Shown piece after piece: positions 1 to 64,000 of a stretch of 64,000 bases of DNA. Origin of the DNA: an uncultured Bacteroidales bacterium (lineage in GTDB: Bacteria; Bacteroidota; Bacteroidia; Bacteroidales; Paludibacteraceae). Position 1 is the stretch's first letter, and each line of letters begins with the position of its first letter. The DNA is taken from positions 62,001 to 126,000 of the forward strand of contig ONND01000002.1 of assembly GCA_900319105.1 (NCBI GenBank), given 5' to 3'. The translations under genes and the position numbers were made by a program. Under the pieces are notes generated by a model. The model was not told the DNA's origin. It searched no databases and saw only the letters and a list, made by a program, of their open reading frames with translations.

Positions 1-1167
1 GGCACTGCGGGCGTAGGCCTGGAAGCCCATCGAACCGTTCGGCGCACCGTGGAAGAATGCCGTTGTGTACCCTTCGTTACCCAGGCAGTCCGCGATAGAC
101 GAGACCGCGTTGGTGGAGTAGGGAGTGACGACGTACGGATCGATCAACATCGGGATCGACGAGAGCACCGAAGGCATCGCGTCGATTGACTTACGGCCGG
201 AAGCGAACGAGTACGGCCAGGTCACACTCTGCGCTAAGAGTGAATCCAGGAAAGGTGTGTAGCCTACGCCGTCATTGTAGAACCCGATATGCTCCGCCGC
301 AAACGACTCCAAGATAAAGACCACCACATTCACTTTCTCTCTTGGCTCTTGACTCTCATCCCTTGGCTCTTGCTCATGCCATGGCGTCATGATCTGCGCC
401 ACCTCGTCCTCGGCGAAATAATGGGGTTCGGTATACGTGCTGCCTTCGGTCGAACGCATAATACTGAACGGCGTATTGAGCACGAGCAGCGTTTCCTGCG
501 GCCGATCGGTATATTGCAGGGCATTGCTGAGCGTAATAGGGCGTGTGTATTTGCCGAACCCGCCACGGATGCCGATCACAATAAAATAGACACTCACGAC
601 GAACAGCAAGGTCTCCACGGGGTAATAGCGCCATGGACACTTTGTCCATTGTCCATTGTCCATTGTCCATTGCAATTTTCGATACAACCACACCACCGCG
701 GCCATGAGCAGTAACGCAAAGAGGGTAACGTACCAGTACTGTGCGGCGCCTTGTAGAAAAACAGAGAGCAGGTTTCCGTCGTTCTGGAACTCATCGAAGA
801 ACGTGATGGTCGTGCGTCGGTCGGTGAACCGCACATACACGGTGTCGGCGCAGTTGACCGCGAGACCGATCAGGTTGGGCACCAGAAAGAACCATTTGGC
901 GACGGACTGATACACGCCGTTCTGACGCCATCTCATCGGCAGCGGGAACAGCGCCAAGAGCAGATAGACCGAACTCAGATAGAGGATGGCGGTCAGGTCA
1001 AAGCGCATTCCTCCAAGTAACATCTCCCATAGATGCGCCGCCGTCACGTCGGGAAACAGATCCGGACTGGTGATGAAGAAAAAAAGCCGTGACAGCGTAT
1101 AAGCCGCCATCACGAGCAGCAGGTTACACGCCGCACAAACCCATGGATGATTCCAAAACCATTTCAT
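1..1167 (-). CDS. LTA synthase-family sulfatase/phosphotransferase, 3' end cut by window
   Basis: About 389 residues are visible, from the start at 1167 to the window edge. The N-terminal half has several hydrophobic membrane segments. The sulfatase-type domain then begins with NVVVFILESFAAEHIG (metal-binding Glu) and ASGRKSIDAMPSVLSSIP, where the nucleophile (Ser here, often Thr) is expected. Family members transfer phosphoglycerol or phosphoethanolamine, or hydrolyse sulfate or phosphate esters, at the outer face of the inner membrane; the substrate cannot be read here. Two degenerate heptad arrays lie in frame (641-671, 341-375). The first encodes a W-T-M-D-N-G-Q run between the last membrane helices and the enzymatic domain. 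The frame stays open through both arrays, so the gene appears intact. Confidence 0.8.
   Translation of the reverse strand, partial: MKWFWNHPWVCAACNLLLVMAAYTLSRLFFFITSPDLFPDVTAAHLWEMLLGGMRFDLTAILYLSSVYLLLALFPLPMRWRQNGVYQSVAKWFFLVPNLIGLAVNCADTVYVRFTDRRTTITFFDEFQNDGNLLSVFLQGAAQYWYVTLFALLLMAAVVWLYRKLQWTMDNGQWTKCPWRYYPVETLLFVVSVYFIVIGIRGGFGKYTRPITLSNALQYTDRPQETLLVLNTPFSIMRSTEGSTYTEPHYFAEDEVAQIMTPWHEQEPRDESQEPREKVNVVVFILESFAAEHIGFYNDGVGYTPFLDSLLAQSVTWPYSFASGRKSIDAMPSVLSSIPMLIDPYVVTPYSTNAVSSIADCLGNEGYTTAFFHGAPNGSMGFQAYARSA
341..375. repeat. Degenerate heptad repeat (CTTGGCT type) inside the sulfatase gene
   Basis: Units CTTGGCT, CTTGACT, CTCATCC, CTTGGCT, CTTGCTC follow one another. On the coding strand they add a repeated Gln-Glu-Pro-Arg stretch before the catalytic domain. 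Confidence 0.7.
641..671. repeat. Heptad repeat TTGTCCA x4 inside the sulfatase gene
   Basis: Four consecutive TTGTCCA units lie in frame in the sulfatase gene. The same unit, with TTGTCTA variants, is used between this gene and pth at 1168-1200. Confidence 0.8.
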
Positions 1168-1200
1168 GTCTATTGTCCATTGTCTATTGTCCATTGTCTA
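1168..1200. repeat. Heptad repeat TTGTCYA in the sulfatase/pth gap
   Basis: Alternating TTGTCTA and TTGTCCA units fill the 30-nt gap and supply the stop codon of pth. Confidence 0.75.
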
Positions 1201-1761
1201 CTTATTGTTGAACTGATTCATGGTTCGGTCAATGCCTTGGAGGCAGAAGGAGGGGATGATCTGGGTCGTCACTTTGAGCCGTTCGTCGATCATCTTCTTC
1301 TCCTCGTCCGTCCATTCGCCCAGCACAAAATTGATCTGTGTCCCGCGCGTGTACTCGTTTCCTATACCGAAACGCACGCGTGCGTAGGCGTCGGTACCGA
1401 TGACGGATTGGATGTTCCCCAGTCCGTTGTGGCCGCCGTTCGAGCCTTGTTTGCGGATCCGGATGGTACCGAACGGCAGGTTCAGGTCATCGACCAGCAC
1501 GAGCATGTTCTCCACGGGTATCTTCTCCTGTTGCAGCCAGTAACGCACGGCGTTGCCGGAGAGGTTCATATACGTGGAGGGTTTGAGCAGCACCATTTCG
1601 GCGTTCTTCACGCGACATTTGGCTACGAACCCGTAACGCTTGTCCTCCCACTGGGCGTTAACCGACGCAGCAAACGCATCGATCATCATGAAACCGATGT
1701 TATGCCGTGTACCGGCGTACTCATCGCCGATATTGCCAAGTCCGACTATTAAGTATTTCAT
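1198..1761 (-). CDS. pth: Peptidyl-tRNA hydrolase
   Basis: The 187-residue protein starts [20 protein letters not shown], carrying the N-terminal signature with the catalytic His near residue 20. It continues with the VDDLNLPFG and GSNGGHNGL motifs of bacterial Pth. The enzyme releases peptides from prematurely dropped peptidyl-tRNA in the cytoplasm and recycles tRNA. I chose the start at 1761 because upstream residues in the longer frame lie outside the family domain. It sits directly downstream of rplY, a common pairing in Bacteroidota. Its stop codon lies inside a heptad repeat. Confidence 0.95.
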
Positions 1762-1891
1762 ATTTGGAATAAAGACCGTTTCACTAAAAGACAAAAGACA
1801 ATGGACTGATTTACTATCGGTCGGGGCATTTCTGTCCTTAATCCTTTAGCGCAGCGGTCCATTGTCTTTCAGCGGCTATGCCGCGGTCTCA

Positions 1892-2449
1892 TTAAGCCTG
1901 TTTGCTCTGGCGTGTAGCCTTGACCTCAGCGACGCAAGCGTCAGCCGGGTTAACGAACGTCAGGCCTTCTACCTTCACGTCAGCAACAGCGATCTTCTTA
2001 CCAAGACCCAGCTCGGTAACGTCGACGTTGATGCGATCAGGGAATGCGGTGTAGATACCACAAGCTTTGAGTTTGCGCATGTTCTGAACCAACTTACCAC
2101 CGGCTTTAACACCTTCTGCAAGACCGTTCAGCAGAACGGGGATCTCTACTACTACCGGCTTCTTCTCATCTACTGCGAGGAAGTCAATATGCAGGGTCTT
2201 TCCGTCGATCGGGTGGAACTGAAGCTCCTTTACAATGGCTTTGGTCTTGGTGTCACCTACCGTCAGGTCAACGATCTGGGTGTCCGGGCTGTAGATGAGC
2301 TTACGTACATCACCGGCTGCTACCGTGAAAGTAGCGTTGATGCCACAACCATAAATGTTGCAAGGAATCAATTCCTCTGCGCGAAGAGCCTTTGCGGCTT
2401 TCTTTCCGTACTCGCTACGCGGAGTACCTACTAATGCAAATTCTTTCAT
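1892..2449 (-). CDS. rplY: 50S ribosomal protein L25/general stress protein Ctc
   Basis: The protein has 185 residues. The N-terminal L25 domain (RSEYGKKAAKALRAEELIPCNIYG, LQFHPIDGKTLHIDFLAV) binds 5S rRNA. The longer C-terminal TL5/Ctc beta domain runs from about residue 95 to the end. The length fits the long, two-domain form of L25. It lies between tRNA-Gln and pth on the same strand and may be read from the tRNA promoter, because I see no clear promoter of its own in the 135-nt gap. Confidence 0.95.
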   Translation of the reverse strand: MKEFALVGTPRSEYGKKAAKALRAEELIPCNIYGCGINATFTVAAGDVRKLIYSPDTQIVDLTVGDTKTKAIVKELQFHPIDGKTLHIDFLAVDEKKPVVVEIPVLLNGLAEGVKAGGKLVQNMRKLKACGIYTAFPDRINVDVTELGLGKKIAVADVKVEGLTFVNPADACVAEVKATRQSKQA

Positions 2450-2537
2450 TGTTAAATAAATTTGTGTTACTCAATATGGGGCAGTTAAATTCTTTTGTGA
2501 CGCTGCCCGTATCCCATCACACTTGCCTTTTTTCACA

Positions 2538-2574
2538 ATACACCCCTCCTTTTAGGGAGGGGCTTGGGGTAGGC
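2538..2574. repeat. GC-rich palindromic element (CCCCTCC..GGAGGGG), copy 1
   Basis: Hairpin with arms CCCCTCC and GGAGGGG followed by GCTTGGGGTAGGCTT, between rplY and tRNA-Gln. Near-identical copies lie inside ddl (31147-31184) and, in the other orientation, inside xseA (39169-39208). Confidence 0.75.
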
Positions 2575-2585
2575 TTCCCCTTTTG

Positions 2586-2656
2586 TTGTCCACCGAGGAG
2601 TCGAACCTCGCTTCTCGGAACCAAAATCCGGTGTAATACCGATATACGAGTGGACA
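2586..2656 (-). tRNA. tRNA-Gln(UUG)
   Basis: A cloverleaf can be drawn on the minus strand. The 7-bp acceptor stem pairs TGTCCAC with GTGGACA. There is a short D arm (GTA/TAC) and a T arm CGAGG-TTCGACT-CCTCG. The anticodon loop TTTTGGT gives anticodon UUG. One anticodon-stem pair looks like C-A in my fold. CCA is not encoded in full. A strong promoter lies 30 nt upstream (2686-2716). Confidence 0.88.
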
Positions 2657-2685
2657 TCGCATTCGCCTTTCGACGAAAAAGCGTG

Positions 2686-2716
2686 CAAAATTACTACAAT
2701 TTTTTCATATATGCAA
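2686..2716 (-). promoter_or_regulatory. Bacteroidota-type promoter for tRNA-Gln
   Basis: Reading the minus strand: -33 TTGC (2713-2716), 19-nt spacer, -7 TAATTTTG (2686-2693). It points at the tRNA and, beyond it, rplY. Confidence 0.75.
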
Positions 2717-2774
2717 ATAATTTTGCAAAAAAATGCAAGTTTTTTATTTTTTGTATAGTGTAATCTTCGAAAAT

Positions 2775-2820
2775 AAAAAATCTCAGCGCGCAAAGAGATA
2801 TCTCCGGCATGCTATGCCGG
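2775..2820 (-). terminator. Hairpins and T-run after the radical SAM gene
   Basis: Minus strand: a CCGGCAT/ATGCCGG hairpin (2804-2820), then an ATCTC...GAGAT stem followed by TTTTTT (2775-2797). This is a plausible rho-independent end for the cassette, about 70-110 nt after its last stop codon. Confidence 0.5.
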
Positions 2821-2887
2821 TTTCCCATTCTTTTACATTGTCCATTTCTCTGAATGCCGGCTTTTAAGTTGTCCATTAGCCCGAATA

Positions 2888-4000
2888 TCATTCGGGTATC
2901 TGTTCTTTTAGATTGTCTTCCTGTATCCGTTTCTCTATATGTGCAAAAATTTTCTTGTATGCCGGACAAAGGAATGTCTTGTGCTTAAAGTCTCCCGATG
3001 CAAGAAACCCGTCATGCAAACAACCGCCGTGGCAGATATGATACCATTTGCATTTGGAGCAACCGCTTTGAGCTATGTATTCTGCGCGTTTATAAGTCTC
3101 CGTTTGCTTGACACGTTGCATAATTTCTGCCAGTGGTTCATCATGCAGATTGCCGTATGAGTACTGCAGCAGGTCATTGTCGCAGAACCGTCCGCAAGGC
3201 ATCACATCGCCTGTCGGGGCAATCGCCATAAAGTTATCTTGGCAGTTGGGCGAGAACATACACCCGGATGGTTTGCCTGTGGCAATATTACTGGCTATCT
3301 CCACGAAGTTGGATTCGGTAATCTCGCCTTCTTGGTCGTTATACCAAAGGTCGAACAACTCTATCGCCATCTGTGCATATTCATCCGGCGTAATACCGTA
3401 CTCGTCTATGTTGTTCTGCGCCTCGCCGGAACAGAACAGCGGATTAAACTTGAAGCTGATTCCTTCGTCACGCATAAAGCGGTAGAGCTCAGGAATATGC
3501 CCGATATGTTTCTTGCTTCCCACTACAATGCACCCTATCCGCATTCCGCGCCCCTTACATCGGCGATAATTGGCAATAATACGCTCAAAAGTCGGCTCGC
3601 CATGTACACCTACCCGCTGCTGATTATGAATGTCTGCCGTGCCGTCCAATGAAAACCCAACCCGCACATTATATTGCAGAAAGAGGTCTATCCACTCGTC
3701 ATTGACAAGCGAAAGATTGGTCTGCATAGAGTTCTGCACTTCGTAACTAGCCAACTCTTGCTGCATATAAGCAAAAATAGCACGATAGTTGTCTATACCC
3801 CACAGCATCGGCTCTCCGCCATGCCAGATGATGGCAATTTTCTTACGCGGCTTTGCTTGCAACAATAGTTTGATTTGGTCAATAATGCGCTTGGCAAATT
3901 CCAAATCAAACAATCTCGACTGCCTTTTCGTCTCATTGCTCAAATAGCAATACTTGCACCGTAGATTGCAAGAATATGTGGGTTTGATGATGAATGTCAT
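2888..4000 (-). CDS. Radical SAM/SPASM peptide-modifying enzyme
   Basis: This 370-residue enzyme carries the radical SAM motif CNLRCKYC (Cys 11, 15, 18). A C-terminal SPASM domain supplies further Cys clusters (GCMFSPNC, CGRFC, CSKCKWYHICHGGC and a last Cys near residue 345) for auxiliary Fe-S clusters. Such enzymes modify ribosomal peptides or sulfatases by radical chemistry. It is the last gene of a tight minus-strand cassette: 8 nt after a one-TM protein, which follows two tiny Tyr/Asp-rich peptides. An anaerobic sulfatase-maturating role cannot be excluded from the domain plan alone, but no sulfatase is adjacent; the nearest starts 1.7 kb away beyond three other genes. I infer a RiPP maturase acting on the two peptides. 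The DNA is more AT-rich than the flanking housekeeping genes, consistent with transfer. Confidence 0.85.
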   Translation of the reverse strand: MTFIIKPTYSCNLRCKYCYLSNETKRQSRLFDLEFAKRIIDQIKLLLQAKPRKKIAIIWHGGEPMLWGIDNYRAIFAYMQQELASYEVQNSMQTNLSLVNDEWIDLFLQYNVRVGFSLDGTADIHNQQRVGVHGEPTFERIIANYRRCKGRGMRIGCIVVGSKKHIGHIPELYRFMRDEGISFKFNPLFCSGEAQNNIDEYGITPDEYAQMAIELFDLWYNDQEGEITESNFVEIASNIATGKPSGCMFSPNCQDNFMAIAPTGDVMPCGRFCDNDLLQYSYGNLHDEPLAEIMQRVKQTETYKRAEYIAQSGCSKCKWYHICHGGCLHDGFLASGDFKHKTFLCPAYKKIFAHIEKRIQEDNLKEQIPE

Positions 4001-4008
4001 TTTTTTAC

Positions 4009-4437
4009 CTATTCTTCATTGTTTTTCATGTTTAATATAGGAATAGTTTTCTTCACTCCTAATTTATTTTGATAAGTAATAGTAATATTTAAGCAAGCAT
4101 TGGGATCATTAAAAACTTGCTCAGTCTCCTTGGAACCGTTCAAATGAACATTGTGTTCTCCTCCTGAGTGTTTAAGGACAGGAAGAGTTAATGATGTTCT
4201 ATACAATCTTTGAATTTTATTATTTGCATCGTGATAAATATATTCAATGTAACAAATTACCTCATATGCATCAAATAATACATTTTCATTATATATTCTG
4301 ATATATTTCTTATACTTCCCATGCTGAATTTTTTTATCGGAACTGATTGTTGGCACCAAAACATAATTTAGTAGCGACCAAAATAACCATGAAGATATCA
4401 GTCCGCTGACAACACCAATTATTATTGTTGTTTGCAT
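4009..4437 (-). CDS. Small membrane-anchored protein of the radical SAM cassette
   Basis: The 142-residue protein has one N-terminal membrane helix (about residues 3-30). A polar, probably beta-rich domain follows, with many Tyr, Ile and Asn and motifs such as VLFDAYEVICYIEYIY and LNITITYQNKLG. I do not recognise the family. It sits between the peptide genes and the radical SAM gene with gaps of 20 and 8 nt, so it is surely co-transcribed. Its anchor suggests a role at the membrane in holding, exporting or sensing the modified peptide; this is inference. No protease or ABC-transporter motif is visible. Confidence 0.7.
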   Translation of the reverse strand: MQTTIIIGVVSGLISSWLFWSLLNYVLVPTISSDKKIQHGKYKKYIRIYNENVLFDAYEVICYIEYIYHDANNKIQRLYRTSLTLPVLKHSGGEHNVHLNGSKETEQVFNDPNACLNITITYQNKLGVKKTIPILNMKNNEE

Positions 4438-4457
4438 ATATCAATCTATTTTATCCA

Positions 4458-4601
4458 TTAATAATCATAATCTGCATAATCACTATGATAATCACTATAA
4501 TCATATTGATGGTCTGCAAAGTATGAAACTACTTCATAATTTTTCGATGCGATTTTATTTCTAATAATATCTTTCGCATAAGTTTGATCATTTGCTTTCA
4601 T
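4458..4601 (-). CDS. Putative RiPP precursor peptide 2, Tyr/Asp-rich C-terminus
   Basis: A 47-residue peptide running ATG (4601) to TAA (4458). The first 30 residues form a polar leader-like part starting MKANDQTYAKDIIRNKIA. The tail is YDYSDYHSDYADYDY (residues 33-47), with Y-S-D and Y-A-D triads and Tyr at seven of the fifteen positions counted through the end. It begins 11 nt after precursor 1 ends and stops 20 nt before the membrane protein. The leader differs from that of precursor 1, but the repeated Tyr-x-Asp tail is shared, as expected for two substrates of one maturase. Function is inferred from context and composition; too short for most gene finders. Confidence 0.65.
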   Translation of the reverse strand: MKANDQTYAKDIIRNKIASKNYEVVSYFADHQYDYSDYHSDYADYDY

Positions 4602-4612
4602 ATAAACAAAAA

Positions 4613-4768
4613 TTAATAAGTGTCTACATCGTAATATTTACTCATATCATTATAATCATTATAATCGGCATATTCGCCCCAGGGAAGTCCATATGCGAGA
4701 GGTTGTAATTTATGAATGACTAATCGAGAAATTGCCTTCTGGGCATGGGTTAATGTTTTTACAATCAT
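4613..4768 (-). CDS. Putative RiPP precursor peptide 1, Tyr-x-Asp repeats
   Basis: A 51-residue peptide running ATG (4768) to TAA (4613). The basic, amphipathic leader-like part starts MIVKTLTHAQKAISRLVIHK. It is followed by PLAYGLPWGE and the tail YADYNDYNDMSKYYDVDTY (residues 33-51), which holds YAD, YND, YND and YYD triads. This tail is the kind of aromatic-x-Asp/Asn pattern that SPASM enzymes forming three-residue cyclophanes act on. It is the first gene of the cassette and starts 52 nt after the FISUMP lipoprotein gene. A 9-codon frame just upstream overlaps its start as ATGA; I consider that fortuitous. Confidence 0.65.
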   Translation of the reverse strand: MIVKTLTHAQKAISRLVIHKLQPLAYGLPWGEYADYNDYNDMSKYYDVDTY

Positions 4769-4820
4769 AAAAATATAGCGATTAACCTATACATCGCGAG
4801 GTTCTAAAATTATCAGGTGA

Positions 4821-7406
4821 TTATTGATTAGTTAAATATCTACGGATCGGACGGACGCGTACAGAACTTCCCGCTGTATAACTAAAGACAGGGTTCTCAT
4901 TATACCACAACGTTTCATTAACATGCGTTATAGAATTTTGTTTCGTATAATAAACCCTCGGGTAATAACATGCATTTCCATCACTTGTCCAATACAATGC
5001 ACTTTGTTCCACACCAGATTTTTTTGCACCTGCCTTAGTATAAAACATAAAAATGCTTCCATCTTCATTATACCAACCTGTTTTAAGGTACGTCATAATA
5101 TATATGAGTTCTTCTCTCGTCGGTAAACACCAATCACTAAATCCACCATATACCAAATTCTCGCAGGCGGATTTGGCATTTCCAAATGACATCGCCCCCA
5201 TGTCAGGATATATACGGTATGTGTATCCTCCATAATATAATTTAGGTAGCGTTGTATAAGCATAAAATTCTGTTGTTATTACCACTTGATTCCCATATAC
5301 TGTCCCATTTATATTAGTGGCATAGGCTCGAATATAGTATGTAGAAGATTGAAGATTAATCCCTGTTATCGTACTAGAATAATACCCACTTCCTGTACCA
5401 TCAGAAGTTATATTATCGCTAATTGTTGGGTATGGATACGTACTCCAGCAAACACCTCGTTTTGTGATAGGAAAGCCTCCATCATCTGTTATGTTTCCGC
5501 CAGAAATTGCAGATGTTTGCGTTAAATTCTCTCCTACATCCAATGTTTCTACCATTGGCAATCCATCTTTTGTTTTATATGATTTCTGTGTACTGTAACT
5601 TGTAGAAACATCTGTAGTGGCATATGCACGGACGTAATAAGTTGTATTAGGAACTAACTTAGTCATTATACATGCATAATTGGTATTCAATTGCTTCCCG
5701 TTTGCCTCAACTATGCTATCAGTTATTGTCGGATTTGCGTCTGTTGACCAACATAATCCACAAGATTGTAGTTGAGAAGCCCCTCCTAAATTGGTTACAG
5801 ATATAAGAGAAGATGCTGATTGTGCGGTTATGTCAGTAATAGTTCCAAGCGTAACTATTGCTTTCCCATCTTTTGTTACGACATTAATAGTTTTGCCATA
5901 GGATGTTCCATTTTCATTGACAGCATAAGCCCTGACGTAATATTGGCTTTCTGGCTCTAGATTATGAATGGTGGAATTAAACACACCTATTCCTTTGCCA
6001 GTGGTTATCTTCGAGTCATCCGTAGTCGGTTGCGTGTTTTGTTGGCTATAAACAAATCCTCGTTCCGTGACATTATATCCCCATGTTTCTGTTACTTCTC
6101 CCGTTACAGCAATAGTTGTTGCCGTACTTGTGGCTTCCTTTGTTTCAACCACTGGCAGTCCGTCTCTTGTAGTGATGCTTATTTGTTGTCCGTATGATGT
6201 ACCCGTTTCATTGGTAGCATATGCACGTATATAATAGGTCATACCGATAGAAAGATTCCTAATATTTCCCTGGAAAGAACCTAATCCTTTACCTACCGTC
6301 GTATGCTCATCCTCAATAGTCGGATACTGAGATGTGGAATAGCAGAATCCTCGTGCAGTTACTGGTATATCGCAATCGGAGACAACCGTTCCAAAAGCAG
6401 TAAAACCAGTGGCTGTCACATTATTTACTGAATCCGTCTTTACTACAGCTAAACCATCCAGAGTCGTTATTATAATCTGTTCGCCATACACCGTAGCAGT
6501 GCTATTCGTAGCATAGGTACGTACATAATAGGTGGTGTTTTCTAATAAGCTACTCAGCGTACTGGTAAACTCACCTTTCCCCGAGCCGTCATTCGTACAC
6601 TCGTCATCTATCGTAGGATCCGGTTGACGACTCCAACAGGTTCCTTTCTTCGTTACGGCATAACCGCCGTCACTTTCTACATGGCCTTTGCATTTTGCAC
6701 TATGAGCAGTAATCCGATAAACCGAATCACTAATCACAATAGGTACACCAAGCTCCGTAGTAAACTTCACTTGATCGCCATAGGCTGTACCTTTCTTATT
6801 GGTAGCATACGCGCGTGCATAATAAATGGTATTATGTTCCAGATTTTTCAAGGTAGTAGTGAAAGTTCCTAATCCACCACCGTCTGTGGTGTGCGTTCCA
6901 TCTACGGTTGGTTGCTGCTCCGTACCATAACATATACCGCGAGCAGTAACAGCCATACGACCATCCGTCATTACCTCACCGCCTAAAGTAGCGCCATCTG
7001 CTGTTACTTCTGTTAATGGCGTTGTCTTTATAGTCGGCAATGCCGGGCCTTCCACCTCTATGACTCCAAGATCCACTTCGGCTTGACCATAACCTCCCAA
7101 AGACACTTTCTTCGGTACGCAGGTCTCGTCTCCTGCTAATAGATAATAACTGCCGTCTATCTCATTGACACGTACCTTCAGAGAGAAATTACCTCCCCCA
7201 TCCGTCTGAGTCTGGCAATGAGTATCCTTCCCGTTCGTTACTTTGACCGTCAAGTCCGAAAAAGGTGTGGTGGTATTGATATACACCACTTGACCACGGT
7301 AATTGACTACATCATTCATATCGTCTTTATTACAAGCGATGAAGAATGTACTAATCGTTACTAACAAGGTGGCTACGAGGCCAAACCATGTGAATCTTGC
7401 TTTCAT
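4821..7406 (-). CDS. Surface lipoprotein with six repeats and a FISUMP-like C-terminal domain
   Basis: The 861-residue protein has a lipoprotein signal ending in FFIACNKDD. A short carboxypeptidase-regulatory-like domain follows (residues about 35-110). Then come six repeats of about 95 residues, each with the pattern 'TARGxCxS..P..T....T.DG.G.G.F...L..L...TYYxRAYATN..GT.YG....TT.DG' (about 125-710). The last 150 residues (KSACENLVYGGFSDWCLPTREELIYI) match the FISUMP/DUF1566 type found on Bacteroidota and Fibrobacter surfaces. Its role is likely outer-surface binding or scaffolding; the ligand is unknown. It lies 13 nt after an LPP20-like gene and 52 nt before the peptide cassette, so all may form one operon. 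Confidence 0.8.
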   Translation of the reverse strand: MKARFTWFGLVATLLVTISTFFIACNKDDMNDVVNYRGQVVYINTTTPFSDLTVKVTNGKDTHCQTQTDGGGNFSLKVRVNEIDGSYYLLAGDETCVPKKVSLGGYGQAEVDLGVIEVEGPALPTIKTTPLTEVTADGATLGGEVMTDGRMAVTARGICYGTEQQPTVDGTHTTDGGGLGTFTTTLKNLEHNTIYYARAYATNKKGTAYGDQVKFTTELGVPIVISDSVYRITAHSAKCKGHVESDGGYAVTKKGTCWSRQPDPTIDDECTNDGSGKGEFTSTLSSLLENTTYYVRTYATNSTATVYGEQIIITTLDGLAVVKTDSVNNVTATGFTAFGTVVSDCDIPVTARGFCYSTSQYPTIEDEHTTVGKGLGSFQGNIRNLSIGMTYYIRAYATNETGTSYGQQISITTRDGLPVVETKEATSTATTIAVTGEVTETWGYNVTERGFVYSQQNTQPTTDDSKITTGKGIGVFNSTIHNLEPESQYYVRAYAVNENGTSYGKTINVVTKDGKAIVTLGTITDITAQSASSLISVTNLGGASQLQSCGLCWSTDANPTITDSIVEANGKQLNTNYACIMTKLVPNTTYYVRAYATTDVSTSYSTQKSYKTKDGLPMVETLDVGENLTQTSAISGGNITDDGGFPITKRGVCWSTYPYPTISDNITSDGTGSGYYSSTITGINLQSSTYYIRAYATNINGTVYGNQVVITTEFYAYTTLPKLYYGGYTYRIYPDMGAMSFGNAKSACENLVYGGFSDWCLPTREELIYIMTYLKTGWYNEDGSIFMFYTKAGAKKSGVEQSALYWTSDGNACYYPRVYYTKQNSITHVNETLWYNENPVFSYTAGSSVRVRPIRRYLTNQ

Positions 7407-7418
7407 TGTTATTGTTTG

Positions 7419-8306
7419 TTAGAATTTAATTTGCACGCCTGCACCATAAGCGTACGAGGGTTGTAGAAGTTCGTTCGTAGGAATAATTGCCGGTGCAAAA
7501 GATATGTTTTGTGGCAAGTGCTTATCCTTTACCACCCAGGCATGTACCATGTTGCCGATATGCAGAACTGCTCCAAGTCCGAATGCAGTGTACATTGCAA
7601 TATCATAGGTAATTTTCATATTTTTGGCAGATTTATAATCTTCATAGGATGTACCAACAGCCTTCATCGTCTTTACTTGCTCCTGTCCCATAAAATAACA
7701 TGCTGTTCCTCCACCAAACAGAACTATTTCGCTTAACAGAAATGCCGTACCGGAACCGCCATGTCCCTTCAACATCTGACCAAGGCCGGGAATAAACGTA
7801 GAAGCTACTATTGCGCGAGTGTTAGAATCCCTTTGCCTTTGGTCATAACGCTCATGCTTGTAACACTCGTTAAAATCATCAAACCGAGCATTATCGGCAT
7901 AGCCCACTTCCGGGATTTGGCACAACAGCCAATAAGTCCAGCCTCCGAACTCGTCATTCGGACGGGAACAATAACACGCCACATTCATAGGGATAGTGAA
8001 ACGCTGCGAAAGCAAGCGCACATTCGTTCCACTGGCCACAGCCTCACTGATATCCTCGGTATTCAATGGAATACCTAATTTCAAAGCCACTTGCATGAAT
8101 GCCTGCGTATAAGCATTATTGCGGGCTTCGGTCTCCGTCTCGCCTGTTGCTCGCTCTACATGATAGTAGAAAGTTCTGTTGCTGCGTTCCGGCTTCTCAA
8201 ACACCCAATCCGGCAACGGCGGTCTTTTTCTGTTCTGGGCAACTACATCCGGACACAGGATCCCGATGACTAAAAGTGCATAAAGCACAAAAAGATACTT
8301 GCGCAT
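7419..8306 (-). CDS. LPP20-like secreted protein with hydrophobic C-terminal region
   Basis: 295 residues with a signal peptide (about 1-23, cleaved after VVAQ). Residues 30-150 resemble LPP20-type envelope proteins: a 'YYHVERATGETETEARNNAYTQAFMQVA' segment and a short strand-rich tail (GGWTYWLLCQIPE). Residues 165-260 contain two hydrophobic stretches with a GLGQMLKGHGGSGTAFL motif, like the DUF5683 family of Bacteroidota. Substrate and role are unknown. It is 13 nt upstream of the FISUMP lipoprotein and follows a related but frameshifted gene, suggesting an envelope-assembly operon. Confidence 0.65.
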   Translation of the reverse strand: MRKYLFVLYALLVIGILCPDVVAQNRKRPPLPDWVFEKPERSNRTFYYHVERATGETETEARNNAYTQAFMQVALKLGIPLNTEDISEAVASGTNVRLLSQRFTIPMNVACYCSRPNDEFGGWTYWLLCQIPEVGYADNARFDDFNECYKHERYDQRQRDSNTRAIVASTFIPGLGQMLKGHGGSGTAFLLSEIVLFGGGTACYFMGQEQVKTMKAVGTSYEDYKSAKNMKITYDIAMYTAFGLGAVLHIGNMVHAWVVKDKHLPQNISFAPAIIPTNELLQPSYAYGAGVQIKF

Positions 8307-8318
8307 ACTAAATCTATT

Positions 8319-9309
8319 TTATTGACAATTCGTAAAATCTTCAAATCTTGGTTCAAAACGCCCGTCATCGGCTATCTGCCATAATACATACAGACGAACC
8401 TGTTTAGCGGAAGCTACAGGACGAAACTCTTCCCAATAATCACATACTTTGTTAATCGGGATCTCCATGTACTGTTTTTGTACGTTGATTGCATCCGACA
8501 CTTGGCCTTCCTTATTCCTCAATTTCAGCGCGTTGCTGCTGTAATGATGCGTTCTCTTTAGCCGCATTGGCATCCAACTCGGCTTGCATACGTTTGCGGA
8601 ACATGGCTTTGTCAACATCCACGTCTTTAACCTCATTCATGATGGCATCCATAACTTTGTTCATCGGAACGTATAATGCTTCGTAGCAAATCCACTGATT
8701 ATATCTGTCTTTGGCAAACTGACGGCAGTCCACTATATAGAATTCGTTTATAGCCTTTTCTCCTACAGAAAGAACCATCCCCTCTAAAGATCCCTCGGTC
8801 ACACGATCCCCTTTAGGCGTGCTGGTGTCCTTGTTGTAACTTTCCATGGCATTCTTTACTACTCCGGCAAAGCGACTGCCTATATCATCTAAGGCTCTTT
8901 CATTAGCTACTTTCTGTGCCAACTCTTGCGTTTGCTGACCAGTTCCAATTCCTTGTGCTGCCATCTGTTCCGGCACTTTATTCAAAGCAAGAAATTCATC
9001 CATACACGGCGTATAGATGAGTTGTACTCCGCCTTCTAATACCTGCTCCATGGCGTCCCGTTGGTTCTCACGACGTCTTTTGCGGTCTCTTGCACGCTCT
9101 TCTGCTTCTGCTCTTTCCTCATTGGCCCGTTTGATACTATCCATTCTCATTTGGTGAAGCAGAGCAGCCTCTTCTGCTTTTTGTTTCTGCTCCATTTCCC
9201 ACTGCGCTTTGGCGGCGGCTTTCTTTTCTTTGCGACTTTGCGCATTTACCGGCATGGCTACTGCCAATGACATTGCTACTACCGTAGCGAGTAACATGAT
9301 CTTTTTCAT
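8319..9309 (-). pseudogene. LPP20-like envelope protein split by a frameshift
   Basis: The first frame (9309 to a stop at 8512) gives 265 residues. It has a signal peptide (cleaved after PVNAQ) and a charged coiled-coil-like region (residues 25-85). A domain with ALDDIGSRFAGVV and a tail ending QQQRAEIEE follows. The family-like C-terminus continues in another frame as QVSDAINVQKQYMEIPINKV and CDYWEEFRPVASAKQVRLYV, ending at 8319. It resembles the C-terminal strands of LPP20-type proteins. The switch lies near 8515-8530, where one extra G after GAG would account for it. It could be a real mutation, an assembly error or phase variation. It heads the likely operon with the next two genes. Confidence 0.6.
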
Positions 9310-9413
9310 GATGTTGATAATTTAATTTATATTCGCCTACTCACTTGTGGCTTTTCGGCTTTCTCCATTTTATTAGTTTAATTAATGATCGCACGTACAC
9401 ATATATATACACG

Positions 9414-9446
9414 AAAAAGCGTGAAGTCCGTCTGTTCTTCACGCTC
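9414..9446 (-). terminator. Rho-independent terminator after the 6S-like RNA
   Basis: Minus strand: GCGTGAAG, 9-nt loop, CTTCACGC, then TTTTT. It directly follows the closing stem of the RNA. Confidence 0.8.
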
Positions 9447-9618
9447 TACAAGGGCTTCGCAATCCCCAAACTAGTAGAAAAACAACCGAAGTCCACGCCC
9501 GATATATACAACCCTCCCGCCCTGTGAGGGGCGCGAACAGGGATTATACATACCCACGAGGACATTCATTGTTGCTGTCTGGACTAGTTTGTGAATGTTG
9601 CGAAGATTCTGTAGAGTC
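9444..9618 (-). ncRNA. ssrS: 6S-like RNA (ssrS / Bacteroidales-1 type)
   Basis: A non-coding stretch that folds as one long rod. Outer stems are CTCTACA/TGTAGAG, CTTCGCAA/TTGCGAAG and AAACTAGT/ACTAGTTT. A large central bubble and an apical hairpin (CCCTGT/ACAGGG) lie inside. This is the 6S RNA architecture, which mimics an open promoter and binds the housekeeping RNA polymerase. I set the strand from the terminator that follows on the minus strand. The assignment rests on fold and terminator only; a different structured RNA is possible. Confidence 0.6.
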
Positions 9619-9682
9619 GCAAACAACGTCAATAAACGCCTTTTTTTATGTCCTCCTGTTTAACGTCAGTGAGTGACGAGGG

Positions 9683-10024
9683 TTATAAACTAATGTCCAA
9701 TAAATGACCTATTAATTTATTATTTGCTAAGTAAACAATACTATATACGTTCTCTAACTCTTCATAAAATGCATACCATGTAGTATGCGCATTTTTACGG
9801 TAACGGACAAAATGAAGATTTTTCCCGTCAACGCAATAACGTGTAAAATACTCAGGCGCATCTACTGAAAGAGAGTTTTGCAAATTAAGCGCAAAATACC
9901 TGAATATATCACGCATATACATGACGGCATAGTCTTCCTCGCCGAAATATCCCTGTTCCACCAACACTTTCACACTTTCTTCAAATTGCAAAAGAGCCTG
10001 CTGCGTGTAAACGACTTCTTTCAT
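9683..10024 (-). CDS. ParE/RelE-like toxin
   Basis: 113 residues starting MKEVVYTQQALLQFEESVKVLVEQ. The compact alpha-beta pattern, with HFVRYRKNAHTTWYAFYEE and a C-terminal IVYLANNK strand, resembles ParE/RelE-type toxins. These poison gyrase or cleave mRNA on the ribosome; which one is unclear. Its start codon overlaps the stop of a 45-residue partner (ATGA), the usual toxin-antitoxin arrangement. A strong promoter (10196-10226) serves both genes. Confidence 0.65.
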   Translation of the reverse strand: MKEVVYTQQALLQFEESVKVLVEQGYFGEEDYAVMYMRDIFRYFALNLQNSLSVDAPEYFTRYCVDGKNLHFVRYRKNAHTTWYAFYEELENVYSIVYLANNKLIGHLLDISL

Positions 10025-10158
10025 TGGAACATAGCACGGATACGCGGCTCAAGGAAGGCGATAGCTTCTTCTGCCGTATAGTACTTCTTCTGCACATTGC
10101 CGGCACTCGACACCTCGGTGGTAATCGGTGCTTCTTTGGAGTTGTGATTCAGGTCCAT
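10021..10158 (-). CDS. Small antitoxin partner of the ParE/RelE-like toxin
   Basis: 45 residues, ATG at 10158 and TGA at 10021. It is polar at the N-terminus (MDLNHNSKEAPITTEVSSAG) and ends in a helical part (YYTAEEAIAFLEPRIRAMF) that could wrap the toxin. Its stop overlaps the toxin start by 4 nt. No DNA-binding domain is evident at this length. The assignment rests on position and size. Confidence 0.55.
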   Translation of the reverse strand: MDLNHNSKEAPITTEVSSAGNVQKKYYTAEEAIAFLEPRIRAMFQ

Positions 10159-10195
10159 ATACTAATACTATTGTTTGTATAAACGATTTCGGGTG

Positions 10196-10226
10196 CAAAG
10201 GTACACAAAAAAAACGACATACGCAA
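10196..10226 (-). promoter_or_regulatory. Promoter of the toxin-antitoxin pair
   Basis: Minus strand: TTGC (10223-10226), 19 nt, TACCTTTG (10196-10203). It lies 38 nt before the antitoxin start. Confidence 0.75.
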
Positions 10227-10320
10227 GGGCGTATATCATTTTTCTTCGTTTTTTGTCCGACTCATGGAGAGTTTTTGTCTCGGTCATCTCCCGGTCTTCT
10301 CCCGCTCATCAGTCGGTGGA

Positions 10321-10352
10321 TGCTTCTGACTTCTGATAGCTGAGTTCTGCTT
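10321..10352. repeat. Degenerate heptad repeat (CTTCTGA type)
   Basis: Units CTTCTGA, CTTCTGA, TAGCTGA, GTTCTGC. A similar array lies right after tyrS (10665-10727). Confidence 0.65.
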
Positions 10353-10495
10353 GGTCACTACCAAATAGTAGTTTTTCTTGCCTTATGGCAATTCCGGATG
10401 ATAGATGAGCGGCGTCACCGCCGGATGATGCTGCAGAAACATGGTCATATAGATCGGAGCGTATAGGATATTGCCATCTTCCTAGATAATATTAT
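10353..10495 (-). pseudogene. Relic with a tyrS-tail-like segment and another protein fragment
   Basis: Minus strand reads NILYAPIYMTMFLQHH and PAVTPLIYHPELP, then a stop, then [11 protein letters not shown]. The last piece nearly repeats the tyrS C-terminus ([11 protein letters not shown]) and is likewise followed by CTTCTGA heptads, so it looks like a duplicated tail. I do not recognise the first fragment. No start codon or intact frame exists. It lies downstream of a good promoter and a repeat array (10495-10620). Confidence 0.4.
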
Positions 10496-10577
10496 TTGTC
10501 CGTTTTTCTAATACGGAAACGCACCATTTTGTCCGTTTTTCCAACATCTATTTGTCGGATTTTGTCCGTTTTTCCAA
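10495..10577. repeat. Three 17-bp direct repeats at an exact 33-bp period
   Basis: TTTGTCCGTTTTTCYAA occurs at 10495, 10528 and 10561, separated by unrelated 16-nt spacers. It lies just downstream of a minus-strand promoter, where an operator would be. Confidence 0.8.
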
Positions 10578-10589
10578 TAAATTCAGTTG

Positions 10590-10620
10590 CAAAGGTACTA
10601 CAATTTTTTGATATGTGCAA
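10590..10620 (-). promoter_or_regulatory. Orphan promoter reading into the repeat array
   Basis: Minus strand: TTGC (10617-10620), 19 nt, TACCTTTG (10590-10597). No intact gene follows for over 400 nt; the next is the toxin-antitoxin pair, which has its own promoter. Confidence 0.7.
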
Positions 10621-10664
10621 GAAAAATAAGTATTTTTCACAAAAAAGCAGAGCGCGTGCTCTGC

Positions 10665-10727
10665 TTTCTGACTTCTGACGGCTGACTTCTGCTTTCTGAC
10701 TTCTGACAGCTGAATGCTGATGGCTAT
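10665..10727. repeat. Degenerate heptad repeat after tyrS
   Basis: CTGACTT, CTGACGG and related 7-nt units fill the gap to the tyrS stop codon. Confidence 0.7.
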
Positions 10728-12022
10728 TTTGCCACTACCAAATAGTAGTTCTTTTTGCCTTTTTGGAAGAGCAGGTACTTGCCGTTGAGCAGTGCCCCGT
10801 CGGTGATCGGAGTGGCGGGATCGGTCAGTTTCTCCTTGTTCATTGAGAAGCCGTTCGCCTGAATCATCTTACGTGCCTCACCTTTGCTCGGGAAGATAGC
10901 CGTTTTCTCGGCCAGCAGATCCAACGGACCGATACCGGCTTTGAGTTCGTCGAGCGCGATCTCGTAGGTCTCTACGCCGTTGAATACATCAAGGAAAGTA
11001 GCTTCGTCTAACGCGCGCAACGCGTCCGCGGTCGCGTTTCCGAATAATATATTGCTTGCCTCTACGGCAGCGTTATAGTCCGCCTCGGAGTGAACCATGC
11101 AGGTCACCTCTTTGGCGAGGCGTTTCTGCAGCGTACGCATATGCGGCGCCTCTTCGTGCTCCTTAATCAACGCTTCGATCTCTTCGCGGCTGAGGCTGGT
11201 GAAGATCTTGATATAACGCTTTGCGTCGTCGTCGCTCACGTTCATCCAGAACTGGTAGAACTTATACGGGCTCGTGTATTTCTTGCTAAGCCAGATATTA
11301 CCGCTCTCGGTTTTGCCGAACTTGCCTCCGTCGGCTTTGGTGATGAGCGGGCAGGTGAGGGCGAAAGCCGTCTTGCCGTTCATCTTGCGCATCAGTTCGA
11401 TACCGGTGGTGATGTTGCCCCATTGGTCAGAACCGCCCATCTGCATCAGGCAGTTCTTATGCTCGTTCAGATAGACAAAATCGTAGCCTTGCAGGAGTTG
11501 GTAGGTGAACTCGGTGAACGACATACCTTGCGCGAACTCGCCGTTGAAACGCTTCTTCACGCTGTCCTTCGCCATCATATAATTGACGGTGATCAGTTTG
11601 CCGATGTTACGCGCGAAATCGAGGAAGGTATAGTCCTTCATCCAATCGTAGTTATTGACCAACTCCGCTGCGTTCGGCTCGTTGCTGTTGAAATCCAGGA
11701 AATGCTCCAGTTGCTCGCGGATGCAGGCTACGTTGTGACGCAGGGTCTCCTCGGTCAGGAGGTTACGTTCTGCGCTCTTGCCGCTCGGATCGCCGATCAT
11801 GCCCGTTGCCCCGCCGAGGAGGGCGATAGGCTTGTGTCCGCAAGCCTGCAGATGGCGGAGCATCATGATGCCGCAGAGGTGCCCTATATGCAGGCTGTCC
11901 GCTGTCGGGTCGATACCCACGTAGGCGGTCGTCATCTCTTTCATTAACTGTTCTTCCGTACCCGGCATGATATCTTGGAGCATGCCTCTCCAACGCAGTT
12001 CTTCTACGAAATTTTTAGTCAT
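10724..12022 (-). CDS. tyrS: Tyrosyl-tRNA synthetase
   Basis: The 432-residue protein is a full-length class I synthetase charging tRNA-Tyr in the cytoplasm. The HIGH motif is in [10 protein letters not shown] (about residues 39-48). The tyrosine-binding [12 protein letters not shown] and the KMSKS-equivalent [10 protein letters not shown] (about residue 232) are in place. A C-terminal S4-like RNA-binding domain ([19 protein letters not shown]) completes it. It has its own strong promoter (12050-12080). Its last codons are echoed in a relic at 10353-10385. Confidence 0.97.
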
Positions 12023-12049
12023 CGATTCAGTATTTTTTTAAAAGCGGGT

Positions 12050-12080
12050 GCAAAGGTACTGCTTTTTTGCGAGATATGCA
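12050..12080 (-). promoter_or_regulatory. Promoter of tyrS
   Basis: Minus strand: TTGC (12077-12080), 19 nt, TACCTTTG (12050-12057), 27 nt before the tyrS start codon. Confidence 0.8.
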
Positions 12081-12182
12081 AATTTTATTGCGATTTTCTT
12101 AAATTTGCGGCGGTTTGGAGCCTTTCCCCCTGGAGAAAGAAAAAAGAAAAAGAAAAGAACCAAAAGAATAATAAAAAAGAAA

Positions 12183-12298
12183 GTCCGACCCCCGTCCGAC
12201 CACCGTAGGTGGTAGTCTACCACCTTTAAAATAAAGGTGGTGATACTGCGCGTACGCGCGTGGAGACGCCGCTAAAGCGGCATGGCGGTCGGTCGGAC
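12183..12298. repeat. Cluster of nested palindromes
   Basis: Outer arms GTCCGACC (12183, 12194) face GGTCGGTCGGAC (12287-12298). Between them lie AGGTGGTAG-T-CTACCACCT (12207-12225), ACCACCTTT/AAAGGTGGT (12219-12241), GCGCGTACGCGC (12248-12259) and GCCGCT/AGCGGC (12268-12281). Two of these hairpins share an arm and are mutually exclusive. Confidence 0.75.
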
Positions 12299-12317
12299 TA
12301 TTTTTTAGAAGATTTTT

Positions 12318-12569
12318 TTAGGCTGTCCTTCGGCCTTCATCAGGTCGTTCCCGGAACATGGTCCCGTGATGGTCGTGTGCTACCATCCGCCTTACCATCA
12401 CGGGATCATCTTCCGAGAACGACCCGGCAACAATACTATCAGAATTTCTACACAACAAGATTCGGGAGTGACGTAAGCCTTGACTGCCGGTTGACCGTCG
12501 GGATTGGACCGATCCAAGGTTGTTTCGTGACCATGCCGATGACGTTTCGGTGTATATAAAAAGCTGCAC
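12318..12569 (-). pseudogene. Probable frameshifted small Bacteroidales-type protein
   Basis: One minus-strand frame reads GQPAVKAYVTPESCCVEI; another, overlapping it, continues SDSIVAGSFSEDDPVMV to a stop near 12318. Together they match the plan of short Bacteroidota proteins ('Y.TPE...VE....S.VA.SF..DDP'). No single frame has both parts, and the usual start is not clear. The 3' half lies in a large hairpin (12343-12424). Coding nature is uncertain. Confidence 0.35.
12343..12424. repeat. Large hairpin, 31-bp stem with 20-nt loop
   Basis: Arms 12343-12373 and 12394-12424 match at 28 of 31 positions as inverted repeats. Confidence 0.8.
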
Positions 12570-12588
12570 CCCGTGAGGAGTGCAGCGG
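12564..12588 (-). terminator. GC-rich hairpin followed by T-run
   Basis: Minus strand: GCTGCACTCC...GGGGTGCAGC followed by TTTTT. It would end transcription from the ATPase side, but no gene reads into it from there in this window. Confidence 0.5.
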
Positions 12589-12721
12589 TAAAAAGAGATT
12601 GTTTGTGTTTTGGTTACTCCATGGTACAGTTATTCCTTTTACCGTCCGGATTATTTGCTGAGCATGGCATTGAAGACGAGGTATACTTGCGTGTCGCTTT
12701 CGTCATCGTTGCTGAACTTAT

Positions 12722-12818
12722 CCGTAATTTAGTGCAATTTAGTACAAAAGTGCGGATAAATGATGTTTCTAACCGCATTTTAGTGCAAATTAGTATAAAA
12801 ATACGGATAAATATTTGC
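12722..12818. repeat. Two 46-bp tandem repeats upstream of the DUF4143 ATPase
   Basis: Copies begin at 12722 and 12773. Shared core: TTTAGTGCAAwTTAGTAyA then CGGATAAAT. The second copy overlaps the -33 box of the ATPase promoter, so they could be operators. Confidence 0.7.
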
Positions 12819-12845
12819 ACAATTCAAAAAAATGTACTAACTTTG
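12814..12845 (+). promoter_or_regulatory. Promoter of the DUF4143 ATPase
   Basis: TTGC (12815-12818), 19 nt, TAACTTTG (12838-12845), 24 nt before the start codon. Confidence 0.75.
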
Positions 12846-12869
12846 CAGCGAATTTTAAAATATGCAGGT

Positions 12870-14126
12870 ATGAACTACATCAAACGTGAGATCTATCTCA
12901 ACAAATTGATAGCTCGTCGGGATAATGGCGAAGTGAAAGTGATAACCGGACCAAGACGAAGCGGCAAGTCTTGGATGTTGTCGCACGTGTACATGGACTA
13001 TTTATTAGAACAAGGAGTTCCGGCAGACCATATTATCGCGTTGTCTTTTGATCAAGACGATGAGAATATGCAAGATGATTTGTTGGATGTAAAAGCGCTG
13101 AAGACATACCTGTACGGGCGGATTCAAGACGAAGGCAATTACTATCTCATGTTGGACGAGATCCAAGAAGTAGAGGGCTTTGAGCGTTTGATTAATGGTC
13201 TGAATGCAAAGCCGAACGTAGATGTATATGTCACCGGAAGTAATAGCCATTTGCTGAGTTCGGATATTAATACGCTGTTCCGTGGACGAGGCGATGAGGT
13301 GCATGTGTATCCGCTTTCGTTCGGGGAGTTCTGTATCGACAGAACCGAGCCGTTCAACGAGCTTTGGAAGGAGTATTATACTTACGGAGGGCTTCCGGGA
13401 TTAAGGAATCATGCGTCAGCGGAGCAGAAAGTGAACTATTTGCAGCGCTTATGGAAAAAGACCTATTTGGCAGATGTGATAGAGCGGCACAATATTCGGA
13501 ATACCGAGTTGTTGGAGAATTTGGCGGATGTGCTTTGTTCGGCAGTAGGTTCATTAAACAACCCAACCAAGTTGGCTAATACTATTCTGTCTGTCAAGCA
13601 AATGAAAGCAGATCGAGAGACCGTTGATAAGTATATCGGGTATCTGGAAGACGCATTTTTGTTCGAATCAGCTAAACGATATGACATCAAGGGGAAACGC
13701 TATTTTGAGTCCATAAAAAAATACTATTCCGTGGATATCGGTTTACGTAATGCACGGCTTAATTTCCGACAGCAAGAGCCAACTCACATCATGGAAAATA
13801 TCGTGTATAACCATCTGCGTATTTTCGGGTATTTGGTAGATGTGGGTGTGGTAGAAGCACGTGAGATGAGGGATGGAAAGCAGCAGAAAGTGCAGTATGA
13901 GGTCGATTTTATTGCTACTAACGGGCAAGAGAAATACTATATCCAATCGGCTTATCGAATGGATGATGAAGCCAAGCGAGAGCAGGAACTCAATTCGCTC
14001 AAACGTATAGATGATAGTTTCCGCAAAATAGTCATCGTCGGCGATGACATTGCCCCATGGACTGATGAAAAAGGCATTTCCTATATGGGCCTCTTTCAAT
14101 TCTTGCGAGAGGGGTTACCGAAATAA
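12870..14126 (+). CDS. AAA family ATPase, DUF4143 type
   Basis: The 418-residue protein begins MNYIKREIYLNKLIARRDNG. Walker A is TGPRRSGKS (about residues 26-34) and Walker B is YYLMLDEIQEVEGF. A GSNSHLLSS sensor-like segment and GRGDEVHVYPLSFGEF follow. The DUF4143 C-terminus ends in a PD-(D/E)xK-like core (YEVDFIATNGQEKYYIQSAY). These ATPases are very common in Bacteroidota and of unknown cellular role. I used the ATG at 12870 because it follows a good promoter; the open frame before it covers the promoter and repeats. It stands alone on the plus strand between minus-strand genes. Confidence 0.85.
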   Translation: MNYIKREIYLNKLIARRDNGEVKVITGPRRSGKSWMLSHVYMDYLLEQGVPADHIIALSFDQDDENMQDDLLDVKALKTYLYGRIQDEGNYYLMLDEIQEVEGFERLINGLNAKPNVDVYVTGSNSHLLSSDINTLFRGRGDEVHVYPLSFGEFCIDRTEPFNELWKEYYTYGGLPGLRNHASAEQKVNYLQRLWKKTYLADVIERHNIRNTELLENLADVLCSAVGSLNNPTKLANTILSVKQMKADRETVDKYIGYLEDAFLFESAKRYDIKGKRYFESIKKYYSVDIGLRNARLNFRQQEPTHIMENIVYNHLRIFGYLVDVGVVEAREMRDGKQQKVQYEVDFIATNGQEKYYIQSAYRMDDEAKREQELNSLKRIDDSFRKIVIVGDDIAPWTDEKGISYMGLFQFLREGLPK

Positions 14127-14157
14127 ACGCCATCAGGGGTTTGGGCAAAAAAAGTGA

Positions 14158-15240
14158 TTATTGTAGGTTTTTATGGCGGTATTGGAGTGGTGTTTGTCCC
14201 GTCAACTCTTTGAAGATGCGGTAGAAGGTCTGGTCTGAAGTGAAGCCGCTGAGTGCGATGGCATCGGAGATGGCGTCATGATCTGTACCGTATTGCGGGT
14301 CCGAAAGGATAGACTTTGCATTCTCTACCCGGTATTGTGCTACGAGTTGCGAGAAACTGAAATTCGTGCGCCTATTGATACAAGCGGAGACGTACGTGCG
14401 GTTGGATCCCACAGCCGCAGCGAGGTCTTGAATAGTGAGGTTCGGGTTCGTGAAGAGTTGTTCTTCGCGCAAGGCGGTGATGATTTTATTGAATAGTTCA
14501 TCCGTCTCCTCCATCGTCGCTCGACGGGCTTTCTCTTCTTCCTCTGCCTCCACTTGCGCGATGGTCTCTTCCGGCATGAAGGTATGCGCCGCTACGTAGC
14601 CCAATCCGTACAAGAGAATCGACATCAACACCGCGGGGATGGAGACGAGTACCAAGCCGTCAAACGAATCCCGCCCGAGGAGGTTGAGTAACATAGATAC
14701 GAAAGCGGTGAAGCCGACGAAAAGGAGGAGCGTGTGGGTCGGTTGCAAGATGTAACTGCGGTCGTCGGTATAGTTATTATCCAACCGCCGCTGAGTATTT
14801 CGGATCAGATGGTACCCGCGAATCAACACCCAAACGATCTGTACTGCAAAGCAAAGACGGGCTATCAGATGAATGAGATATTCACCTCCCCAATGAAAGC
14901 GCACGTTCAGCGGAAAAACAATCGCCACAACCGCCGCCGGAAGGAGCAAAAGCGGCACTTCGTAGGTGATCTTCGTACGCGTGAGAGCGCGCAGGTACGC
15001 GTAATATAAAGGATATACGCAGAGGTTTGCTATGCTGTAACTATACTCTCCCCAGAAACTCTGAAGCCCCGAGAAATAGAGCCAATGGTCTGTGTAAAGA
15101 ATTGTGGCAGCGATGTAGAAAAGCAGGATCGTACCCGTCACCCTCGGCTCGTCACTGCCGCGATGAAGACGCGCAATGAAGAAAATGCTCCAGAAAAAAC
15201 AGAGCATCATCGGCAGCGATATGATCCATTGGTATAGCAT
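14158..15240 (-). CDS. AraC-type regulator with N-terminal membrane domain
   Basis: 360 residues, starting MLYQWIISLPMMLCFFWSIF. Six or seven hydrophobic segments occupy the first 225 residues. A charged linker (EEEEKARR) follows. The last 110 residues are an AraC helix-turn-helix domain (TIQDLAAAVGSNRTYVSACI, ALSGFTSDQTFYRIFKELTG). This is a membrane-bound one-component sensor-regulator plan. It is divergent from the metallopeptidase gene, with both promoters in the 116-nt gap, so it may control that neighbour. The signal sensed is unknown. Confidence 0.8.
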   Translation of the reverse strand: MLYQWIISLPMMLCFFWSIFFIARLHRGSDEPRVTGTILLFYIAATILYTDHWLYFSGLQSFWGEYSYSIANLCVYPLYYAYLRALTRTKITYEVPLLLLPAAVVAIVFPLNVRFHWGGEYLIHLIARLCFAVQIVWVLIRGYHLIRNTQRRLDNNYTDDRSYILQPTHTLLLFVGFTAFVSMLLNLLGRDSFDGLVLVSIPAVLMSILLYGLGYVAAHTFMPEETIAQVEAEEEEKARRATMEETDELFNKIITALREEQLFTNPNLTIQDLAAAVGSNRTYVSACINRRTNFSFSQLVAQYRVENAKSILSDPQYGTDHDAISDAIALSGFTSDQTFYRIFKELTGQTPLQYRHKNLQ

Positions 15241-15257
15241 ATATCTTCCTTGCGCTG

Positions 15258-15289
15258 CAAAGGTACTGCTTTTTTTTGAAATGTGCAAA
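15258..15289 (-). promoter_or_regulatory. Promoter of the AraC membrane regulator
   Basis: Minus strand: TTGC (15285-15288), 19 nt, TACCTTTG (15258-15265). Back to back with a plus-strand promoter at 15306-15336. Confidence 0.75.
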
Positions 15290-15305
15290 AAAAACGAGTG
15301 ATTTC

Positions 15306-15336
15306 TTGCGTATGTCGCGAAATTGTAGTAATTTTG
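15306..15336 (+). promoter_or_regulatory. Promoter of the metallopeptidase gene
   Basis: TTGC (15306-15309), 19 nt, TAATTTTG (15329-15336), 20 nt before the start codon. Confidence 0.75.
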
Positions 15337-15356
15337 CGGCAACAAACAGATTGAAT

Positions 15357-17384
15357 ATGAAACAAACAATGCAATGGACGGTGATGGCCGTCGGAGTAGC
15401 GATGATGCTTATGATGAACAGTTGTACACAAGTTTCGGATAGCGAAGTTCTGACGCAGGGTTTGGAGGCGTCGCTGAGCGCGGCACAGATGCGCGGCGTA
15501 GAGCAGGCGGCGGCGTTATGGACGGAGGCCGACGGGAGCGCGGAGGAGTTCCGTGCGTTCGTGGAAGAGAACCTCTGCAAGAGTGACAGCGAGCGACTGG
15601 TGCTCTTTGAGTCGCTGAGCCGGATCATGGAGAAATGCAATGAGTCGGCGGATATGCTGACGGTGGAGCTGCTGCGGCCGACCCAGTTGACGAACGCCGG
15701 CGAGCCGGCGACACCCGACTGGATCATGTCGGGGTATAGTCCTATGGCGCATTTCACGGATGACATGTTCGCCAACAAAATGGCGTTTCTCACGATTCTC
15801 AATTTCCCGCACTATACGCTGGAGGAGAAGAACAGCCTGGGCCGTAGCTGGACGCGCCGGGAATGGGCGTTCGCGCGCATGGGCGATGTGTTCACCACCC
15901 GTGTGCCGGGGACCGTCAAGGCACAAGTGGCACAGGCGCACGCCGAGGCGGAGAACTACATCGCTGATTATAATATCTACATGGGTAACCTGCGCACGGA
16001 AGACGGCCGTCAGTTATGGCCGGAGGACAAGATCCTGCTCAGCCACTGGAACTTACGCGACGAACTCAAAGCCCAATATAAGGTACAAAGTGACCAAGTA
16101 CAAGGGACAAAGGAAAATGTAGAGAAGCAGGAGATGATCTACCAGGTGATGCAACGTATCGTGCGCCAGGAGATTCCCCAAGCGGCGATCAATAACCCCG
16201 ATTTTATCTGGAGACCTTATGAAGGAGTGAATGAGGGAGCGAGAGAACCTTATACCCGTTACGCGCATATCTTGAAGACCGCCAAAGCCTATTTCGCCGA
16301 AGACCCGTACTGTCCTGCCGCGCCGACGGCTATCCAGCGCAATTTCGAGGAAGGCATGGAGATCCCGGCGGAGGAGTTAGACAGCCTCTTCCGCGCCCTG
16401 TTAGGGTCGGAGCAAGTGCAACAAGTGGCTTCGGTCATCCGTGATCGTTTAGGCCGCGACCTGCGTCCGTACGATATATGGTACGACGGATTCAAGGCCC
16501 GTGCGTCGCTCAATGAGGACGATTTGAGCGCCAAGACCCGCCAGCTCTATCCCGATGCGAACGCTTTTGCAGCGGATATGTGGCGGCTGATGACCCGGAT
16601 GGGTTTCTATAGCGAGGACGCACGGAATATTGCCCATCGCATTGCCGTGGAGCCCGCCCGCGGTTCGGGACACGCATGGCCCTGCCTGGGGCGCAAAGAA
16701 GATGCCCGCCTGCGGACCCGCATCGCACCAAGCGGGATGGATTACAAAGGCTATAATATCGCCGTCCATGAGTTCGGTCATTGCGTGGAGCAGATCCTCG
16801 ACATGTACTACATCGACTATTATATGCTCTCGGGCGTACCGAACACGGCTTACACGGAAGCGAGCGCTTTCCTATGGCAGCAACGCGACCTCAAACTGCT
16901 GCCGGGTAACACCGAACCACTCTCCGGCGCGATGACCAAGGAGGCGGTGTTTGACCAGTTCTGGTCGATGTACGAGATCATGGGGGTGAGCCTCGTGGAT
17001 ATGTCGGTCTGGCGCTGGATATACGATCACCCGAAGGCGACACCCAAGCAGCTATGCGAAGCGACGATCGCTATCGCACAGGAGGTGTGGAACACGTACT
17101 ACGAGCCGGTCTTGGGCGAACATGACTGCGTGCTGTTGGGTATCTACAGCCACATGGTGGATGTACCGATGTACCTGCCGAACTACCCGTTAGGGCACAT
17201 CGTTCAGTTCCAGATAGAAGAGCACCTGTCGCAATACACCGAACCGCGCGATTTTGCGCTGGAGTACATGCGTATCTATCGTTTGGGACGTCTGACTCCG
17301 AAAGAATGGATGGTGCAGGCCGTAGGTGCTGCGCCGTCTGTGGAGCCTATTCTGCACGCTGTGACGAAGGCCTTACAACCCTAA
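15357..17384 (+). CDS. Secreted zinc metallopeptidase lipoprotein (HEFGH, gluzincin-like)
   Basis: 675 residues with a lipoprotein signal (residues 1-23, Cys in LMMNSCTQ). The zinc motif HEFGHCVEQ is at about residues 468-476, with a candidate third ligand Glu in AYTEASAFL about 25-30 residues later. This is the M3/M2-type gluzincin layout, though I cannot fix the family. It should be tethered in the periplasm or on the outer membrane and cleave peptides. A heptad-like run (16078-16115) is translated as KVQSDQVQGTKENV in frame. The gene overlaps the 3' end of the convergent DUF5686-type gene by 12 nt. Confidence 0.75.
   Translation: MKQTMQWTVMAVGVAMMLMMNSCTQVSDSEVLTQGLEASLSAAQMRGVEQAAALWTEADGSAEEFRAFVEENLCKSDSERLVLFESLSRIMEKCNESADMLTVELLRPTQLTNAGEPATPDWIMSGYSPMAHFTDDMFANKMAFLTILNFPHYTLEEKNSLGRSWTRREWAFARMGDVFTTRVPGTVKAQVAQAHAEAENYIADYNIYMGNLRTEDGRQLWPEDKILLSHWNLRDELKAQYKVQSDQVQGTKENVEKQEMIYQVMQRIVRQEIPQAAINNPDFIWRPYEGVNEGAREPYTRYAHILKTAKAYFAEDPYCPAAPTAIQRNFEEGMEIPAEELDSLFRALLGSEQVQQVASVIRDRLGRDLRPYDIWYDGFKARASLNEDDLSAKTRQLYPDANAFAADMWRLMTRMGFYSEDARNIAHRIAVEPARGSGHAWPCLGRKEDARLRTRIAPSGMDYKGYNIAVHEFGHCVEQILDMYYIDYYMLSGVPNTAYTEASAFLWQQRDLKLLPGNTEPLSGAMTKEAVFDQFWSMYEIMGVSLVDMSVWRWIYDHPKATPKQLCEATIAIAQEVWNTYYEPVLGEHDCVLLGIYSHMVDVPMYLPNYPLGHIVQFQIEEHLSQYTEPRDFALEYMRIYRLGRLTPKEWMVQAVGAAPSVEPILHAVTKALQP
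16078..16115. repeat. Degenerate heptad run inside the metallopeptidase gene
   Basis: GGTACAA, GTGACCAA, GTACAAG, GGACAAA-type units, in frame. Similar ACAAAGT units occur at 19702-19735, 29770-29800 and 30415-30447. Confidence 0.6.
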
Positions 17385-19763
17385 GTGAATACGGAAACGC
17401 ATCGCCCATCGGATAGAGGGCGAGAGGGACCAGACGGAGTAGAGATCGCACACACGGAGAATATTTCCGATACCGACGCCGAGCTCGGCGTAGAATGTGC
17501 TATTGGCTGTTAGCTGTTGGCTATTGGCTGACAGATAGCCATAGGCGAGTTTGGTTTCGACGAGCTCGCGGAGGTGTAACCACCGTATTCCCGGAATCGT
17601 ATTAAAGAGAATACCGTGCCCGTTCCACTCGGCCTGGAGCGTCACGTACTTATCGGCGAGCAGCTCGTAGCCGTGCAACAGGGTGAAGCGGTACGGGTCA
17701 TAGGCATAACCCTGGTTGCCGTTCGCCTGCCATAGAAGGGTCTGCGGCAGATGGCCGAAGATAGCCCCCATGCGGAAAGCGTAGTTCAGCGTACCTCCCA
17801 TCCCGAGATTGGCGTGCTGGGTTAGCATGATACGAAGATGGGCGTAGAGTCGGCTATTGGCTATTGGCTGTTGGCTGTTGGCCCAATGACCGGCTTCGAG
17901 GCCGAGGTAGAGCACCGGGTACTTGGACGAATAAGCGTAACGACGGAGGAAATAGCCGTCGTATTTTTTTTCGCCCCAAGAGAGACGCCCGATGAGCGAG
18001 AGGGACTGATAACTGACATCTGATGTCTGATCGCTGATGTCTCCGGCTTGCCAGCCTGCGCGGACATAAGCGTGCGTCTCTACGGCAAACGAATGACCTA
18101 AACGTGTGTCGAGACGATCCATCCAGTCGGCGAACCAATGTAACTGCACCTGCCGGCGACGCAACGCCGTGTTGACGCACTGTTTATCGCGGTACAGCGC
18201 TTCGAACGCATAGGAAGTAAAATCAAAATTACCCCAACCCATCGAGTTCTCCCGTAAGAGGCGGTCGAAATCATCGACCTCCGACCATGCGTACCGGTCG
18301 CTGTACTCGAGTTGCAGGATATTCCGGCGCAGGGTAGGCAGGTTGATGGATATACGTCCCAGTCCTTTTGCCCGGCGGTCCTTGAACCCATAACCGACCG
18401 CCGCCTCGAGTGATATCACTTTCGAGAACTTCTCATTCGTACGGAAAGGCAGACCGACGTGTACGCCTTCGTGGCGGTTGATCTGCAAGATCTCTTCGAT
18501 ATGCCCTATATCGACAGGGGTGCCGGTGGGGATATAACCGGTGGTGGCGATGGTAGCAAACCATTTGGCGGCGCGGATGACAGGCAAGGAGTCCAGCGCC
18601 TGGAAAGCGGAGTCGGTGGGGGTAAGACCGTCCTGCGGACTGACAGACCGCTCCGCTGACAGACCGTCCTGCGGACTGACAGACTGTTGCGCGGTAGGAT
18701 TTGTAAGGGAGGTGGTGATGAGTAAGGACGGGAAGACCGTGCCAGCACGCTCCGCTTTGATGGAGACGTCAAGGATCGCGGAGAGCTGCTCGTCAGCGAT
18801 CGATCCGTCGGCCGCAAGGACCTGCGAGACATGCACCGTGTTGATATAATTGACCGCCACTTCCGCCGGCACGTACGCATGGATCGAGCGGAGGGCAAAA
18901 GTGATGGTGTCAATGACCATTTCGCCGTTGAAGGTGGCGTAGAACGGATTACGGGTGCGGAAATGAATAGTGTCAGCTCCTACGAGATAATAGCGGTAGT
19001 AGAGGTTACCTCCGGCGGCGAGGGGCGAGAGGAAAGCGTGCCCCATGATAGAGACCGAGTTGGCGTAGAAATTGAGGTTGCCTTCGCTACCTAAGTACGA
19101 TGAGTAGTCGGCATCGCTGAGGATGAGTGTCCGGCTCTGCTGATCGTTGGCGGGGATCATGTCTGTGCCGGAGAGCCGGAACGACTGGGTCTGGCGGTAT
19201 AGCGGTAGGATATACGTGGAGTCTTCTTGGGCAATCATTCCTGCTTGCAAGCTGCGCCAGAGGGCCCGGCGAAGATGCCTTTTGTTGATATGCGAGACGT
19301 AGAGCGTCTGTTCGCGTTTCGCTTCAAAACTCCGGTCTTTATGCAGCGTACGGTCGTTCTTGGCACGGTGTTCCCGGACTTTGCGCAAGAGCTCCAGAGC
19401 CGGGTTCTCGTTCGGCGCGACCACCACTTCGGTCAACAGTGCCGCTTTCTCCCGCATGGAGACCTGCAGTCCTGCCATGGCACCGGGTGTGATCTCAAAC
19501 CGCTGGGTGTAATAACCGACGGCGGAGAAGACGAGTTGCGCCTTATCCGTCATATCGACCCGCAAGGCGTACGCTCCGCTTGCATCGGAGGTCGTTCCGA
19601 TCTTCGTGCCCCGGAAATGAATATTGACGTTCGGGATCGCTTCGCCTGTCGCCTCATTGACCACTTCGCCGACGATGATCGTCTCCGTTGCAAGGCAACG
19701 AAAGGTACAAAGGAACAAAGTACAAAGTACAAAGGCTACTATTTTTGATTGGCGGGATGACAT
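17373..19763 (-). CDS. DUF5686/carboxypeptidase-regulatory-like outer-membrane protein
   Basis: 796 residues. After a signal peptide (MSSRQSKIVAFVLCTLFLCT..., cleaved near LATE) comes a CarboxypepD_reg-like beta domain (GEVVNEATGEAIPNVNIHFR to QLVFSAVGYYTQ). A long region with DUF5686 features and a C-terminal outer-membrane beta-barrel-like part ending MRFRIHLGL follow. It is probably an outer-membrane protein of unknown substrate. I chose the start at 19763 for its signal peptide; it overlaps xerD by 25 nt. The hydrophobic core of the signal peptide is encoded by a heptad repeat. Three more heptad arrays and an SVSPQDGL duplication lie in the gene, all in frame. Confidence 0.75.
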   Translation of the reverse strand: MSSRQSKIVAFVLCTLFLCTFRCLATETIIVGEVVNEATGEAIPNVNIHFRGTKIGTTSDASGAYALRVDMTDKAQLVFSAVGYYTQRFEITPGAMAGLQVSMREKAALLTEVVVAPNENPALELLRKVREHRAKNDRTLHKDRSFEAKREQTLYVSHINKRHLRRALWRSLQAGMIAQEDSTYILPLYRQTQSFRLSGTDMIPANDQQSRTLILSDADYSSYLGSEGNLNFYANSVSIMGHAFLSPLAAGGNLYYRYYLVGADTIHFRTRNPFYATFNGEMVIDTITFALRSIHAYVPAEVAVNYINTVHVSQVLAADGSIADEQLSAILDVSIKAERAGTVFPSLLITTSLTNPTAQQSVSPQDGLSAERSVSPQDGLTPTDSAFQALDSLPVIRAAKWFATIATTGYIPTGTPVDIGHIEEILQINRHEGVHVGLPFRTNEKFSKVISLEAAVGYGFKDRRAKGLGRISINLPTLRRNILQLEYSDRYAWSEVDDFDRLLRENSMGWGNFDFTSYAFEALYRDKQCVNTALRRRQVQLHWFADWMDRLDTRLGHSFAVETHAYVRAGWQAGDISDQTSDVSYQSLSLIGRLSWGEKKYDGYFLRRYAYSSKYPVLYLGLEAGHWANSQQPIANSRLYAHLRIMLTQHANLGMGGTLNYAFRMGAIFGHLPQTLLWQANGNQGYAYDPYRFTLLHGYELLADKYVTLQAEWNGHGILFNTIPGIRWLHLRELVETKLAYGYLSANSQQLTANSTFYAELGVGIGNILRVCDLYSVWSLSPSIRWAMRFRIHLGL
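17500..17531. repeat. Heptad repeat (TTGGCTA/TTAGCTG type) in the DUF5686-like gene
   Basis: Units CTATTGG, CTGTTAG, CTGTTGG, CTATTGG; translated as SANSQQLTANS in frame. Confidence 0.75.
17853..17881. repeat. Heptad repeat (CTATTGG type) in the DUF5686-like gene
   Basis: CTATTGG, CTATTGG, CTGTTGG, CTGTTGG; translated as ANSQQPIANS in frame. Confidence 0.75.
18006..18041. repeat. Heptad repeat (TCTGATG type) in the DUF5686-like gene
   Basis: AACTGACA, TCTGATG, TCTGATC, GCTGATG; translated as GDISDQTSDVSYQS in frame. Confidence 0.65.
18626..18687. repeat. Tandem duplication encoding SVSPQDGL twice
   Basis: GACCGTCCTGCGGACTGACA occurs twice around a GACCGCTCCGCTGACA variant, in frame in the DUF5686-like gene. 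Confidence 0.7.
19702..19735. repeat. Heptad repeat (ACAAAGT type) encoding a signal-peptide core
   Basis: AGGTACAA, AGGAACAA, AGTACAA, AGTACAA, AGG. On the minus strand this reads as FVLCTLFLCTFR, the hydrophobic core of the DUF5686-like protein's signal peptide. It also lies just after the xerD 3' end. Confidence 0.75.
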
Positions 19764-20650
19764 TTGAGTATCGCATTGCGCAGGTCCTGTACGTTGACAT
19801 GCGTGTATATCTCGGTTGTAGCGAGATCTTCGTGTCCGAGCAGTTGCTGGATGATACGCAGGTCGGCGCCGTTCTGCAGCAGATGGGTGGCGAATGAATG
19901 CCGGAGGGTGTGGGGGCTGACAGTCTTGGTGATGCCTGCTTCGGAGCAGAGGCGGCGGACGATCGTGAAGACCATCGCGCGGGTCATGGGGCGGCCGTAA
20001 CGGTTCACGAAAGCTGTATCTTTCGATTCCGGTTTGAGAGGCCACGTAGCGCGATCCTGCATCCAGTAGCCGAACCACTCTTCTGCAACCGGAGAGAGCG
20101 GCACAAGGCGCTGCTTCGAACCTTTTCCGTCGATCAGCATATAATGCTCGTTGAGGTATATCTGACTCAGACGCAGGTTAACCAACTCACTCACGCGCAG
20201 TCCGCTGCCGTACAGGATCTCCATCATGGCACGGTTACGGTGACCTTCGTTCGAACTGAGGTCGATCGCCGCCATCATCCGGTTGATCTCATCCAGCGAG
20301 AGGACGGTAGGCAGATGCTTGGATTTGCGAGGACCTTCGAGCAACTCCGAAGGATCCTGGTCAATATAATCCTTGTACAAGAGAAAACGGAACCAGGAGT
20401 GAATGCCGGCGAGGACACGTGCCTGCGTCGCTTCCGACCGGATATCTTTGAAGGTCTCGAAAATGAAATCCTGCAGGGCGTCAAAATCCATCCTGACGAA
20501 ATCCACGCCGTGCTCCCCGGCATACGTGCGCAGTTTCTCCAGATCCATTTCGTACCCTTCCACCGTGTTGAGCGAATAGCCGCGCTCCAAACGCAGCCAG
20601 GTATGATACTCCTTGAGAAGAGCCTCGTCCGATGTTATTTCTTTACCCAT
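19739..20650 (-). CDS. xerD: Tyrosine recombinase XerD
   Basis: 303 residues. The N-terminal SAM-like core-binding domain (1-110) precedes the catalytic domain. Catalytic residues are all present: Arg152 (GSGLRVSEL), Lys about 176 (DGKGSKQR), His247-x-x-Arg250 (SPHTLRHSFATHLL), His273 (LLGHEDLATT) and Tyr282 (IYTHV). Length and motifs fit the chromosome-dimer resolvase rather than an integrase of an element. Its start overlaps a lipoprotein gene by 16 nt and its end overlaps the DUF5686-like gene. Confidence 0.92.
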   Translation of the reverse strand: MGKEITSDEALLKEYHTWLRLERGYSLNTVEGYEMDLEKLRTYAGEHGVDFVRMDFDALQDFIFETFKDIRSEATQARVLAGIHSWFRFLLYKDYIDQDPSELLEGPRKSKHLPTVLSLDEINRMMAAIDLSSNEGHRNRAMMEILYGSGLRVSELVNLRLSQIYLNEHYMLIDGKGSKQRLVPLSPVAEEWFGYWMQDRATWPLKPESKDTAFVNRYGRPMTRAMVFTIVRRLCSEAGITKTVSPHTLRHSFATHLLQNGADLRIIQQLLGHEDLATTEIYTHVNVQDLRNAILKCHPANQK

Positions 20651-21195
20651 GGTTGTAATACGCCTTGGAAATGCGTCTCATAGGTGACGTTAGCGTTGTA
20701 TTCGTTGCGGTAGTACAAGGTGAGTTGCAGGTCCTTGAGGTGGTTCGTCGTGTCGCGTACCACGAAGGTGCAACTGTCCATCGTCCGGTAATACTGCATC
20801 TTCCCGTTCTCGACGTAGAGCAGATAGAGACCTCCGGGGGTGCCTTCATAGTCGCGTCCGGGCAGGCAGGTATAGGGCAGGGCTGTGGTGTCCGACCGAT
20901 ACGTACCGGCAAGCAACGAGTCCGAGCCTGTGGCAACAAAGATATCCGAGAGGTAGAGGTTATACCCCGTGCCCTGCATCCGATGAGCGGAGTCCAGAGA
21001 CAGACCCTCGGAATAGAGATCGAGTGCGACTACCGAATACGGCACCGAGTCGTAACACCGGCCGTACCGCTCTTCCCAGCCTGTTTCGTATTTCTCGGGG
21101 AAGATCGTCCTGTTCTGTACCTTGATGGGTTTGCATGCAACAGCCATGACGGCCATCACCCAACACACCATGATTTGTATATATTTCCCTTTCAT
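20635..21195 (-). CDS. Small lipoprotein of unknown function
   Basis: 186 residues. The signal ends in a lipobox-like VMAVACKP (Cys about 21). The rest is a beta-rich domain with many Tyr and Asp (CYDSVPYSVVALDLYSEGL, YNLYLSDIFVATGSD, DLQLTLYYRNEYNANVTYE). No known motif seen. It is encoded between a LolC/E-like permease and xerD and overlaps xerD by 16 nt, so it is co-transcribed. Confidence 0.65.
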   Translation of the reverse strand: MKGKYIQIMVCWVMAVMAVACKPIKVQNRTIFPEKYETGWEERYGRCYDSVPYSVVALDLYSEGLSLDSAHRMQGTGYNLYLSDIFVATGSDSLLAGTYRSDTTALPYTCLPGRDYEGTPGGLYLLYVENGKMQYYRTMDSCTFVVRDTTNHLKDLQLTLYYRNEYNANVTYETHFQGVLQPWVKK

Positions 21196-21196
21196 A

Positions 21197-22411
21197 TTAC
21201 ACCTTCATTTTCCTCGCCGGGTACCACGCGGCAACAAAACCGAGCGCCAAGACGATCAGCGCCACCATCACGACGTCGCCTGTCTGTACCTGTACCGGGT
21301 ATGCGGAGATGATATATTGCATGCCTGAACCGAGACGGAGCCATCCGTAGTGCTGTTGGCCGAGGCAGAGCAGCACGCCGATAACAAGGCCGGTGACGGT
21401 ACCGAGCATCGAGATCAGCCATCCCTCCAGGAGGAAGATGCGGCGGATCATAGGCTCATCGGCTCCCATGTGCGAGAGGATGCGTATATCTTCTGTCTTG
21501 TCGATGATCAACATGGAAAGCGACCCGATGATATTAAAGCTGGCGATGAGCAGGATGAAGACCAGCAGCACAACGGTCAGCAGTTTCTCGATCCGTAAGA
21601 TCCGGAAGAAATCCGCCTGCTGCTCGTAGCGGTTTAGTACTTTGTAGCCGGGACCCAAGGTTTTAGCTATTAGCTTTTGGCTGTTCGCTATTGGCTTTCC
21701 TTCTTTTAATTGTATTCTCAATGCCGTAGCCGTGTGTTCGTCATATTCGAAGAGCCGTTGGGCAAGCGGCAGGGAGACGAGCATGAGCTGGTCGTCATAT
21801 TCTATCTGGTTGACGGCGAACGTGCCGGCGATGAAAGCATGCTCGTGCAGGAGCGACTGGTCGGGTCGCAGGAGGTTGATCCGTCCCGTGCGCTTGGGAG
21901 CGTACAGGTGCAGGGCACCCGTGAAATGCGCATTGGTACCCAGTTGCGCCGCCAGCCCACGGCCTAAGACCGCACGGTCGAAAGCGCCGTCCCAGACGGA
22001 GTAGAACCCGTCGGTGATGATAGAGTCGATATGTGCCGTACGGGTGAAGAGCGAGTCCACGCCCATGACGCGGGCCGGCATCTGGTGGTCCTTATAACGG
22101 ACGAGCGCCGTCTGCTCCAGTTGCATGGAAACCGCCTCTACATCCTCGCGCGCGTACAAAGAAATGACGGGAAGGGTGTCGGTACGAAGGGTCTGGCCTT
22201 CCGCCGGCACTACCATCAGCTCCGGATCGAACTCGGAGAACATGCGTTCGACCAACTCGCCGAACCCGTTCATGACCGATAGCACGCAGATCATTGCCGC
22301 TGTGACCACAGCGACCGCAGCGGAACTGATGCCCGAGACAATATTAATGGCATTATGCCCTTTCTTGGAGAAAAGGTACCGCCAGGCTATATTTGATTCG
22401 AAAGAAGCCAT
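21197..22411 (-). CDS. LolC/E-type ABC transporter permease (FtsX-like)
   Basis: 404 residues. An N-terminal membrane helix (about 20-45) starts in FESNIAWRYLFSKKGHNAIN, which matches LolC/E N-termini. A periplasmic MacB-like domain (50-270) and three C-terminal helices of the FtsX fold follow. Such permeases release outer-membrane lipoproteins from the inner membrane or act in related export. The ATPase partner is not in this window. A heptad array (21663-21698) is read through as GKPIANSQKLIAKTLG. Confidence 0.85.
   Translation of the reverse strand: MASFESNIAWRYLFSKKGHNAINIVSGISSAAVAVVTAAMICVLSVMNGFGELVERMFSEFDPELMVVPAEGQTLRTDTLPVISLYAREDVEAVSMQLEQTALVRYKDHQMPARVMGVDSLFTRTAHIDSIITDGFYSVWDGAFDRAVLGRGLAAQLGTNAHFTGALHLYAPKRTGRINLLRPDQSLLHEHAFIAGTFAVNQIEYDDQLMLVSLPLAQRLFEYDEHTATALRIQLKEGKPIANSQKLIAKTLGPGYKVLNRYEQQADFFRILRIEKLLTVVLLVFILLIASFNIIGSLSMLIIDKTEDIRILSHMGADEPMIRRIFLLEGWLISMLGTVTGLVIGVLLCLGQQHYGWLRLGSGMQYIISAYPVQVQTGDVVMVALIVLALGFVAAWYPARKMKV
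21663..21698. repeat. Heptad repeat (TTAGCTA/TTGGCTG type) in the LolC/E-like gene
   Basis: TTTAGCTA, TTAGCTT, TTGGCTG, TTCGCTA, TTGGCTT, in frame. Confidence 0.7.
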
Positions 22412-22439
22412 TGGCTATGAGCTATTAGCCATTAGCTTT
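22408..22439. repeat. Heptad repeat between the LolC/E-like gene and rbfA
   Basis: CATTGGCTA, TGAGCTA, TTAGCCA, TTAGCTT; it covers the permease start and supplies the rbfA stop codon. Confidence 0.65.
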
Positions 22440-22767
22440 TTAACAACTCATCGATTCGCTCCATGCGATCGATAGTCTCGTCAAGATGGAAGATGATTTC
22501 CGGAATAATGCGCAGTTGGTGGCGCTCTAAGGTGCCGAGTTCACCGCGCAGGTGGTGGGTGTTTTCCTCTATAAGCGCCATCGTCGAAGCTACCTTGTCC
22601 TGCGGGAAGATAGATAGGTAGATATGCGCAATAGAAAGATCAGGCGTTACGCGCACTTCGCTCACCGAAATCAATGTTCCGTGCAGCGTGCGCGCGTAAC
22701 GCAGCAAAATGTCGCTCATGTCTTTTTGGATCAGACGAGCGATCTTGTGTTGTCTAGTCGACTCCAT
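22432..22767 (-). CDS. rbfA: 30S ribosome-binding factor A
   Basis: 111 residues matching the small KH-like RbfA family: IQKDMSDILLRYARTL, ISVSEVRVTPDLSIAHIYLS, and a C-terminal PEIIFHLDETIDRMERID. It assists 16S rRNA 5'-end maturation during 30S assembly and cold adaptation. Its start overlaps the rpmH stop by one base, so the two share a transcript. Confidence 0.92.
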   Translation of the reverse strand: MESTRQHKIARLIQKDMSDILLRYARTLHGTLISVSEVRVTPDLSIAHIYLSIFPQDKVASTMALIEENTHHLRGELGTLERHQLRIIPEIIFHLDETIDRMERIDELLKS

Positions 22768-22925
22768 TAAAATTTGTGGCGACCCTCGTCGGCAACCGTC
22801 AATTTCTTACGACCTTTTGCACGACGTGCAGCCAATACGCGGCGACCATTTGCGGTAGCCATTCTCTCCAAGAAGCCGTGTTTGTTACGACGCTTGCGTT
22901 GGGATGGTTGGAATGTACGTTTCAT
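22767..22925 (-). CDS. rpmH: 50S ribosomal protein L34
   Basis: 52 residues: [20 protein letters not shown], then [20 protein letters not shown] and KKLTV, the full L34 signature with a short extension. It lies in the large subunit near the exit tunnel. A promoter (22983-23013) precedes it. It is placed before rbfA rather than the usual rnpA neighbour. Confidence 0.95.
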
Positions 22926-22982
22926 TGTTTTATTAGTATTTGAGTCCTCTCACGAGGACGGGTTTATACGTTAAAAAGCCTG

Positions 22983-23013
22983 CAAAATTACTGCTTTTTT
23001 TTGAATTGACCAA
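22983..23013 (-). promoter_or_regulatory. Promoter of rpmH-rbfA
   Basis: Minus strand: TTGG (23010-23013, one mismatch to TTGC), 19 nt, TAATTTTG (22983-22990). Confidence 0.65.
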
Positions 23014-23048
23014 ATTTTTTCGCATTTTTTTTGCTTTTGACTGCATTT

Positions 23049-23648
23049 TTAGTCAAAAACCTCCATTAGAACGTCTAATGATTTCGGATTTTGCCATGTT
23101 TCGACGTGTTCTTCGAAATAATGGCAGAGAGCACGAAGCGCTTCTTGGCGTTGCTTTCTGGTGTACGGTGTAGGGTGTACGGTGTAGGGTGTACGGTGTA
23201 GGGTGTAGAGGGGGGAGTCTTCCGGGATGGCGAAGCCTAATTTGGAGGCAAGGCCGACGAGGAAAGCAAGATGGAAATTCTGCGGTTCATCGGTCCGGTC
23301 GAGTTGTTCGACCGCTTGCGCGATGAAATCGTACATCGGTTCGTCCGCCATCGGGTGGCGCAGTACATGGTACAGCACTTCGCTGATGAAGATAGCGATA
23401 GTACGTTTGTAGGGATCGGTCGTGAGCGTACGCGGTACGTAGTTCAGTTGGGCGGTACGGACGGACCGTTCATCCGTCGTCAGTTGGACGATCGAGAGCG
23501 GGCTGTACTTGCCGGCGGCGTTCTTGCGCCCCAGACCATATACCATATAATTAATACGCCCGCCCGCGCGTGTGTAGGCGTGCAGGAGGTGCGCTTTGTC
23601 CGAATGGGGTTGGAGTGAGAGAACGATCGCGTCAGTTGTGCTCAACAT
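23049..23648 (-). CDS. recO: DNA repair protein RecO
   Basis: 199 residues. The N-terminal OB fold starts MLSTTDAIVLSLQPHSDKAH with the usual LLHAYTRAGGRINYMVYGLG. A helical C-terminal domain follows (residues 85-199). RecO loads RecA with RecR on SSB-covered gaps. It is shorter than the usual 230-240 residues. A heptad array (23160-23209) inserts LYTLHRTPYTVHPTPYTRKQ near residues 150-168. The start at 23648 is chosen for the MLSTTDAIVL motif; it overlaps the phosphoesterase gene by 17 nt. Confidence 0.85.
   Translation of the reverse strand: MLSTTDAIVLSLQPHSDKAHLLHAYTRAGGRINYMVYGLGRKNAAGKYSPLSIVQLTTDERSVRTAQLNYVPRTLTTDPYKRTIAIFISEVLYHVLRHPMADEPMYDFIAQAVEQLDRTDEPQNFHLAFLVGLASKLGFAIPEDSPLYTLHRTPYTVHPTPYTRKQRQEALRALCHYFEEHVETWQNPKSLDVLMEVFD
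23160..23209. repeat. Heptad repeat (GTGTACG/GTGTAGG type) inside recO
   Basis: GGTGTAC and GGTGTAG units alternate, three 14-bp periods plus a remainder, in frame. Confidence 0.8.
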
Positions 23649-24579
23649 AAAGGCTGTCGATAGCTTGTCCGTCACTGAGCCGATAGACGCGGAAGATCAT
23701 CGGAACGGCGTGTTGGTCCGTTGAGTCATGTCCGATCGAGAGCACCCCGTACACCTGTACCGTGTCTGTCACTTCCGGCTTATAATGAAAGCGTTGCGGT
23801 TTGAGCGGTCCGGAGGTGTTGAGCACGATGAACGGCGTGCGGCGCATATAACTATGGTCATGCCCGGACAGCACCAGATCCGCCTCACCCAAAGCACGCC
23901 GGAAAGCGAGATAGATCAGGCTGTTAAAACGTCCCTTGGCAGCCGAGAAAACAGGATGATGCATGATCACCACCACATATCTGCCTTCGGCTGTTTCCAT
24001 CGCCGTGCGCAGCCAGGTGAGCGTGCGGGTCAGATAGACCATCCGGATAAGCGGGTTGGTGTCGATAGCGATGAGGCGCAGCGAAGGGTAGTCGATATAA
24101 TAGCTGGCGCCCGGAACGCCTAAAGGACCGTTATGAGGACGGGAGAACGCATAATCCCATACCGGAGAGAGCGTCTTATGAATACCCTTGGAGTACTCAT
24201 GGTTTCCCGGGCAAGCCATGACGGGCATGCCGAAGATCTCACTGTTGGTCCATTCGCGCAGCAGCAACTGGTAGTAGTAGTTCTGTCCGCGTTGCATCCA
24301 GTCGCCTACCTGCACCAGTGCGTCCGCTTGGGGCACACGTGCGGCGAGAGTGTCGTAATCGGCTCGCGAGAGACGGTTATGTATATCGCCGAGCACGACG
24401 AGATCCAAGGCCTGCGGAGTGGAGTCCGTGATGAGCGGCGAGAAGACGTAATCGAGTGTGTCTCCGGTCCACTGGGGTTCAGCCGGCATACCGAACCACA
24501 CCTGCCAGCGGATGACGCATAGAACGACGCCACCCGCTAACAGAAGGGTTGGGATGAGTATTTTAATCCACCTACGCAT
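23632..24579 (-). CDS. Membrane-anchored calcineurin-like phosphoesterase
   Basis: 315 residues. One N-terminal membrane helix (about 7-27) anchors a metallophosphatase domain: GDIHNRL (about 64-70), VGDWMQRG (about 91), GNHEYSKG (about 120), MHHPVFSA (about 200) and SGHDHSYMRR (about 237). These supply the two-metal site. The Asp of the first motif is GDI rather than DxH in full, a common variant. It acts on phosphoesters in the periplasm or at the membrane face; substrate unknown. Confidence 0.85.
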   Translation of the reverse strand: MRRWIKILIPTLLLAGGVVLCVIRWQVWFGMPAEPQWTGDTLDYVFSPLITDSTPQALDLVVLGDIHNRLSRADYDTLAARVPQADALVQVGDWMQRGQNYYYQLLLREWTNSEIFGMPVMACPGNHEYSKGIHKTLSPVWDYAFSRPHNGPLGVPGASYYIDYPSLRLIAIDTNPLIRMVYLTRTLTWLRTAMETAEGRYVVVIMHHPVFSAAKGRFNSLIYLAFRRALGEADLVLSGHDHSYMRRTPFIVLNTSGPLKPQRFHYKPEVTDTVQVYGVLSIGHDSTDQHAVPMIFRVYRLSDGQAIDSLYVEHN

Positions 24580-25010
24580 CAGAAGGGCAGATCACTTGTG
24601 CCGTCTCCGGCCGATGCGTCAAACGGATCAACGTTTACCTGCGGAGCCTCCATCGGTGCTGCTGCGGGGGCAGCCTGAGCCGGCGCTGCGGCTACCGGAG
24701 CGGCAGCAGGAGCTGCACCGGCTACCGGAGCCTGGGTTGTATCACCCTGCTGGATCTTCCAGGCACGGATAGAGGTGTACCAACGGCCGTTGAACTCACG
24801 GCTCTCGATATCGAAACTAACGGTGACCAATTGGTCGATCTCACAGGGGTTCTGTTTGATGCGATCCTCACCGAAGACCTCGAAATGTACCTTACGGGGG
24901 TACTGGTCGAGCGTCTCCAATACGTACGGCTGTACTTTCCACGGGTTGCCGTTACGGCCGATGCCTTCTTGGGCAGGCAGTACTTGTATGATTTTACCTA
25001 CAACTTCCAT
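24579..25010 (-). CDS. DUF3127 OB-fold-like protein with SSB-like tail
   Basis: 143 residues. Residues 1-85 form the DUF3127 domain (MEVVGKIIQVLPAQEGIGRN, QPYVLETLDQYPRKVHFEVF). An Ala/Pro-rich linker of about 30 residues follows. The end is an acidic, hydrophobic tip (SAGDGTSDLPF) like the interaction tail of single-stranded DNA-binding proteins. I infer ssDNA or replication-protein interaction. Its stop overlaps the phosphoesterase start (ATGA-type overlap). Confidence 0.85.
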   Translation of the reverse strand: MEVVGKIIQVLPAQEGIGRNGNPWKVQPYVLETLDQYPRKVHFEVFGEDRIKQNPCEIDQLVTVSFDIESREFNGRWYTSIRAWKIQQGDTTQAPVAGAAPAAAPVAAAPAQAAPAAAPMEAPQVNVDPFDASAGDGTSDLPF

Positions 25011-25017
25011 TTCTTTA

Positions 25018-25048
25018 AACTCTAAACTTTAAACTCTAAACTTTAAAC
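25018..25048. repeat. Heptad repeat (CTAAACT/TTAAACT type) between DUF3127 and pgk
   Basis: CTCTAAA, CTTTAAA units alternate through the whole gap. Confidence 0.75.
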
Positions 25049-26299
25049 TCACTCGCCTTTGATAGCTGCTACACCCGGGAGAATCTTTCCTTCGATGGCT
25101 TCGAGGAGGGCACCTCCACCGGTGGAGATATAAGATACTTTGTCTGCGAGGCCGAATTTGTTGACGCAAGCTACAGAGTCGCCGCCTCCGATGAGGGAGA
25201 AAGCACCGTTCGCTGTAGCCTCTGCAATCGCCTCACCGATAGCGCGGCTGCCATCGCAGAAATTATCGAACTCGAATACGCCTGCAGGACCGTTCCAGAG
25301 GATGGTCTTGGCACCCTTGATGGCATTGCGGAAGTTCTCCTGTGCCTTGGGACCTGCGTCGAGACCTTCCCAACCCTCGGGAATAGCGTTGGACGGGAAG
25401 ATTTTCCGGTTCGCATCGTTGCTGAAGCTGTCAGCGCAGATGGCATCCGGAGCGAGCACGAGCTCTACGCCGTTCTTCTTGGCGAGTTCCTCAACACCCA
25501 GCGCTACATCGAGTTTGTCGAGCTCTACGATCGAACCGCCGATCTCGCCACCGTGTGCCTTGGCGAACGTATAGGTCATACCTCCGCAGAGGATCAGTTT
25601 GTCCACCTTGCCGAGCAGGTTCTCGATAATACCGATCTTCGAGCTTACTTTCGAGCCGCCCATGATAGCTACGAACGGACGTTTGATATTGGACAGCACG
25701 TTATCTACCGCCTGCACTTCTTTCTCCATGAGGAAGCCGAGCATCTTGTTGTCTGCATCGAAATAATCTGCGATAACAGCGGTCGATGCATGTTTGCGGT
25801 GTGCGGTACCGAAGGCGTCCATCACGTAGCAATCAGCGTACGAAGCGAGGGTCTTGGCGAACTCTTTCTGACGAGCCTTCATCTCTTTCTTGGCTGCCTC
25901 GTATGCGGGATCTTCTTTCTCAATACCTACGGGTTTGCCTTCCTCCTCGGGATAGAAACGCAGGTTCTCGAGCAGCAGTACCTCACCCGGTTTGAGTGCG
26001 GCAGCCTGAGCCTGTGCCTTGGCGCAGTCCTCGGCGAACTGAACCGGGCAACCTAATGCAGCTGCTACAGCGTCTTTGATCTGACCGAGGCTCATCTTAG
26101 GCTGTACTTTGCCTTTGGGTTTGCCCATGTGGCTCATGATGATCAGCGCACCGCCTTCATCGAGGATGTGCTTGAGGGTGGGCAGGGCACCGCGGATGCG
26201 GGTGTCGTCTGTGATCTTTCCGTTCTCGTCCAGGGGCACATTGAAGTCCACACGAACGATCGCCTTCTTACCGGCGAATTTGTAATCTGAAATGTTCAT
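25049..26299 (-). CDS. pgk: Phosphoglycerate kinase
   Basis: 416 residues. N-terminal [20 protein letters not shown] is the substrate-binding signature. [20 protein letters not shown] and the C-terminal ATP-site motifs [11 protein letters not shown] and GGGDSVA are intact. It makes ATP from 1,3-bisphosphoglycerate in glycolysis. Flanked on both sides by short repeats (25018-25048, 26320-26365). Confidence 0.97.
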
Positions 26300-26319
26300 A
26301 ATAGTATTTGTTTTATTTA

Positions 26320-26365
26320 GTTAGTTTGTTGGCTGGTTGACTAGTAAACTAGTAAACTAGTAGAC
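26320..26365. repeat. Degenerate 8-bp repeat (CTAGTAAA type) between pgk and the DUF6242-like gene
   Basis: CTAGTAAA, CTAGTAAA, CTAGTAGA, CTG, preceded by related TTAGTTAG units. Confidence 0.7.
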
Positions 26366-26373
26366 TGTTTTTT

Positions 26374-27708
26374 TTACCAATCGATGGAGTTGAGGCGGCC
26401 CTTGTAGGCGTCGCTATAGGTCTGCTCGCTGTCTTCTCCGCCGAAGATATAAATATTGTTGTCGCGCACGATGGCACTCAGTTTCTGGCGTGCCTGATAA
26501 GACTCGGGCAGGCGGTTCTTGGTACTGTCGGCTTTGGTCCAGGTGATGCCTTCGTTGGTGGAGACGAAGATATCCCGTCCCAGATATTTCGCTTTGTCAT
26601 CCACGCCGCCGAATAGCAGCAGTGAGTTGTTGTAATAGACGACGGAGATACCCGTGAACCCCTTGAAGTCCTGTCGGTCCTGCGAGTAGTCCTGCAGCCG
26701 GTAGCCGTTGTTCTCCTTGATATGCGTGGAGTACTCCAAGTTCCACCGGCAGTTGAGTGCCCGGCCGTTCTCGGCAAAGCCGCCGAGGATCATGGCCCGC
26801 TCGCGCAGGCTGGAGCTGAGGAAACAAACGGTGGCAAAATCGCTGATGGGGAATTCCGAACCCGGCACGAGGCCAGAGAGGGTCAGTTCCTGGCCGTCGG
26901 TATAAGCCAGTTCGTACATGTTATCGTCGTTGGTGACGAGTGCCCATGCCTGTTTGTTCCAGTAGAGGAGCATCGTGTGTACGGGTCGGTTCATCTTGGT
27001 CTCCGTCCAGTTGATGATGTCCGTCGAGGTATAGACCGAACTATCCTGGGCGTAGTAGAGCTTGGACCCGTCGCTGATGATCTGGCGTACGCGGGTGCCC
27101 TTGGGCAGGCCGTTCATGGCACCCAGATCACTCCACATCGTGCCGTCGGCCGAACGGTAAGCGCGCATGGAGTAGCCGGTGGACATGAGCATGATAAAAT
27201 CGTCGCCTACCTCTACGACGCGCTGGTCGCAATCGCTATAGCCCAGTACGCCTGAGGACAACTCTGTCCAAGTATAGAGGTCCGGGTCCGCATGGTGTAC
27301 CGTGACGTTCATCCGGTATATCTTCGTATTGGATTTGTCGGCAGAACGGATGGTGAGGTAGATCGGCGTCTTGGTGAAATCAAGCGTGTCATAACCGGTC
27401 AGCTGCACGATCGAGTCCGCCATCGTGAGATAGGCGGCAGACGGAGTGGCAGCGAAGATGAAACGCGGTACGACGCGTTTAATACTGGTGCCGTATAGCA
27501 TGGAGTCCTTGTTCCAGACAAGACCTGTGTCGTTCCGCTCCTCGATGGTGAAGACGGCTTTTGCCAGTCCCGGCATCGAGTCGTTCTTGGCAAAATAGAA
27601 GGACTTCAATTGCGCCACTGACCGATCGACCGTCGAGGTGTTCGTTCGGGTCTTACAGGAGGCTAAAACGACCGCCAGTAGGCTTAGTATGTATAAAAAA
27701 CGCTTCAT
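26374..27708 (-). CDS. DUF6242-type lipoprotein with Kelch-like propeller
   Basis: 444 residues. The lipobox is in VVLASCKTR (Cys about 18). Residues 30-145 form a beta domain typical of the DUF6242 N-terminus (SVAQLKSFYFAKNDSMPGLA). Residues 150-440 hold propeller-type repeats (DGTMWSDLGAMNGLPKG, NNSLLLFGGVDDKAKYLG, DNNIYIFGGEDSEQTYSDAY). It is likely surface- or periplasm-exposed and binding; no catalytic motif seen. Its start lies 75 nt from the divergent cyclo-ligase gene. Confidence 0.75.
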   Translation of the reverse strand: MKRFLYILSLLAVVLASCKTRTNTSTVDRSVAQLKSFYFAKNDSMPGLAKAVFTIEERNDTGLVWNKDSMLYGTSIKRVVPRFIFAATPSAAYLTMADSIVQLTGYDTLDFTKTPIYLTIRSADKSNTKIYRMNVTVHHADPDLYTWTELSSGVLGYSDCDQRVVEVGDDFIMLMSTGYSMRAYRSADGTMWSDLGAMNGLPKGTRVRQIISDGSKLYYAQDSSVYTSTDIINWTETKMNRPVHTMLLYWNKQAWALVTNDDNMYELAYTDGQELTLSGLVPGSEFPISDFATVCFLSSSLRERAMILGGFAENGRALNCRWNLEYSTHIKENNGYRLQDYSQDRQDFKGFTGISVVYYNNSLLLFGGVDDKAKYLGRDIFVSTNEGITWTKADSTKNRLPESYQARQKLSAIVRDNNIYIFGGEDSEQTYSDAYKGRLNSIDW

Positions 27709-27731
27709 TCTATATTATTTTTCTTTTTTAC

Positions 27732-27762
27732 TTGCATATTTCGGAAAAAAGCAGTACCTTTG
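27732..27762 (+). promoter_or_regulatory. Promoter of the formyl-THF cyclo-ligase gene
   Basis: TTGC (27732-27735), 19 nt, TACCTTTG (27755-27762), 20 nt before the start codon. Confidence 0.8.
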
Positions 27763-27782
27763 TGTCCGAAAATAAAAAGCTT

Positions 27783-28385
27783 ATGTTATTTGAGTCTCAA
27801 ATTCATGATTTATTGTCTTGGCTGCCGTGGGTGCGCATCCGTCGCGAGCAGGCGGCCATGCGTGCTATTGTTGAGCAACGTCGTCGTATATTGACGAAAG
27901 AGGAGGTCGCTGAGGCTTCGGCGCGTATTATTGCGCAGATCGAGCAGATGTCCGTTTTTCGCGAGGCGCGTGTGGTAATGCTCTATTATCCTGTGCATAA
28001 CGAGGTGGATTTGCGTCCGCTGCTCGCTAAATACGAAGGCCAAAAAACATTTCTTTTACCTGTTACCCATCGCCACTCGATGGAGGTTCGTCCGTACGAC
28101 GGAGAGGACATGATGCGCAAGGGTCGTCTGGGTGTCCCGGAGCCTCAAACGGAGACGTACAAGGGACGGATTGACTTGATTCTTGTGCCCGGTGTGGTGT
28201 TTGATCATCAGTGCCACCGGATCGGCCGCGGAGGTGGGTACTATGATAAGTTCTTATCGAAGCACACGAGTACGAAGAAGATCGGCGTATGCTATGATTT
28301 CCAACTCAAGAAGCACGAGATCCCGCATTTCATCCGTGACCGCAAGGTCGATCGCATCGTCACTCCTCAAAAGACCATTGGATAG
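27783..28385 (+). CDS. 5-formyltetrahydrofolate cyclo-ligase
   Basis: 200 residues. RREQAAMRAIVEQRRRIL, the central YYPVHNEVDLRPLL, and the ATP/folate-binding PGVVFDHQCHRIGRGGGYYD motif define the family. It makes 5,10-methenyl-THF from 5-formyl-THF using ATP. The N-terminal 20 residues (MLFESQIHDLLSWLPWVRIR) form an amphipathic extension not usual for the family; the start follows directly from the promoter. It overlaps the next, convergent gene by 26 nt. Confidence 0.9.
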   Translation: MLFESQIHDLLSWLPWVRIRREQAAMRAIVEQRRRILTKEEVAEASARIIAQIEQMSVFREARVVMLYYPVHNEVDLRPLLAKYEGQKTFLLPVTHRHSMEVRPYDGEDMMRKGRLGVPEPQTETYKGRIDLILVPGVVFDHQCHRIGRGGGYYDKFLSKHTSTKKIGVCYDFQLKKHEIPHFIRDRKVDRIVTPQKTIG

Positions 28386-29127
28386 TCGGTTGGCTGTCCC
28401 TTATCTCTTGCAACTTACGGTCGCCCTCGGCCGTAAGTTTTCTTTCGCCCTTACGGTAGTAATAGATGAGTCCGTATAGCTGGCATTTCATCAGTTTGGC
28501 GTACGGCAGCTGGTCTTTATAGTAGTTCTCCACAAGGTTCCAGATATTGAGGATGATCTCATCCGCCTGTGCGCGCAACGGCTCCAGGTTGTCGTGTACA
28601 CGTTCGGTGTTCTGGAGGTGGAACGTATGCTGGCGTTGGTGCTCGCAGAAGATGTCGTAGTGTACCTTCACTTTGTTGATGGCAGGGTTATAGATCGGGA
28701 ACCCGCCGTTCGCCATACGTTTCTGCTCGCCCTCGATGATCTTCTTTCCCCATTCGAGCAGGTTTTCCTCGGTCGTCAGGTCGGGCACAACGTGCTGGTG
28801 CGGGTCAAGACCGTACAGCAACTTCTGCTCTTTCTTGATCTCTCCGCGGATGACGGCGAGGTTGAGTACCTGGATGAAATGGGAGATATACATACGTGCG
28901 TTCTGCACGATATGCCGGTACTGCTTATTGGCATTAACAGTGGAGGCATAGTTATCTTTGGATTGCATCACTACGTTCTCAAACGATACTAAGAACCGTT
29001 GTGCTTCGCTCAGCACTTTGTACGGAATAACCTGCTCGGTATAGTCCGCTCCCTGTGCGCGCTGGATTGCGTTCTGCAGCGCGTGGAGCCGTGCTAAATC
29101 CGTGTTGGGTAATCTTCTATAAGGCAT
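28360..29127 (-). CDS. Conserved Bacteroidales protein of unknown function, helical
   Basis: 255 residues, predicted almost all helical. It begins MPYRRLPNTDLARLHALQNA and contains NARMYISHFIQVLNLAVIRG and HYDIFCEHQRQHTFHLQNTE. Similar MPYRRLPNTD starts are common in Bacteroidales proteins. No signal peptide or catalytic motif is seen. It lies upstream of the 3' end of the convergent cyclo-ligase gene (26-nt overlap). Confidence 0.6.
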   Translation of the reverse strand: MPYRRLPNTDLARLHALQNAIQRAQGADYTEQVIPYKVLSEAQRFLVSFENVVMQSKDNYASTVNANKQYRHIVQNARMYISHFIQVLNLAVIRGEIKKEQKLLYGLDPHQHVVPDLTTEENLLEWGKKIIEGEQKRMANGGFPIYNPAINKVKVHYDIFCEHQRQHTFHLQNTERVHDNLEPLRAQADEIILNIWNLVENYYKDQLPYAKLMKCQLYGLIYYYRKGERKLTAEGDRKLQEIRDSQPTIQWSFEE

Positions 29128-29188
29128 ATATTTACTTTAGCTTTTGGCTATTGGCTATTAGCTAATGGCTAACGGCTAACAGCTAATG
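29128..29188. repeat. Heptad repeat (TTGGCTA/TTAGCTA/ACGGCTA type)
   Basis: Seven or so units such as TTGGCTA, TTAGCTA, ATGGCTA, ACGGCTA, ACAGCTA fill the gap between the polyprenyl synthase and its downstream neighbour. Confidence 0.75.
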
Positions 29189-30136
29189 TTATTTATTTCT
29201 GGTGGCAAGTTTCTCTGCGAGTGCACGTAATCTGTCCGTGGCTTGGTTCTGCGGCAGTTGGTTCAGCTGCTGCAGAGCGAAGGACGTATGTTCCTCCATC
29301 GCTTGCTCGCCGGCTTTGCGTACGCCAAGGCGGTCATAGATCGCCGTGACAGCGGCTATCTTCTCTTCGTTACGGTCGGAGATACGCAGCCATTCGTTCA
29401 GTTCGGCTTGGCTGGTCGCGTCGGCTGTATGCAGGGCGGTCAGCAGAAGGAAGGTCTTTTTGTTGCAGCATATATCTCCTCCGATCGCTTTGCCGAAAGT
29501 CTTCGGGTCGCCATAGACATCGAGTATATCATCCTGTATCTGGAAAGCGAGACCGATATGCAGGCCGTACTGATAGAGCGCTTCCTGTTGCGCTTCGTTA
29601 GCGCCGGCGATGTAACCGCCTGTACGGAGGGCGTTAGCGAGCAGCACGGAGGTCTTGAGCTCAATCATCTTCATATATTCCTCGATGCGCACATCGTCCC
29701 TGCGCTCAAAATCGACGTCGTACTGCTGTCCCTCGCATATGCCGGTCGCCATCTCGTTGAACATCTCCAAAGTCCTTTGTACTTTGTCACTTGGTACCTT
29801 GGCAATCAGTTTGTATGCCTCGATGAGCATCTGGTCACCTGAGAGGATCGCCGTGTTGTCATCCCATTGCACATGGACGGTAGGTCGTCCGCGGCGCACC
29901 GAAGCACGATCCATCACGTCGTCGTGCAGGAGGGTGAAGTTATGGAAGACCTCCAGCGCCAATGCCGCCGGTAGCACCTCCTCCTCTTTGCCGCCGAACA
30001 TCTCCGAGGCGATGAGCGCCAGGGTCGGACGGATCCGTTTGCCGCCCGAGGCCAAGGCATAAGCGATGGGTGCGTACAGCCCTTCCGGCTCCTTACCCCA
30101 ATCCAGGGACTCTATGGCGTGGTTAATATCAAGCAT
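29189..30136 (-). CDS. Polyprenyl synthetase family protein
   Basis: 315 residues. The first Asp-rich motif is LLHDDVMDRAS (Asp72, 73, 76) and the second is FQIQDDILDVYGD (about 197-209). GGKRIRPTL binds isopentenyl diphosphate. It makes a C15-C40+ prenyl diphosphate; chain length cannot be set from the sequence here. A heptad-derived stretch (29770-29800) encodes IAKVPSDKVQRT in frame. Confidence 0.9.
   Translation of the reverse strand: MLDINHAIESLDWGKEPEGLYAPIAYALASGGKRIRPTLALIASEMFGGKEEEVLPAALALEVFHNFTLLHDDVMDRASVRRGRPTVHVQWDDNTAILSGDQMLIEAYKLIAKVPSDKVQRTLEMFNEMATGICEGQQYDVDFERRDDVRIEEYMKMIELKTSVLLANALRTGGYIAGANEAQQEALYQYGLHIGLAFQIQDDILDVYGDPKTFGKAIGGDICCNKKTFLLLTALHTADATSQAELNEWLRISDRNEEKIAAVTAIYDRLGVRKAGEQAMEEHTSFALQQLNQLPQNQATDRLRALAEKLATRNK
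29770..29800. repeat. Heptad-type run inside the polyprenyl synthase gene
   Basis: AAGTCCTTTGTACTTTGTCA followed by CTTGGTACCTT; the same Lys-Val-Pro-Ser-Asp-Lys coding pattern as in ddl (30415-30447). Confidence 0.55.
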
Positions 30137-30139
30137 TCT

Positions 30140-30285
30140 ATTCGTAATTTACAATGTACAATTTACAAAGGGCTCTTGGCGCTTGGTACAAAGTTTAGAA
30201 GATCCGTACTTTCTATTGAGTTAGTACCAAAGCCTCTAGGACGCTTTGTTAATTGTTAATTATTCATTGTTAATTGTTAAACTTG
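30140..30285. repeat. Two heptad arrays between ddl and the polyprenyl synthase
   Basis: TTTACAA/TGTACAA units at about 30143-30170 and GTTAATT/ATTCATT units at about 30246-30280. The middle is not coding in any obvious way. Confidence 0.7.
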
Positions 30286-31325
30286 TTCTCAATAATATCG
30301 CTCAGCACATCCCTCATCTCCAGTCCGGCGGCGCGCACCTGCTGCGGGATGAAGGAGGTAGGCGTCATGCCCGGCGTGGTGTTGACCTCGAGGAGGTTGA
30401 GCTGCGCACCGTCCTTGGTACTTTGTCCTTTGTCGCTTGGTACCTTCGTAATGATCCAATCCACGCGGATGATGCCATTCGCGCCGATGATGTCGTACAG
30501 ACGGAGGGTCTCAGCATGTATCTTATCGCGCAGTTCGTCGGGGATACGGGCAGGCGTGATCTCGTCCACCTCACCTTTGTACTTGGCGTTATAGTCGAAG
30601 AACTCATTATGGGTGACCACTTCGGTAATCGGGAAAGCCACCGCTTTGTCCTTGGTCTTATAGACGCCGCAGGTCACTTCGGTACCCTGCATGAACGACT
30701 CGCAGATGACCTCATTGCCCTCCTGGAAAGCCCGCTCAATAGCGGGATAGATCTCCTCCACGGTCTTGACCTTGGTGCATCCGAAAGAGGAACCGCCTAC
30801 GTTCGATTTGATGAAACAGGGCAGACCGAGTGTTGCTGCGATCTTCGGCGCGTTCGGCCATTTCTGTCCGGCGCGAAGAATCATACTGTTGGCAATGTGG
30901 AATCCGAAATAAGAGAGGTAATGGTTGCAGGCGTACTTATTGAACGTGAGCGCAGCGGCCAGTACTCCGCAGCAGGAGTACGGCATGCCGATCATGTCCA
31001 GATAGCCCTGCAATATACCGTTCTCGCCCGGCGTGCCGTGGATCGTGATATACGCGAAATCGAACGTGTGCTTCACGCCCTCGCGCGTAAAAGAAAAATC
31101 ATTCTTGTCAATAGGGCAGGATTCGCTATTAGCGAAATACTCCTCAACTCCCATCCCTTCAGGGAGGGGCTGGGGGTAGGCTACCCATTCCTTGCCGTCC
31201 AAGACAACGATAGTCACCTCGTACCGCTCTTTGTCCATGAACGAATACAGTCCCGCCGCCGAACGAAGCGACACATCGTGCTCGCTGCTGTCCCCTCCGG
31301 CAATAATAGCAATCTTACGCTTCAT
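30270..31325 (-). CDS. ddl: D-alanine--D-alanine ligase
   Basis: 351 residues with ATP-grasp features: N-terminal IAIIAGGDSSEHDVSLRSAA, GTPGENGILQGYLDMIGMPY, GSSFGCTK, RVDWIITKV and the final LLEVNTTPGMTPTSFIP. It joins two D-Ala for peptidoglycan. Two inserts of repeat origin are translated: the GC-rich palindrome (31147-31184, YPQPLPEGMGVEEY) and a heptad-type run (30415-30447, VPSDKGQSTKDGA). Both lie in loops between conserved motifs, and the frame is kept. Confidence 0.92.
   Translation of the reverse strand: MKRKIAIIAGGDSSEHDVSLRSAAGLYSFMDKERYEVTIVVLDGKEWVAYPQPLPEGMGVEEYFANSESCPIDKNDFSFTREGVKHTFDFAYITIHGTPGENGILQGYLDMIGMPYSCCGVLAAALTFNKYACNHYLSYFGFHIANSMILRAGQKWPNAPKIAATLGLPCFIKSNVGGSSFGCTKVKTVEEIYPAIERAFQEGNEVICESFMQGTEVTCGVYKTKDKAVAFPITEVVTHNEFFDYNAKYKGEVDEITPARIPDELRDKIHAETLRLYDIIGANGIIRVDWIITKVPSDKGQSTKDGAQLNLLEVNTTPGMTPTSFIPQQVRAAGLEMRDVLSDIIENKFNN
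30415..30447. repeat. Heptad-type run inside ddl
   Basis: GGTACTTTGTCCTTTGTC then GCTTGGTACC, in frame just after the RVDWIITK motif. Confidence 0.55.
31147..31184. repeat. GC-rich palindromic element, copy 2, inside ddl
   Basis: CTCCCATCCC/AGGGAGGGG hairpin followed by GCTGGGGGTAGGCTACCC; in frame. Confidence 0.7.
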
Positions 31326-31343
31326 TTTTTTACTATATATTTT

Positions 31344-31442
31344 TTAGAAGATGGATCCGATAATCTTATCTACTATTTCATCAAAATACGGTTGGCGCAC
31401 AACACCAAACTTACGAATAACATCGCGCTGAGTATAAATCAT
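31344..31442 (-). CDS. Tiny second gene of a two-gene unit
   Basis: 32 residues, starting MIYTQRDVIRKFGVVRQPYF. It begins 5 nt after the 60-residue gene ends. It could be a truncated toxin or a genuine micro-protein; no family recognised. Confidence 0.4.
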   Translation of the reverse strand: MIYTQRDVIRKFGVVRQPYFDEIVDKIIGSIF

Positions 31443-31447
31443 AATAA

Positions 31448-31630
31448 CTAGATATATTTCGCAACAAAAGAGGCCATGTTACGTTGGGAGGTATATACAG
31501 CAGCGTCTCTCATACGTCGATGCTCATCCAGCGTCTCTTGGTTGACGAACAAACCGGTTGCTAACAGGTTGTTTAGCAAGCGGCGCGAAGCCGCGTCATG
31601 TTTGTTGTAGTTAAGTGTGATGACAGCCAT
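31448..31630 (-). CDS. Small conserved-looking protein, antitoxin-like
   Basis: 60 residues: MAVITLNYNKHDAASRRLLN, LLATGLFV, ending ASFVAKYI. The layout (a strand, then helices) is like small antitoxins with a beta-strand N-terminus, and a second tiny gene follows at 5 nt. It has its own promoter (31683-31713). Assignment as toxin-antitoxin is a guess from layout. Confidence 0.5.
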   Translation of the reverse strand: MAVITLNYNKHDAASRRLLNNLLATGLFVNQETLDEHRRMRDAAVYTSQRNMASFVAKYI

Positions 31631-31682
31631 AGTGTTGTGATCTTTATGTGTTGTTATTTGTATTATAAATCTTTTGCGGCTG

Positions 31683-31713
31683 CAAATTTACTGCTTTTTT
31701 TTGACATATGCAA
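31683..31713 (-). promoter_or_regulatory. Promoter of the 60-residue small gene
   Basis: Minus strand: TTGC (31710-31713), 19 nt, TAAATTTG (31683-31690). Confidence 0.75.
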
Positions 31714-31792
31714 GTGCGCGCGCATATTTTTTTATTTTTTGTCTATAGTCTTTTTAATTTCGACTTAAATTTTGCGCTTTTTCTGGTGCTTG

Positions 31793-32040
31793 GTCGTTAG
31801 TCGTTAGTCGTTTATAAATCGAAAATGAGGAAAATCCATGCGGGGTGCGGGGTGCCGGAATAAAATTCCGGAGAAATGGACGGAGAGGTAGCGGGTGTGG
31901 GTAGAAAATAAACAGCCCTTCAAAAGCGATAAACAAAAATAAAGGTGTACGGTGTGTAGGGTGTATAAAGGATGGAAAAGTGTATATATACTATGTATAT
32001 ATACAGTAGAAGCGTGAAAAGTACAAAAAGGAGGGTTTAT
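31793..32040. repeat. Gene-free stretch with heptads and one copy of a dispersed repeat
   Basis: TCGTTAG x3 (about 31793-31812). Then GAAAATGAGGAAAATCCATG continuing to GGGGTG (31818-31853), matched by 32697-32733. GTGTACG/GTGTAGG units follow near 31946-31972. No open frame of note. Confidence 0.6.
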
Positions 32041-32274
32041 CCTTCGGTAATCCTTCGGTAATGATTGGGTAATCCTTCGGTTTACTAAGCAGAAGATAGG
32101 TACGGAGTGCGCAGATGGGTACGAGGGGCGATGCGCGGTTGTCGCAATGATGCGACAAAAGGGAAAAACGTAGAGGCGCAATTAGCGCAGTAATGCGACA
32201 AAAGGGAAAGATGTTTCGAATAGTAGCCGGACGTGCCGTAGTGGTAACGATGTGGTAACGTAAATGACGGCTAA

Positions 32275-32419
32275 CCACCACTGCCGAGACCTCCGACAAG
32301 CTCGTCACGTGGGGCAATATCAAGAAGCCGATGCCCCTCAGCCGCTTGGGGATGGTGCTCCAGCAAGCCGGCTACCAAAGCAAGCGGATTAGAGGAAGTG
32401 AATGCCAATAGAAATATAG
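32275..32419 (+). pseudogene. Remnant of a VirE/VapE-like protein C-terminus
   Basis: Plus frame: TSDKLVTWGNIKKPMPLSRL, GMVLQQAGYQSKRIRGSECQ, then a stop. This resembles the winged C-terminal tail of Bacteroidota VirE/VapE-type primase-like proteins from mobile elements. No start or N-terminal domains remain, so it is a relic. Flanked by a GTGACAGGGTGACACC inverted repeat often seen near such relics. Confidence 0.4.
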
Positions 32420-32427
32420 AAGGAAGG

Positions 32428-32518
32428 GGGTGACAGGGTGACACCCTTTCTGTAAAATATACACACCCACGCGTGTGTGTGAGTATTATTAAAGAGGGTG
32501 TCACCCGTCACCCGGTAA
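32428..32518. repeat. Imperfect inverted repeat GGGTGACAGGGTGACACCC
   Basis: Arms 32428-32450 and 32498-32518, with an inner ACACACCCACGCGTGTGTGT palindrome. Forms a long cruciform. Confidence 0.65.
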
Positions 32519-32552
32519 TCCGGCATAGAATGCCGGGGAATGGACATACGAA

Positions 32553-32630
32553 AGCCCCACCCGTAAGGTTCTATGACCGTCCACTGGACGCTCAATCGGG
32601 CAAAGCCCTTCACCCCATAGAGGGGAGGGA
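32553..32630. repeat. 78-bp repeat, inverted copy A
   Basis: Reads identically to 58553-58630 on the opposite strand over all 78 bases. Starts AGCCCCACCCGTAAGG and ends CCCCATAGAGGGGAGGGA. Here it lies in gene-free DNA. Confidence 0.9.
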
Positions 32631-32696
32631 AAGTGTACAGTGTACGGTGTACAGTGTATGGTGTGTTTTTAGTAAATCAAAAATGCGCTGCGCTTC

Positions 32697-32733
32697 CGAA
32701 AATGACGAAAATCCATGCGGGGTGTGGGGTGTG
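32697..32733. repeat. Second copy of the GAAAATGASGAAAATCCATG repeat
   Basis: About 35 bp, two mismatches to 31818-31853. Confidence 0.65.
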
Positions 32734-32903
32734 TAGCCCTCCTCCGTGAAGGGGGAGAGAAACCAAACAGGCACCCGCGAATGCGAGGGCCTGTTGATGG
32801 ACCGGGTTCGCGCAAGGATGCGCGAAAAATGCACAGAGAAGAGGGAGAAAAACAAGAGAGCGGTCTTGCGGCCGCTCTCTTTGAAAAAATGAATAGGTTG
32901 GAA

Positions 32904-33044
32904 TTACCACTGGTCGTCGGTCTCGACTCCAGAGTTTAATTTACCGGCACCTGTGCCACCGGTGGTACTTACGGTAAGAACGGTTGCACTTAAGCGGATA
33001 GATGCTATTTGCACTTCGGGTTGATTATAGAATTTTTTAGTCAT
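32904..33044 (-). CDS. Small Bacteroidales-type peptide with strong ribosome-binding site
   Basis: 46 residues: MTKKFYNQPEVQIASIRLSA, then a Gly/Thr-rich part (STTGGTGAGK) and an acidic end ETDDQW. The start is fixed by a perfect AGGAGG 7-8 nt upstream, which is unusual in this phylum. It begins 20 nt after the 851-residue surface protein ends, so the two are co-transcribed. Short proteins with a 'Y..P.V....' start and Gly-rich middle often follow surface-protein genes in Bacteroidales; function unknown. Too short for standard gene finders. Confidence 0.65.
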   Translation of the reverse strand: MTKKFYNQPEVQIASIRLSATVLTVSTTGGTGAGKLNSGVETDDQW

Positions 33045-33064
33045 AGTTTTGTCCTCCTGATTAA

Positions 33065-35620
33065 TCATTTTACAATCTGACCTTGTGCGTTATAGCGCAC
33101 GCCGTTCTTGATGATGATAAGTTGTCCGTCCTCGATGCGTTTCTCGCTCTTAACGGCACTATTGGTGTTGTCCAGACCGGTTGCCTGCTGCTCGTTATTG
33201 AAGATGAAGCGCATTCGTTGCGGTGCACCGGCTCCACCATAGATAAGATAAGCCTTGTGTGCAGCGAGTGTGCCGGAGAACTCATAGAAACCAACACCGG
33301 TGGTGTTGCCATCTGCCGAACGCCCGGAGAGCACGTAGCAGTTAGCCGGAGCAGCAGTTGCCTCATCATAACCTTGGAGTTGGTTAGCTGCCAAGTCGAA
33401 TGTTACGGCACTTTCGTCAGACGGAGTAAGCGAGAACGAACCCGTCGGGGATTGCAGGATAACGGCTGTGTTAGCAGGAATAATCTGAGCGCCGCTGGCA
33501 ATCTGGGTCATGGTCATATCGGTTCCTTCAATCTTAGCTACAAATGCCTTCGTACCATTGTTCGGCAGGGCAAATTTTCTTGCGCTGTCAAAGAAAGTCG
33601 AATAGTATAAGCCAGCATTGTCCGGATCTTGTTTAGCTGCAATATCTACTCTCGGAGAGATAGAGATGGACTTAATATAGCCTTTCGGAGTGTCCATCGT
33701 TGCAGCCAACGCGCGTTTGGGAGCAGGAGAACCACCGCCAGTAGCAGCCAGATAGATGATGACTGCGGTCGGCTCAACCAGATCATAGTTCACTTCTGCT
33801 GTTTCCATACTGGTTTGATGGATAGTAACAACTGCTTTTCCACGGATCTTTAGTTTGAACTCAACACCCGGATCTGCGTAGCACTCGATTTCCAATTTAC
33901 CTTGACCTGCCGGAAGATTGAGCGTCAATGCACCATGCAGCGTATTAAGCCATTCTGCGGTTCCGGCAGCGTTGCGGTTGATAAATGTTTCTACCTGCGA
34001 CGGATTGAGTGTAGTCGAGATTTCCAATTTACCATCGTTGATTTTGTCAGAAGCCGTAGTCTGGAAAATCAAGGCATCCTCTGAACTCGGGTCATCATAA
34101 CCAAAATCGAAAGAGGTAGCCGTATTATTAGCTATCGGTTGAACCAACGGCAAAATGCGGATAGGCAACTTAACGGTCTCCCAAGGTTCGTCGCTGTAGA
34201 AGCGATATTTCGCTACCAACGTATCTCTACCTGCTGCAACGGCTGTGATATGCTCGGCATCTACTTCACATTCTACATTTTGACATGAAGGATCAGCCCA
34301 CGGGGCAACGAAGTGACCACGGGCAGTGCTCTGCGATTGGAGGGTATGATAAGCACGGAACTGCTCGTATCTATGACATAATTCAGGCAGCTTGACAGTT
34401 TCTCCTTCCGTCATTTCTAAATGATCAACTATCACATTGTACGGATTGTAAGGGGAAGAAGGATCCGATTGCTCTTTGAAAACCAAGTCTTTAGCGAAAG
34501 AGTATCTGCTATTAATTACAGATACGTCCAGCGTAGCGGTAGCCGGATTGTACAGCGCGTCACCATCAAAAGTAGCCGTAACGGTGAAATTTCCATGACT
34601 ATGTGGATAGAAACTTACTACATACCTGTCATTTCCTATGGCATCAGCTTGTGCACCAACCTCCAACAATTCATCGTCGTTGGAAGCGAAGGTAACATTA
34701 GGTACACCCGGTAATGACCATTTGAATTCGATAGTATGTGATTCATAGTAACCCGTCTCATCCATAATCATCTCAAACTCTGAGATACGAACGTTTTGAT
34801 CGGTGTTATAGTCATAATCCTGGAAATACATGTCGATATCTTGCTTAGGAGTGCTGCTACCCTCTTCAATATTCACCGTAAACGATACGCTTCCAGTGGG
34901 GACTTCACTATTATTAACATCTGGCGCACAACTCATGGTAATCGTTGCGGATTGACCAGCCGTACCACGGGCTATGAACTGACCGTTTGAAACTTCTACT
35001 ATGCTCGGATTGCTGGAGGTAATCGTAACGTACTCTTTCGGTACTGCCATCCAGTTACGAATAAAAGTCTCGGGTGACTGCGGTTGACCAAACATGAAGC
35101 TTGCGCTCCCTACATAGACTAATTTCATCCAGTTATATGCAGAAGCACCCGGAGCAAGCGTAAGGTCATGCAATACAGCAGGATCCGGTTCATACGGATA
35201 GTTAAGATTTTCATCAGAAGAAGCGGCTGCAGTTACATAATTACCGCTAACATTCACGGTAATGGTGTGAGTAGGCCAAGCAGTCGCGTAACCATTTTCA
35301 TCATATACCGTTTCTGGTTGAATTTTGATATAGGAGGTACCTTCTCTCTGAGCGTAAATATTTCCAATCTTATACTGGTTGTGCCCAAACTCATCCGTAC
35401 CTAAATCAACCGGAAAAATGTAAACGTTACCATCGGACGAACCGTCCAAGAAAGGTCGTGCACTCGGTCCTTTAAAAATTCTTTCGGACAAATCGCCACT
35501 ATAGATTTCTCCAACTTTCAAGTTGAGCTGAATGTCTTCCGCAAAGGTTTGCAGCGGAAGAGTCATGATTGCCGTTAGCAGGAGTGCTGCCAAGCGGCTG
35601 AATAATGTAAATTTTCCCAT
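33065..35620 (-). CDS. Large secreted protein with Ig-like domains
   Basis: 851 residues with a Sec signal peptide (1-27, cut after QTFAE). Several beta-sandwich domains follow (for example TITSSNPSIVEVSNGQFIAR, a BIG2/Ig-like signature near residues 195-220, and ITAVAAGRDTLVAKYRFYSD near 460). The C-terminal end IIKNGVRYNAQGQIVK is typical of many Bacteroidales surface proteins. Probably exported and surface-exposed; no enzymatic motif seen. Followed at once by a 46-residue small protein gene. Confidence 0.75.
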   Translation of the reverse strand: MGKFTLFSRLAALLLTAIMTLPLQTFAEDIQLNLKVGEIYSGDLSERIFKGPSARPFLDGSSDGNVYIFPVDLGTDEFGHNQYKIGNIYAQREGTSYIKIQPETVYDENGYATAWPTHTITVNVSGNYVTAAASSDENLNYPYEPDPAVLHDLTLAPGASAYNWMKLVYVGSASFMFGQPQSPETFIRNWMAVPKEYVTITSSNPSIVEVSNGQFIARGTAGQSATITMSCAPDVNNSEVPTGSVSFTVNIEEGSSTPKQDIDMYFQDYDYNTDQNVRISEFEMIMDETGYYESHTIEFKWSLPGVPNVTFASNDDELLEVGAQADAIGNDRYVVSFYPHSHGNFTVTATFDGDALYNPATATLDVSVINSRYSFAKDLVFKEQSDPSSPYNPYNVIVDHLEMTEGETVKLPELCHRYEQFRAYHTLQSQSTARGHFVAPWADPSCQNVECEVDAEHITAVAAGRDTLVAKYRFYSDEPWETVKLPIRILPLVQPIANNTATSFDFGYDDPSSEDALIFQTTASDKINDGKLEISTTLNPSQVETFINRNAAGTAEWLNTLHGALTLNLPAGQGKLEIECYADPGVEFKLKIRGKAVVTIHQTSMETAEVNYDLVEPTAVIIYLAATGGGSPAPKRALAATMDTPKGYIKSISISPRVDIAAKQDPDNAGLYYSTFFDSARKFALPNNGTKAFVAKIEGTDMTMTQIASGAQIIPANTAVILQSPTGSFSLTPSDESAVTFDLAANQLQGYDEATAAPANCYVLSGRSADGNTTGVGFYEFSGTLAAHKAYLIYGGAGAPQRMRFIFNNEQQATGLDNTNSAVKSEKRIEDGQLIIIKNGVRYNAQGQIVK

Positions 35621-35715
35621 AATAATTGAGTTTTTGGTTAATATTGTTAGTAAGATTGTTTGTTATTTGCTGTAAGGGTGTGCGTCTTCGGTAAGCGTGC
35701 GCGCGTGCAATTTTT

Positions 35716-35853
35716 TTATTTGGAAGGACAAGAAGATAGCAACTCCTCTATCAACTCCTTCGTGTAATCCTTCGCTGCCTCATGACGAAGCTGCGAGACT
35801 TCCGCTGATTCCTGCTCTGCCAGATTGTCGTTTTTCTTGGTTTCCATACCCAT
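35716..35853 (-). CDS. Small charged protein
   Basis: 45 residues, METKKNDNLAEQESAEVSQL to ELIEELLSSCPSK, almost wholly helical and acidic. ATG at 35853 or 35847. A TACCTTTG -7 box sits at 35892-35899, but its -33 is poor. It lies between the AraC/TPR regulator and the 851-residue surface protein. Function unknown. Confidence 0.45.
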   Translation of the reverse strand: MGMETKKNDNLAEQESAEVSQLRHEAAKDYTKELIEELLSSCPSK

Positions 35854-35968
35854 TGGGGTAGCATAAAAAAGCACCCGTTCAAATTCGGGTGCAAAGGTAG
35901 CAAATTTTTACGAAACGGCTTTTACAAAAGCGGACAAAAATTTGACAGAATTGGACAAACTAACGTTT

Positions 35969-37657
35969 TTAGGCCTGTCCGCGGCTCATTCGGTAGTCCG
36001 AAGGAGACATTCCAACGTTCTGAGTGAAGGTTCTGGTGAACGAACTATGATCCTCAAATCCGCAGCAGTTACCTACCTCTACAATCGGAATATCCAGATC
36101 CTGGAGCAACATTATACGCGCCTGCTCCAACTGTATGCGCATGATATAACGCTTCGCTCCCTCGCCCGTGAGGTACTTCACTCTGCGATTAAGCGTCTTG
36201 GGCGACATACACATCTTATCGGCTATCTGCGTGACCGTGACCGCCTGATGATCCATCATCTGTGTGACAGAAAGAATGAGTTTTTTGAGGAATTGCTTGT
36301 CCTCTTGCGTCAGATATTCCTCGGGTTCTTCTGTCGGAGCCGATTCTTCCGCGCCGGATGGCGAATGGCGCGCTTCGTTGAGCTCCGTCATCATATTATT
36401 TAGTAGTTCGTTGGTCTTGCTTTGTCGCTTTCGGAACCATATAATAGCTGCCGTGATGATGATCAGTGCGACCATGCCACCGATAACACCGAAGGCAATC
36501 AGCCGATGGTTGCGCCGGGTCAATTGCTCTTTCTCTTTCTCCAGTTCATCGCGTCCGAACTCGGCATTGAACCGCGCCAACTGCTCCGAGGTGGCATGGC
36601 TATAGAGCGAATCCTTGATCTGATGGTAGCGCTCCAGATGGACATGCGCCGCCTCCGGATTGGACTTATACATGATCTCGTATATCGCGCGTCGCGCGTA
36701 CGCTTCATTATAAGGATTACCGATGCGTTGGCATATAGCGATCGCTTCATTCAGGTATTCCACCGCTTTGTCCGTCTGCTTCATGCCCCGCGCAGCCCGA
36801 CCGCGTTTGTTGAGCGCGATAGCCAGCGACAATTGGTCGCCTATCTGGCGGAAATAGGGAATCACCTCCGCTAAGATGCGCTCTGCTTCCTCGTAACGTT
36901 CCAGCCCGACGAGGATAGACGCCTTCTGCGTTTGGCGGACGATCATCTTGTATTGGTTACCCGTCGTCGCCTCTACCATGCATGCACTATCGGCATAAAG
37001 CAGCCCCTGTTCGCTCTTGTCCAACTGGGTCTCTATCTCACTCGCCATGCCGTAGATCACCGCCATGCGAGACGGGTTATTGACCTGCTTGGCATATGTG
37101 ATGGCTTTGAGGATATACCCCTCCGCCTCCTTGGGATTACCCGCCGCCAGCAGAGTGCCGGCTATCGTATTCAGCGACGAACTGATGCGATCCGGGTCGC
37201 CGCTCTTGCTATCCAACTGGTAGCAACGACGCATATAATGCAGTGCCTCGTCGTATTTGGACTGACGCATATACGTCAACCCCAACATCGCCAGATTATC
37301 CGAGATCGATTTCTCATCCGCATATTCCATCAACTCCAGCGCGCGAAGCAGGTTCTTCTCCGCCAGCGCATATTCCTGCTCGTCATAATACCATTCGCCC
37401 GCCCAATACCATACCAGCGCTTTCATTGTATCCAGCGGAGTAGCGGAGGTGAAGACTACCGGCTCGTCCATGAACTCCTCCCGGTCCATGTACGCAAAGA
37501 ATGCCTGAGCTGTTTTCAGCCCCGGCTTATGGTCAAACCGCTCCAGCAGAGTATCAATCGGTTCACCCTTCTTCTGACCCAATACATGGACGCTCACTAC
37601 GCTGAATACCAGCGTGAGAAGTAAGAATATTTTCTTAACAGGATGGTTGGTCATCAT
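35969..37657 (-). CDS. AraC-type regulator with TPR sensor and membrane helix
   Basis: 562 residues. Signal or membrane start (1-27), then about seven tetratricopeptide-like repeats (residues 60-365; NLLRALELMEYADEKSISDN, ALHYMRRCYQLDSKSGDPDR). One membrane helix (about 395-415) and a C-terminal AraC domain follow (TVTQIADKMCMSPKTLNRRV, CCGFEDHSSFTRTFTQNVGM). A periplasmic TPR domain is thus coupled to a cytoplasmic DNA-binding domain. It may control the adjacent surface-protein genes; inferred from proximity. Its own promoter is 37700-37730. Confidence 0.85.
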   Translation of the reverse strand: MMTNHPVKKIFLLLTLVFSVVSVHVLGQKKGEPIDTLLERFDHKPGLKTAQAFFAYMDREEFMDEPVVFTSATPLDTMKALVWYWAGEWYYDEQEYALAEKNLLRALELMEYADEKSISDNLAMLGLTYMRQSKYDEALHYMRRCYQLDSKSGDPDRISSSLNTIAGTLLAAGNPKEAEGYILKAITYAKQVNNPSRMAVIYGMASEIETQLDKSEQGLLYADSACMVEATTGNQYKMIVRQTQKASILVGLERYEEAERILAEVIPYFRQIGDQLSLAIALNKRGRAARGMKQTDKAVEYLNEAIAICQRIGNPYNEAYARRAIYEIMYKSNPEAAHVHLERYHQIKDSLYSHATSEQLARFNAEFGRDELEKEKEQLTRRNHRLIAFGVIGGMVALIIITAAIIWFRKRQSKTNELLNNMMTELNEARHSPSGAEESAPTEEPEEYLTQEDKQFLKKLILSVTQMMDHQAVTVTQIADKMCMSPKTLNRRVKYLTGEGAKRYIMRIQLEQARIMLLQDLDIPIVEVGNCCGFEDHSSFTRTFTQNVGMSPSDYRMSRGQA

Positions 37658-37699
37658 TGACTACTTATTCAGGATTAAAATTCAAAACCTTTGCGAGTG

Positions 37700-37730
37700 C
37701 AAAGGTACGAAGAATTTTTGATATATGCAA
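37700..37730 (-). promoter_or_regulatory. Promoter of the AraC/TPR regulator
   Basis: Minus strand: TTGC (37727-37730), 19 nt, TACCTTTG (37700-37707). Confidence 0.8.
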
Positions 37731-37754
37731 ATTTACAAGTCATTTTTCTAAATT

Positions 37755-38504
37755 TTATTCGAAAGTCAGGTATGGCGCGAGGCGGAGGAGCGTGGAGTCC
37801 GGCAGTTCGGGCAGGGAACGGAGATCGTCCATAGAACTGATCCTGACTTGCTTGCGGCGGAGATGATAGATCGCTTTGGCTTGATCGTGACTGAGGTACG
37901 GGTGGCGCTGGAGCCTCTCAATAGAGGTGGTATTGACCGGTATTAGGCGGACGTCCTGCGACGAGGCGGTGAAATGGTGCAGCAAGGTGTCCAGATGGAG
38001 TTTGGCGAACACCGGATCCGTCAGTTGTGCGGGACTATAGAACCCGCCCAGGCGATCCCGGTACTGCACGATCTGAACCGCCGTATAACGCCCGATGCCC
38101 CGGATGAGTTGCAGCTCCGCTGTGTCACAACGGTTGAGGTCGAGAATGGTGTCCCGCTTGGGTCTCGGGGCAAAATAGATGCCCATGGAGTCGCGCCAGA
38201 GGGAGTCGGCTATCCGCATGGAGTCCCAGCGAGCCTGCCGCTCGATCTTCCATGCCTCATGGCGGAGCGAGTCGGCGACGAAGAAAGAGTCGTAACGCGC
38301 TTCCCGTTCGGCTTTCCATTGCACGAAACGGAGTGAGTCGGCGCGGCGGATAGAGTCCTTGCGTTCCGACCAGGGACGTTTAGTGGTTCGTGGGTTAGGG
38401 GTTAGTGGTTGGCGGGAAGGCCAGGCGGCATAGACGATCCATCCGATGAGAGCAAGGGCAAAGAGTAGGGCGGCTGCGCGACGTTGTTCTTTAGCTAATA
38501 CCAT
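37755..38504 (-). CDS. Membrane-anchored helix-hairpin-helix protein (ComEA-like)
   Basis: 249 residues. One N-terminal membrane helix (about 10-27) is followed by a heptad-encoded linker (PSRQPLTPNPRTTKRP). A charged region with repeated ADSLR...AWK.ER motifs (50-115) comes next. Two helix-hairpin-helix units follow: LNRCDTAELQLIRGIGRYTA (about 125-145) and IERLQRHPYLSHDQAKAIYH. HhH units bind DNA non-specifically, so it may be an envelope DNA receptor for uptake, like ComEA; comEC-like lies 9.4 kb away. Direct evidence is lacking. Confidence 0.7.
   Translation of the reverse strand: MVLAKEQRRAAALLFALALIGWIVYAAWPSRQPLTPNPRTTKRPWSERKDSIRRADSLRFVQWKAEREARYDSFFVADSLRHEAWKIERQARWDSMRIADSLWRDSMGIYFAPRPKRDTILDLNRCDTAELQLIRGIGRYTAVQIVQYRDRLGGFYSPAQLTDPVFAKLHLDTLLHHFTASSQDVRLIPVNTTSIERLQRHPYLSHDQAKAIYHLRRKQVRISSMDDLRSLPELPDSTLLRLAPYLTFE
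38385..38419. repeat. Heptad repeat (GTTAGTGG type) inside the HhH gene
   Basis: TTAGTGG, TTCGTGG, GTTAGGG, GTTAGTGG, TTGGCGG, in frame. Confidence 0.65.
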
Positions 38505-38689
38505 GGTTAGAAAAAAACATAAAAACCCTTTTGAATGCTTTCATACTTTCAGTATTTAGAGTCTTTGTTTGAACGTACTTACCTACAAATAAATTTGTAG
38601 TAACTCCGTTCCTCCAAATCCTCACTCTATCGAGTCAAAGCCTTCAAAAGACATAAACCTAAAAAACAATTTAACATGTTCGCATTTAC

Positions 38690-39835
38690 TTATTTTCCCT
38701 GTACAATACTCTCGACGGAGCCGTCGGCGAGGTGCGTAGTGATGCGGTCGCCGGGCAGGAGGTCATGGACGGAGCGGACGGGATGGCCGTCCTTGGTCAG
38801 GAGACTATAGCCCATGCGATAGATGCGCTCGGGGTTGCAGGCGGCGAGCCGTTGCTCCAGAAGCTCGATGCGATGACGGCGGATGAGTATCTGCCGTTCC
38901 GCTGTGCGTTGGAGCCGTGTGAGCAGTTCTGTGATGCGGTTCTCCTGCTCCTGCATGCGGTGGATGAGCCATTCGGCAACGGCGGTAGGCGTCTTGAGCG
39001 CCTCATGGGCGACGAGATCGAGGATGGCGATGTCGCGTGTGTGTCCGATGCCGGTGAGGATCGGGAGCTCGAACTGCGCACAGACGGCGCAGAGGGTGTA
39101 GTCGTCGAAGCAGGAGAGGTCGGTCGTAGCACCGCCGCCTCTTATGATGACGACACAGTCGAAAGGAATAAGCCTACCCCCAGCCCCTCCCTGAAAGGAG
39201 GGGTGTATTTCGTTGGAGATCTCTTCCAGGGCGGCGAGGATGGATTTGGCGGCTGAGTCGCCTTGCATCGTTGCGCCAAAGAGCTGCGTATGGAAGGGGT
39301 AAGGCGAATGGGTGAGCTGGTGGATGAAATCTTCGTATCCGGCGGCTTGGGGCGATGAGATGACGGCGATGCGCCGGATGAGTGTAGGGAGCGGAAGCAG
39401 TTGTTGCGCGTCGAGCAGTCCGTCCGCCCGGAGTTGCGCAATCGTCTGTTGGCGCAGGCGGGCGATATCGCCGATGGTATAAGAGGGATCAATGCCAATG
39501 ATAGAGAGGCTCAGTCCATAGACCGCGTGCCACTGTACCTCCACCTCCACAAGGACAGCCATGCCTGCCTGAAGGGGTTGACCTGTCTCGGATTCGAAAT
39601 ACGCCGTGAGCAGTTCTTGTGTGCCTGACCAACAAGTAGCCCGCATCTTGGCGTTGGCGTTGTTTTTGGCGTTAGGCGAATCGATGAGCTCCAAATATAG
39701 ATGACCGCCTTTGCGGCTGAGACTACTCACTTCGGCTTTGACCCAATAAGAGGGCGCGAGTCCGTCGTCGAGTGCCTCTCCGATACGGGCGCATAGTTCG
39801 GAGAGGGTGAGAGGAGTACGGCTTAGTGTTTCCAT
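38690..39835 (-). CDS. xseA: Exodeoxyribonuclease VII large subunit
   Basis: 381 residues. An N-terminal OB fold (PLTLSELCARIGEALDDGLA, YWVKAEVSSLSRKGGHLYLE) precedes the catalytic domain (ISSPQAAGYEDFIHQLTH, IIRGGGATTDLSCFDD, LPILTGIGHTRDIAILDLVA). It digests single-stranded DNA with XseB. No xseB is seen beside it. A palindromic element (39169-39208) is translated as IHPSFQGGAGGRLIPF between conserved blocks. The start METLSRTPL is preferred; it overlaps the next gene upstream by 13 nt. Confidence 0.92.
   Translation of the reverse strand: METLSRTPLTLSELCARIGEALDDGLAPSYWVKAEVSSLSRKGGHLYLELIDSPNAKNNANAKMRATCWSGTQELLTAYFESETGQPLQAGMAVLVEVEVQWHAVYGLSLSIIGIDPSYTIGDIARLRQQTIAQLRADGLLDAQQLLPLPTLIRRIAVISSPQAAGYEDFIHQLTHSPYPFHTQLFGATMQGDSAAKSILAALEEISNEIHPSFQGGAGGRLIPFDCVVIIRGGGATTDLSCFDDYTLCAVCAQFELPILTGIGHTRDIAILDLVAHEALKTPTAVAEWLIHRMQEQENRITELLTRLQRTAERQILIRRHRIELLEQRLAACNPERIYRMGYSLLTKDGHPVRSVHDLLPGDRITTHLADGSVESIVQGK
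39169..39208. repeat. GC-rich palindromic element, copy 3, inside xseA
   Basis: AGCCTACCCCCAGCCCCTCC followed by CTGAAAGGAGGGGTGTAT; reverse orientation to copy 1; in frame. Confidence 0.7.
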
Positions 39836-40884
39836 GGGTCGCAGAGGATACAACGTTCAGCGGGACGGAAACCGAAGAGGACGGTGAAGCGGATACCCAC
39901 CGACAGGTTGCGCATCCAGTAACGCGCGGCGTCGGAGGTGGAGAAAACATGATCCATCCGATAGGTGGGGAAATCATAGATCGTCGCCTCCGGTACGCCA
40001 TACAGCTCTTTCTTGGTCTCAGGACATATATTGAGGATACCGAAATCGAGGTACGCGGCAAAACGCAAGCGGCAGTCGATGCGGTCACTCGGGCGTACGC
40101 GGTAGTCCTTCGCCGCCTGCTGGGTGTTATACTCGTAACCCACCTCGGCATGCGCCATGAGGTCGAACTTGAGCTTGAGTTGGTCGCCTTTGCGCTCGAT
40201 AGGCACGTTCTTCCGGAACCCATGATTATCCATCTCGTCCCACACGCCGACGAAATCATGATACTTACCGGCGGTCGAACCCGTCAGCCGCTGTTTCGTA
40301 TTGCCCCAGAAAGCGTACTGGGCATGGAAACCGGCGAGGAAATAAGCGATGCCCTGCCCGCCGAAGATATAATGGCCTACATACAGAGGGATGCGTCCGT
40401 ATAACTGCTGCGCCTGGTCGCGGCGGTCGAAGAAAGTATGGCGGAGATCGAACTTACGCGTGCTGATACCCGACCAGGCATCGTCCATGTTATAATGGTA
40501 CATGGTTGTGTCCAGGAGATCGGTGAAGACGCGCTGGTAGGCGATGCCGATGCCGGTCTGGATGATGAGGCCGCTATACTGGTACTCATAGAGGAAATGC
40601 AGTCCGATAGACCCGCCTCCGGGGGTGTTCTTCGCTGCCGGCATATTATTGATGAAGGAAGACCAGCCTCCATCGACGGAGAGACCGATCAGATGATGGG
40701 TACCGGAATAGAGCGAGGCATGCAGACCAAAGAGCGCATCGGTCTTGTTCTCCACTTCGCGAGCGGAGAAACCGCTTTGGCGATGCAGGTCTATCTCCTG
40801 CTGGTCAGCGGAGAGTCGCCTTTGTGCCCGGCCCATCATCGGGCAAAGCAGCAGGATCAGAAGGATGTAGCGCAGTTTGGACAT
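39823..40884 (-). CDS. Outer-membrane beta-barrel-like protein
   Basis: 353 residues with a signal peptide (1-20, cut after GRAQ). The rest is a chain of short amphipathic strands (HLIGLSVDGGWSSFIN, SIGLHFLYEYQYSGLIIQTG, LRFAAYLDFGILNI, GIRFTVLFGF), as in outer-membrane porin-like proteins. Its 3' half overlaps the xseA start by 13 nt and its 5' end overlaps the 2320-residue gene by 28 nt, so it probably assembles with or secretes that giant protein. Confidence 0.6.
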   Translation of the reverse strand: MSKLRYILLILLLCPMMGRAQRRLSADQQEIDLHRQSGFSAREVENKTDALFGLHASLYSGTHHLIGLSVDGGWSSFINNMPAAKNTPGGGSIGLHFLYEYQYSGLIIQTGIGIAYQRVFTDLLDTTMYHYNMDDAWSGISTRKFDLRHTFFDRRDQAQQLYGRIPLYVGHYIFGGQGIAYFLAGFHAQYAFWGNTKQRLTGSTAGKYHDFVGVWDEMDNHGFRKNVPIERKGDQLKLKFDLMAHAEVGYEYNTQQAAKDYRVRPSDRIDCRLRFAAYLDFGILNICPETKKELYGVPEATIYDFPTYRMDHVFSTSDAARYWMRNLSVGIRFTVLFGFRPAERCILCDPWKH

Positions 40885-43800
40885 TGTTCTCTTACGATGA
40901 TTTTAATCGCTCTATAGGGTTCTTCTTCGGTGTCGTACGACCATAGCTGAACGACGTACATCCCGGCTGTAGGAGGAATCTGAACCTCGGTGACATCGGC
41001 GCGGAACGTACCTTCCTGTACCATGACGCCATCCGAGGTGGTGACGCGATAAGTTCCATCCTTACGAGAGAGGATGTTAAAATGCGGATGACCCACGACG
41101 ATGCAGGTCGGCACGACGGAGAGGTAGCCCATGGTCGGCGCCTTGTCGTTGACGATGGGGTTCGGTACCGCTACGATCGGACAGGTGGGGAAAGCTTCTT
41201 TCTCGCCGTCGCGCGTGAGCTCAACGTGATACTCGGCTCCTGCGGTGAGTCCGGTAGGTATATAGAGGTACGGCTGGGTCTGACCTACCAGTTTGGTGTC
41301 GCCCTCGTACCACTGGTACTGCGTCCAGGTATAGCCTCCGTTGAGGTTCTCGTTGAGGAGCGCAATGACGTCTCCGAAACGCTGCTCCGTGAGCCATTTA
41401 GGATAACTCATGACGAAGGTCGAATCCTTGAAGCAGTCGGTCTCCTTATGACGGCATATACCATTATCGAGTACCAGACGAACGGAGTAGTTATCGGGTT
41501 TGGGGTACTGCGTAGGATCATCTCCGCGGTAGGGAATGGGCACGGTGATGACCATCGGATCGGTGTAGCTTGTGATCGGCACATCAACGTGGTCCTCAAA
41601 GCCCATCTCCAGACCTACGCTGTCGAAATAGAGCGAGTAGGAGACGGGTTTATGGCTCGTATAAGTGTAATAGAGGTCGAACGCATGCTCGCTGCGGCAC
41701 ATCGCGTCTTCTGCCCAGACGGTAGGTACAGTAGGCGGAATGACAGCCAGACGGGTGTAGATGAAATGATGGCATCCGTCGTCGTTGGTCGTCGTGTCTT
41801 TATAGTTACCCGCTTGGGTGTACATATGCCCGCCGACGAAGAGCGTGTCGCCGATACAGATAGAGTCGTAGTTGATCTCGTAGGTCGTATCAAGAACGGT
41901 GAGGTACAGCTCGAAGATCGAGTCGCAGCCATACATGGATGCGAGTTGGTCTGCTTCGTAATACTCACCCGGAGCCATGTGCTCATAGAAATGTCCGCGC
42001 CACTGCAACGTCTCATCGGCGCAGAGGGTGAGGTGTTCCGTGGAGGTGTAGTTCGGATGTACGCGCAGCTGGGTCTCGTAGATAGAGTCGCATCCATCGA
42101 CGGTCAGGAAACTATCCCGTAAGAAATAGAGTCCCGGAGTGAGTCCGCTGACGAGGCTGTCGGGTCGCTGATCGCGAGATGCCCAGGTGTAGGTCTCGTT
42201 CGCACAGATCGTGTCGTACTCGATATGCCGGTAGGACGGGAAAACGTGTGCATTGAGGATAAAGACCGAGTCGCAGCCCATCGTGGTAAAGAGCGAATCG
42301 ATGAAGGTAGTATCGAACGGCTGTACGAAGGTGTTCACGTCGTACTCGATCGCCGTCGTGAGCCATGTATGGGTGACGGCACGACCTTCCGGATCAAAAG
42401 TGTATTCGAACGGTTTGCCCAGACAGAGGCCGTTGGTATCGGTCTCGAACTCATAGGTCTTACAAACGGTGAGATGGTACTGGTACACGATCGAGTCACA
42501 ACCGTCCGCTCCCTTGAAGTTCACACTGATGAATGGTCTCTTGTCCGGATCAGGCATCGGTGCTCCCGGGTGCCACACTTCCTCTTCGAAGATCGTAGCG
42601 CCGATGGTATCGCGATGGTAGTAACTATGGTTATCGCAAACATAATCATAGACGGGCACGACCTTAAAGGGCTTGACGTAGAAATCGAGCTCGAAGACCG
42701 AGTCGCATCCGGCGGCTGTATGCTGGTAGTCGAAATAAGTACCGGTACCGTTGATGATCTGTCCGCGCCACTCGATCGCATAGCCCGAACAGCCCTTATC
42801 CGCCTCGATGAAATGATAAGTAGGATGGATGAGGATGTGATAGGTGACGAGCGAGTCGCATCCTTCGGCCGTCAGCAACAGGTGCGTTGTATCGATGATG
42901 ATGTCGTGCTTCTCGATCCCCCAATAGGTCGGCGTGGGGTTGAACTCGATGGAATCGCGGAAATAGTTACCATGCGCATCGCGGAAGATATACACGTGTG
43001 CCTGTTCGCTCGAGTCGTTGTCGCAGACGTTAAACGTGATGGTATCGTTATAACTCGGAGCGACACGCAGGGTGAGGTAATAGATCGAGTCGCAGTCATG
43101 GATGGTGTTGTGCATGAGCGTGTCCCGATAAGTAGTGTCCGCCTTGAGCACCTGATAACCCGGCAACGGATTCTTCACTTTCGGTCCGGCGTAATGCTTG
43201 CCTTGCCACGTGATGGAATCATAATCGCATATCTTAATCGGGTTGTAGAAATAATACGACGAATCCAGTCTCAGACGTAGGATGTGCACGGAGTCGCAAC
43301 CGCACTCTCCGTAACGGTCCTGCACGGCGCATTGCTGCGTCTTGAGCGAATCGATATAGATGTAGGTCTTGTTGCCGACACCCTTGGTCGGGATCTCATT
43401 GCCCATGATATAACGCTGGCGCTGCACATCCCATACACGCATGTGTCCCTTCCATGTATAGTAGGGCTCGGGTCGGTCACCCGCGGTTTGGCAGGTAGCA
43501 CTGTCTTCGGTGAACTCATAAGTGCGGTACATCGTGATCCGGTGCACGACAGTACTGTCGCAACCATCGATGGTCTTGTCAATATAAGTTGTGTCAAAAC
43601 TGAAATAGGGTGCATCGCCCGGAATACTGATGCCGGGAACGCCTGCCGGTTTGTCCTTGTATTTGGCACCGTAGATAATGTGCTCGTAGAAATGAATCGT
43701 GTCATTGTCGCACATCGTGCGTTGGGTAGTGTCCACTGGCGTGAGATAGACTGTATCGATATGCAGGCTGAGGCGGTAGATCGAGTCACAGCCGTAGATC

Positions 43801-46800
43801 GAATGGAGATAGACGGTATAGGTATAATCCCCGGTATGATCGGTCGGCACGGTTGCGATCCGGCGGTCTTGGTCGTCGTGGATAGAGTCTTGGTTATTGT
43901 TCGGCCAGACGAAGTCCTCAAACTGGCAGATGGTCATGGCTGTATCCTTATGATAATAAGGATAGATATGCAGGTGCAGCCGCCAGGTACTATCGCACCC
44001 GAAAGAGTCGGTGTGGAGGTAATCGAGGAAATAGAAATCCCCCGCCGTCTCAATAGGAATAGCGAGCGAGGAGACGCTCTCTCCCGTTTGCTCGTTGTAG
44101 ATCGTACGTCCTTCGCGGTCGTCCCACTCGAAAGTACCGCCGTCCACCTGACACACATTGATAAGGGTGTCGATCCTATAAGAAGGTGCGCGGAAGAGAT
44201 CGAGCACATAGACCGAGTCGTAGCCCAGAGTGGTCTTGTATGCCTGCTCGTAGGTCAGATGGTAGTTAGGCGCAGGCAGTTCGCTCTCGGTGATGACCTT
44301 ACGGGTGAACTCATTGCCGTCCTTGTCGTAACCTTTCCAGCGATAAGAGTACTGGGTGGCACAGAGGAAATCATTCGTCACAAAACGATAGACGCTACCT
44401 ACCTCCAGCACCAGATCGCGGATACTATCGCACTCATAGCCATCCACCGCTTTGGTCTTCATGTACGCTGTGTCTTTGATAATACCGCACTCCACCAGAC
44501 GATTCTCGTATTGCGTCATCGGTCCGGTATATTTGGTACCGTAGAAGAAGATCGTATCGCCGGCTGTCCAGAGGTACGACATCTCTTCGGACATCTTCGC
44601 ATGGTCGGTAAACGTATAGCTCGGCAGCACGCGCACACGCAGGGCATAGACTGTGTCGCACCGGCTGTCGTCATACCGGCGGATCGTGCCCGGTGCATCG
44701 GCAGGGAAGGTGCCAAGGGTGTCGTTCTGAAGACCGATCCAATAGACTGTGTCTTTGGGGTTCTGGCAGACGGTAGTGTCGGTGAAGAGATAGAGCTCGG
44801 TAGTGGTTTGGTACTCTACGCGGATATGATAGATCGAATCGCATCCGTACCGCTTGGTGGAACAACTGTCATAGTAGTCTCCTGTCTCCCGCAAGACACG
44901 TACTTTGCCGTGCTCGTCAAGGTGACCTGTCCACTCGAAATAACGATGGACGGTATCCTGCTTCACGGGATCGTATTTGAGTTTGCACCATTTGACAGTG
45001 TCTTCTTCGAAATGATAGGATGCAGGGAAGAGGGTGGTCTTGACGATGAACGAGTCGCAGCCCAGCACGCCATGATTACATTCCGGGCAGGAATGGGTGT
45101 ACATCGAATCGACGAAAGCATGCGCTTTGGCGCCGAATGACTTGCTGTACACTGCCTCGTCCTGAGTCACGACGCGGGTCTCTCTATCATAATGGACAGG
45201 CCATGTACAAGAGCCTTTGCCGTCCTTGTCCAGACACACAGTGTCGTACATCTGAATCAGGTACGCGGGGTGCAGGATCAGATGGAGGAAATACGTGGAG
45301 TCGCACCCGTTGAAGGGTCTGCCGCGCTTGTCGCGGAACTTACTGATAGACGGATCCAGTTGGCACTCGCAGGCCTTGGTGGTAAAGGACAGCTTGAGAT
45401 CGATAGTGTCCTCTTTGATTGGGATAGAGGGGTTCGAATGGGGTTTCCAGTAGTCGCTGGCGCGGTAACGCTTGCCATGATAGAGCGTGTCCTGATTGGA
45501 GCACAGGTGGATGGTGTCGAAATACTGGAAGGTGTCGCAGACGAAGAGCACAAGGGTCATCATTGAGTCGCAGCCTGCCTGCGAGAGATAATGGCGCGAG
45601 AGGGTATCGTACTTACCCACCTCCACCTGATATACCCATGGTTGGAGGTACTTGTCTCCTTGTCCTTTCTTGACGCCGACGAACTTCGTTGCCGCCGAGT
45701 CGGAACGATGAAGCGAGAGATCGGATTGGTTATAGAGGCTGTCGTAGAAGAAACGCAGCGTGTCTCCGACGCAGACGACGCGGTAGAGGGTATCATTGAA
45801 GATCCTCGTCACGCGGACGGTGGTCTTGAGTGTATCAATATCCTCGCCCTCGCACATCAAGCGCTCACGATGGAGAACGGTTTGTAACTCATATTCGAAA
45901 TACTGATGCCGGTTGTCCATCTCCTCCTCGGGCAGGATGAACTCGTGCGACCAGGTGTGTTTGGTGTCCGTAGATGCGGGGTTGATGACCAATGACGCCT
46001 CCGGTGTGCCGCCCGGTTTTTTATGATCCGTCACGTCGAAGAGCATCCACTCGATCTGTGTAGCCGGGCGCTCCAGGGATGTCTCAATCGCCCAATTGAC
46101 GGACGAGCTGTCGCAGACGACTGCCGTATCCAGTTGCTCATGCTCCTCCATCCATTCACTCCATTGGCGCTGGTACCAACCATGACCGGCTATACTGTCG
46201 AGATCGTATGAGGCGTGAGACATGACGACCTCAGCCGTGTTGGTTACGTAGAGCGAATCGGGGTGCGCCTCCGGCTTGAAACCGAGGGTGTAGTAATAGC
46301 CTTGCGCCTCCGTCAGACCATAGACCATACCCACGAAACCTCCGCCGGTGGTCTTGAGGAAGTTATACGGCGAAGTGGCGGCTTCGGGCAACTCCAAATG
46401 CGCGTACGCCTTCGTGTTATCTGCATGGAAAGTCTGGAACTCCGACGCAGGGACGGCAGTGCCGTTGAGGGTGAAGGTGTTCACATCACTCGCATCCGTC
46501 ACTATATATGCGTAGAAATGTTGCGGAATAGTAGTGCTCCCAAACGGGTCGAGTTTCTCCGTGAAGAACGTCATCGAGTCGGTGCGCAGCCCCCAATGAG
46601 GCATGATGGCGGACGAAGGATCACCGTAGATATAACATTTCTGTGACCATCCTATCGTCGTGCAGACTTTGTTTTCCGCAGCGGTGGAGGTATAACTGAA
46701 ACAGCTGACAGGAGCGGATGTACTGATGATCACCTCATTATTCATCTCGTCCTGGAGGTTAAGCATTGCACTATCGGGAGGTATTTTCTGCAGGGTGCCG

Positions 46801-47819
46801 CCACGATTTAAGGTGACAGGGGGATAGGTAACGACCTGACCCGTACTTTTGTCATACGTGGTGATGGTTACCTCCGTTCCGTCATAAAGCGCCACAATAT
46901 CCGCATAGTTGGATTTTGTATTCGTCAGCCCCGTCAGGTAAAACTTCGTACCGAACTGGGAGACAGGCAGCGTCTGCTCTACCATGAAATCCTGCGAGTA
47001 ACCCTCTTTATTCGGAATACCGGTCTGTTGGTTTCCGGCAAAGACTGCGATCGGCTGATCGGCACAGATCGTCGTTCCGCTGAAGTCGGCATTGAAATTC
47101 TTCGCTCCCTCCTCGCGTCTCTTGGTGGCGATGAGGTAAGCCTGACCTTTATTCAGTGTCACCTCGAAAGGAGTACCTATGGCATGACCGCCTTCGGTCT
47201 CATAAGCGGGATTGATGGTGACGGTCGTCCGGTCCTTGGTAGCCACAATACCAAACTCCGAAGAATACACGTCCTCGGGGTAGGTCTGGATGATGTATTC
47301 CTTGCCTAAGAAGCGCGTAGGAAGGACCAGAGATGCGTCACGGGAAGTAATAGGCGAGTCATTGGTGCGGGAGTAAAGGAAGCAGGAGAAGACTTTCTTC
47401 TTGTTCTCCGGGGAAGTAGGCGACGCATATACATGCACGCCGCTCTTTCCGTTCTGCTCGCTCTCGAAAAGGTATATCTGTGCGGCGTTGGCGCGAGGGA
47501 TCTCATACACCTGCGTCGTACCTGCCGCTACGTGAAGCGTTGTCAAGACAGTAGTGCCGTAGGCAACCGTTACGTCCACCTCCTCGCGTGCTGCAATAGC
47601 TACCTTCATCTCAAACTTGACCATCTGGTTTTCCGGCTTGCCGGGGTCGAAATTATTATTGTTGATGAAAGTGAGCCAGAAATCATTACCCTCGGTCGTG
47701 CTAAACGCCTCCGTACCACCGAGCCAGTTCGGGTTCTTGCTCTCCATCGGAGTACCGGCAATCAAGCCCGGAACGAGCAGCAAGAGGCAAAGCAGCAGTA
47801 TGTATCGAAATGTTTTCAA
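40857..47819 (-). CDS. Giant repetitive surface protein (IgGFc-binding-like N-terminus)
   Basis: 2320 residues. A signal peptide (1-22) precedes an N-terminal domain (about 30-530) like Bacteroidota IgGFc-binding/surface proteins (TEGNDFWLTFINN, PTRFLGKEYIIQTYP). From about residue 690 to 2060 there are about 19 modules, each ending in a CDSIYxLxLxV-type block followed by a Cys/Trp segment (PSY...C...Y.W....Y). The last 80 residues (TYRVTTSDGVMVQEGTFRAD, GMYVVQLWSYD) resemble a secretion/sorting domain. Likely a cell-surface adhesin or filament. It has its own promoter and overlaps the barrel-like gene downstream. Confidence 0.8.
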   Translation of the reverse strand: MKTFRYILLLCLLLLVPGLIAGTPMESKNPNWLGGTEAFSTTEGNDFWLTFINNNNFDPGKPENQMVKFEMKVAIAAREEVDVTVAYGTTVLTTLHVAAGTTQVYEIPRANAAQIYLFESEQNGKSGVHVYASPTSPENKKKVFSCFLYSRTNDSPITSRDASLVLPTRFLGKEYIIQTYPEDVYSSEFGIVATKDRTTVTINPAYETEGGHAIGTPFEVTLNKGQAYLIATKRREEGAKNFNADFSGTTICADQPIAVFAGNQQTGIPNKEGYSQDFMVEQTLPVSQFGTKFYLTGLTNTKSNYADIVALYDGTEVTITTYDKSTGQVVTYPPVTLNRGGTLQKIPPDSAMLNLQDEMNNEVIISTSAPVSCFSYTSTAAENKVCTTIGWSQKCYIYGDPSSAIMPHWGLRTDSMTFFTEKLDPFGSTTIPQHFYAYIVTDASDVNTFTLNGTAVPASEFQTFHADNTKAYAHLELPEAATSPYNFLKTTGGGFVGMVYGLTEAQGYYYTLGFKPEAHPDSLYVTNTAEVVMSHASYDLDSIAGHGWYQRQWSEWMEEHEQLDTAVVCDSSSVNWAIETSLERPATQIEWMLFDVTDHKKPGGTPEASLVINPASTDTKHTWSHEFILPEEEMDNRHQYFEYELQTVLHRERLMCEGEDIDTLKTTVRVTRIFNDTLYRVVCVGDTLRFFYDSLYNQSDLSLHRSDSAATKFVGVKKGQGDKYLQPWVYQVEVGKYDTLSRHYLSQAGCDSMMTLVLFVCDTFQYFDTIHLCSNQDTLYHGKRYRASDYWKPHSNPSIPIKEDTIDLKLSFTTKACECQLDPSISKFRDKRGRPFNGCDSTYFLHLILHPAYLIQMYDTVCLDKDGKGSCTWPVHYDRETRVVTQDEAVYSKSFGAKAHAFVDSMYTHSCPECNHGVLGCDSFIVKTTLFPASYHFEEDTVKWCKLKYDPVKQDTVHRYFEWTGHLDEHGKVRVLRETGDYYDSCSTKRYGCDSIYHIRVEYQTTTELYLFTDTTVCQNPKDTVYWIGLQNDTLGTFPADAPGTIRRYDDSRCDTVYALRVRVLPSYTFTDHAKMSEEMSYLWTAGDTIFFYGTKYTGPMTQYENRLVECGIIKDTAYMKTKAVDGYECDSIRDLVLEVGSVYRFVTNDFLCATQYSYRWKGYDKDGNEFTRKVITESELPAPNYHLTYEQAYKTTLGYDSVYVLDLFRAPSYRIDTLINVCQVDGGTFEWDDREGRTIYNEQTGESVSSLAIPIETAGDFYFLDYLHTDSFGCDSTWRLHLHIYPYYHKDTAMTICQFEDFVWPNNNQDSIHDDQDRRIATVPTDHTGDYTYTVYLHSIYGCDSIYRLSLHIDTVYLTPVDTTQRTMCDNDTIHFYEHIIYGAKYKDKPAGVPGISIPGDAPYFSFDTTYIDKTIDGCDSTVVHRITMYRTYEFTEDSATCQTAGDRPEPYYTWKGHMRVWDVQRQRYIMGNEIPTKGVGNKTYIYIDSLKTQQCAVQDRYGECGCDSVHILRLRLDSSYYFYNPIKICDYDSITWQGKHYAGPKVKNPLPGYQVLKADTTYRDTLMHNTIHDCDSIYYLTLRVAPSYNDTITFNVCDNDSSEQAHVYIFRDAHGNYFRDSIEFNPTPTYWGIEKHDIIIDTTHLLLTAEGCDSLVTYHILIHPTYHFIEADKGCSGYAIEWRGQIINGTGTYFDYQHTAAGCDSVFELDFYVKPFKVVPVYDYVCDNHSYYHRDTIGATIFEEEVWHPGAPMPDPDKRPFISVNFKGADGCDSIVYQYHLTVCKTYEFETDTNGLCLGKPFEYTFDPEGRAVTHTWLTTAIEYDVNTFVQPFDTTFIDSLFTTMGCDSVFILNAHVFPSYRHIEYDTICANETYTWASRDQRPDSLVSGLTPGLYFLRDSFLTVDGCDSIYETQLRVHPNYTSTEHLTLCADETLQWRGHFYEHMAPGEYYEADQLASMYGCDSIFELYLTVLDTTYEINYDSICIGDTLFVGGHMYTQAGNYKDTTTNDDGCHHFIYTRLAVIPPTVPTVWAEDAMCRSEHAFDLYYTYTSHKPVSYSLYFDSVGLEMGFEDHVDVPITSYTDPMVITVPIPYRGDDPTQYPKPDNYSVRLVLDNGICRHKETDCFKDSTFVMSYPKWLTEQRFGDVIALLNENLNGGYTWTQYQWYEGDTKLVGQTQPYLYIPTGLTAGAEYHVELTRDGEKEAFPTCPIVAVPNPIVNDKAPTMGYLSVVPTCIVVGHPHFNILSRKDGTYRVTTSDGVMVQEGTFRADVTEVQIPPTAGMYVVQLWSYDTEEEPYRAIKIIVREQCPNCATSF

Positions 47820-47842
47820 GGGCTTCTATCCAAAATTGCGTG

Positions 47843-47873
47843 CAAAGGTACGAAAAATTTTGCATATATGCAA
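47843..47873 (-). promoter_or_regulatory. Promoter of the giant surface protein
   Basis: Minus strand: TTGC (47870-47873), 19 nt, TACCTTTG (47843-47850). Confidence 0.8.
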
Positions 47874-47875
47874 GG

Positions 47876-48913
47876 TTAATGTGTTTTTTTTGCCGCAAAT
47901 ACGAAAAATAGCACTAAAATTATATAATAAAGTACTACCATCTCTCCGTTCACTTGTGCCGGAACGGTACTGCCCGGCAGATGTTCAACCCATCCGACGG
48001 CGTGGTTGAGGAGCCATGCCATGCCGTAGGTGATTTTGCCGGCAAAAAGGCCGACGGAGGAGCCTCCGAGGGCGATGGTGAGCAGGCCGCAGGGCACCAA
48101 AAAAGAGGCGACGGGAAGTACCATGAGGTTGGTGAGGAGAAAATAGGTGCTCATCTGCTTGAAGCAATAAGAGGTGATGCCCAAGGTGCCTAATTGTGCG
48201 GCGAGGGAGACGATGATCATACCCCATATATAAGGCAGAACATAGCTTTTCCGGATAATCTGTAAGTCGGGTTGCTGAAGGCTCGGTACACTGATTACTA
48301 TTGCTGCCGTCGCTGCAAAACTGAGTTGGAAACTCAGGCTCCATAGATCGGAAGGCCGGACGAGGAGGATGAGTACCGCTGCAGCGGCGACCGTATTGAG
48401 CGAGAAAGCCCGTTTGTAGCACATCCGTCCGACCTCGAAGATCGTCACCATCAGCACGGCACGGACGACGCTGGGTGTCATGCCAGTCAGCCAGGCATAG
48501 CCCCACATAGCAGCGATGATGACGAGGCTTATCGTGCGTCGGGCGAGTCGGTTCTCGTGCATGGGACGGTACCGTCCGCCGAGGGTCAGCAACCCGACCA
48601 GAAAAGCGTATATGATGCCGGTGTGCAGGCCGCTTACCGCCAAGACATGCGCGGCACCGGAGGCAGCGAAGAGACGACGCAGTTCGGGCGTGAGATCCTG
48701 TTTGTAACCCAAGGTCAGTGCCCCGACAGTAGCCAGTTCGTCGCCGTTCAGTCCGGCGGCCTGCAGACGCGTGTAGAGCCGGGTCTGAACGGCATTCGGA
48801 GGGGCCTTATGGTAAGGCCTGCGCAACGGATAGAAATGCCCACAAACAAGTATTGCTGCTATGAGAGGTAGCAGCAATACAACCATCGGATATGCCCGGA
48901 TGTGAGAAAGCAT
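47876..48913 (-). CDS. ComEC/Rec2-family membrane channel, short form
   Basis: 345 residues with about eight to nine membrane segments. The Competence domain motif is SGAAHVLAVSGLHTGIIYAF (about 84-104), followed by WGYAWLTGMTPSVVRAVLMV and SFQLSFAATAAIVIS. It lacks the N-terminal OB fold and C-terminal metallo-beta-lactamase domain of full ComEC. Such short forms are seen in Bacteroidota. It would pass single-stranded DNA across the inner membrane. Its start lies at the end of a heptad array. Confidence 0.85.
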   Translation of the reverse strand: MLSHIRAYPMVVLLLPLIAAILVCGHFYPLRRPYHKAPPNAVQTRLYTRLQAAGLNGDELATVGALTLGYKQDLTPELRRLFAASGAAHVLAVSGLHTGIIYAFLVGLLTLGGRYRPMHENRLARRTISLVIIAAMWGYAWLTGMTPSVVRAVLMVTIFEVGRMCYKRAFSLNTVAAAAVLILLVRPSDLWSLSFQLSFAATAAIVISVPSLQQPDLQIIRKSYVLPYIWGMIIVSLAAQLGTLGITSYCFKQMSTYFLLTNLMVLPVASFLVPCGLLTIALGGSSVGLFAGKITYGMAWLLNHAVGWVEHLPGSTVPAQVNGEMVVLYYIILVLFFVFAAKKTH

Positions 48914-48950
48914 TCAGATTTCAGAAGTCAGATATCAGATGTCAGATTTC
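48905..48950. repeat. Heptad repeat (TCAGATR type) spanning the rpe end and comEC start
   Basis: TCAGATT, TCAGAAG, TCAGATA, TCAGATG, TCAGATT; it supplies the final codons and stop of rpe. Confidence 0.75.
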
Positions 48951-49585
48951 ATCTTGCGGATTGCTTCTTCGGGGTCGGCTGCCCCAAAAACGGCACTGCC
49001 TGCTACCAGCACATCGGCACCGGCAGCGAAGAGTTCGGCCGCGTTCCCGGTGTTGACTCCGCCGTCGATCTCGATGAGGGTGTTCAGCCCCCGGCGGTTG
49101 ATCTCGGTTTTGATGAAGCGGATCTTATCCATCGTCTCGGGAATGAATTTCTGCCCTCCGAAACCTGCAAAGACGGACATAAGTAGGATCATGTCCACTT
49201 TGTCGAGATAGGGCACCAAACGCTTGACGTCAATGTCGGGATTGATCGTGAGGCAGGTACGAACGCCCTTCGCTTTGATCAGATCGAGGATAGGCAGCGG
49301 GTCTTCGACCGCCTCCAGATGGAAGCCCACCGACCAGGCACCGGCATCGCAGAAACGCTCTACGTATTTCTCCGGATGAACGATCATCAGATGCACGTCC
49401 AGCGGTTTGGTGCAGTACTGTTTGAAGGGTTTCATCAGCGGAAAACCAAACGATATATTCGGCACAAACGTACCGTCCATTACGTCCACGTGCAGCCAGT
49501 CGGCGTCACTGCGGTTAATCATCTCTAAGTCATCTGCCAGGTGTGCAAAGTCGGCAGACAAAACCGAAGGAGCGATAAGTTTCAT
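48935..49585 (-). CDS. rpe: Ribulose-phosphate 3-epimerase
   Basis: 216 residues, complete TIM barrel: APSVLSADFAHLADDLEMIN, DWLHVDVMDGTFVPNISFG, HLMIVHPEKYV, LLMSVFAGFGGQKFIPET and IEIDGGVNTGN carry the metal and catalytic residues. It links the oxidative and non-oxidative pentose phosphate branches. The last residues come from a heptad repeat. Confidence 0.95.
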   Translation of the reverse strand: MKLIAPSVLSADFAHLADDLEMINRSDADWLHVDVMDGTFVPNISFGFPLMKPFKQYCTKPLDVHLMIVHPEKYVERFCDAGAWSVGFHLEAVEDPLPILDLIKAKGVRTCLTINPDIDVKRLVPYLDKVDMILLMSVFAGFGGQKFIPETMDKIRFIKTEINRRGLNTLIEIDGGVNTGNAAELFAAGADVLVAGSAVFGAADPEEAIRKMKSDI

Positions 49586-49587
49586 AT

Positions 49588-49622
49588 CTATATTATCAAA
49601 TTACAAATCACAAATCATAAAT
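49588..49622. repeat. Heptad repeat (AAATCAC type)
   Basis: AAATTAC, AAATCAC, AAATCAT, AAATGC between rpe and the response regulator. Confidence 0.65.
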
Positions 49623-50292
49623 GCTCGTTTTTAACGAGCCTGTATCCTTTGTATCGCACGGCGATGATCTGGTACCCGACAGGCGTCAGGTAGCCTCTCA
49701 GATGGTTGATGAAGACCCCTAATGAACGTGCGGTAAAGGCATTATCTTCTTTCCATAAAGCGCTGAGAATTCGGTGCTTATCGACGGTCTCGCCTTCGTT
49801 GCGGCAAAGCATCAACAGCAGGTCGCTCTCGCGCGAAGATATATGCCTGCCGTCGAAAGTCTGGTGGGTGGCATCGAAGGTGTGTCCGTTCAGGTCAAAG
49901 ACGCGCTGCTTGCTCTCCGTGAAGGCTCTAATGCGTCGGAGGATTGCTTCGATACGACAGATGAGGATGTCCATGGAGAAAGGCTTCGTCTGGTAGTCAT
50001 CTGCGCCTAACTCAAACGCCCTCATCTGGTCGGCGCGGTCGCTGCGCGTCGTGAGGATGATAAGGGGCAGTTGAGGCAGACGGTGCCGGATGTTTTTCAG
50101 CAGTTCATAGCCGTTGATGCCTATACCCTGCAGTTCCATGAGCAACACGTCCCATGAACCGTTGCTCAAGGCGTTCAATCCCGCCTTGCCGTCCGGAACG
50201 GTAGCCGCTTCGTATCCGCGACTCTCCAGATAGTCCCGCAGCACGGTCGAGAGGCTGATATCGCTGTCTATGATGAGTATTTTTGTGGCCAT
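49615..50292 (-). CDS. OmpR-type response regulator
   Basis: 225 residues. The receiver domain (1-118) has the acidic pair in IDSD, an Asp/Glu-bearing VLLMELQGIGINGYELL at the usual phospho-site, and ELGADDYQTKPFSMDIL with the conserved Lys. In the phospho-site LLMELQG the position that is usually Asp appears as Glu (MEL), which would mimic or preclude phosphorylation. The winged-helix DNA-binding domain is 130-225 (ISSRESDLLLMLCRNEGETV, RSLGVFINHLRGYL). No sensor kinase is adjacent. It shares a divergent promoter region with asparaginase. Confidence 0.88.
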   Translation of the reverse strand: MATKILIIDSDISLSTVLRDYLESRGYEAATVPDGKAGLNALSNGSWDVLLMELQGIGINGYELLKNIRHRLPQLPLIILTTRSDRADQMRAFELGADDYQTKPFSMDILICRIEAILRRIRAFTESKQRVFDLNGHTFDATHQTFDGRHISSRESDLLLMLCRNEGETVDKHRILSALWKEDNAFTARSLGVFINHLRGYLTPVGYQIIAVRYKGYRLVKNEHL

Positions 50293-50309
50293 ATTTTTTA
50301 AAAACGCTG

Positions 50310-50340
50310 CAAAAGTACTAAAAAATTTGCACATATGCAA
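50310..50340 (-). promoter_or_regulatory. Promoter of the response regulator
   Basis: Minus strand: TTGC (50337-50340), 19 nt, TACTTTTG (50310-50317). Its -33 region interleaves with that of the plus-strand promoter. Confidence 0.75.
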
Positions 50341-50357
50341 AAAAAAGTGTAATTTTG
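50327..50357 (+). promoter_or_regulatory. Promoter of asparaginase
   Basis: TTGC (50327-50330), 19 nt, TAATTTTG (50350-50357). The two promoters share TTGCACATATGCAA. Confidence 0.75.
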
Positions 50358-50380
50358 CACGCAGAAAGGATAAAAAAAGG

Positions 50381-51403
50381 ATGAGTAAAGTACTTTTGAT
50401 ATCAACTGGCGGCACTATCACGATGGTTCGTGACAAGGCATCGGGTGCATTAGTGCCGGCTGAAATGGAGACGTTCAAGGCGTTTATGCCGGAGTTGTTC
50501 GCCGGCAGCGTAGAGGTGGAAATAGAGGCTTTCTCGCCGCTTATCGACTCGTCGGATATTGGTCCGGACAGTTGGGAAAAGATGGCGAGGATAGTGTATG
50601 ACCGCTACGAGGAGTACGACGGATTTGTGATCCTGCACGGGACGGACACGATGAGTTATTCGGCTTCGGCGCTGTCGTTTATGTTGGAGAACTTAGGCAA
50701 GCCGGTGGTCTTCACGGGCAGTCAACTGCCGGTGGGTGTACTGCGGAGCGATGCCAAGGAGAACCTGCTGACGGCGATAGAAATAGCTGCGGCGAAAGAT
50801 GAAGACGGAAACGCCATCGTGCCGGAAGTGACAATCTATTTCGAGGACCGCCTGTTCCGGGCAAACAGGACGACCAAGCGCAATGCAGAGCATTTCTCGG
50901 CGTTCAATAGTTATAACTACCCTGCGTTAGCCAAAGCCGGAGTGCATATTACCTATCAGCCGCACCTCATTCACTACTCGGATCAGATGCAACCTCTGGT
51001 GCTGCATACGACGTTCGACACCAACGTGGCAGTGCTGAAATTATTCCCGGGTATTCAACCTCCCGTTGTGCGTGCATTATTGCGTACGCGTGGACTAAAA
51101 GGAGTGGTATTAGAGACCTTCGGAGCCGGCAATGCACCGACGGACAAATGGCTGTACCGCGAACTCAAGACGGCGGTGGACAAGGGCATCATCATCGTCA
51201 ACAAGACGCAGTGCAACACCGGATCGGTGGAGATGGGATTGTACGCTGTGTCGCTCAATCTGATGAAAGCAGGCGTGCTCTCCGGGCATGATATTACGAC
51301 CGAGGCGCTGCTGACAAAAATGATGTTACTGCTTGGAGAGATGCCGGAGAGGGCAAAAGAATTGTTAGGAAAGGATTTATGCGGCGAAATGACGGTAGAT
51401 TAA
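50381..51403 (+). CDS. Type I asparaginase
   Basis: 340 residues. The catalytic Thr is in LISTGGTITMV (about residue 14) and the second site is VILHGTDTMSYSASAL (about 85-95). It hydrolyses asparagine to aspartate and ammonia, probably in the cytoplasm as no signal peptide is seen. The start at 50381 is chosen because the promoter sits 23 nt before it. An 8-bp repeat separates it from pepD. Confidence 0.93.
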   Translation: MSKVLLISTGGTITMVRDKASGALVPAEMETFKAFMPELFAGSVEVEIEAFSPLIDSSDIGPDSWEKMARIVYDRYEEYDGFVILHGTDTMSYSASALSFMLENLGKPVVFTGSQLPVGVLRSDAKENLLTAIEIAAAKDEDGNAIVPEVTIYFEDRLFRANRTTKRNAEHFSAFNSYNYPALAKAGVHITYQPHLIHYSDQMQPLVLHTTFDTNVAVLKLFPGIQPPVVRALLRTRGLKGVVLETFGAGNAPTDKWLYRELKTAVDKGIIIVNKTQCNTGSVEMGLYAVSLNLMKAGVLSGHDITTEALLTKMMLLLGEMPERAKELLGKDLCGEMTVD

Positions 51404-51440
51404 ATTTCTAGATAACTAGAATACTAGATTAATTATAAAT
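51404..51440. repeat. Degenerate 8-bp repeat (CTAGATAA type)
   Basis: CTAGATAA, CTAGAATA, CTAGATTA in the asparaginase-pepD gap. Confidence 0.7.
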
Positions 51441-51446
51441 AACTAT

Positions 51447-52892
51447 ATGAAAAACTTACAACCCAAAGGCTTGTGGGAAAGTTTCTACAGCCTTACCCAA
51501 ATTCCGCGTCCGAGCGGGAAGCGCAAAGAGATCGCGGCGTTTTTAGTGAATTACGGCAAGAGTCTCGGCCTGGAGACCCTTCAGGACGAGATCGGCAACG
51601 TGCTGATCCGTAAACCGGCTTCTCCGGGCTATGAGAACCATCCGGGTGTGATCCTGCAGGGACACATGGACATGGTACCCCAAAAGAACAGCGACAAAGT
51701 GTTCGATTTTGAGAAAGATGCTATCCAAGCTTATGTAGAGGATAACGGCGAGTGGGTGACGGCTGACGGTACGACCCTCGGTGCCGACAATGGTATCGGT
51801 GTGGCTACGGCGATGGCTATCCTGGCGGACAAGAACGTCGTGCATCCGCCTTTGGAGGCTTTCTTCACGATTGACGAAGAGACGGGCATGTACGGCGCTA
51901 ATGACCTGAAGAGCGGTTGGCTGAAAGGCAAGTACCTGCTGAACCTCGATTCGGAGACGGAAGGGGAACTCTATGTAGGTTGCGCCGGAGGTATTGACGC
52001 AAATGCAACGTTCGCATACGAACCCGTAGAGACGGAAGAGGGCGATATAGCCCTGAAGGTAGAGGTGAAGGGTTGCAAGGGTGGTCACTCGGGTTGCGAC
52101 ATCCATCTGCAGCGCGCAAATGCCATCAAACTGCTATTCCGTTTCCTCAAGGACGCAGTGGCTAATTTCGAGGCGCGTCTGGCATGTGTCGAGGGCGGTT
52201 CGCTGCGAAACTCGATTCCTCGTGAGGCTTCCGCAGTCATTACGATACCGGAAGAGAGTTACCAGGACCTGCAAGACCTCGTGGATCGCTACGAGGATCT
52301 ATGGCTCAAAGAGTACGATGGGGTAGAACCCGAACTGACATTCAAGGCTACGGAGGTGGAATGTCCGAAGACCGAGATGCCGGAGGATGTGCAGGATTTC
52401 CTGATCCACGCCATCACCCTCTGTCCGCACGGCGTTTATCGCTTTATTCCGGAGATGCCGGATATCGTAGAGACGAGTAATAACCTCGCCATCATTGAGA
52501 CGAAAGATAATACGGTTCAGGTATGCTGCCTGACGCGCTCGAACGTAGAGAGCCGCAAGGAGGAACTGGCATCGGTTATTCAGTCCGCTTTCTCGCTTGC
52601 CGGGGCAGAGGTGTCGTTCAGCGGTGCGTACCCCGGATGGCAGCCTAATTTCAAGAGTACGCTGCTCAAGACGATGAAAGAGACGTACGAGAAAGAGTTC
52701 GGCGCATCGCCGCGAATCGTAACCATCCATGCGGGCCTGGAGTGCGGCATCATCGGTTCCAAGTATGAGGGCATGGAGATGATCTCGTTCGGTCCGACGA
52801 TCGAGCATCCTCACAGTCCGGATGAGCGAGTTAATATCGCGACGGTACAGAAGTTCTATCAATATGTGCTGGCTGCACTCAAAGCATTATAA
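51447..52892 (+). CDS. pepD: Aminoacyl-histidine dipeptidase (M20)
   Basis: 481 residues. Zinc-binding motifs are GHMDMVPQKN (His about 72), GADNGIGVATAMAI (Asp about 111), DEETGMYGA (Glu-Glu about 144-145), LNLDSETEG and a final His in GPTIEHPHSPDERV. It cleaves Xaa-His dipeptides such as carnosine, in the cytoplasm. The next gene starts 1 nt after its stop, so the three plus-strand genes form an operon with asparaginase. Confidence 0.93.
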   Translation: MKNLQPKGLWESFYSLTQIPRPSGKRKEIAAFLVNYGKSLGLETLQDEIGNVLIRKPASPGYENHPGVILQGHMDMVPQKNSDKVFDFEKDAIQAYVEDNGEWVTADGTTLGADNGIGVATAMAILADKNVVHPPLEAFFTIDEETGMYGANDLKSGWLKGKYLLNLDSETEGELYVGCAGGIDANATFAYEPVETEEGDIALKVEVKGCKGGHSGCDIHLQRANAIKLLFRFLKDAVANFEARLACVEGGSLRNSIPREASAVITIPEESYQDLQDLVDRYEDLWLKEYDGVEPELTFKATEVECPKTEMPEDVQDFLIHAITLCPHGVYRFIPEMPDIVETSNNLAIIETKDNTVQVCCLTRSNVESRKEELASVIQSAFSLAGAEVSFSGAYPGWQPNFKSTLLKTMKETYEKEFGASPRIVTIHAGLECGIIGSKYEGMEMISFGPTIEHPHSPDERVNIATVQKFYQYVLAALKAL

Positions 52893-52893
52893 G

Positions 52894-53967
52894 ATGAAAC
52901 GATTCTTCATGAAGACCGGCCTGAGCGTTGTCCTGCTGCTGATGAGCATGCAGGTCTTCGCTTGGGTCAGTCCGATCATCATCCCCGATGTAGGCGAAGC
53001 GCGGATCCGCGTGGTGGGTCAGAACGCCCGTAATTATCTGAGCGACCTAACGGCCTCCAATGCGGATGCAAAGACCGAGGCGGATTTCCAGAAGAAGACA
53101 GAAAAGATGGCGAACGTGTTCGTTGCGTTGGAGGCGGATATCATAGCCATGTGCGAGGTGCAGGAGGATGATCAGATACTCGGTTATATCACCTCGGCGA
53201 TGAACACGATCCTCGGTAAGAACGTCTATACGTACGTGACGGATGGCATGCAAGGATCCAAATCGAGTTCGGGTTACATGCCTGTCAAATCCGGCTATAT
53301 CTACCGTAGCGACAAGATCGCTACGGTAGGTGGAAGCGGATCGCCCTACAAAAGCAGTATTTATAAAGCCCGGATGCGCATCCAGATGTTCAAAGAGATC
53401 GCGACGGATGAGGTCTTCGTGCTGTCGATGAACCATTTCAAGGCGAAGGAAGGCACCACTCCTGACCCGTCTGAGGCGACCCGGATGACGAACGCTACTA
53501 CTCTGGTGAACGGCTTGTCATGGTGGGACAGCGACCCGGATATCCTGATCATGGGTGATTTGAATGCGATGCCTGGTGAGGAGCCGATACAGAAAATCGT
53601 CAATGCCGGCTATGAAGAGCAGTTACTGCGTTTTGATTCGACCGCCTATTCGTATGTCTATCATCACACCAAGGAACAATTGATTGACCATGTGATGGCG
53701 AATAGCACCATGGCGAGCCAGATCACCGGCGCCTACGTCTATCATATCAATAACGCGCCGAATATCTCCTATAGCAAATACAATTACTCCGACCATGACG
53801 CTTGTCTGGTGGGGCTCTGTTTGGGGGCTAACGGACGTGAGAAACAGGCTATCGATAACCAAAGAGCCAATGAGGAACGGGCAAAAAAGACCATCGAGAA
53901 CGGTCGCTTGGTGCTGACCCTTCCCGATGGCACTACGTACAACGTAACCGGCGTACGGATCCGGTAG
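52894..53967 (+). CDS. Secreted endonuclease/exonuclease/phosphatase-family protein
   Basis: 357 residues. A signal peptide (1-25, cut after QVFA) precedes an EEP fold: RVVGQNARNYL, IIAMCEVQEDD (Glu metal ligand), SMNHFKAKEG, ILIMGDLNAMPGEEP and NYSDHDACLVG (Asp-His). These are the usual divalent-metal and catalytic residues. It may cut DNA, RNA or phosphoesters outside the inner membrane. The C-terminal TYNVTGVRIR is a Bacteroidales-type tail. It follows pepD at 1 nt and stops next to the convergent S41 protease. Confidence 0.88.
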   Translation: MKRFFMKTGLSVVLLLMSMQVFAWVSPIIIPDVGEARIRVVGQNARNYLSDLTASNADAKTEADFQKKTEKMANVFVALEADIIAMCEVQEDDQILGYITSAMNTILGKNVYTYVTDGMQGSKSSSGYMPVKSGYIYRSDKIATVGGSGSPYKSSIYKARMRIQMFKEIATDEVFVLSMNHFKAKEGTTPDPSEATRMTNATTLVNGLSWWDSDPDILIMGDLNAMPGEEPIQKIVNAGYEEQLLRFDSTAYSYVYHHTKEQLIDHVMANSTMASQITGAYVYHINNAPNISYSKYNYSDHDACLVGLCLGANGREKQAIDNQRANEERAKKTIENGRLVLTLPDGTTYNVTGVRIR

Positions 53968-55578
53968 TTATTTCGTCAACTCTTCTACCGCTCGCTTCGT
54001 GATCTCGTCGTCACGCTCGAAGAGCGGGAAGAAACCTTCATCGCCCAGGATGTTCCGGACGATATAGGCATTGAGAAGTCGCGTCAGTAGAGGGCGCGAT
54101 TTTTGTATCTGCTCCTCGTTGGGCGCTACGTCTTTCTCTGCGGCAAAAGCGATGAAATCCTTGAGGATGTTCTGCTTGTTGAGGTATTGCTCAAGGCTCT
54201 GCCAATCCTTCTGTTTCTGCAGTTCTTTGCGGTGCTGATCCGTGTATTGGTAGGCAAACTGATAGGTAAAGGCGAGGTTCACCACTTTGTTGTAATAGGG
54301 GGTGTTGAGGGTAGTGTCCCGCCCGACGAAGATATCTGGCATGATGCCTCCTCCGCCATGAACGATCCGTCCGCCTTTGGTGCGATAGACGGTAGTGTCG
54401 GTCAGATGGACGCTGTCGGCGGAGTAGAACTCACCGTGCTCGAAGCGGTCCATCAGTTCTTTCTCATAATCTTGCTGTTCTCCTAATTTATAGGGTTTCT
54501 GGATGCATCGTCCGGAAGGGGTGTAATAGCGTGCTACGGTGAGTCGCACGGCACTACCGTCAGCGAAAGGCATCTGTTGCTGTACGAGTCCCTTACCGAA
54601 GGAGCGGCGCCCGATGATGGTAGCGCGGTCATTATCCTGCATGGCACCTGAGAAGATCTCACTGGCTGAGGCGGAGAAATCATCGATGAGGACGACGAGG
54701 GGTACGTCCTTGAAGCGTCCGCCGCCATCGGCTTTCGCTTCGTAGCGCGGGTATGCCCGGCCTTCGGAATAGACTATTCTTTCGCCGCGGCGCAAGAACT
54801 CGTTCGCCATGCGGATGGCCTGATCCATGTAGCCGCCTGAGTTCTCACGCAGGTCAATGATATAGGCTGTTGCACCTTTGGCCTTGAGTTCGGCTAAGGC
54901 AGTGATGAACTCCTTGTAGGTGGTCTCACTGAACTTATTGACGCGGACGAAACCGAGTTTCTTCCCTTTGCTCTCAATGATGAATTTGGCATCCACAGAG
55001 TTGACAGGTATATCGCCTCGGGTGATTGTGAAATAGAGTGTTTCGGGTGATCCGGCACGCAAAACACCTAATTTTACTTTCGTTCCTTTGGGGCCCCGGA
55101 GGGTCTTCATCACTTTCTCGTTATTCATTTTCTTTCCGACAAAAGTGCTATCATCCACGGTGATGAGTTTATCTCCGGCAAGCACTCCGACGCCCTCACT
55201 CGGTCCGCCTGCAATGACGGCTACGATGCGCACTGTGTCTTGCTGGATGGTGAACTGCACACCGATGCCGGAGAAAGATCCTGCCAGTTCGGAATTGACC
55301 ATCTCAAGATCTTCTTTGGGGATATAGGCGGAGTGCGGGTCAAGTTTCTGTACCAGCTCCGTCATAACCTCGTCCGTGATACTATCTACGTTAATCGGGT
55401 CAACGTAGGCGTTCTCCATAAGTTGGAGAAATTGGTCCACTTTCGTTTGCTCTAATTGCCATTGTCCGTTCTGAAAGATAATGCGTTGAGCGTTTGCTTG
55501 CTGGCTGACTGCCATGCCGATAATAAGACCCAATGCTACGCCTAAAACGGTCAATGTAGGTAAGATATACTTCTTCAT
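53968..55578 (-). CDS. S41 C-terminal processing protease
   Basis: 536 residues. N-terminal membrane/signal segment (about 5-28), PDZ domain (about 90-180, with GSFSGIGVQF and GGPSEGVGVLAGD), then the S41 protease domain: catalytic Ser in FSASASEIFSG (about 307) and Lys in SFGKGLVQQQ (about 335). An extra 150-residue C-terminal region is usual for the Bacteroidota form. It degrades or processes periplasmic proteins. The stop abuts the nuclease-like gene with no gap, convergent. Confidence 0.92.
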   Translation of the reverse strand: MKKYILPTLTVLGVALGLIIGMAVSQQANAQRIIFQNGQWQLEQTKVDQFLQLMENAYVDPINVDSITDEVMTELVQKLDPHSAYIPKEDLEMVNSELAGSFSGIGVQFTIQQDTVRIVAVIAGGPSEGVGVLAGDKLITVDDSTFVGKKMNNEKVMKTLRGPKGTKVKLGVLRAGSPETLYFTITRGDIPVNSVDAKFIIESKGKKLGFVRVNKFSETTYKEFITALAELKAKGATAYIIDLRENSGGYMDQAIRMANEFLRRGERIVYSEGRAYPRYEAKADGGGRFKDVPLVVLIDDFSASASEIFSGAMQDNDRATIIGRRSFGKGLVQQQMPFADGSAVRLTVARYYTPSGRCIQKPYKLGEQQDYEKELMDRFEHGEFYSADSVHLTDTTVYRTKGGRIVHGGGGIMPDIFVGRDTTLNTPYYNKVVNLAFTYQFAYQYTDQHRKELQKQKDWQSLEQYLNKQNILKDFIAFAAEKDVAPNEEQIQKSRPLLTRLLNAYIVRNILGDEGFFPLFERDDEITKRAVEELTK

Positions 55579-55605
55579 TTTTTCACCCTTTCATTTGTTC
55601 ATCAC

Positions 55606-56025
55606 TTATTTGTCCGGTAGAAACGCTACCTCTATTCCTGCACGCTTGAGTAACTCGACTCCATCCATGATGCGGTATTCCTCGCCGTACACGACGCGTT
55701 TGATGCCGGATTGGATGATGAGCTTGGAGCACTCCAGGCACGGGCTGGCAGTGACGTAGAGCGTAGCTCCGTCGGAACTGTTGTTGGAGCGTGCCACTTT
55801 GGTCAGTGCGTTCGCCTCAGCGTGCAGCACGTAGGGTTTGGACACATTGTTTTCGTCCTCGCAGATGTTCTCAAACCCGGAGGGAGTACCGTTGTAGCCA
55901 TCAGAGATGATCATCTGGTCTTTCACCAGTAGCGCGCCTACTTTGCGGCGCACACAATAACTGTTCTCCGACCACGTACGTGCCATGCGCATGTAAAGAT
56001 AGTCGCGTTTTTGTTGTTTATCCAT
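55606..56025 (-). CDS. dCMP/cytidine deaminase-family protein (ComEB-like)
   Basis: 139 residues. Zinc-binding motifs HAEANAL (His-Ala-Glu, about 79) and TASPCLECSKLIIQSG (PCxxC, about 105) fit the dCMP deaminase family. It converts dCMP to dUMP for thymidylate synthesis. The start at 56025 (MDKQQKRDY) is preferred; an in-frame ATG at 56049 is possible. It overlaps mpl by 8 nt. Confidence 0.88.
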   Translation of the reverse strand: MDKQQKRDYLYMRMARTWSENSYCVRRKVGALLVKDQMIISDGYNGTPSGFENICEDENNVSKPYVLHAEANALTKVARSNNSSDGATLYVTASPCLECSKLIIQSGIKRVVYGEEYRIMDGVELLKRAGIEVAFLPDK

Positions 56026-57349
56026 TATGGTGTAGTAATTGGGTTGCAAATTCCTTTACGTCAATTCCATCGAATGTGCCGGACGACATCATCAGCAGGG
56101 CTGTATTGGTATAATTGAGTTCTTTCAATTGCTCCTGCAAGGCCTCGCTTTCCGTAAAGACCTCTACATTTTTCGTGCCAAAAGCATCGCGTACCTCTTC
56201 TTTGGTGATCGGAGTGAGCCGTTTATGCTCGATCACTTTCGGATTGAAATATACGTACGCGATATCCGCCTCTGCCATACAGCCCTTGTACTGCGGCAGG
56301 AAGTCCGCCATCAGGCTGCTGAAGGTGTGCAGCTCCATACAGGCTACCAGTTTCTTCTCCGGATAGCGTTCCCGTACGGCATTGATGGTCGCTTTCAGCT
56401 TGGAGGGCGAGTGGGCGAAGTCTTTGTAGGCTACGGAATTCTCCGTCTCGCAGATCTTCTCCAGCCGGTTCGACGCTCCGGTGAAGGTACTGATCTCGCG
56501 GTAGAAATCCTCCGGCGCTACGCCGATACAATGGCAGGCGAGCATGGCGGCTTGAAGGTTCTGCATGTTATGCCGTCCAAAGACCTGCATGGGAACATTA
56601 CCTTCGTACGCGTCATAAGGAATGCACGTGATATCTTTTCGCGCTCCTTCTGCAATCTGTTGTAGGTTCTCGTCGCCTTGGTAGTAGATGAAACTGCCGT
56701 TTGGCTCAAAACTATCCACAAATTTGCGGAAGGTGTCCACGTACTGCGGGAAGGTAGGGAAGACGTTAATATGATCCCAAGCGATGCCGGTGAGGATCGC
56801 TACGTGTGGGTGGTACCAGAGGAACTTAGACCGCAGGTCGAGCGGCGAGGTGAGGTACTCGTCTCCTTCGAAGACGGCGTACTTAGCGGTATCGGAGAGC
56901 CGCACCATCCGCTCGAAGCCTTCTATCTGTGCTCCGACCATGTAATCGGCTTCTATACCGAGGCGATTGAGCACATAGAGGATCATGGAGGTAGTGGTGG
57001 TCTTACCGTGACTGCCTCCTACGACGATACGGATCTTATCCTTGGTCTGCTCATAGAGGTACTCGGGGAAGGAGTATATCTTGATGCCCAACTCGCGTGC
57101 GCGCACGAGCTCGGGGTTATCCTCGCGTGCGTGCATACCTAATATAATCGCGTCTATGTCGCGCGTGATGCGCTCGGGGTGCCAACCCAACTCATCGGGC
57201 AGCAGACCTGCGTCACGCAGATGGGTGAGGGCAGGATCGAAGATCTCGTCGTCCGATCCGGTCACTTGGTATCCGGCTTTGGAGGCGACGGCGAGTGCAA
57301 GGTTATGCATCGCTGCTCCTCCGATAGCTATAAAATGAAGATGTTTCAT
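56018..57349 (-). CDS. mpl: UDP-MurNAc:L-alanyl-gamma-D-glutamyl-meso-DAP ligase
   Basis: 443 residues of the Mur ligase fold. An N-terminal FIAIGGAAMHNLALAVASKA nucleotide domain precedes the P-loop VVGGSHGKTTTTSMILYV (about 110-127) and the C-terminal domain (FTGASNRLEKICE, KDFAHSPSKLKATINAVRER). The GASNRLE and DFAHSP motifs point to Mpl (murein-peptide recycling) rather than MurC. It lies beside the dCMP deaminase, tig and typA. An 8-bp repeat separates it from tig. Confidence 0.9.
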   Translation of the reverse strand: MKHLHFIAIGGAAMHNLALAVASKAGYQVTGSDDEIFDPALTHLRDAGLLPDELGWHPERITRDIDAIILGMHAREDNPELVRARELGIKIYSFPEYLYEQTKDKIRIVVGGSHGKTTTTSMILYVLNRLGIEADYMVGAQIEGFERMVRLSDTAKYAVFEGDEYLTSPLDLRSKFLWYHPHVAILTGIAWDHINVFPTFPQYVDTFRKFVDSFEPNGSFIYYQGDENLQQIAEGARKDITCIPYDAYEGNVPMQVFGRHNMQNLQAAMLACHCIGVAPEDFYREISTFTGASNRLEKICETENSVAYKDFAHSPSKLKATINAVRERYPEKKLVACMELHTFSSLMADFLPQYKGCMAEADIAYVYFNPKVIEHKRLTPITKEEVRDAFGTKNVEVFTESEALQEQLKELNYTNTALLMMSSGTFDGIDVKEFATQLLHHNG

Positions 57350-57351
57350 AA

Positions 57352-57382
57352 AAATCTAGTTGACTAGTAACCTAGTAGACTA
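57352..57382. repeat. Degenerate 8-bp repeat (CTAGTAAC type)
   Basis: CTAGTTGA, CTAGTAAC, CTAGTAGA, CTAG between mpl and tig. Confidence 0.7.
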
Positions 57383-57383
57383 G

Positions 57384-58469
57384 TTATTTAAACAGTTTGT
57401 CGAAATCTTCGTGTGAGATAGTCTTCGGTTCGATCTTCGCAATACCTTTGATGACCTCAAAGACCTTATCCTCTGCCACGCGCTCTACGATGTTACGCAG
57501 TTGGTTATCCTGCTTGAGCATCTCCTGTGCATAGTTGGTGAGCATGTCTTCCTCTACGTTCATCAGACCGTACTGCATGAACTGCATTTTGGCGACACGC
57601 TTGGCAAAGGCTTCCACTTCCTCTTTCTGGACGTCGATCTTGTACTCCTTCATGTACTGGTCTTTCGCGAGGTGCCATTTGAGTTCCTCAATCATCTTCG
57701 GGAAGTCCTTATCGAGTTCCTCCTGCGTCATTTTCTCGTTGGTAGCGAGTACCCAGCGCTTGAGGAAGTCCTCGGGGAAAGCGATGTTCTCCATTTTCTT
57801 GAGCACAGCAGCTTTAGCGTCCACACCGAAACGGTACTTGCTCTCTTCGGCAAGGCTGCGCTCAATGTCCTCTTTGACGCGTGCGCGGAACTCTTTCTCG
57901 TTCTTGGGAGCCTCTTTGCCGTACACTTTGGCGAACAACTCAGCGTCCACCTTGCAGGGTTTTACTTCGGCTTTGGTGCCTTTCTCTTTGTCCTCGGGGA
58001 TGTATTCGCCGAAGCGGTTGGTGTACGCCTCTACTTGTTTGTCGATCATCTCGTCGGTGACCTGAATGGTGTACTCCGGCAGTTTGTTCTTGCCGTTGAG
58101 CTTGGCGTCGAACTCAGGTGCTACTGCGATGTCGAAGGCGAAGGTGAAGGTGTCCTCGTGGTCGAGGTCGATGTTCTTGGTCTCTGCATCGTTAGGCAGC
58201 GGTTCACCGAGGATCTGCAGTTTGTTGTCCTCGATGTGCTTGTTCAGGTTCTCGCCTACGAGTTTGTTCAGCACGTCAGCGAGGATTCCCTTGCCGTACA
58301 TTTTTTTCACTAACCCTGCGGGTACCATACCCGGACGGAAACCCGGCATCTGTGCTTTGTGGCGCACTTCTTTCAACTGTTTGTTTACTTCTTCCTGATA
58401 GTCAGCCGGCTCGATAGTGAGGGTTACGACTGCCTTCAGATCTTTCAATTCACTTTGTTCAATTTTCAT
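57384..58469 (-). CDS. tig: Trigger factor, apparently without PPIase domain
   Basis: 361 residues. The ribosome-binding N-domain holds the signature PGFRPGMVPAGLVKKMYGKG (about 42-60). After about residue 145 the chain goes through KEKGTKAEVKPCKVDAELFA to the C-terminal chaperone domain (EKEFRARVKEDIERSLAEES, KWHLAKDQYMKEYKID). The FKBP-like domain of about 100 residues between the two in most trigger factors is missing, which matches the short length (usual about 430-450). It should still bind the ribosome exit and nascent chains. Start is clear. Confidence 0.9.
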   Translation of the reverse strand: MKIEQSELKDLKAVVTLTIEPADYQEEVNKQLKEVRHKAQMPGFRPGMVPAGLVKKMYGKGILADVLNKLVGENLNKHIEDNKLQILGEPLPNDAETKNIDLDHEDTFTFAFDIAVAPEFDAKLNGKNKLPEYTIQVTDEMIDKQVEAYTNRFGEYIPEDKEKGTKAEVKPCKVDAELFAKVYGKEAPKNEKEFRARVKEDIERSLAEESKYRFGVDAKAAVLKKMENIAFPEDFLKRWVLATNEKMTQEELDKDFPKMIEELKWHLAKDQYMKEYKIDVQKEEVEAFAKRVAKMQFMQYGLMNVEEDMLTNYAQEMLKQDNQLRNIVERVAEDKVFEVIKGIAKIEPKTISHEDFDKLFK

Positions 58470-58497
58470 AAATATTGTTGTTTTTGTTTTTTTTCTT

Positions 58498-58549
58498 ATT
58501 GTCTAGTTTATCTAGTTCTTCTAGTTTATCTAGTTTGACTAGTTTTCTT
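58498..58549. repeat. Degenerate 9-bp repeat (TCTAGTTTA type)
   Basis: TCTAGTTTA, TCTAGTTCT, TCTAGTTTA, TCTAGTTTG, ACTAGTTTT between tig and the 78-bp repeat. Confidence 0.75.
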
Positions 58550-58552
58550 TTC

Positions 58553-58630
58553 TCCCTCCCCTCTATGGGGTGAAGGGCTTTGCCCGATTGAGCGTCCAGT
58601 GGACGGTCATAGAACCTTACGGGTGGGGCT
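58553..58630. repeat. 78-bp repeat, inverted copy B
   Basis: Identical in reverse complement to 32553-32630. It lies in the tig-typA gap and reaches two bases into the typA stop codon. Confidence 0.9.
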
Positions 58631-60443
58631 ATACTCGTCCTGCGCGTTTGCGCTCGAGTTCATCAAGGATAATCTTGCGGATACGCATCGCGTGCGGGGT
58701 TACCTCCACGTATTCGTCCTCTTTGATATACTCCAATGCTTCTTCAAGACTCATACGAACGGGCGGCGGAAGGACAGCCTTGTCGTCGGCACTCTTCGAA
58801 CGCATGTTGGTCAGTTTCTTCGACTTCGTCACATTGATGACGATATCGCCTTCTTTGGCGTTCTCGCCTACCACCTGACCGGCATAGACCTCTTCCTGCG
58901 GGTCGATGAAGAACTTACCGCGGTCCTGCAACTTGTCCAGCGCATAGGCATAGGCGGTTCCTGCCTCCATGGCGATGAGCGAACCGTTATTGCGTTTCAC
59001 TATCTCGCCTTTCCAGGGCTGGTACTCGAGGAAGCGGTGTGCCATGATCGCCTCGCCGGCGGACACGTTCATCACGTACGTACGCATGCCCATGATGCCG
59101 CGGCTCGGGATGGTGAACTCCAGATGTACGCGGTCATTCACCATCTCCATCTTCGTCATCTCGCCCTTGTGGGTGGAGACGAACTCGATGATCTTACCGC
59201 TGCACTCTTCGGGGGTATTGACCGTCAGGCTCTCTACCGGTTCGCACTTGACGCCGTCTATCTCTTTGATGATCACTTGCGGTTGCCCTACCTGCAGCTC
59301 GTAGCCCTCGCGACGCATGGTCTCGATGAGTACCGACAGATGCAGCACGCCTCGTCCATAGACACGCCAGCTGCTCTCCTCGGCACCTTTCTCCACACGC
59401 AAGGCGAGGTTCTTCTCCAGCTCTTTATTGAGGCGATCCTGAATATGCCGGCTGGTGACGAACTTACCGTCCTGTCCGAAGAAGGGGCTGTCGTTGATGC
59501 AGAAAGTCATGGACATCGTCGGTTCGTCGATAGCGATCGGTTTGAGTGCCTCGGGGTTCTCTGCGTCGCAGATGGTGTCACCTATCTCAAAGCCGTCTAT
59601 ACCGATCATGGCACAGATGTCGCCGTTCTTGACTACATCGGTCTTCACATGACCCATGCCGGAGAAAGTGTGCAGTTCCTTGATCTTCGTCTTGACCATC
59701 GTGCCGTCTTTCTTGGCGAGAGTAACTGCTTGCCCATCTTTGAACTCCCCGCGGTGTACACGTCCGATGGCGATACGGCCTACGTAGGAGTTGTAGTCCA
59801 GCGAGGTCACGAGCATCTGGGGCGTTCCGGGATTGTCTTCCGGTGCGGGGATGTACTCGATGATAGCGTCCATGAGGTCGGTCAGGTCGTTGGTCGGTTT
59901 CTTCCAGTCGGTGGACATCCATCCTTGCTTGGCGGAGCCGTAGAGGGTCTGGAAATCGAGCTGGTCGTCCGTTGCATTGAGGTTACACATGAGGTCGAAC
60001 ACCTCTTCCTGCACCTCGTCGGGCCGGCAGTTGAGTTTATCTACTTTATTGATCACCACGATGGGTTTGAGCCCTAACTCGAGTGCTTTCTGCAGGACGA
60101 ATCGTGTCTGCGGCATTGCTCCTTCGAAGGCATCGACGAGTAGCAGCACGCCGTCCGCCATGTTGAGCACACGTTCTACTTCTCCGCCGAAATCCGCGTG
60201 CCCCGGAGTGTCAATAATATTGATCTTCGTCCCTTTGTAGTCGATGGCTACGTTCTTGGCGAGGATCGTGATTCCGCGTTCGCGCTCGAGGTCGTTGTTG
60301 TCCAGGATCAGTTCTTTGGGCTGGTCGCTGAACTCAGACTGCTGTTGTTTGACTACGTTCGCGGTGTACAGCATCTTGTCCACGAGCGTTGTTTTGCCGT
60401 GGTCCACATGCGCAATGATAGCTATGTTTCTAATGTTTTGCAT
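58629..60443 (-). CDS. typA: Translational GTPase TypA/BipA
   Basis: 604 residues. The G domain has the P-loop IIAHVDHGKTTLVDKMLY (about 8-25), switch region RGITILAKN, DTPGHADFGGEV and INKVDK. The C-terminal EF-G-like and TypA-specific domains follow (GAEESSWRVYGRGVLHLSVL, PSRGIMGMRTYVMN). It binds the ribosome under stress. I take the ATG at 60443 (MQNIRNIA, family start) but one at 60452, just after the efflux gene, is in frame. The last codon overlaps the 78-bp repeat. Confidence 0.95.
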   Translation of the reverse strand: MQNIRNIAIIAHVDHGKTTLVDKMLYTANVVKQQQSEFSDQPKELILDNNDLERERGITILAKNVAIDYKGTKINIIDTPGHADFGGEVERVLNMADGVLLLVDAFEGAMPQTRFVLQKALELGLKPIVVINKVDKLNCRPDEVQEEVFDLMCNLNATDDQLDFQTLYGSAKQGWMSTDWKKPTNDLTDLMDAIIEYIPAPEDNPGTPQMLVTSLDYNSYVGRIAIGRVHRGEFKDGQAVTLAKKDGTMVKTKIKELHTFSGMGHVKTDVVKNGDICAMIGIDGFEIGDTICDAENPEALKPIAIDEPTMSMTFCINDSPFFGQDGKFVTSRHIQDRLNKELEKNLALRVEKGAEESSWRVYGRGVLHLSVLIETMRREGYELQVGQPQVIIKEIDGVKCEPVESLTVNTPEECSGKIIEFVSTHKGEMTKMEMVNDRVHLEFTIPSRGIMGMRTYVMNVSAGEAIMAHRFLEYQPWKGEIVKRNNGSLIAMEAGTAYAYALDKLQDRGKFFIDPQEEVYAGQVVGENAKEGDIVINVTKSKKLTNMRSKSADDKAVLPPPVRMSLEEALEYIKEDEYVEVTPHAMRIRKIILDELERKRAGRV

Positions 60444-60452
60444 AATGTTCAT

Positions 60453-61841
60453 TTATTTGCCTCCGCCTCCGAGGGCTATGTAGAGTCCGATGATAGCGGT
60501 GGCTCCGTTGTAGAGGTTGGTGGCTTCGTTGAGTTGGGCAGCGAGCAGCGACTCCTGTGCGGTGAGCACCTCGATATAGGTTGCTTTGCCGGCGTTCATC
60601 AGCTCGTGGGTGCCGTTATAGGCGTTATGGAGCACCTCCACCTGATGTTTATAGAGGATATCTTTGTCTTTGGCTACCTGGCAGTCCGCGAGGGCTTCGT
60701 TCACCTGGTTACCTGCCTCGATGACCGTCTGTACGTACCGGTTCAGTTTGTCCTGTTGGTTGTACTTAGCGATCTTGAGTTGAGCCTGTAGTTTACCTTG
60801 TGCGAAGATAGGCTGGCTGACGGACGCGGCTATCTGCATGAGCAGCGCTCCGGGGTCAGCACTCAGTCCGCCGTTGTTGGTCCATCCGAGCAGTCCCGAC
60901 AGGTTGAAGGAAGGGTAGAACTGCGCCTTGGCTGCTGCGGTGTTATAGAACGCTTCTGCGAGTGCTTGGTCGGCAGCCTTGATATCCGGTCTGTTCTCCA
61001 GCAGGGCGGCAGGCACGCCGGTGCCGAAACGAACCGGCAGCTCATACGAGTCCCAGGCGGTGCGTTCGATTGCACGGGGAGTGATACGCAGCAGTTTGCA
61101 TATTTCGTTCTCCGTAGTCCGGATCTTACGGCGGATATCGATGATCTGCGTCTTCACGTCCATGCAGGAGCTCTCCATCTGGTTGACAGCCGTCGAGTAG
61201 GCTTTTCCGTTCTCCCAGAGGGCACGCTCCGTCTCCAGCGACTCGCTCCATAGGCTGTCCGTCTCCGTGAGGATATTCAGCTCCTTATCGAGCAGCAAGA
61301 GCAGGAAATACTCCTGTGCCATGGTGGAGATGAGGTTCGCCTGCGCAGCGGTACGTTGTGCCTCGGCTTGCGCCAGCACCGCTTTCGCCTTACGTTTATT
61401 GACCGTCACCGAACCCGATATGCCGATGTTCCAATCCAGCTGCAAGGGTAGATGGTAGGTATAGGTCCGTGTGATGCCCGATCCGGCAGAGCCGAACGTC
61501 TGCCCCGAGAGACTGGCCTGCGGGTTGAGACTCAGGGAGGGCAGGTAGGCTAACTTGGCCGCTTTGAGCGAAGCTTGGGCTTGCTCGACCGCGAGCCGTG
61601 CCGACTCGAGATCGGTGTTGCGCACGAGCGCCGAGTCGATCAGCTGCTGCAGCAACGGATCCGTGAAGAACTCACGCCAGGAGAGCTCGGCTATCGAGGC
61701 GTTGTCGAGGGCAACCTGCGCGATCGAGTCTCCGCTACCGAATAGGTCAGCGGGGGCATCGCTCTGCGACTGATATTTCTTATACACGCCGCAACTGCTC
61801 ATCAGGAGCCCGGCCAGTACGATATAGATACATTTTCTCAT
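60453..61841 (-). CDS. TolC-like outer-membrane efflux factor
   Basis: 462 residues with a lipobox in LLMSSCGVY (Cys about 17). Two TolC-like repeat halves follow: ARLAVEQAQASLKAAKLAYL, QLDWNIGISGSVTVNKRKAK, FYPSFNLSGLLGWTN and LNRYVQTVIEAGNQVNEALA. The lipidated plan is typical of NodT/OprM-type channels. Its start overlaps the end of the RND pump gene by 4 nt, so they form one efflux system; the adaptor subunit would lie outside the window. Confidence 0.92.
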   Translation of the reverse strand: MRKCIYIVLAGLLMSSCGVYKKYQSQSDAPADLFGSGDSIAQVALDNASIAELSWREFFTDPLLQQLIDSALVRNTDLESARLAVEQAQASLKAAKLAYLPSLSLNPQASLSGQTFGSAGSGITRTYTYHLPLQLDWNIGISGSVTVNKRKAKAVLAQAEAQRTAAQANLISTMAQEYFLLLLLDKELNILTETDSLWSESLETERALWENGKAYSTAVNQMESSCMDVKTQIIDIRRKIRTTENEICKLLRITPRAIERTAWDSYELPVRFGTGVPAALLENRPDIKAADQALAEAFYNTAAAKAQFYPSFNLSGLLGWTNNGGLSADPGALLMQIAASVSQPIFAQGKLQAQLKIAKYNQQDKLNRYVQTVIEAGNQVNEALADCQVAKDKDILYKHQVEVLHNAYNGTHELMNAGKATYIEVLTAQESLLAAQLNEATNLYNGATAIIGLYIALGGGGK

Positions 61842-64000
61842 TTCTCTTCCTCCTTTCCTTCCGGGGTTACAGGACTCCCGCTGATCTTCTCTTCGATAGT
61901 CTGGAAGATGATGAAGAACGCGGGTACAACGAACACGAGTGCGAGTGTACCGATGGACATACCTCCAACGACGCCGAGCGCGAGGGCACGGTTACCGTTG
62001 GCACCGGCGCCGCCCGCGATGATAAGCGGGATCATACCGACGATCATCGTCACGACGGTCATCAGGATCGGACGCAGACGCTCTCTACAGGACTCCAACG
62101 CCGCCTCTACGATCGACAGGCCTTGCTTACGGCGCTCGCTCGCAAACTCGGTAATCAGGATCGCTGTCTTCGCCAACAGACCGATCAACATGATCACACC
62201 CGTCTGGAGGTAGATGTTATTATCCATACCGGGCAGGCCGATCTTATTGCCGATCCACGAGAAGAGGAACGATCCCATCAGTCCGAACGGCACGGAGAGC
62301 AACACCGCGAACGGGGTTACCCAGCTGTTATAGAGCGAACCTAAGATCAGGTAGATCAGGATGATACAGATGAGATAAATGAGGACGGTGGTGTTGCTCT
62401 TTGCGTTCTCCGCCACCTCACGCGACATAGATCCGTACTCGTACGAGCAGTAGGAGGGCATCGTCTCTTTGAAGACCTCGGCTATCGCCTGCTGCGCCTC
62501 ACCCTCCGAGTAACCGTTCGCTGTTCCTACGGAGCAGGAGATGGTCTGGAAGAGGTTGAAGTGGTTCAGCGAAGATGATCCTACGATCTCCTCGAGGCGG
62601 ACGAACTGCGACAGCGGTGCCATCTTGCCGTCGGCTACCCGGATGAACATGTTATTGAGTGCCGAGGGATCCAAGCGGTATTCCTGCGCCGCACTGACCC
62701 AGATCTGATAGACCTTGCCGTACTGGTTGAAGTTACCGACATACGAACCGCCGCAGTACGCACCGAGGGTGTTGAGAACCGCCTTGGCACTCGTTCCCGC
62801 ACGCTCGCATTGGATCGGGTCAACATGCACTTTGAATTTCGGGAAACGCTCCGAGTACGTGGACATCGCACTCGCGATCTCCGGTCTCTCCTGCAGCTTG
62901 GCAAGGAAATTATCCGTATAGTTGCAGAACTCGGTCATGTTACCGTCGCTCCTATCTTGTACCTGGAGGTCGATGTTACTGGAGTTACCGTAACCCGGTA
63001 TCTGCGGCATCTGGAACGGGATCACCTGCGCGTTCTTGATACTCTGGCAATCCAGGTAGAAACGATAGATGACGGCGTCGATGTAATGCTCAAAGCCCGG
63101 ACGCTCGCTCCAGTTCTTAAGACGGATGATGAGCGTAGCATAACTCGAACCGTTGGACGAGAGCATACCATAACCGCTACACAGACCATAACTCTCCATC
63201 TCCGGGATGGCTTTGATCTTCTCCTCGACCTGCTTCATGATCTCCGTGTTCTCATGCAGGGTCGATCCTTCCGGCATACGTACCTCGCAAATGATCACAC
63301 CCTGGTCCTCCTGCGGCACCAGGCCCGAAGGCAGGATCTTCATGAACAGCACCATCAGTACGATCGTGCCGGCGAGAAGAGCAAACGATATCCATGGGCG
63401 TTTGAGGTATTTCTGTACCGCGCTCTGGTACTTGCTTAGGATCGCATTGAAGCTGGCCTCATAGGCGATCTTGGTGTAATAGTCCAGACCTTTCCATCCC
63501 TTGCCGGCTTCGCTCTTCTCGTCGTTCGGACGCATCATCAGCGCGCATAAGGCCGGACACAGCACCAGCGCGCTGATACAGGACAGACCTACCGAGCCGG
63601 CGATCGTGATACCGAACTGCGTGAAGAACGTACCCGAAGTACCGCTCATGAACGTCACAGGGATGAACACCGCCATGAAGACCAGCGTACACGAGATAAC
63701 GGCTACCGACACTTCGCTCATCGCCTCGCGGGTAGCCTGGATGGCTTGGTCCTTGGGAGAGCCTTGCATCTTGCCGCTCTCTAATTTCGCCATCACGGCC
63801 TCGACGACGACGATCGCGTCATCTACGACAGTTCCGATGGCGAGCACCAAGGCGAAGAGCGTAAGGATATTCAGCGAGAAACCGGCCATCTGCACGATCG
63901 TGAACGTACCGAGCAACGAGACGATGATCGAGATAGACGGGATCAGGGTTGCTTTGAAATTCTGCAGGAAGAAATAAACGACGAGAACCACCAAGATGAT
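61838..64000 (-). CDS. RND multidrug efflux permease (AcrB/HAE1), 5' end outside window
   Basis: About 720 residues are visible, the C-terminal two thirds of an RND pump. The first transmembrane part holds GTVVDDAIVVVEAVMAKLES, with the proton-relay Asp pair. Large porter and docking loops follow (VPQEDQGVIICEVRMPEGST, SAAQEYRLDPSALNNMFIRV), then the second helix bundle (LPGMDNNIYLQTGVIMLIGL, ALESCRERLRPILMTVVTMI). It exports drugs or bile-like compounds by proton antiport with the TolC-like protein that follows. Confidence 0.93.
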   Translation of the reverse strand: MILVVLVVYFFLQNFKATLIPSISIIVSLLGTFTIVQMAGFSLNILTLFALVLAIGTVVDDAIVVVEAVMAKLESGKMQGSPKDQAIQATREAMSEVSVAVISCTLVFMAVFIPVTFMSGTSGTFFTQFGITIAGSVGLSCISALVLCPALCALMMRPNDEKSEAGKGWKGLDYYTKIAYEASFNAILSKYQSAVQKYLKRPWISFALLAGTIVLMVLFMKILPSGLVPQEDQGVIICEVRMPEGSTLHENTEIMKQVEEKIKAIPEMESYGLCSGYGMLSSNGSSYATLIIRLKNWSERPGFEHYIDAVIYRFYLDCQSIKNAQVIPFQMPQIPGYGNSSNIDLQVQDRSDGNMTEFCNYTDNFLAKLQERPEIASAMSTYSERFPKFKVHVDPIQCERAGTSAKAVLNTLGAYCGGSYVGNFNQYGKVYQIWVSAAQEYRLDPSALNNMFIRVADGKMAPLSQFVRLEEIVGSSSLNHFNLFQTISCSVGTANGYSEGEAQQAIAEVFKETMPSYCSYEYGSMSREVAENAKSNTTVLIYLICIILIYLILGSLYNSWVTPFAVLLSVPFGLMGSFLFSWIGNKIGLPGMDNNIYLQTGVIMLIGLLAKTAILITEFASERRKQGLSIVEAALESCRERLRPILMTVVTMIVGMIPLIIAGGAGANGNRALALGVVGGMSIGTLALVFVVPAFFIIFQTIEEKISGSPVTPEGKEEEK

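What the first reader, a model, noticed from the sequence alone, without database searches (positions are those of the whole stretch)
2888..4768. Uncharacterised RiPP-like cassette: two Tyr-x-Asp-rich micro-peptides, a one-TM protein and a SPASM radical SAM enzyme
Read directly: two minus-strand frames of 51 and 47 aa (4768-4613, 4601-4458) have different leader-like halves but both end in Tyr-x-Asp repeats (tails YADYNDYNDMSKYYDVDTY and YDYSDYHSDYADYDY). They are followed after 20 nt by a membrane-anchored protein and after 8 nt more by a radical SAM/SPASM enzyme (CNLRCKYC; CSKCKWYHICHGGC). Known: SPASM enzymes mature ribosomal peptides, and one group forms three-residue cyclophanes on aromatic-x-Asp/Asn/Lys triads (triceptides). 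Inference: Tyr side chains are joined to the following Asp at up to four sites per peptide. No protease or transporter is encoded, so export and leader removal would need host factors. The neighbouring surface lipoproteins may be part of the same system.
Basis: partly seen in the sequence, partly recalled or inferred. Interest (0 to 1): 0.85.

Follow-up and report, generated by a model that had tools for sequence, protein, structure and literature searches.

The report
Swappable tyrosine-aspartate peptide maturation cassette
Uncultured Bacteroidales carry a small gene cassette in which a radical enzyme probably cross-links tiny tyrosine- and aspartate-rich peptides, and related genomes carry different peptide-plus-membrane-protein pairs beside nearly the same enzyme.

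Summary
On the minus strand lie two short peptide genes, a one-TM protein and a 370-aa radical SAM/SPASM enzyme. The peptides are under purifying selection and, contrary to the finding, share a leader motif. I found 21 distinct cassettes, one more of them in the same genome (enzymes 42-98% identical to the window's); 21 of 21 have a precursor beside the enzyme and 18 of 21 a TM protein of 137 aa or more. In 23 cores, 105 of 136 Asp have Tyr (71), His (19) or Phe (15) two residues before (40 expected). The motif is thus aromatic-x-Asp, which fits a three-residue-cyclophane (triceptide) enzyme; Tyr-x-Asp cyclophanes have a precedent (YxdB). The enzyme is nearest the dynobactin maturase model but below its cut-off, and does not look like a sulfatase maturase. 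What looks new: the core and TM gene are replaced between similar flanks, and their types covary independently of the enzyme (partial Mantel p 0.002; 0.016 in the strictest subset). I infer a cognate peptide/partner pair, perhaps toxin-immunity. Cross-link, export, protease and function are untested.

The parts
4613..4768 (-). Precursor peptide A, 51 aa: leader MIVKTLTHAQKAISRLVIHK..., core with YAD, YND, YND, YYD
   Evidence: dN/dS 0.10 against L014
4458..4601 (-). Precursor peptide B, 47 aa: leader ...TYAKDIIRNKIASK..., core with FAD, YSD, HSD, YAD
   Evidence: dN/dS 0.33 against L014
4009..4437 (-). One-TM protein, 142 aa, TM about residues 5-23, predicted N-out/C-in (soluble domain cytoplasmic); inferred cognate partner of the peptide
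   Evidence: Hydropathy and flank charges; this protein has no match in Pfam, NCBIfam, PHROGs or PADLOC at the limits used; TM type covaries with core
2888..4000 (-). Radical SAM/SPASM peptide maturase, 370 aa: CNLRCKYC cluster plus eight SPASM Cys (C247, C253, C269, C314, C317, C323, C327, C345)
   Evidence: Pfam Radical_SAM and SPASM over cut-off; NCBIfam best NF041298 304 bits, cut-off 450; these Cys invariant in 14 aligned enzymes
4766..4803 (-). Conserved element ending at the start codon of peptide A, ACCTCGCGATGTATAGGTTAATCGC..., with a GCGAT/ATCGC inverted repeat
   Evidence: 7 loci aligned; one pair changed on both sides in L010 and L015, covariation reached by 24 of 500 shuffles; single copy in the own genome at up to 3 mismatches; no credible Rfam match
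4821..7406 (-). Neighbouring lipoprotein-like protein, 861 aa, FN3-like repeats and a sub-threshold Lcl_C match at the C-terminus; frequent upstream neighbour, not obligate
   Evidence: fn3 34.0 bits, cut-off 25; Lcl_C 28.3, cut-off 34.9; relatives in 10 of 14 other distinct loci tested

Best explanation
It is a RiPP cassette. The enzyme recognises the shared leader and, by radical SAM chemistry, joins the ring of each aromatic residue (Tyr, also His and Phe) to the beta-carbon of the Asp two residues later, giving three to six three-residue cyclophanes per core (four in each window peptide). The core and the one-TM protein form a cognate pair that is replaced between similar flanks (upstream sequence plus leader on one side, maturase on the other). 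The most likely reason is that the product is an antagonistic or recognition peptide and the TM protein, its soluble domain on the cytoplasmic side, protects against it or handles it specifically. Shown by sequence: real genes, constant peptide-enzyme pairing, aromatic-x-Asp register, a different history of the interior, covariation of core and TM protein. Inferred: cross-link type, immunity or handling role, and leader removal and export by factors outside the cassette.
For: Pairing: 21 of 21 distinct cassettes have a precursor beside the enzyme, 18 of 21 a TM protein of 137-239 aa. In 178 congeneric genomes enzyme, strong precursor and strong TM matches all fall in the same 6 genomes. Register: of 136 core Asp, 105 have Y/H/F at -2 (40.4+-4.8 in shuffles, 0 of 5000); for His and for Phe, +2 is the strongest offset of Asp; after reduction to 11 unlike cores 49 of 67 (19.9 expected, 0 of 10000), and 43 of 61 (18.6 expected, 0 of 10000) with everything up to the first FxD removed. 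Enzyme: profile relatives include DynA, TIGR04083, DarW/DarE, YhhB, AmcB, PapB and GrrM/OscB peptide maturases. Exchange: L011 and L012 are 91% identical over 3.4 kb upstream and 95% in the enzyme, with no blastn match shown across the rest of the core and the TM gene; likewise L013/L014, L012/L023 and window/L008; L011/L012 dS is 0.22 in the enzyme and 2.3 in the TM gene. Covariation: 17 cassettes, TM-core Spearman 0.34, partial given the enzyme 0.34, p 0.0020; TM-enzyme 0.06, p 0.26. Chemistry precedent: YxdB forms C3(Tyr)-Cbeta(Asp) (PMC11002830).
Against: No mass or structural data. Cores are low-complexity D-Y-x-D arrays: Asp directly before Tyr (67, z 8.8) and at -4 (43, z 4.4) is enriched too, so the repeat alone does not single out +2 for Tyr; the His and Phe register is the cleaner evidence, and after removing the first FxD it weakens (9 against 4.6, 42 of 2000). 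The 17-cassette covariation falls to 0.27, p 0.016 when L014 (same allele as the window) and the two cassettes with broken enzymes are left out, and best-TM and best-core partner agree in 9 of 17. L027 and L099 have no TM protein and L026 only 72 aa, against an obligate immunity role. The four two-precursor cassettes carry one TM protein each. Enzyme frames of L024 and L094 are broken. The enzyme passes no curated cyclophane-maturase cut-off. No transporter or protease was recognised.
Confidence: 0.58

Rival explanations
1. RiPP cassette, but with other radical chemistry than three-residue cyclophanes: for example a dynobactin/darobactin-like mix (C-C over four residues, C-N or ether bonds) or modification of Asp or Tyr without rings.
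For: Nearest family model is the dynobactin maturase (304 bits), with DarW and DarE at 173 and 166, ahead of the cyclophane models YhhB (147) and AmcB (143). Dynobactin has an i,i+3 C-C and an i,i+2 C-N link (PMC11002830, passages).
Against: Asp follows Tyr, His and Phe at +2; for Tyr, +3 is depleted (11 against 26.4, z -3.6).
Confidence: 0.25
2. The TM protein is a dedicated handling, docking or export partner of the precursor rather than immunity; the core/TM covariation then reflects substrate binding.
For: Soluble domain predicted cytoplasmic, where the unexported precursor is; gene lies between precursor and enzyme; no transporter recognised in the cassette.
Against: The TM protein diverges far more than the enzyme: window/L008 41% against 98%, window/L013 14% against 91%, which is more usual for specificity or immunity genes; absent in L027 and L099.
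Confidence: 0.4
3. The enzyme is an anaerobic sulfatase maturase and the small ORFs are incidental.
For: The sulfatase-maturase model is second best (238 bits), and anaerobic sulfatase-maturating enzymes are the nearest solved structures.
Against: Below that model's cut-off (349). The Asp after the SPASM Cys in 4k36 (PCDFYV; recalled as the catalytic Asp277) is Gly in all 14 aligned enzymes (PCGRF). Of the six PF00884 proteins of the own genome five have no [CS]-x-[PA]-[ST]-R at all and one has SQPSR in what I read as a linker before the catalytic part; by eye they look like membrane phosphotransferases. A precursor is always next door. The genome is only 91% complete.
Confidence: 0.02
4. The small ORFs are unmodified acidic peptides (metal or calcium binding) or regulatory leader peptides, and the enzyme acts elsewhere.
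For: Cores are rich in Asp, and a conserved hairpin-like element precedes the first peptide in 7 loci.
Against: Shared N-terminal leader, constant linkage to a SPASM enzyme, and aromatic-x-Asp register including His and Phe.
Confidence: 0.06

Closest known systems
Triceptides / three-residue cyclophane forming enzymes, in particular YxdB (Tyr-x-Asp) and HaaB/YhhB (His)
   Same: SPASM radical SAM enzyme beside a small precursor with aromatic-x-acceptor triads; YxdB links C3(Tyr) to Cbeta(Asp) (PMC11002830, passages read).
   Different: Cross-link not shown here. Here Tyr, His and Phe triads are mixed in one core, the leader is of the TxAQxxIxxRIxxK type, and core and TM gene are exchanged between similar flanks.
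Dynobactin maturase (NCBIfam NF041298)
   Same: Best family match along the whole enzyme; 14 of 14 aligned members match at E<=1e-30.
   Different: 304 bits against a cut-off of 450 for the window enzyme; cores are arrays of aromatic-x-Asp triads, unlike the two links described for dynobactin.
Anaerobic sulfatase-maturating enzyme (4k36/4k37)
   Same: Nearest solved structures by sequence; all eight SPASM cysteines align.
   Different: Below the family cut-off; Asp after the SPASM Cys replaced by Gly; no canonical substrate seen in the own genome.
Bacteroidales RiPP clusters mined with BAGEL4 (PMC10352776)
   Same: Same order; radical SAM the commonest RiPP enzyme there (outline, abstract and search passages seen; not read whole).
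   Different: Their nine examined clusters pair GG-motif leaders with peptidase-containing transporters (abstract); no GG in any of the 25 precursors here and no transporter recognised. Their set held 2 Paludibacteraceae genomes, with no radical SAM area.

Membership tests
Triceptide (three-residue cyclophane RiPP) | Radical SAM/SPASM maturase beside the precursor gene | tested here: met
   Domains for the window enzyme; precursor beside the enzyme in 21 of 21 distinct cassettes
Triceptide (three-residue cyclophane RiPP) | Precursor core with aromatic-x-acceptor triads | tested here: met
   105 of 136 core Asp in 23 precursors have Y/H/F at -2
Triceptide (three-residue cyclophane RiPP) | C-C bond between aromatic ring and Cbeta at i,i+2 | not testable with these tools
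   Needs MS/MS and NMR
Triceptide (three-residue cyclophane RiPP) | Enzyme passes one of the curated cyclophane-maturase models listed (YhhB, AmcB, GrrM/OscB, XyeB, FxsB) | tested here: not met
   All below cut-off: YhhB 146.6/445, AmcB 142.5/425, GrrM/OscB 126.8/310, XyeB 100.3/450, FxsB 91.6/370 (best 25 of 81 families shown). So no known triceptide subfamily is claimed
Dynobactin maturase NF041298 | Score over the curated cut-off | tested here: not met
   304.1 against 450 bits
Anaerobic sulfatase maturase TIGR03942 | Score over the curated cut-off | tested here: not met
   237.8 against 349.45 bits
Anaerobic sulfatase maturase TIGR03942 | Asp after the third SPASM Cys (recalled as catalytic) | tested here: not met
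   Gly270 in all 14 enzymes of A3
RiPP cassette in general | Conserved leader, variable core, modifying enzyme | tested here: met
   Leader columns T7, A9, I13 invariant and K20 at least 90% in 17 precursors; variable cores
GG-leader RiPP with peptidase transporter | Double-Gly leader end and PCAT gene | tested here: not met
   No Gly-Gly in any of 25 precursors; no transporter among the cassette genes (read by eye, and the family scans)

The most novel reading that the evidence does not exclude
A polymorphic RiPP locus: one conserved maturase and leader process many alternative cores, and each core travels with its own membrane-anchored partner as a replaceable allele at the same chromosomal address, like toxin-immunity or kin-recognition alleles. 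One enzyme would make Tyr-, His- and Phe-x-Asp cyclophanes in the same multi-ring peptide, so it would be a natural sequence-tolerant macrocyclisation tool.
Probability: 0.43. Interest if true: 0.78.

Novelty: new variant of a known kind. Interest (0 to 1): 0.64.

Why it matters
If true, it adds an uncharacterised family of multi-ring peptides from uncultured Bacteroidales, many of them from ruminants, with a maturase family that is paired with at least 11 unlike cores. It also gives a directly testable case of allele exchange in which a modified peptide and its membrane partner are replaced while the enzyme stays, which would say what the peptide is for.

Tried and rejected
Sulfatase maturase: rejected on the cut-off, the missing Asp and the lack of canonical substrates seen. 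Plasmid gene: no relative in the plasmid collection at E<=1e-40. The lipoprotein as an obligate part: dropped, because tblastn finds none in L024, L025, L026 and L027 (4 of 14 distinct loci tested); L093, L094, L098, L099 and L100 were not tested that way. TM protein identity: Pfam gave 8 single-member hits of 13 members, best E 0.05; the PDB profile search one hit at E 3.8; PHROGs single-member hits, best E 0.0003 to a holin family; PADLOC none for the four TM proteins scanned. The PADLOC viperin match of the enzyme (E 2e-13) I take as general radical SAM similarity. Rfam: one match at E 0.95, far below its gathering score. Literature: terms such as 'YXD motif' and 'Tyr-x-Asp' are in 38 papers; the 25 listed look unrelated by title and abstract start. 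Of nine papers listed for YxdB/YxdA only the review PMC11002830 concerns the enzyme, judged by title; the original report (Sugiyama 2022, seen in that review's reference list) was not read. A search on the catalytic Asp of sulfatase maturases gave listings only, none opened. L028 (34% identity) starts close to a contig end, so its precursor could not be looked for. Four of the 15 phage records with relatives of the L075 enzyme (H1, H2, H3, H5) showed no small ORF with more than two aromatic-x-acidic triads.
Full report
OBSERVATION. What the finding describes is at the stated coordinates. The host genome (G000, 2.26 Mb, 30 contigs, 90.8% complete) is unnamed. The eight named relatives are Bacteroidales MAGs (three titled Paludibacteraceae, one Salinivirgaceae), and at least five titles name a ruminant. 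The two peptides are genes, not chance frames: between the window and L014, peptide A has 4.0 nonsynonymous and 10.0 synonymous differences (dN/dS 0.10), peptide B 0.33, enzyme 0.05.

MORE CASSETTES. The own genome has a second cassette with an enzyme 93% identical (L002, wider L030). One scan of genome contigs gave 8 loci. Genome searches found the enzyme in 6 of 178 congeneric genomes (E<=1e-40), 5 of 300 of the family sample (1e-60), 6 of 393 of the order sample (1e-60), 1 of 395 of the class sample, the own genome (1e-70), and 5 of 129, 1 of 9 and 4 of 217 in the families of three distant carriers (1e-80). These counts include the carriers already known, and samples overlap. Duplicates, told by equal contig length and sequence, were merged (L004=L008, L005=L013=L032, L006=L009, L007=L010=L031, L016=L014=L029, L091=L011, L002=L030; L017, L018, L019, L020, L022 are the shorter forms of L023, L025, L026, L027, L024). 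That leaves 21 distinct cassettes. One further relative (34%, L021/L028) lies at a contig end and was not counted.

ANATOMY. 21 of 21 have one or two precursors (25 in all; two in the window, L013, L014 and L093) before the TM gene or the enzyme. 18 of 21 have a TM protein of 137-239 aa (L094's, 155 aa, is shorter than its nearest relative's 221); L026 has 72 aa, and L027 and L099 have no room for one. The leader motif is T-x-A-[QK]-x-x-I-x-x-[RK]-I-x-x-K; T, A and I are invariant in the 17 precursors aligned, but L027 and L098, not in that alignment, deviate (NYAHFAI, SYALQTI). In 178 congeneric genomes the precursor profile gives 10 matches at E<=9.2e-13 and the TM profile 7 at E<=2.1e-34, all in the same 6 genomes that have the enzyme. 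The profiles contain these sequences, so the information lies in the absence elsewhere. The 37 weaker precursor places (E 1.4e-4 to 0.01) all begin at profile position 13 or later, after the TxA motif, and were not examined one by one; two weak TM matches (G295, G290) likewise.

THE TRIADS. In 17 precursors (L027 left out) Tyr has Asp at +2 in 51 cases (19.5 expected) and at -1 in 52 (20.1 expected), with weaker peaks at -4 and +5: the unit is D-Y-x-D in tandem. With 23 precursors (25 less L092, a near copy of L012, and distant L027), 136 core Asp have at -2: Tyr 71, His 19, Phe 15, Trp 0, anything else or nothing 31; aromatic total 105 against 40.4+-4.8. His has Asp at +2 in 19 (5.9 expected, z 6.3) and at -2 in 11 (5.8 expected, z 2.4); Phe at +2 in 15 (5.5 expected, z 4.7); their other offsets are near or below expectation. 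Because relatives are not independent I reduced to 11 unlike cores: 49 of 67 Asp have an aromatic at -2 (19.9 expected, 0 of 10000) and His/Phe have Asp at +2 in 15 (6.1 expected, 0 of 2000); with everything up to the first FxD removed, 43 of 61 (18.6 expected, 0 of 10000) and 9 (4.6 expected, 42 of 2000). 24 of 25 precursors have three to six triads, L027 one. The core string YNDCHGDYYD recurs in L008, L024, L025, L026, L094, L098 and L100, whose enzymes are 52-98% identical to the window's.

THE ENZYME. Pfam Radical_SAM and SPASM are over cut-off. Of NCBIfam, NF041298 (dynobactin maturase) is best, 304 bits against 450, then TIGR03942 (sulfatase maturase), 238 against 349, and TIGR04083, 198 against 300; no model shown is passed. 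14 of 14 aligned enzymes match the first two at E<=1e-30. Eight SPASM cysteines align with those of 4k36, but 4k36's Asp (PCDFYV) is Gly (PCGRF). That this Asp is the catalytic Asp277 is recalled, not from a call. The own genome gave three matches: the two cassette enzymes and a weak one (E 1.8e-4) in another protein. Its six PF00884 proteins look to me like membrane phosphotransferases of LtaS/EptA kind (recalled family features).

EXCHANGE OF THE INTERIOR. blastn between pairs (short and off-diagonal pieces filtered out). L011/L012: 91% over 3.4 kb upstream, a block reaching into the leader (5193-5378 of L011, 85%), nothing across the rest of the core and the TM gene, then 95% in the enzyme. 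L013/L014: 87% from 1437 to 5064 (into the leader), nothing until the enzyme at 6001, then 84%. L012/L023: 98% over 2.2 kb, then 84% and short blocks up to the leader, enzyme 89%. Window/L008: 97% over 61 bases ending in the leader, nothing, then 91% from the enzyme start. Two pairs are of the same allele and align throughout: window/L014 (85%) and L012/L092 (93%, with upstream genes only 75-83% alike). dS for L011/L012 is 0.22 (enzyme), 0.58 (precursor) and 2.3 (TM gene); for window/L008 0.46, 1.0 and 1.5 (values above 1 are rough). So the interior has another history than the flanks. In the 11 cassettes nearest the window's (itself included) the interior has 28.8-32.5% G+C, the enzyme 43.1-49.5%.

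COVARIATION. Over 17 cassettes (21 less L026, L027, L092, L099) TM similarity follows core similarity (Spearman 0.34, permutation p 0.0020; partial given enzyme identity 0.34, p 0.0020) and not enzyme identity (0.06, p 0.26); core against enzyme -0.04 (p 0.57) (a first run with 13 gave partial 0.36, p 0.006). Robustness: all 17 again, p 0.0012; without L014 0.35, p 0.0010; without L024 and L094 (broken enzymes) 0.26, p 0.011; without all three 0.27, p 0.016. The clearest case: L030 and L011 share core and TM type with enzymes 80% identical, while L030 and the window have enzymes 93% identical with unlike core and TM protein. Best-TM and best-core partner agree in 9 of 17. The TM segment is near the N-terminus, with more Lys+Arg in the 20 residues after it than in the stretch before it in 19 of 19 proteins examined, but acidic residues are as many or more there in 7 of 19, so the cytoplasmic side of the soluble domain is an inference of moderate strength.

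MECHANISM. Leader-guided radical cyclisation at aromatic-x-Asp is the best-supported step; the chemistry precedent is YxdB, C3(Tyr)-Cbeta(Asp), and HaaB and YhhB for His (PMC11002830, passages read). The TM protein as cognate partner is supported by covariation; immunity versus handling is open. Export and leader cleavage are unassigned; no Gly-Gly is present in any precursor.

WHAT IS NEW. Tyr-x-Asp cyclophanes as such are not new. In the listings of the searches made, judged by title and abstract start, I saw no description of this family, its leader, its TM partner or the exchange. Most subscription papers are not in that library, and the original YxdB report and the radical SAM RiPP atlas (both seen only in reference lists) were not read, so novelty is provisional.

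Noticed in passing
window 4766-4803 (-) and L008, L009, L010, L013, L014, L015: A conserved element ends at the first precursor's start codon: ACCT...AGGT and GCGAT...ATCGC, which could overlap as a small pseudoknot; one pair changes on both sides in L010 and L015. L011, L012 and L024 have other, longer inverted repeats in the same gap (by eye). Hairpin, terminator and operator cannot be told apart.
   Followed up: partly
L075:4844-4981 (+), enzyme from 4953/4983 to 6101: A viral contig holds a 45-aa peptide with GDYPEYGEYSEYLDYHDYSD directly before a SPASM-type enzyme 27% identical to the window's, next to genes I read as holin and amidase. Small ORFs beside the other six viral loci showed nothing alike; a scan with this enzyme found only the contig itself.
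   Followed up: partly
L099:5268-6029 (+): The TM-less cassette of L099 is followed by an AbiGi-family gene (Pfam PF10899, E 2.3e-34).
   Followed up: no
L025:7507-8981 (-), L100:5946-6869 (-): In distant carriers the genes before the precursor resemble CsgG (three proteins: one just over the Pfam cut-off at 21.3 bits, two below), a possible link to outer-membrane export.
   Followed up: no
window 4821-7406 (-), L030, L009: The FN3-repeat lipoprotein (signal ...FIAC, then NKDD, which resembles a surface-export signal, recalled) belongs to a family of varying repeat number; L030 and L009 give full-length-like matches at two places.
   Followed up: partly
L002:628-1405 (-): Downstream of the second cassette lie frames that look like an N-terminal piece of UvrB running into an FGE-like sequence (my reading): rearrangement or assembly fault.
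   Followed up: no
L024 and L094 enzymes: Two of 21 enzymes have broken 5' reading frames while the precursor stays open: decay or sequencing error.
   Followed up: no
L013:5026-6004 (+) and L093: Order precursor - TM protein - second precursor - enzyme, so the second precursor has no TM gene of its own.
   Followed up: no
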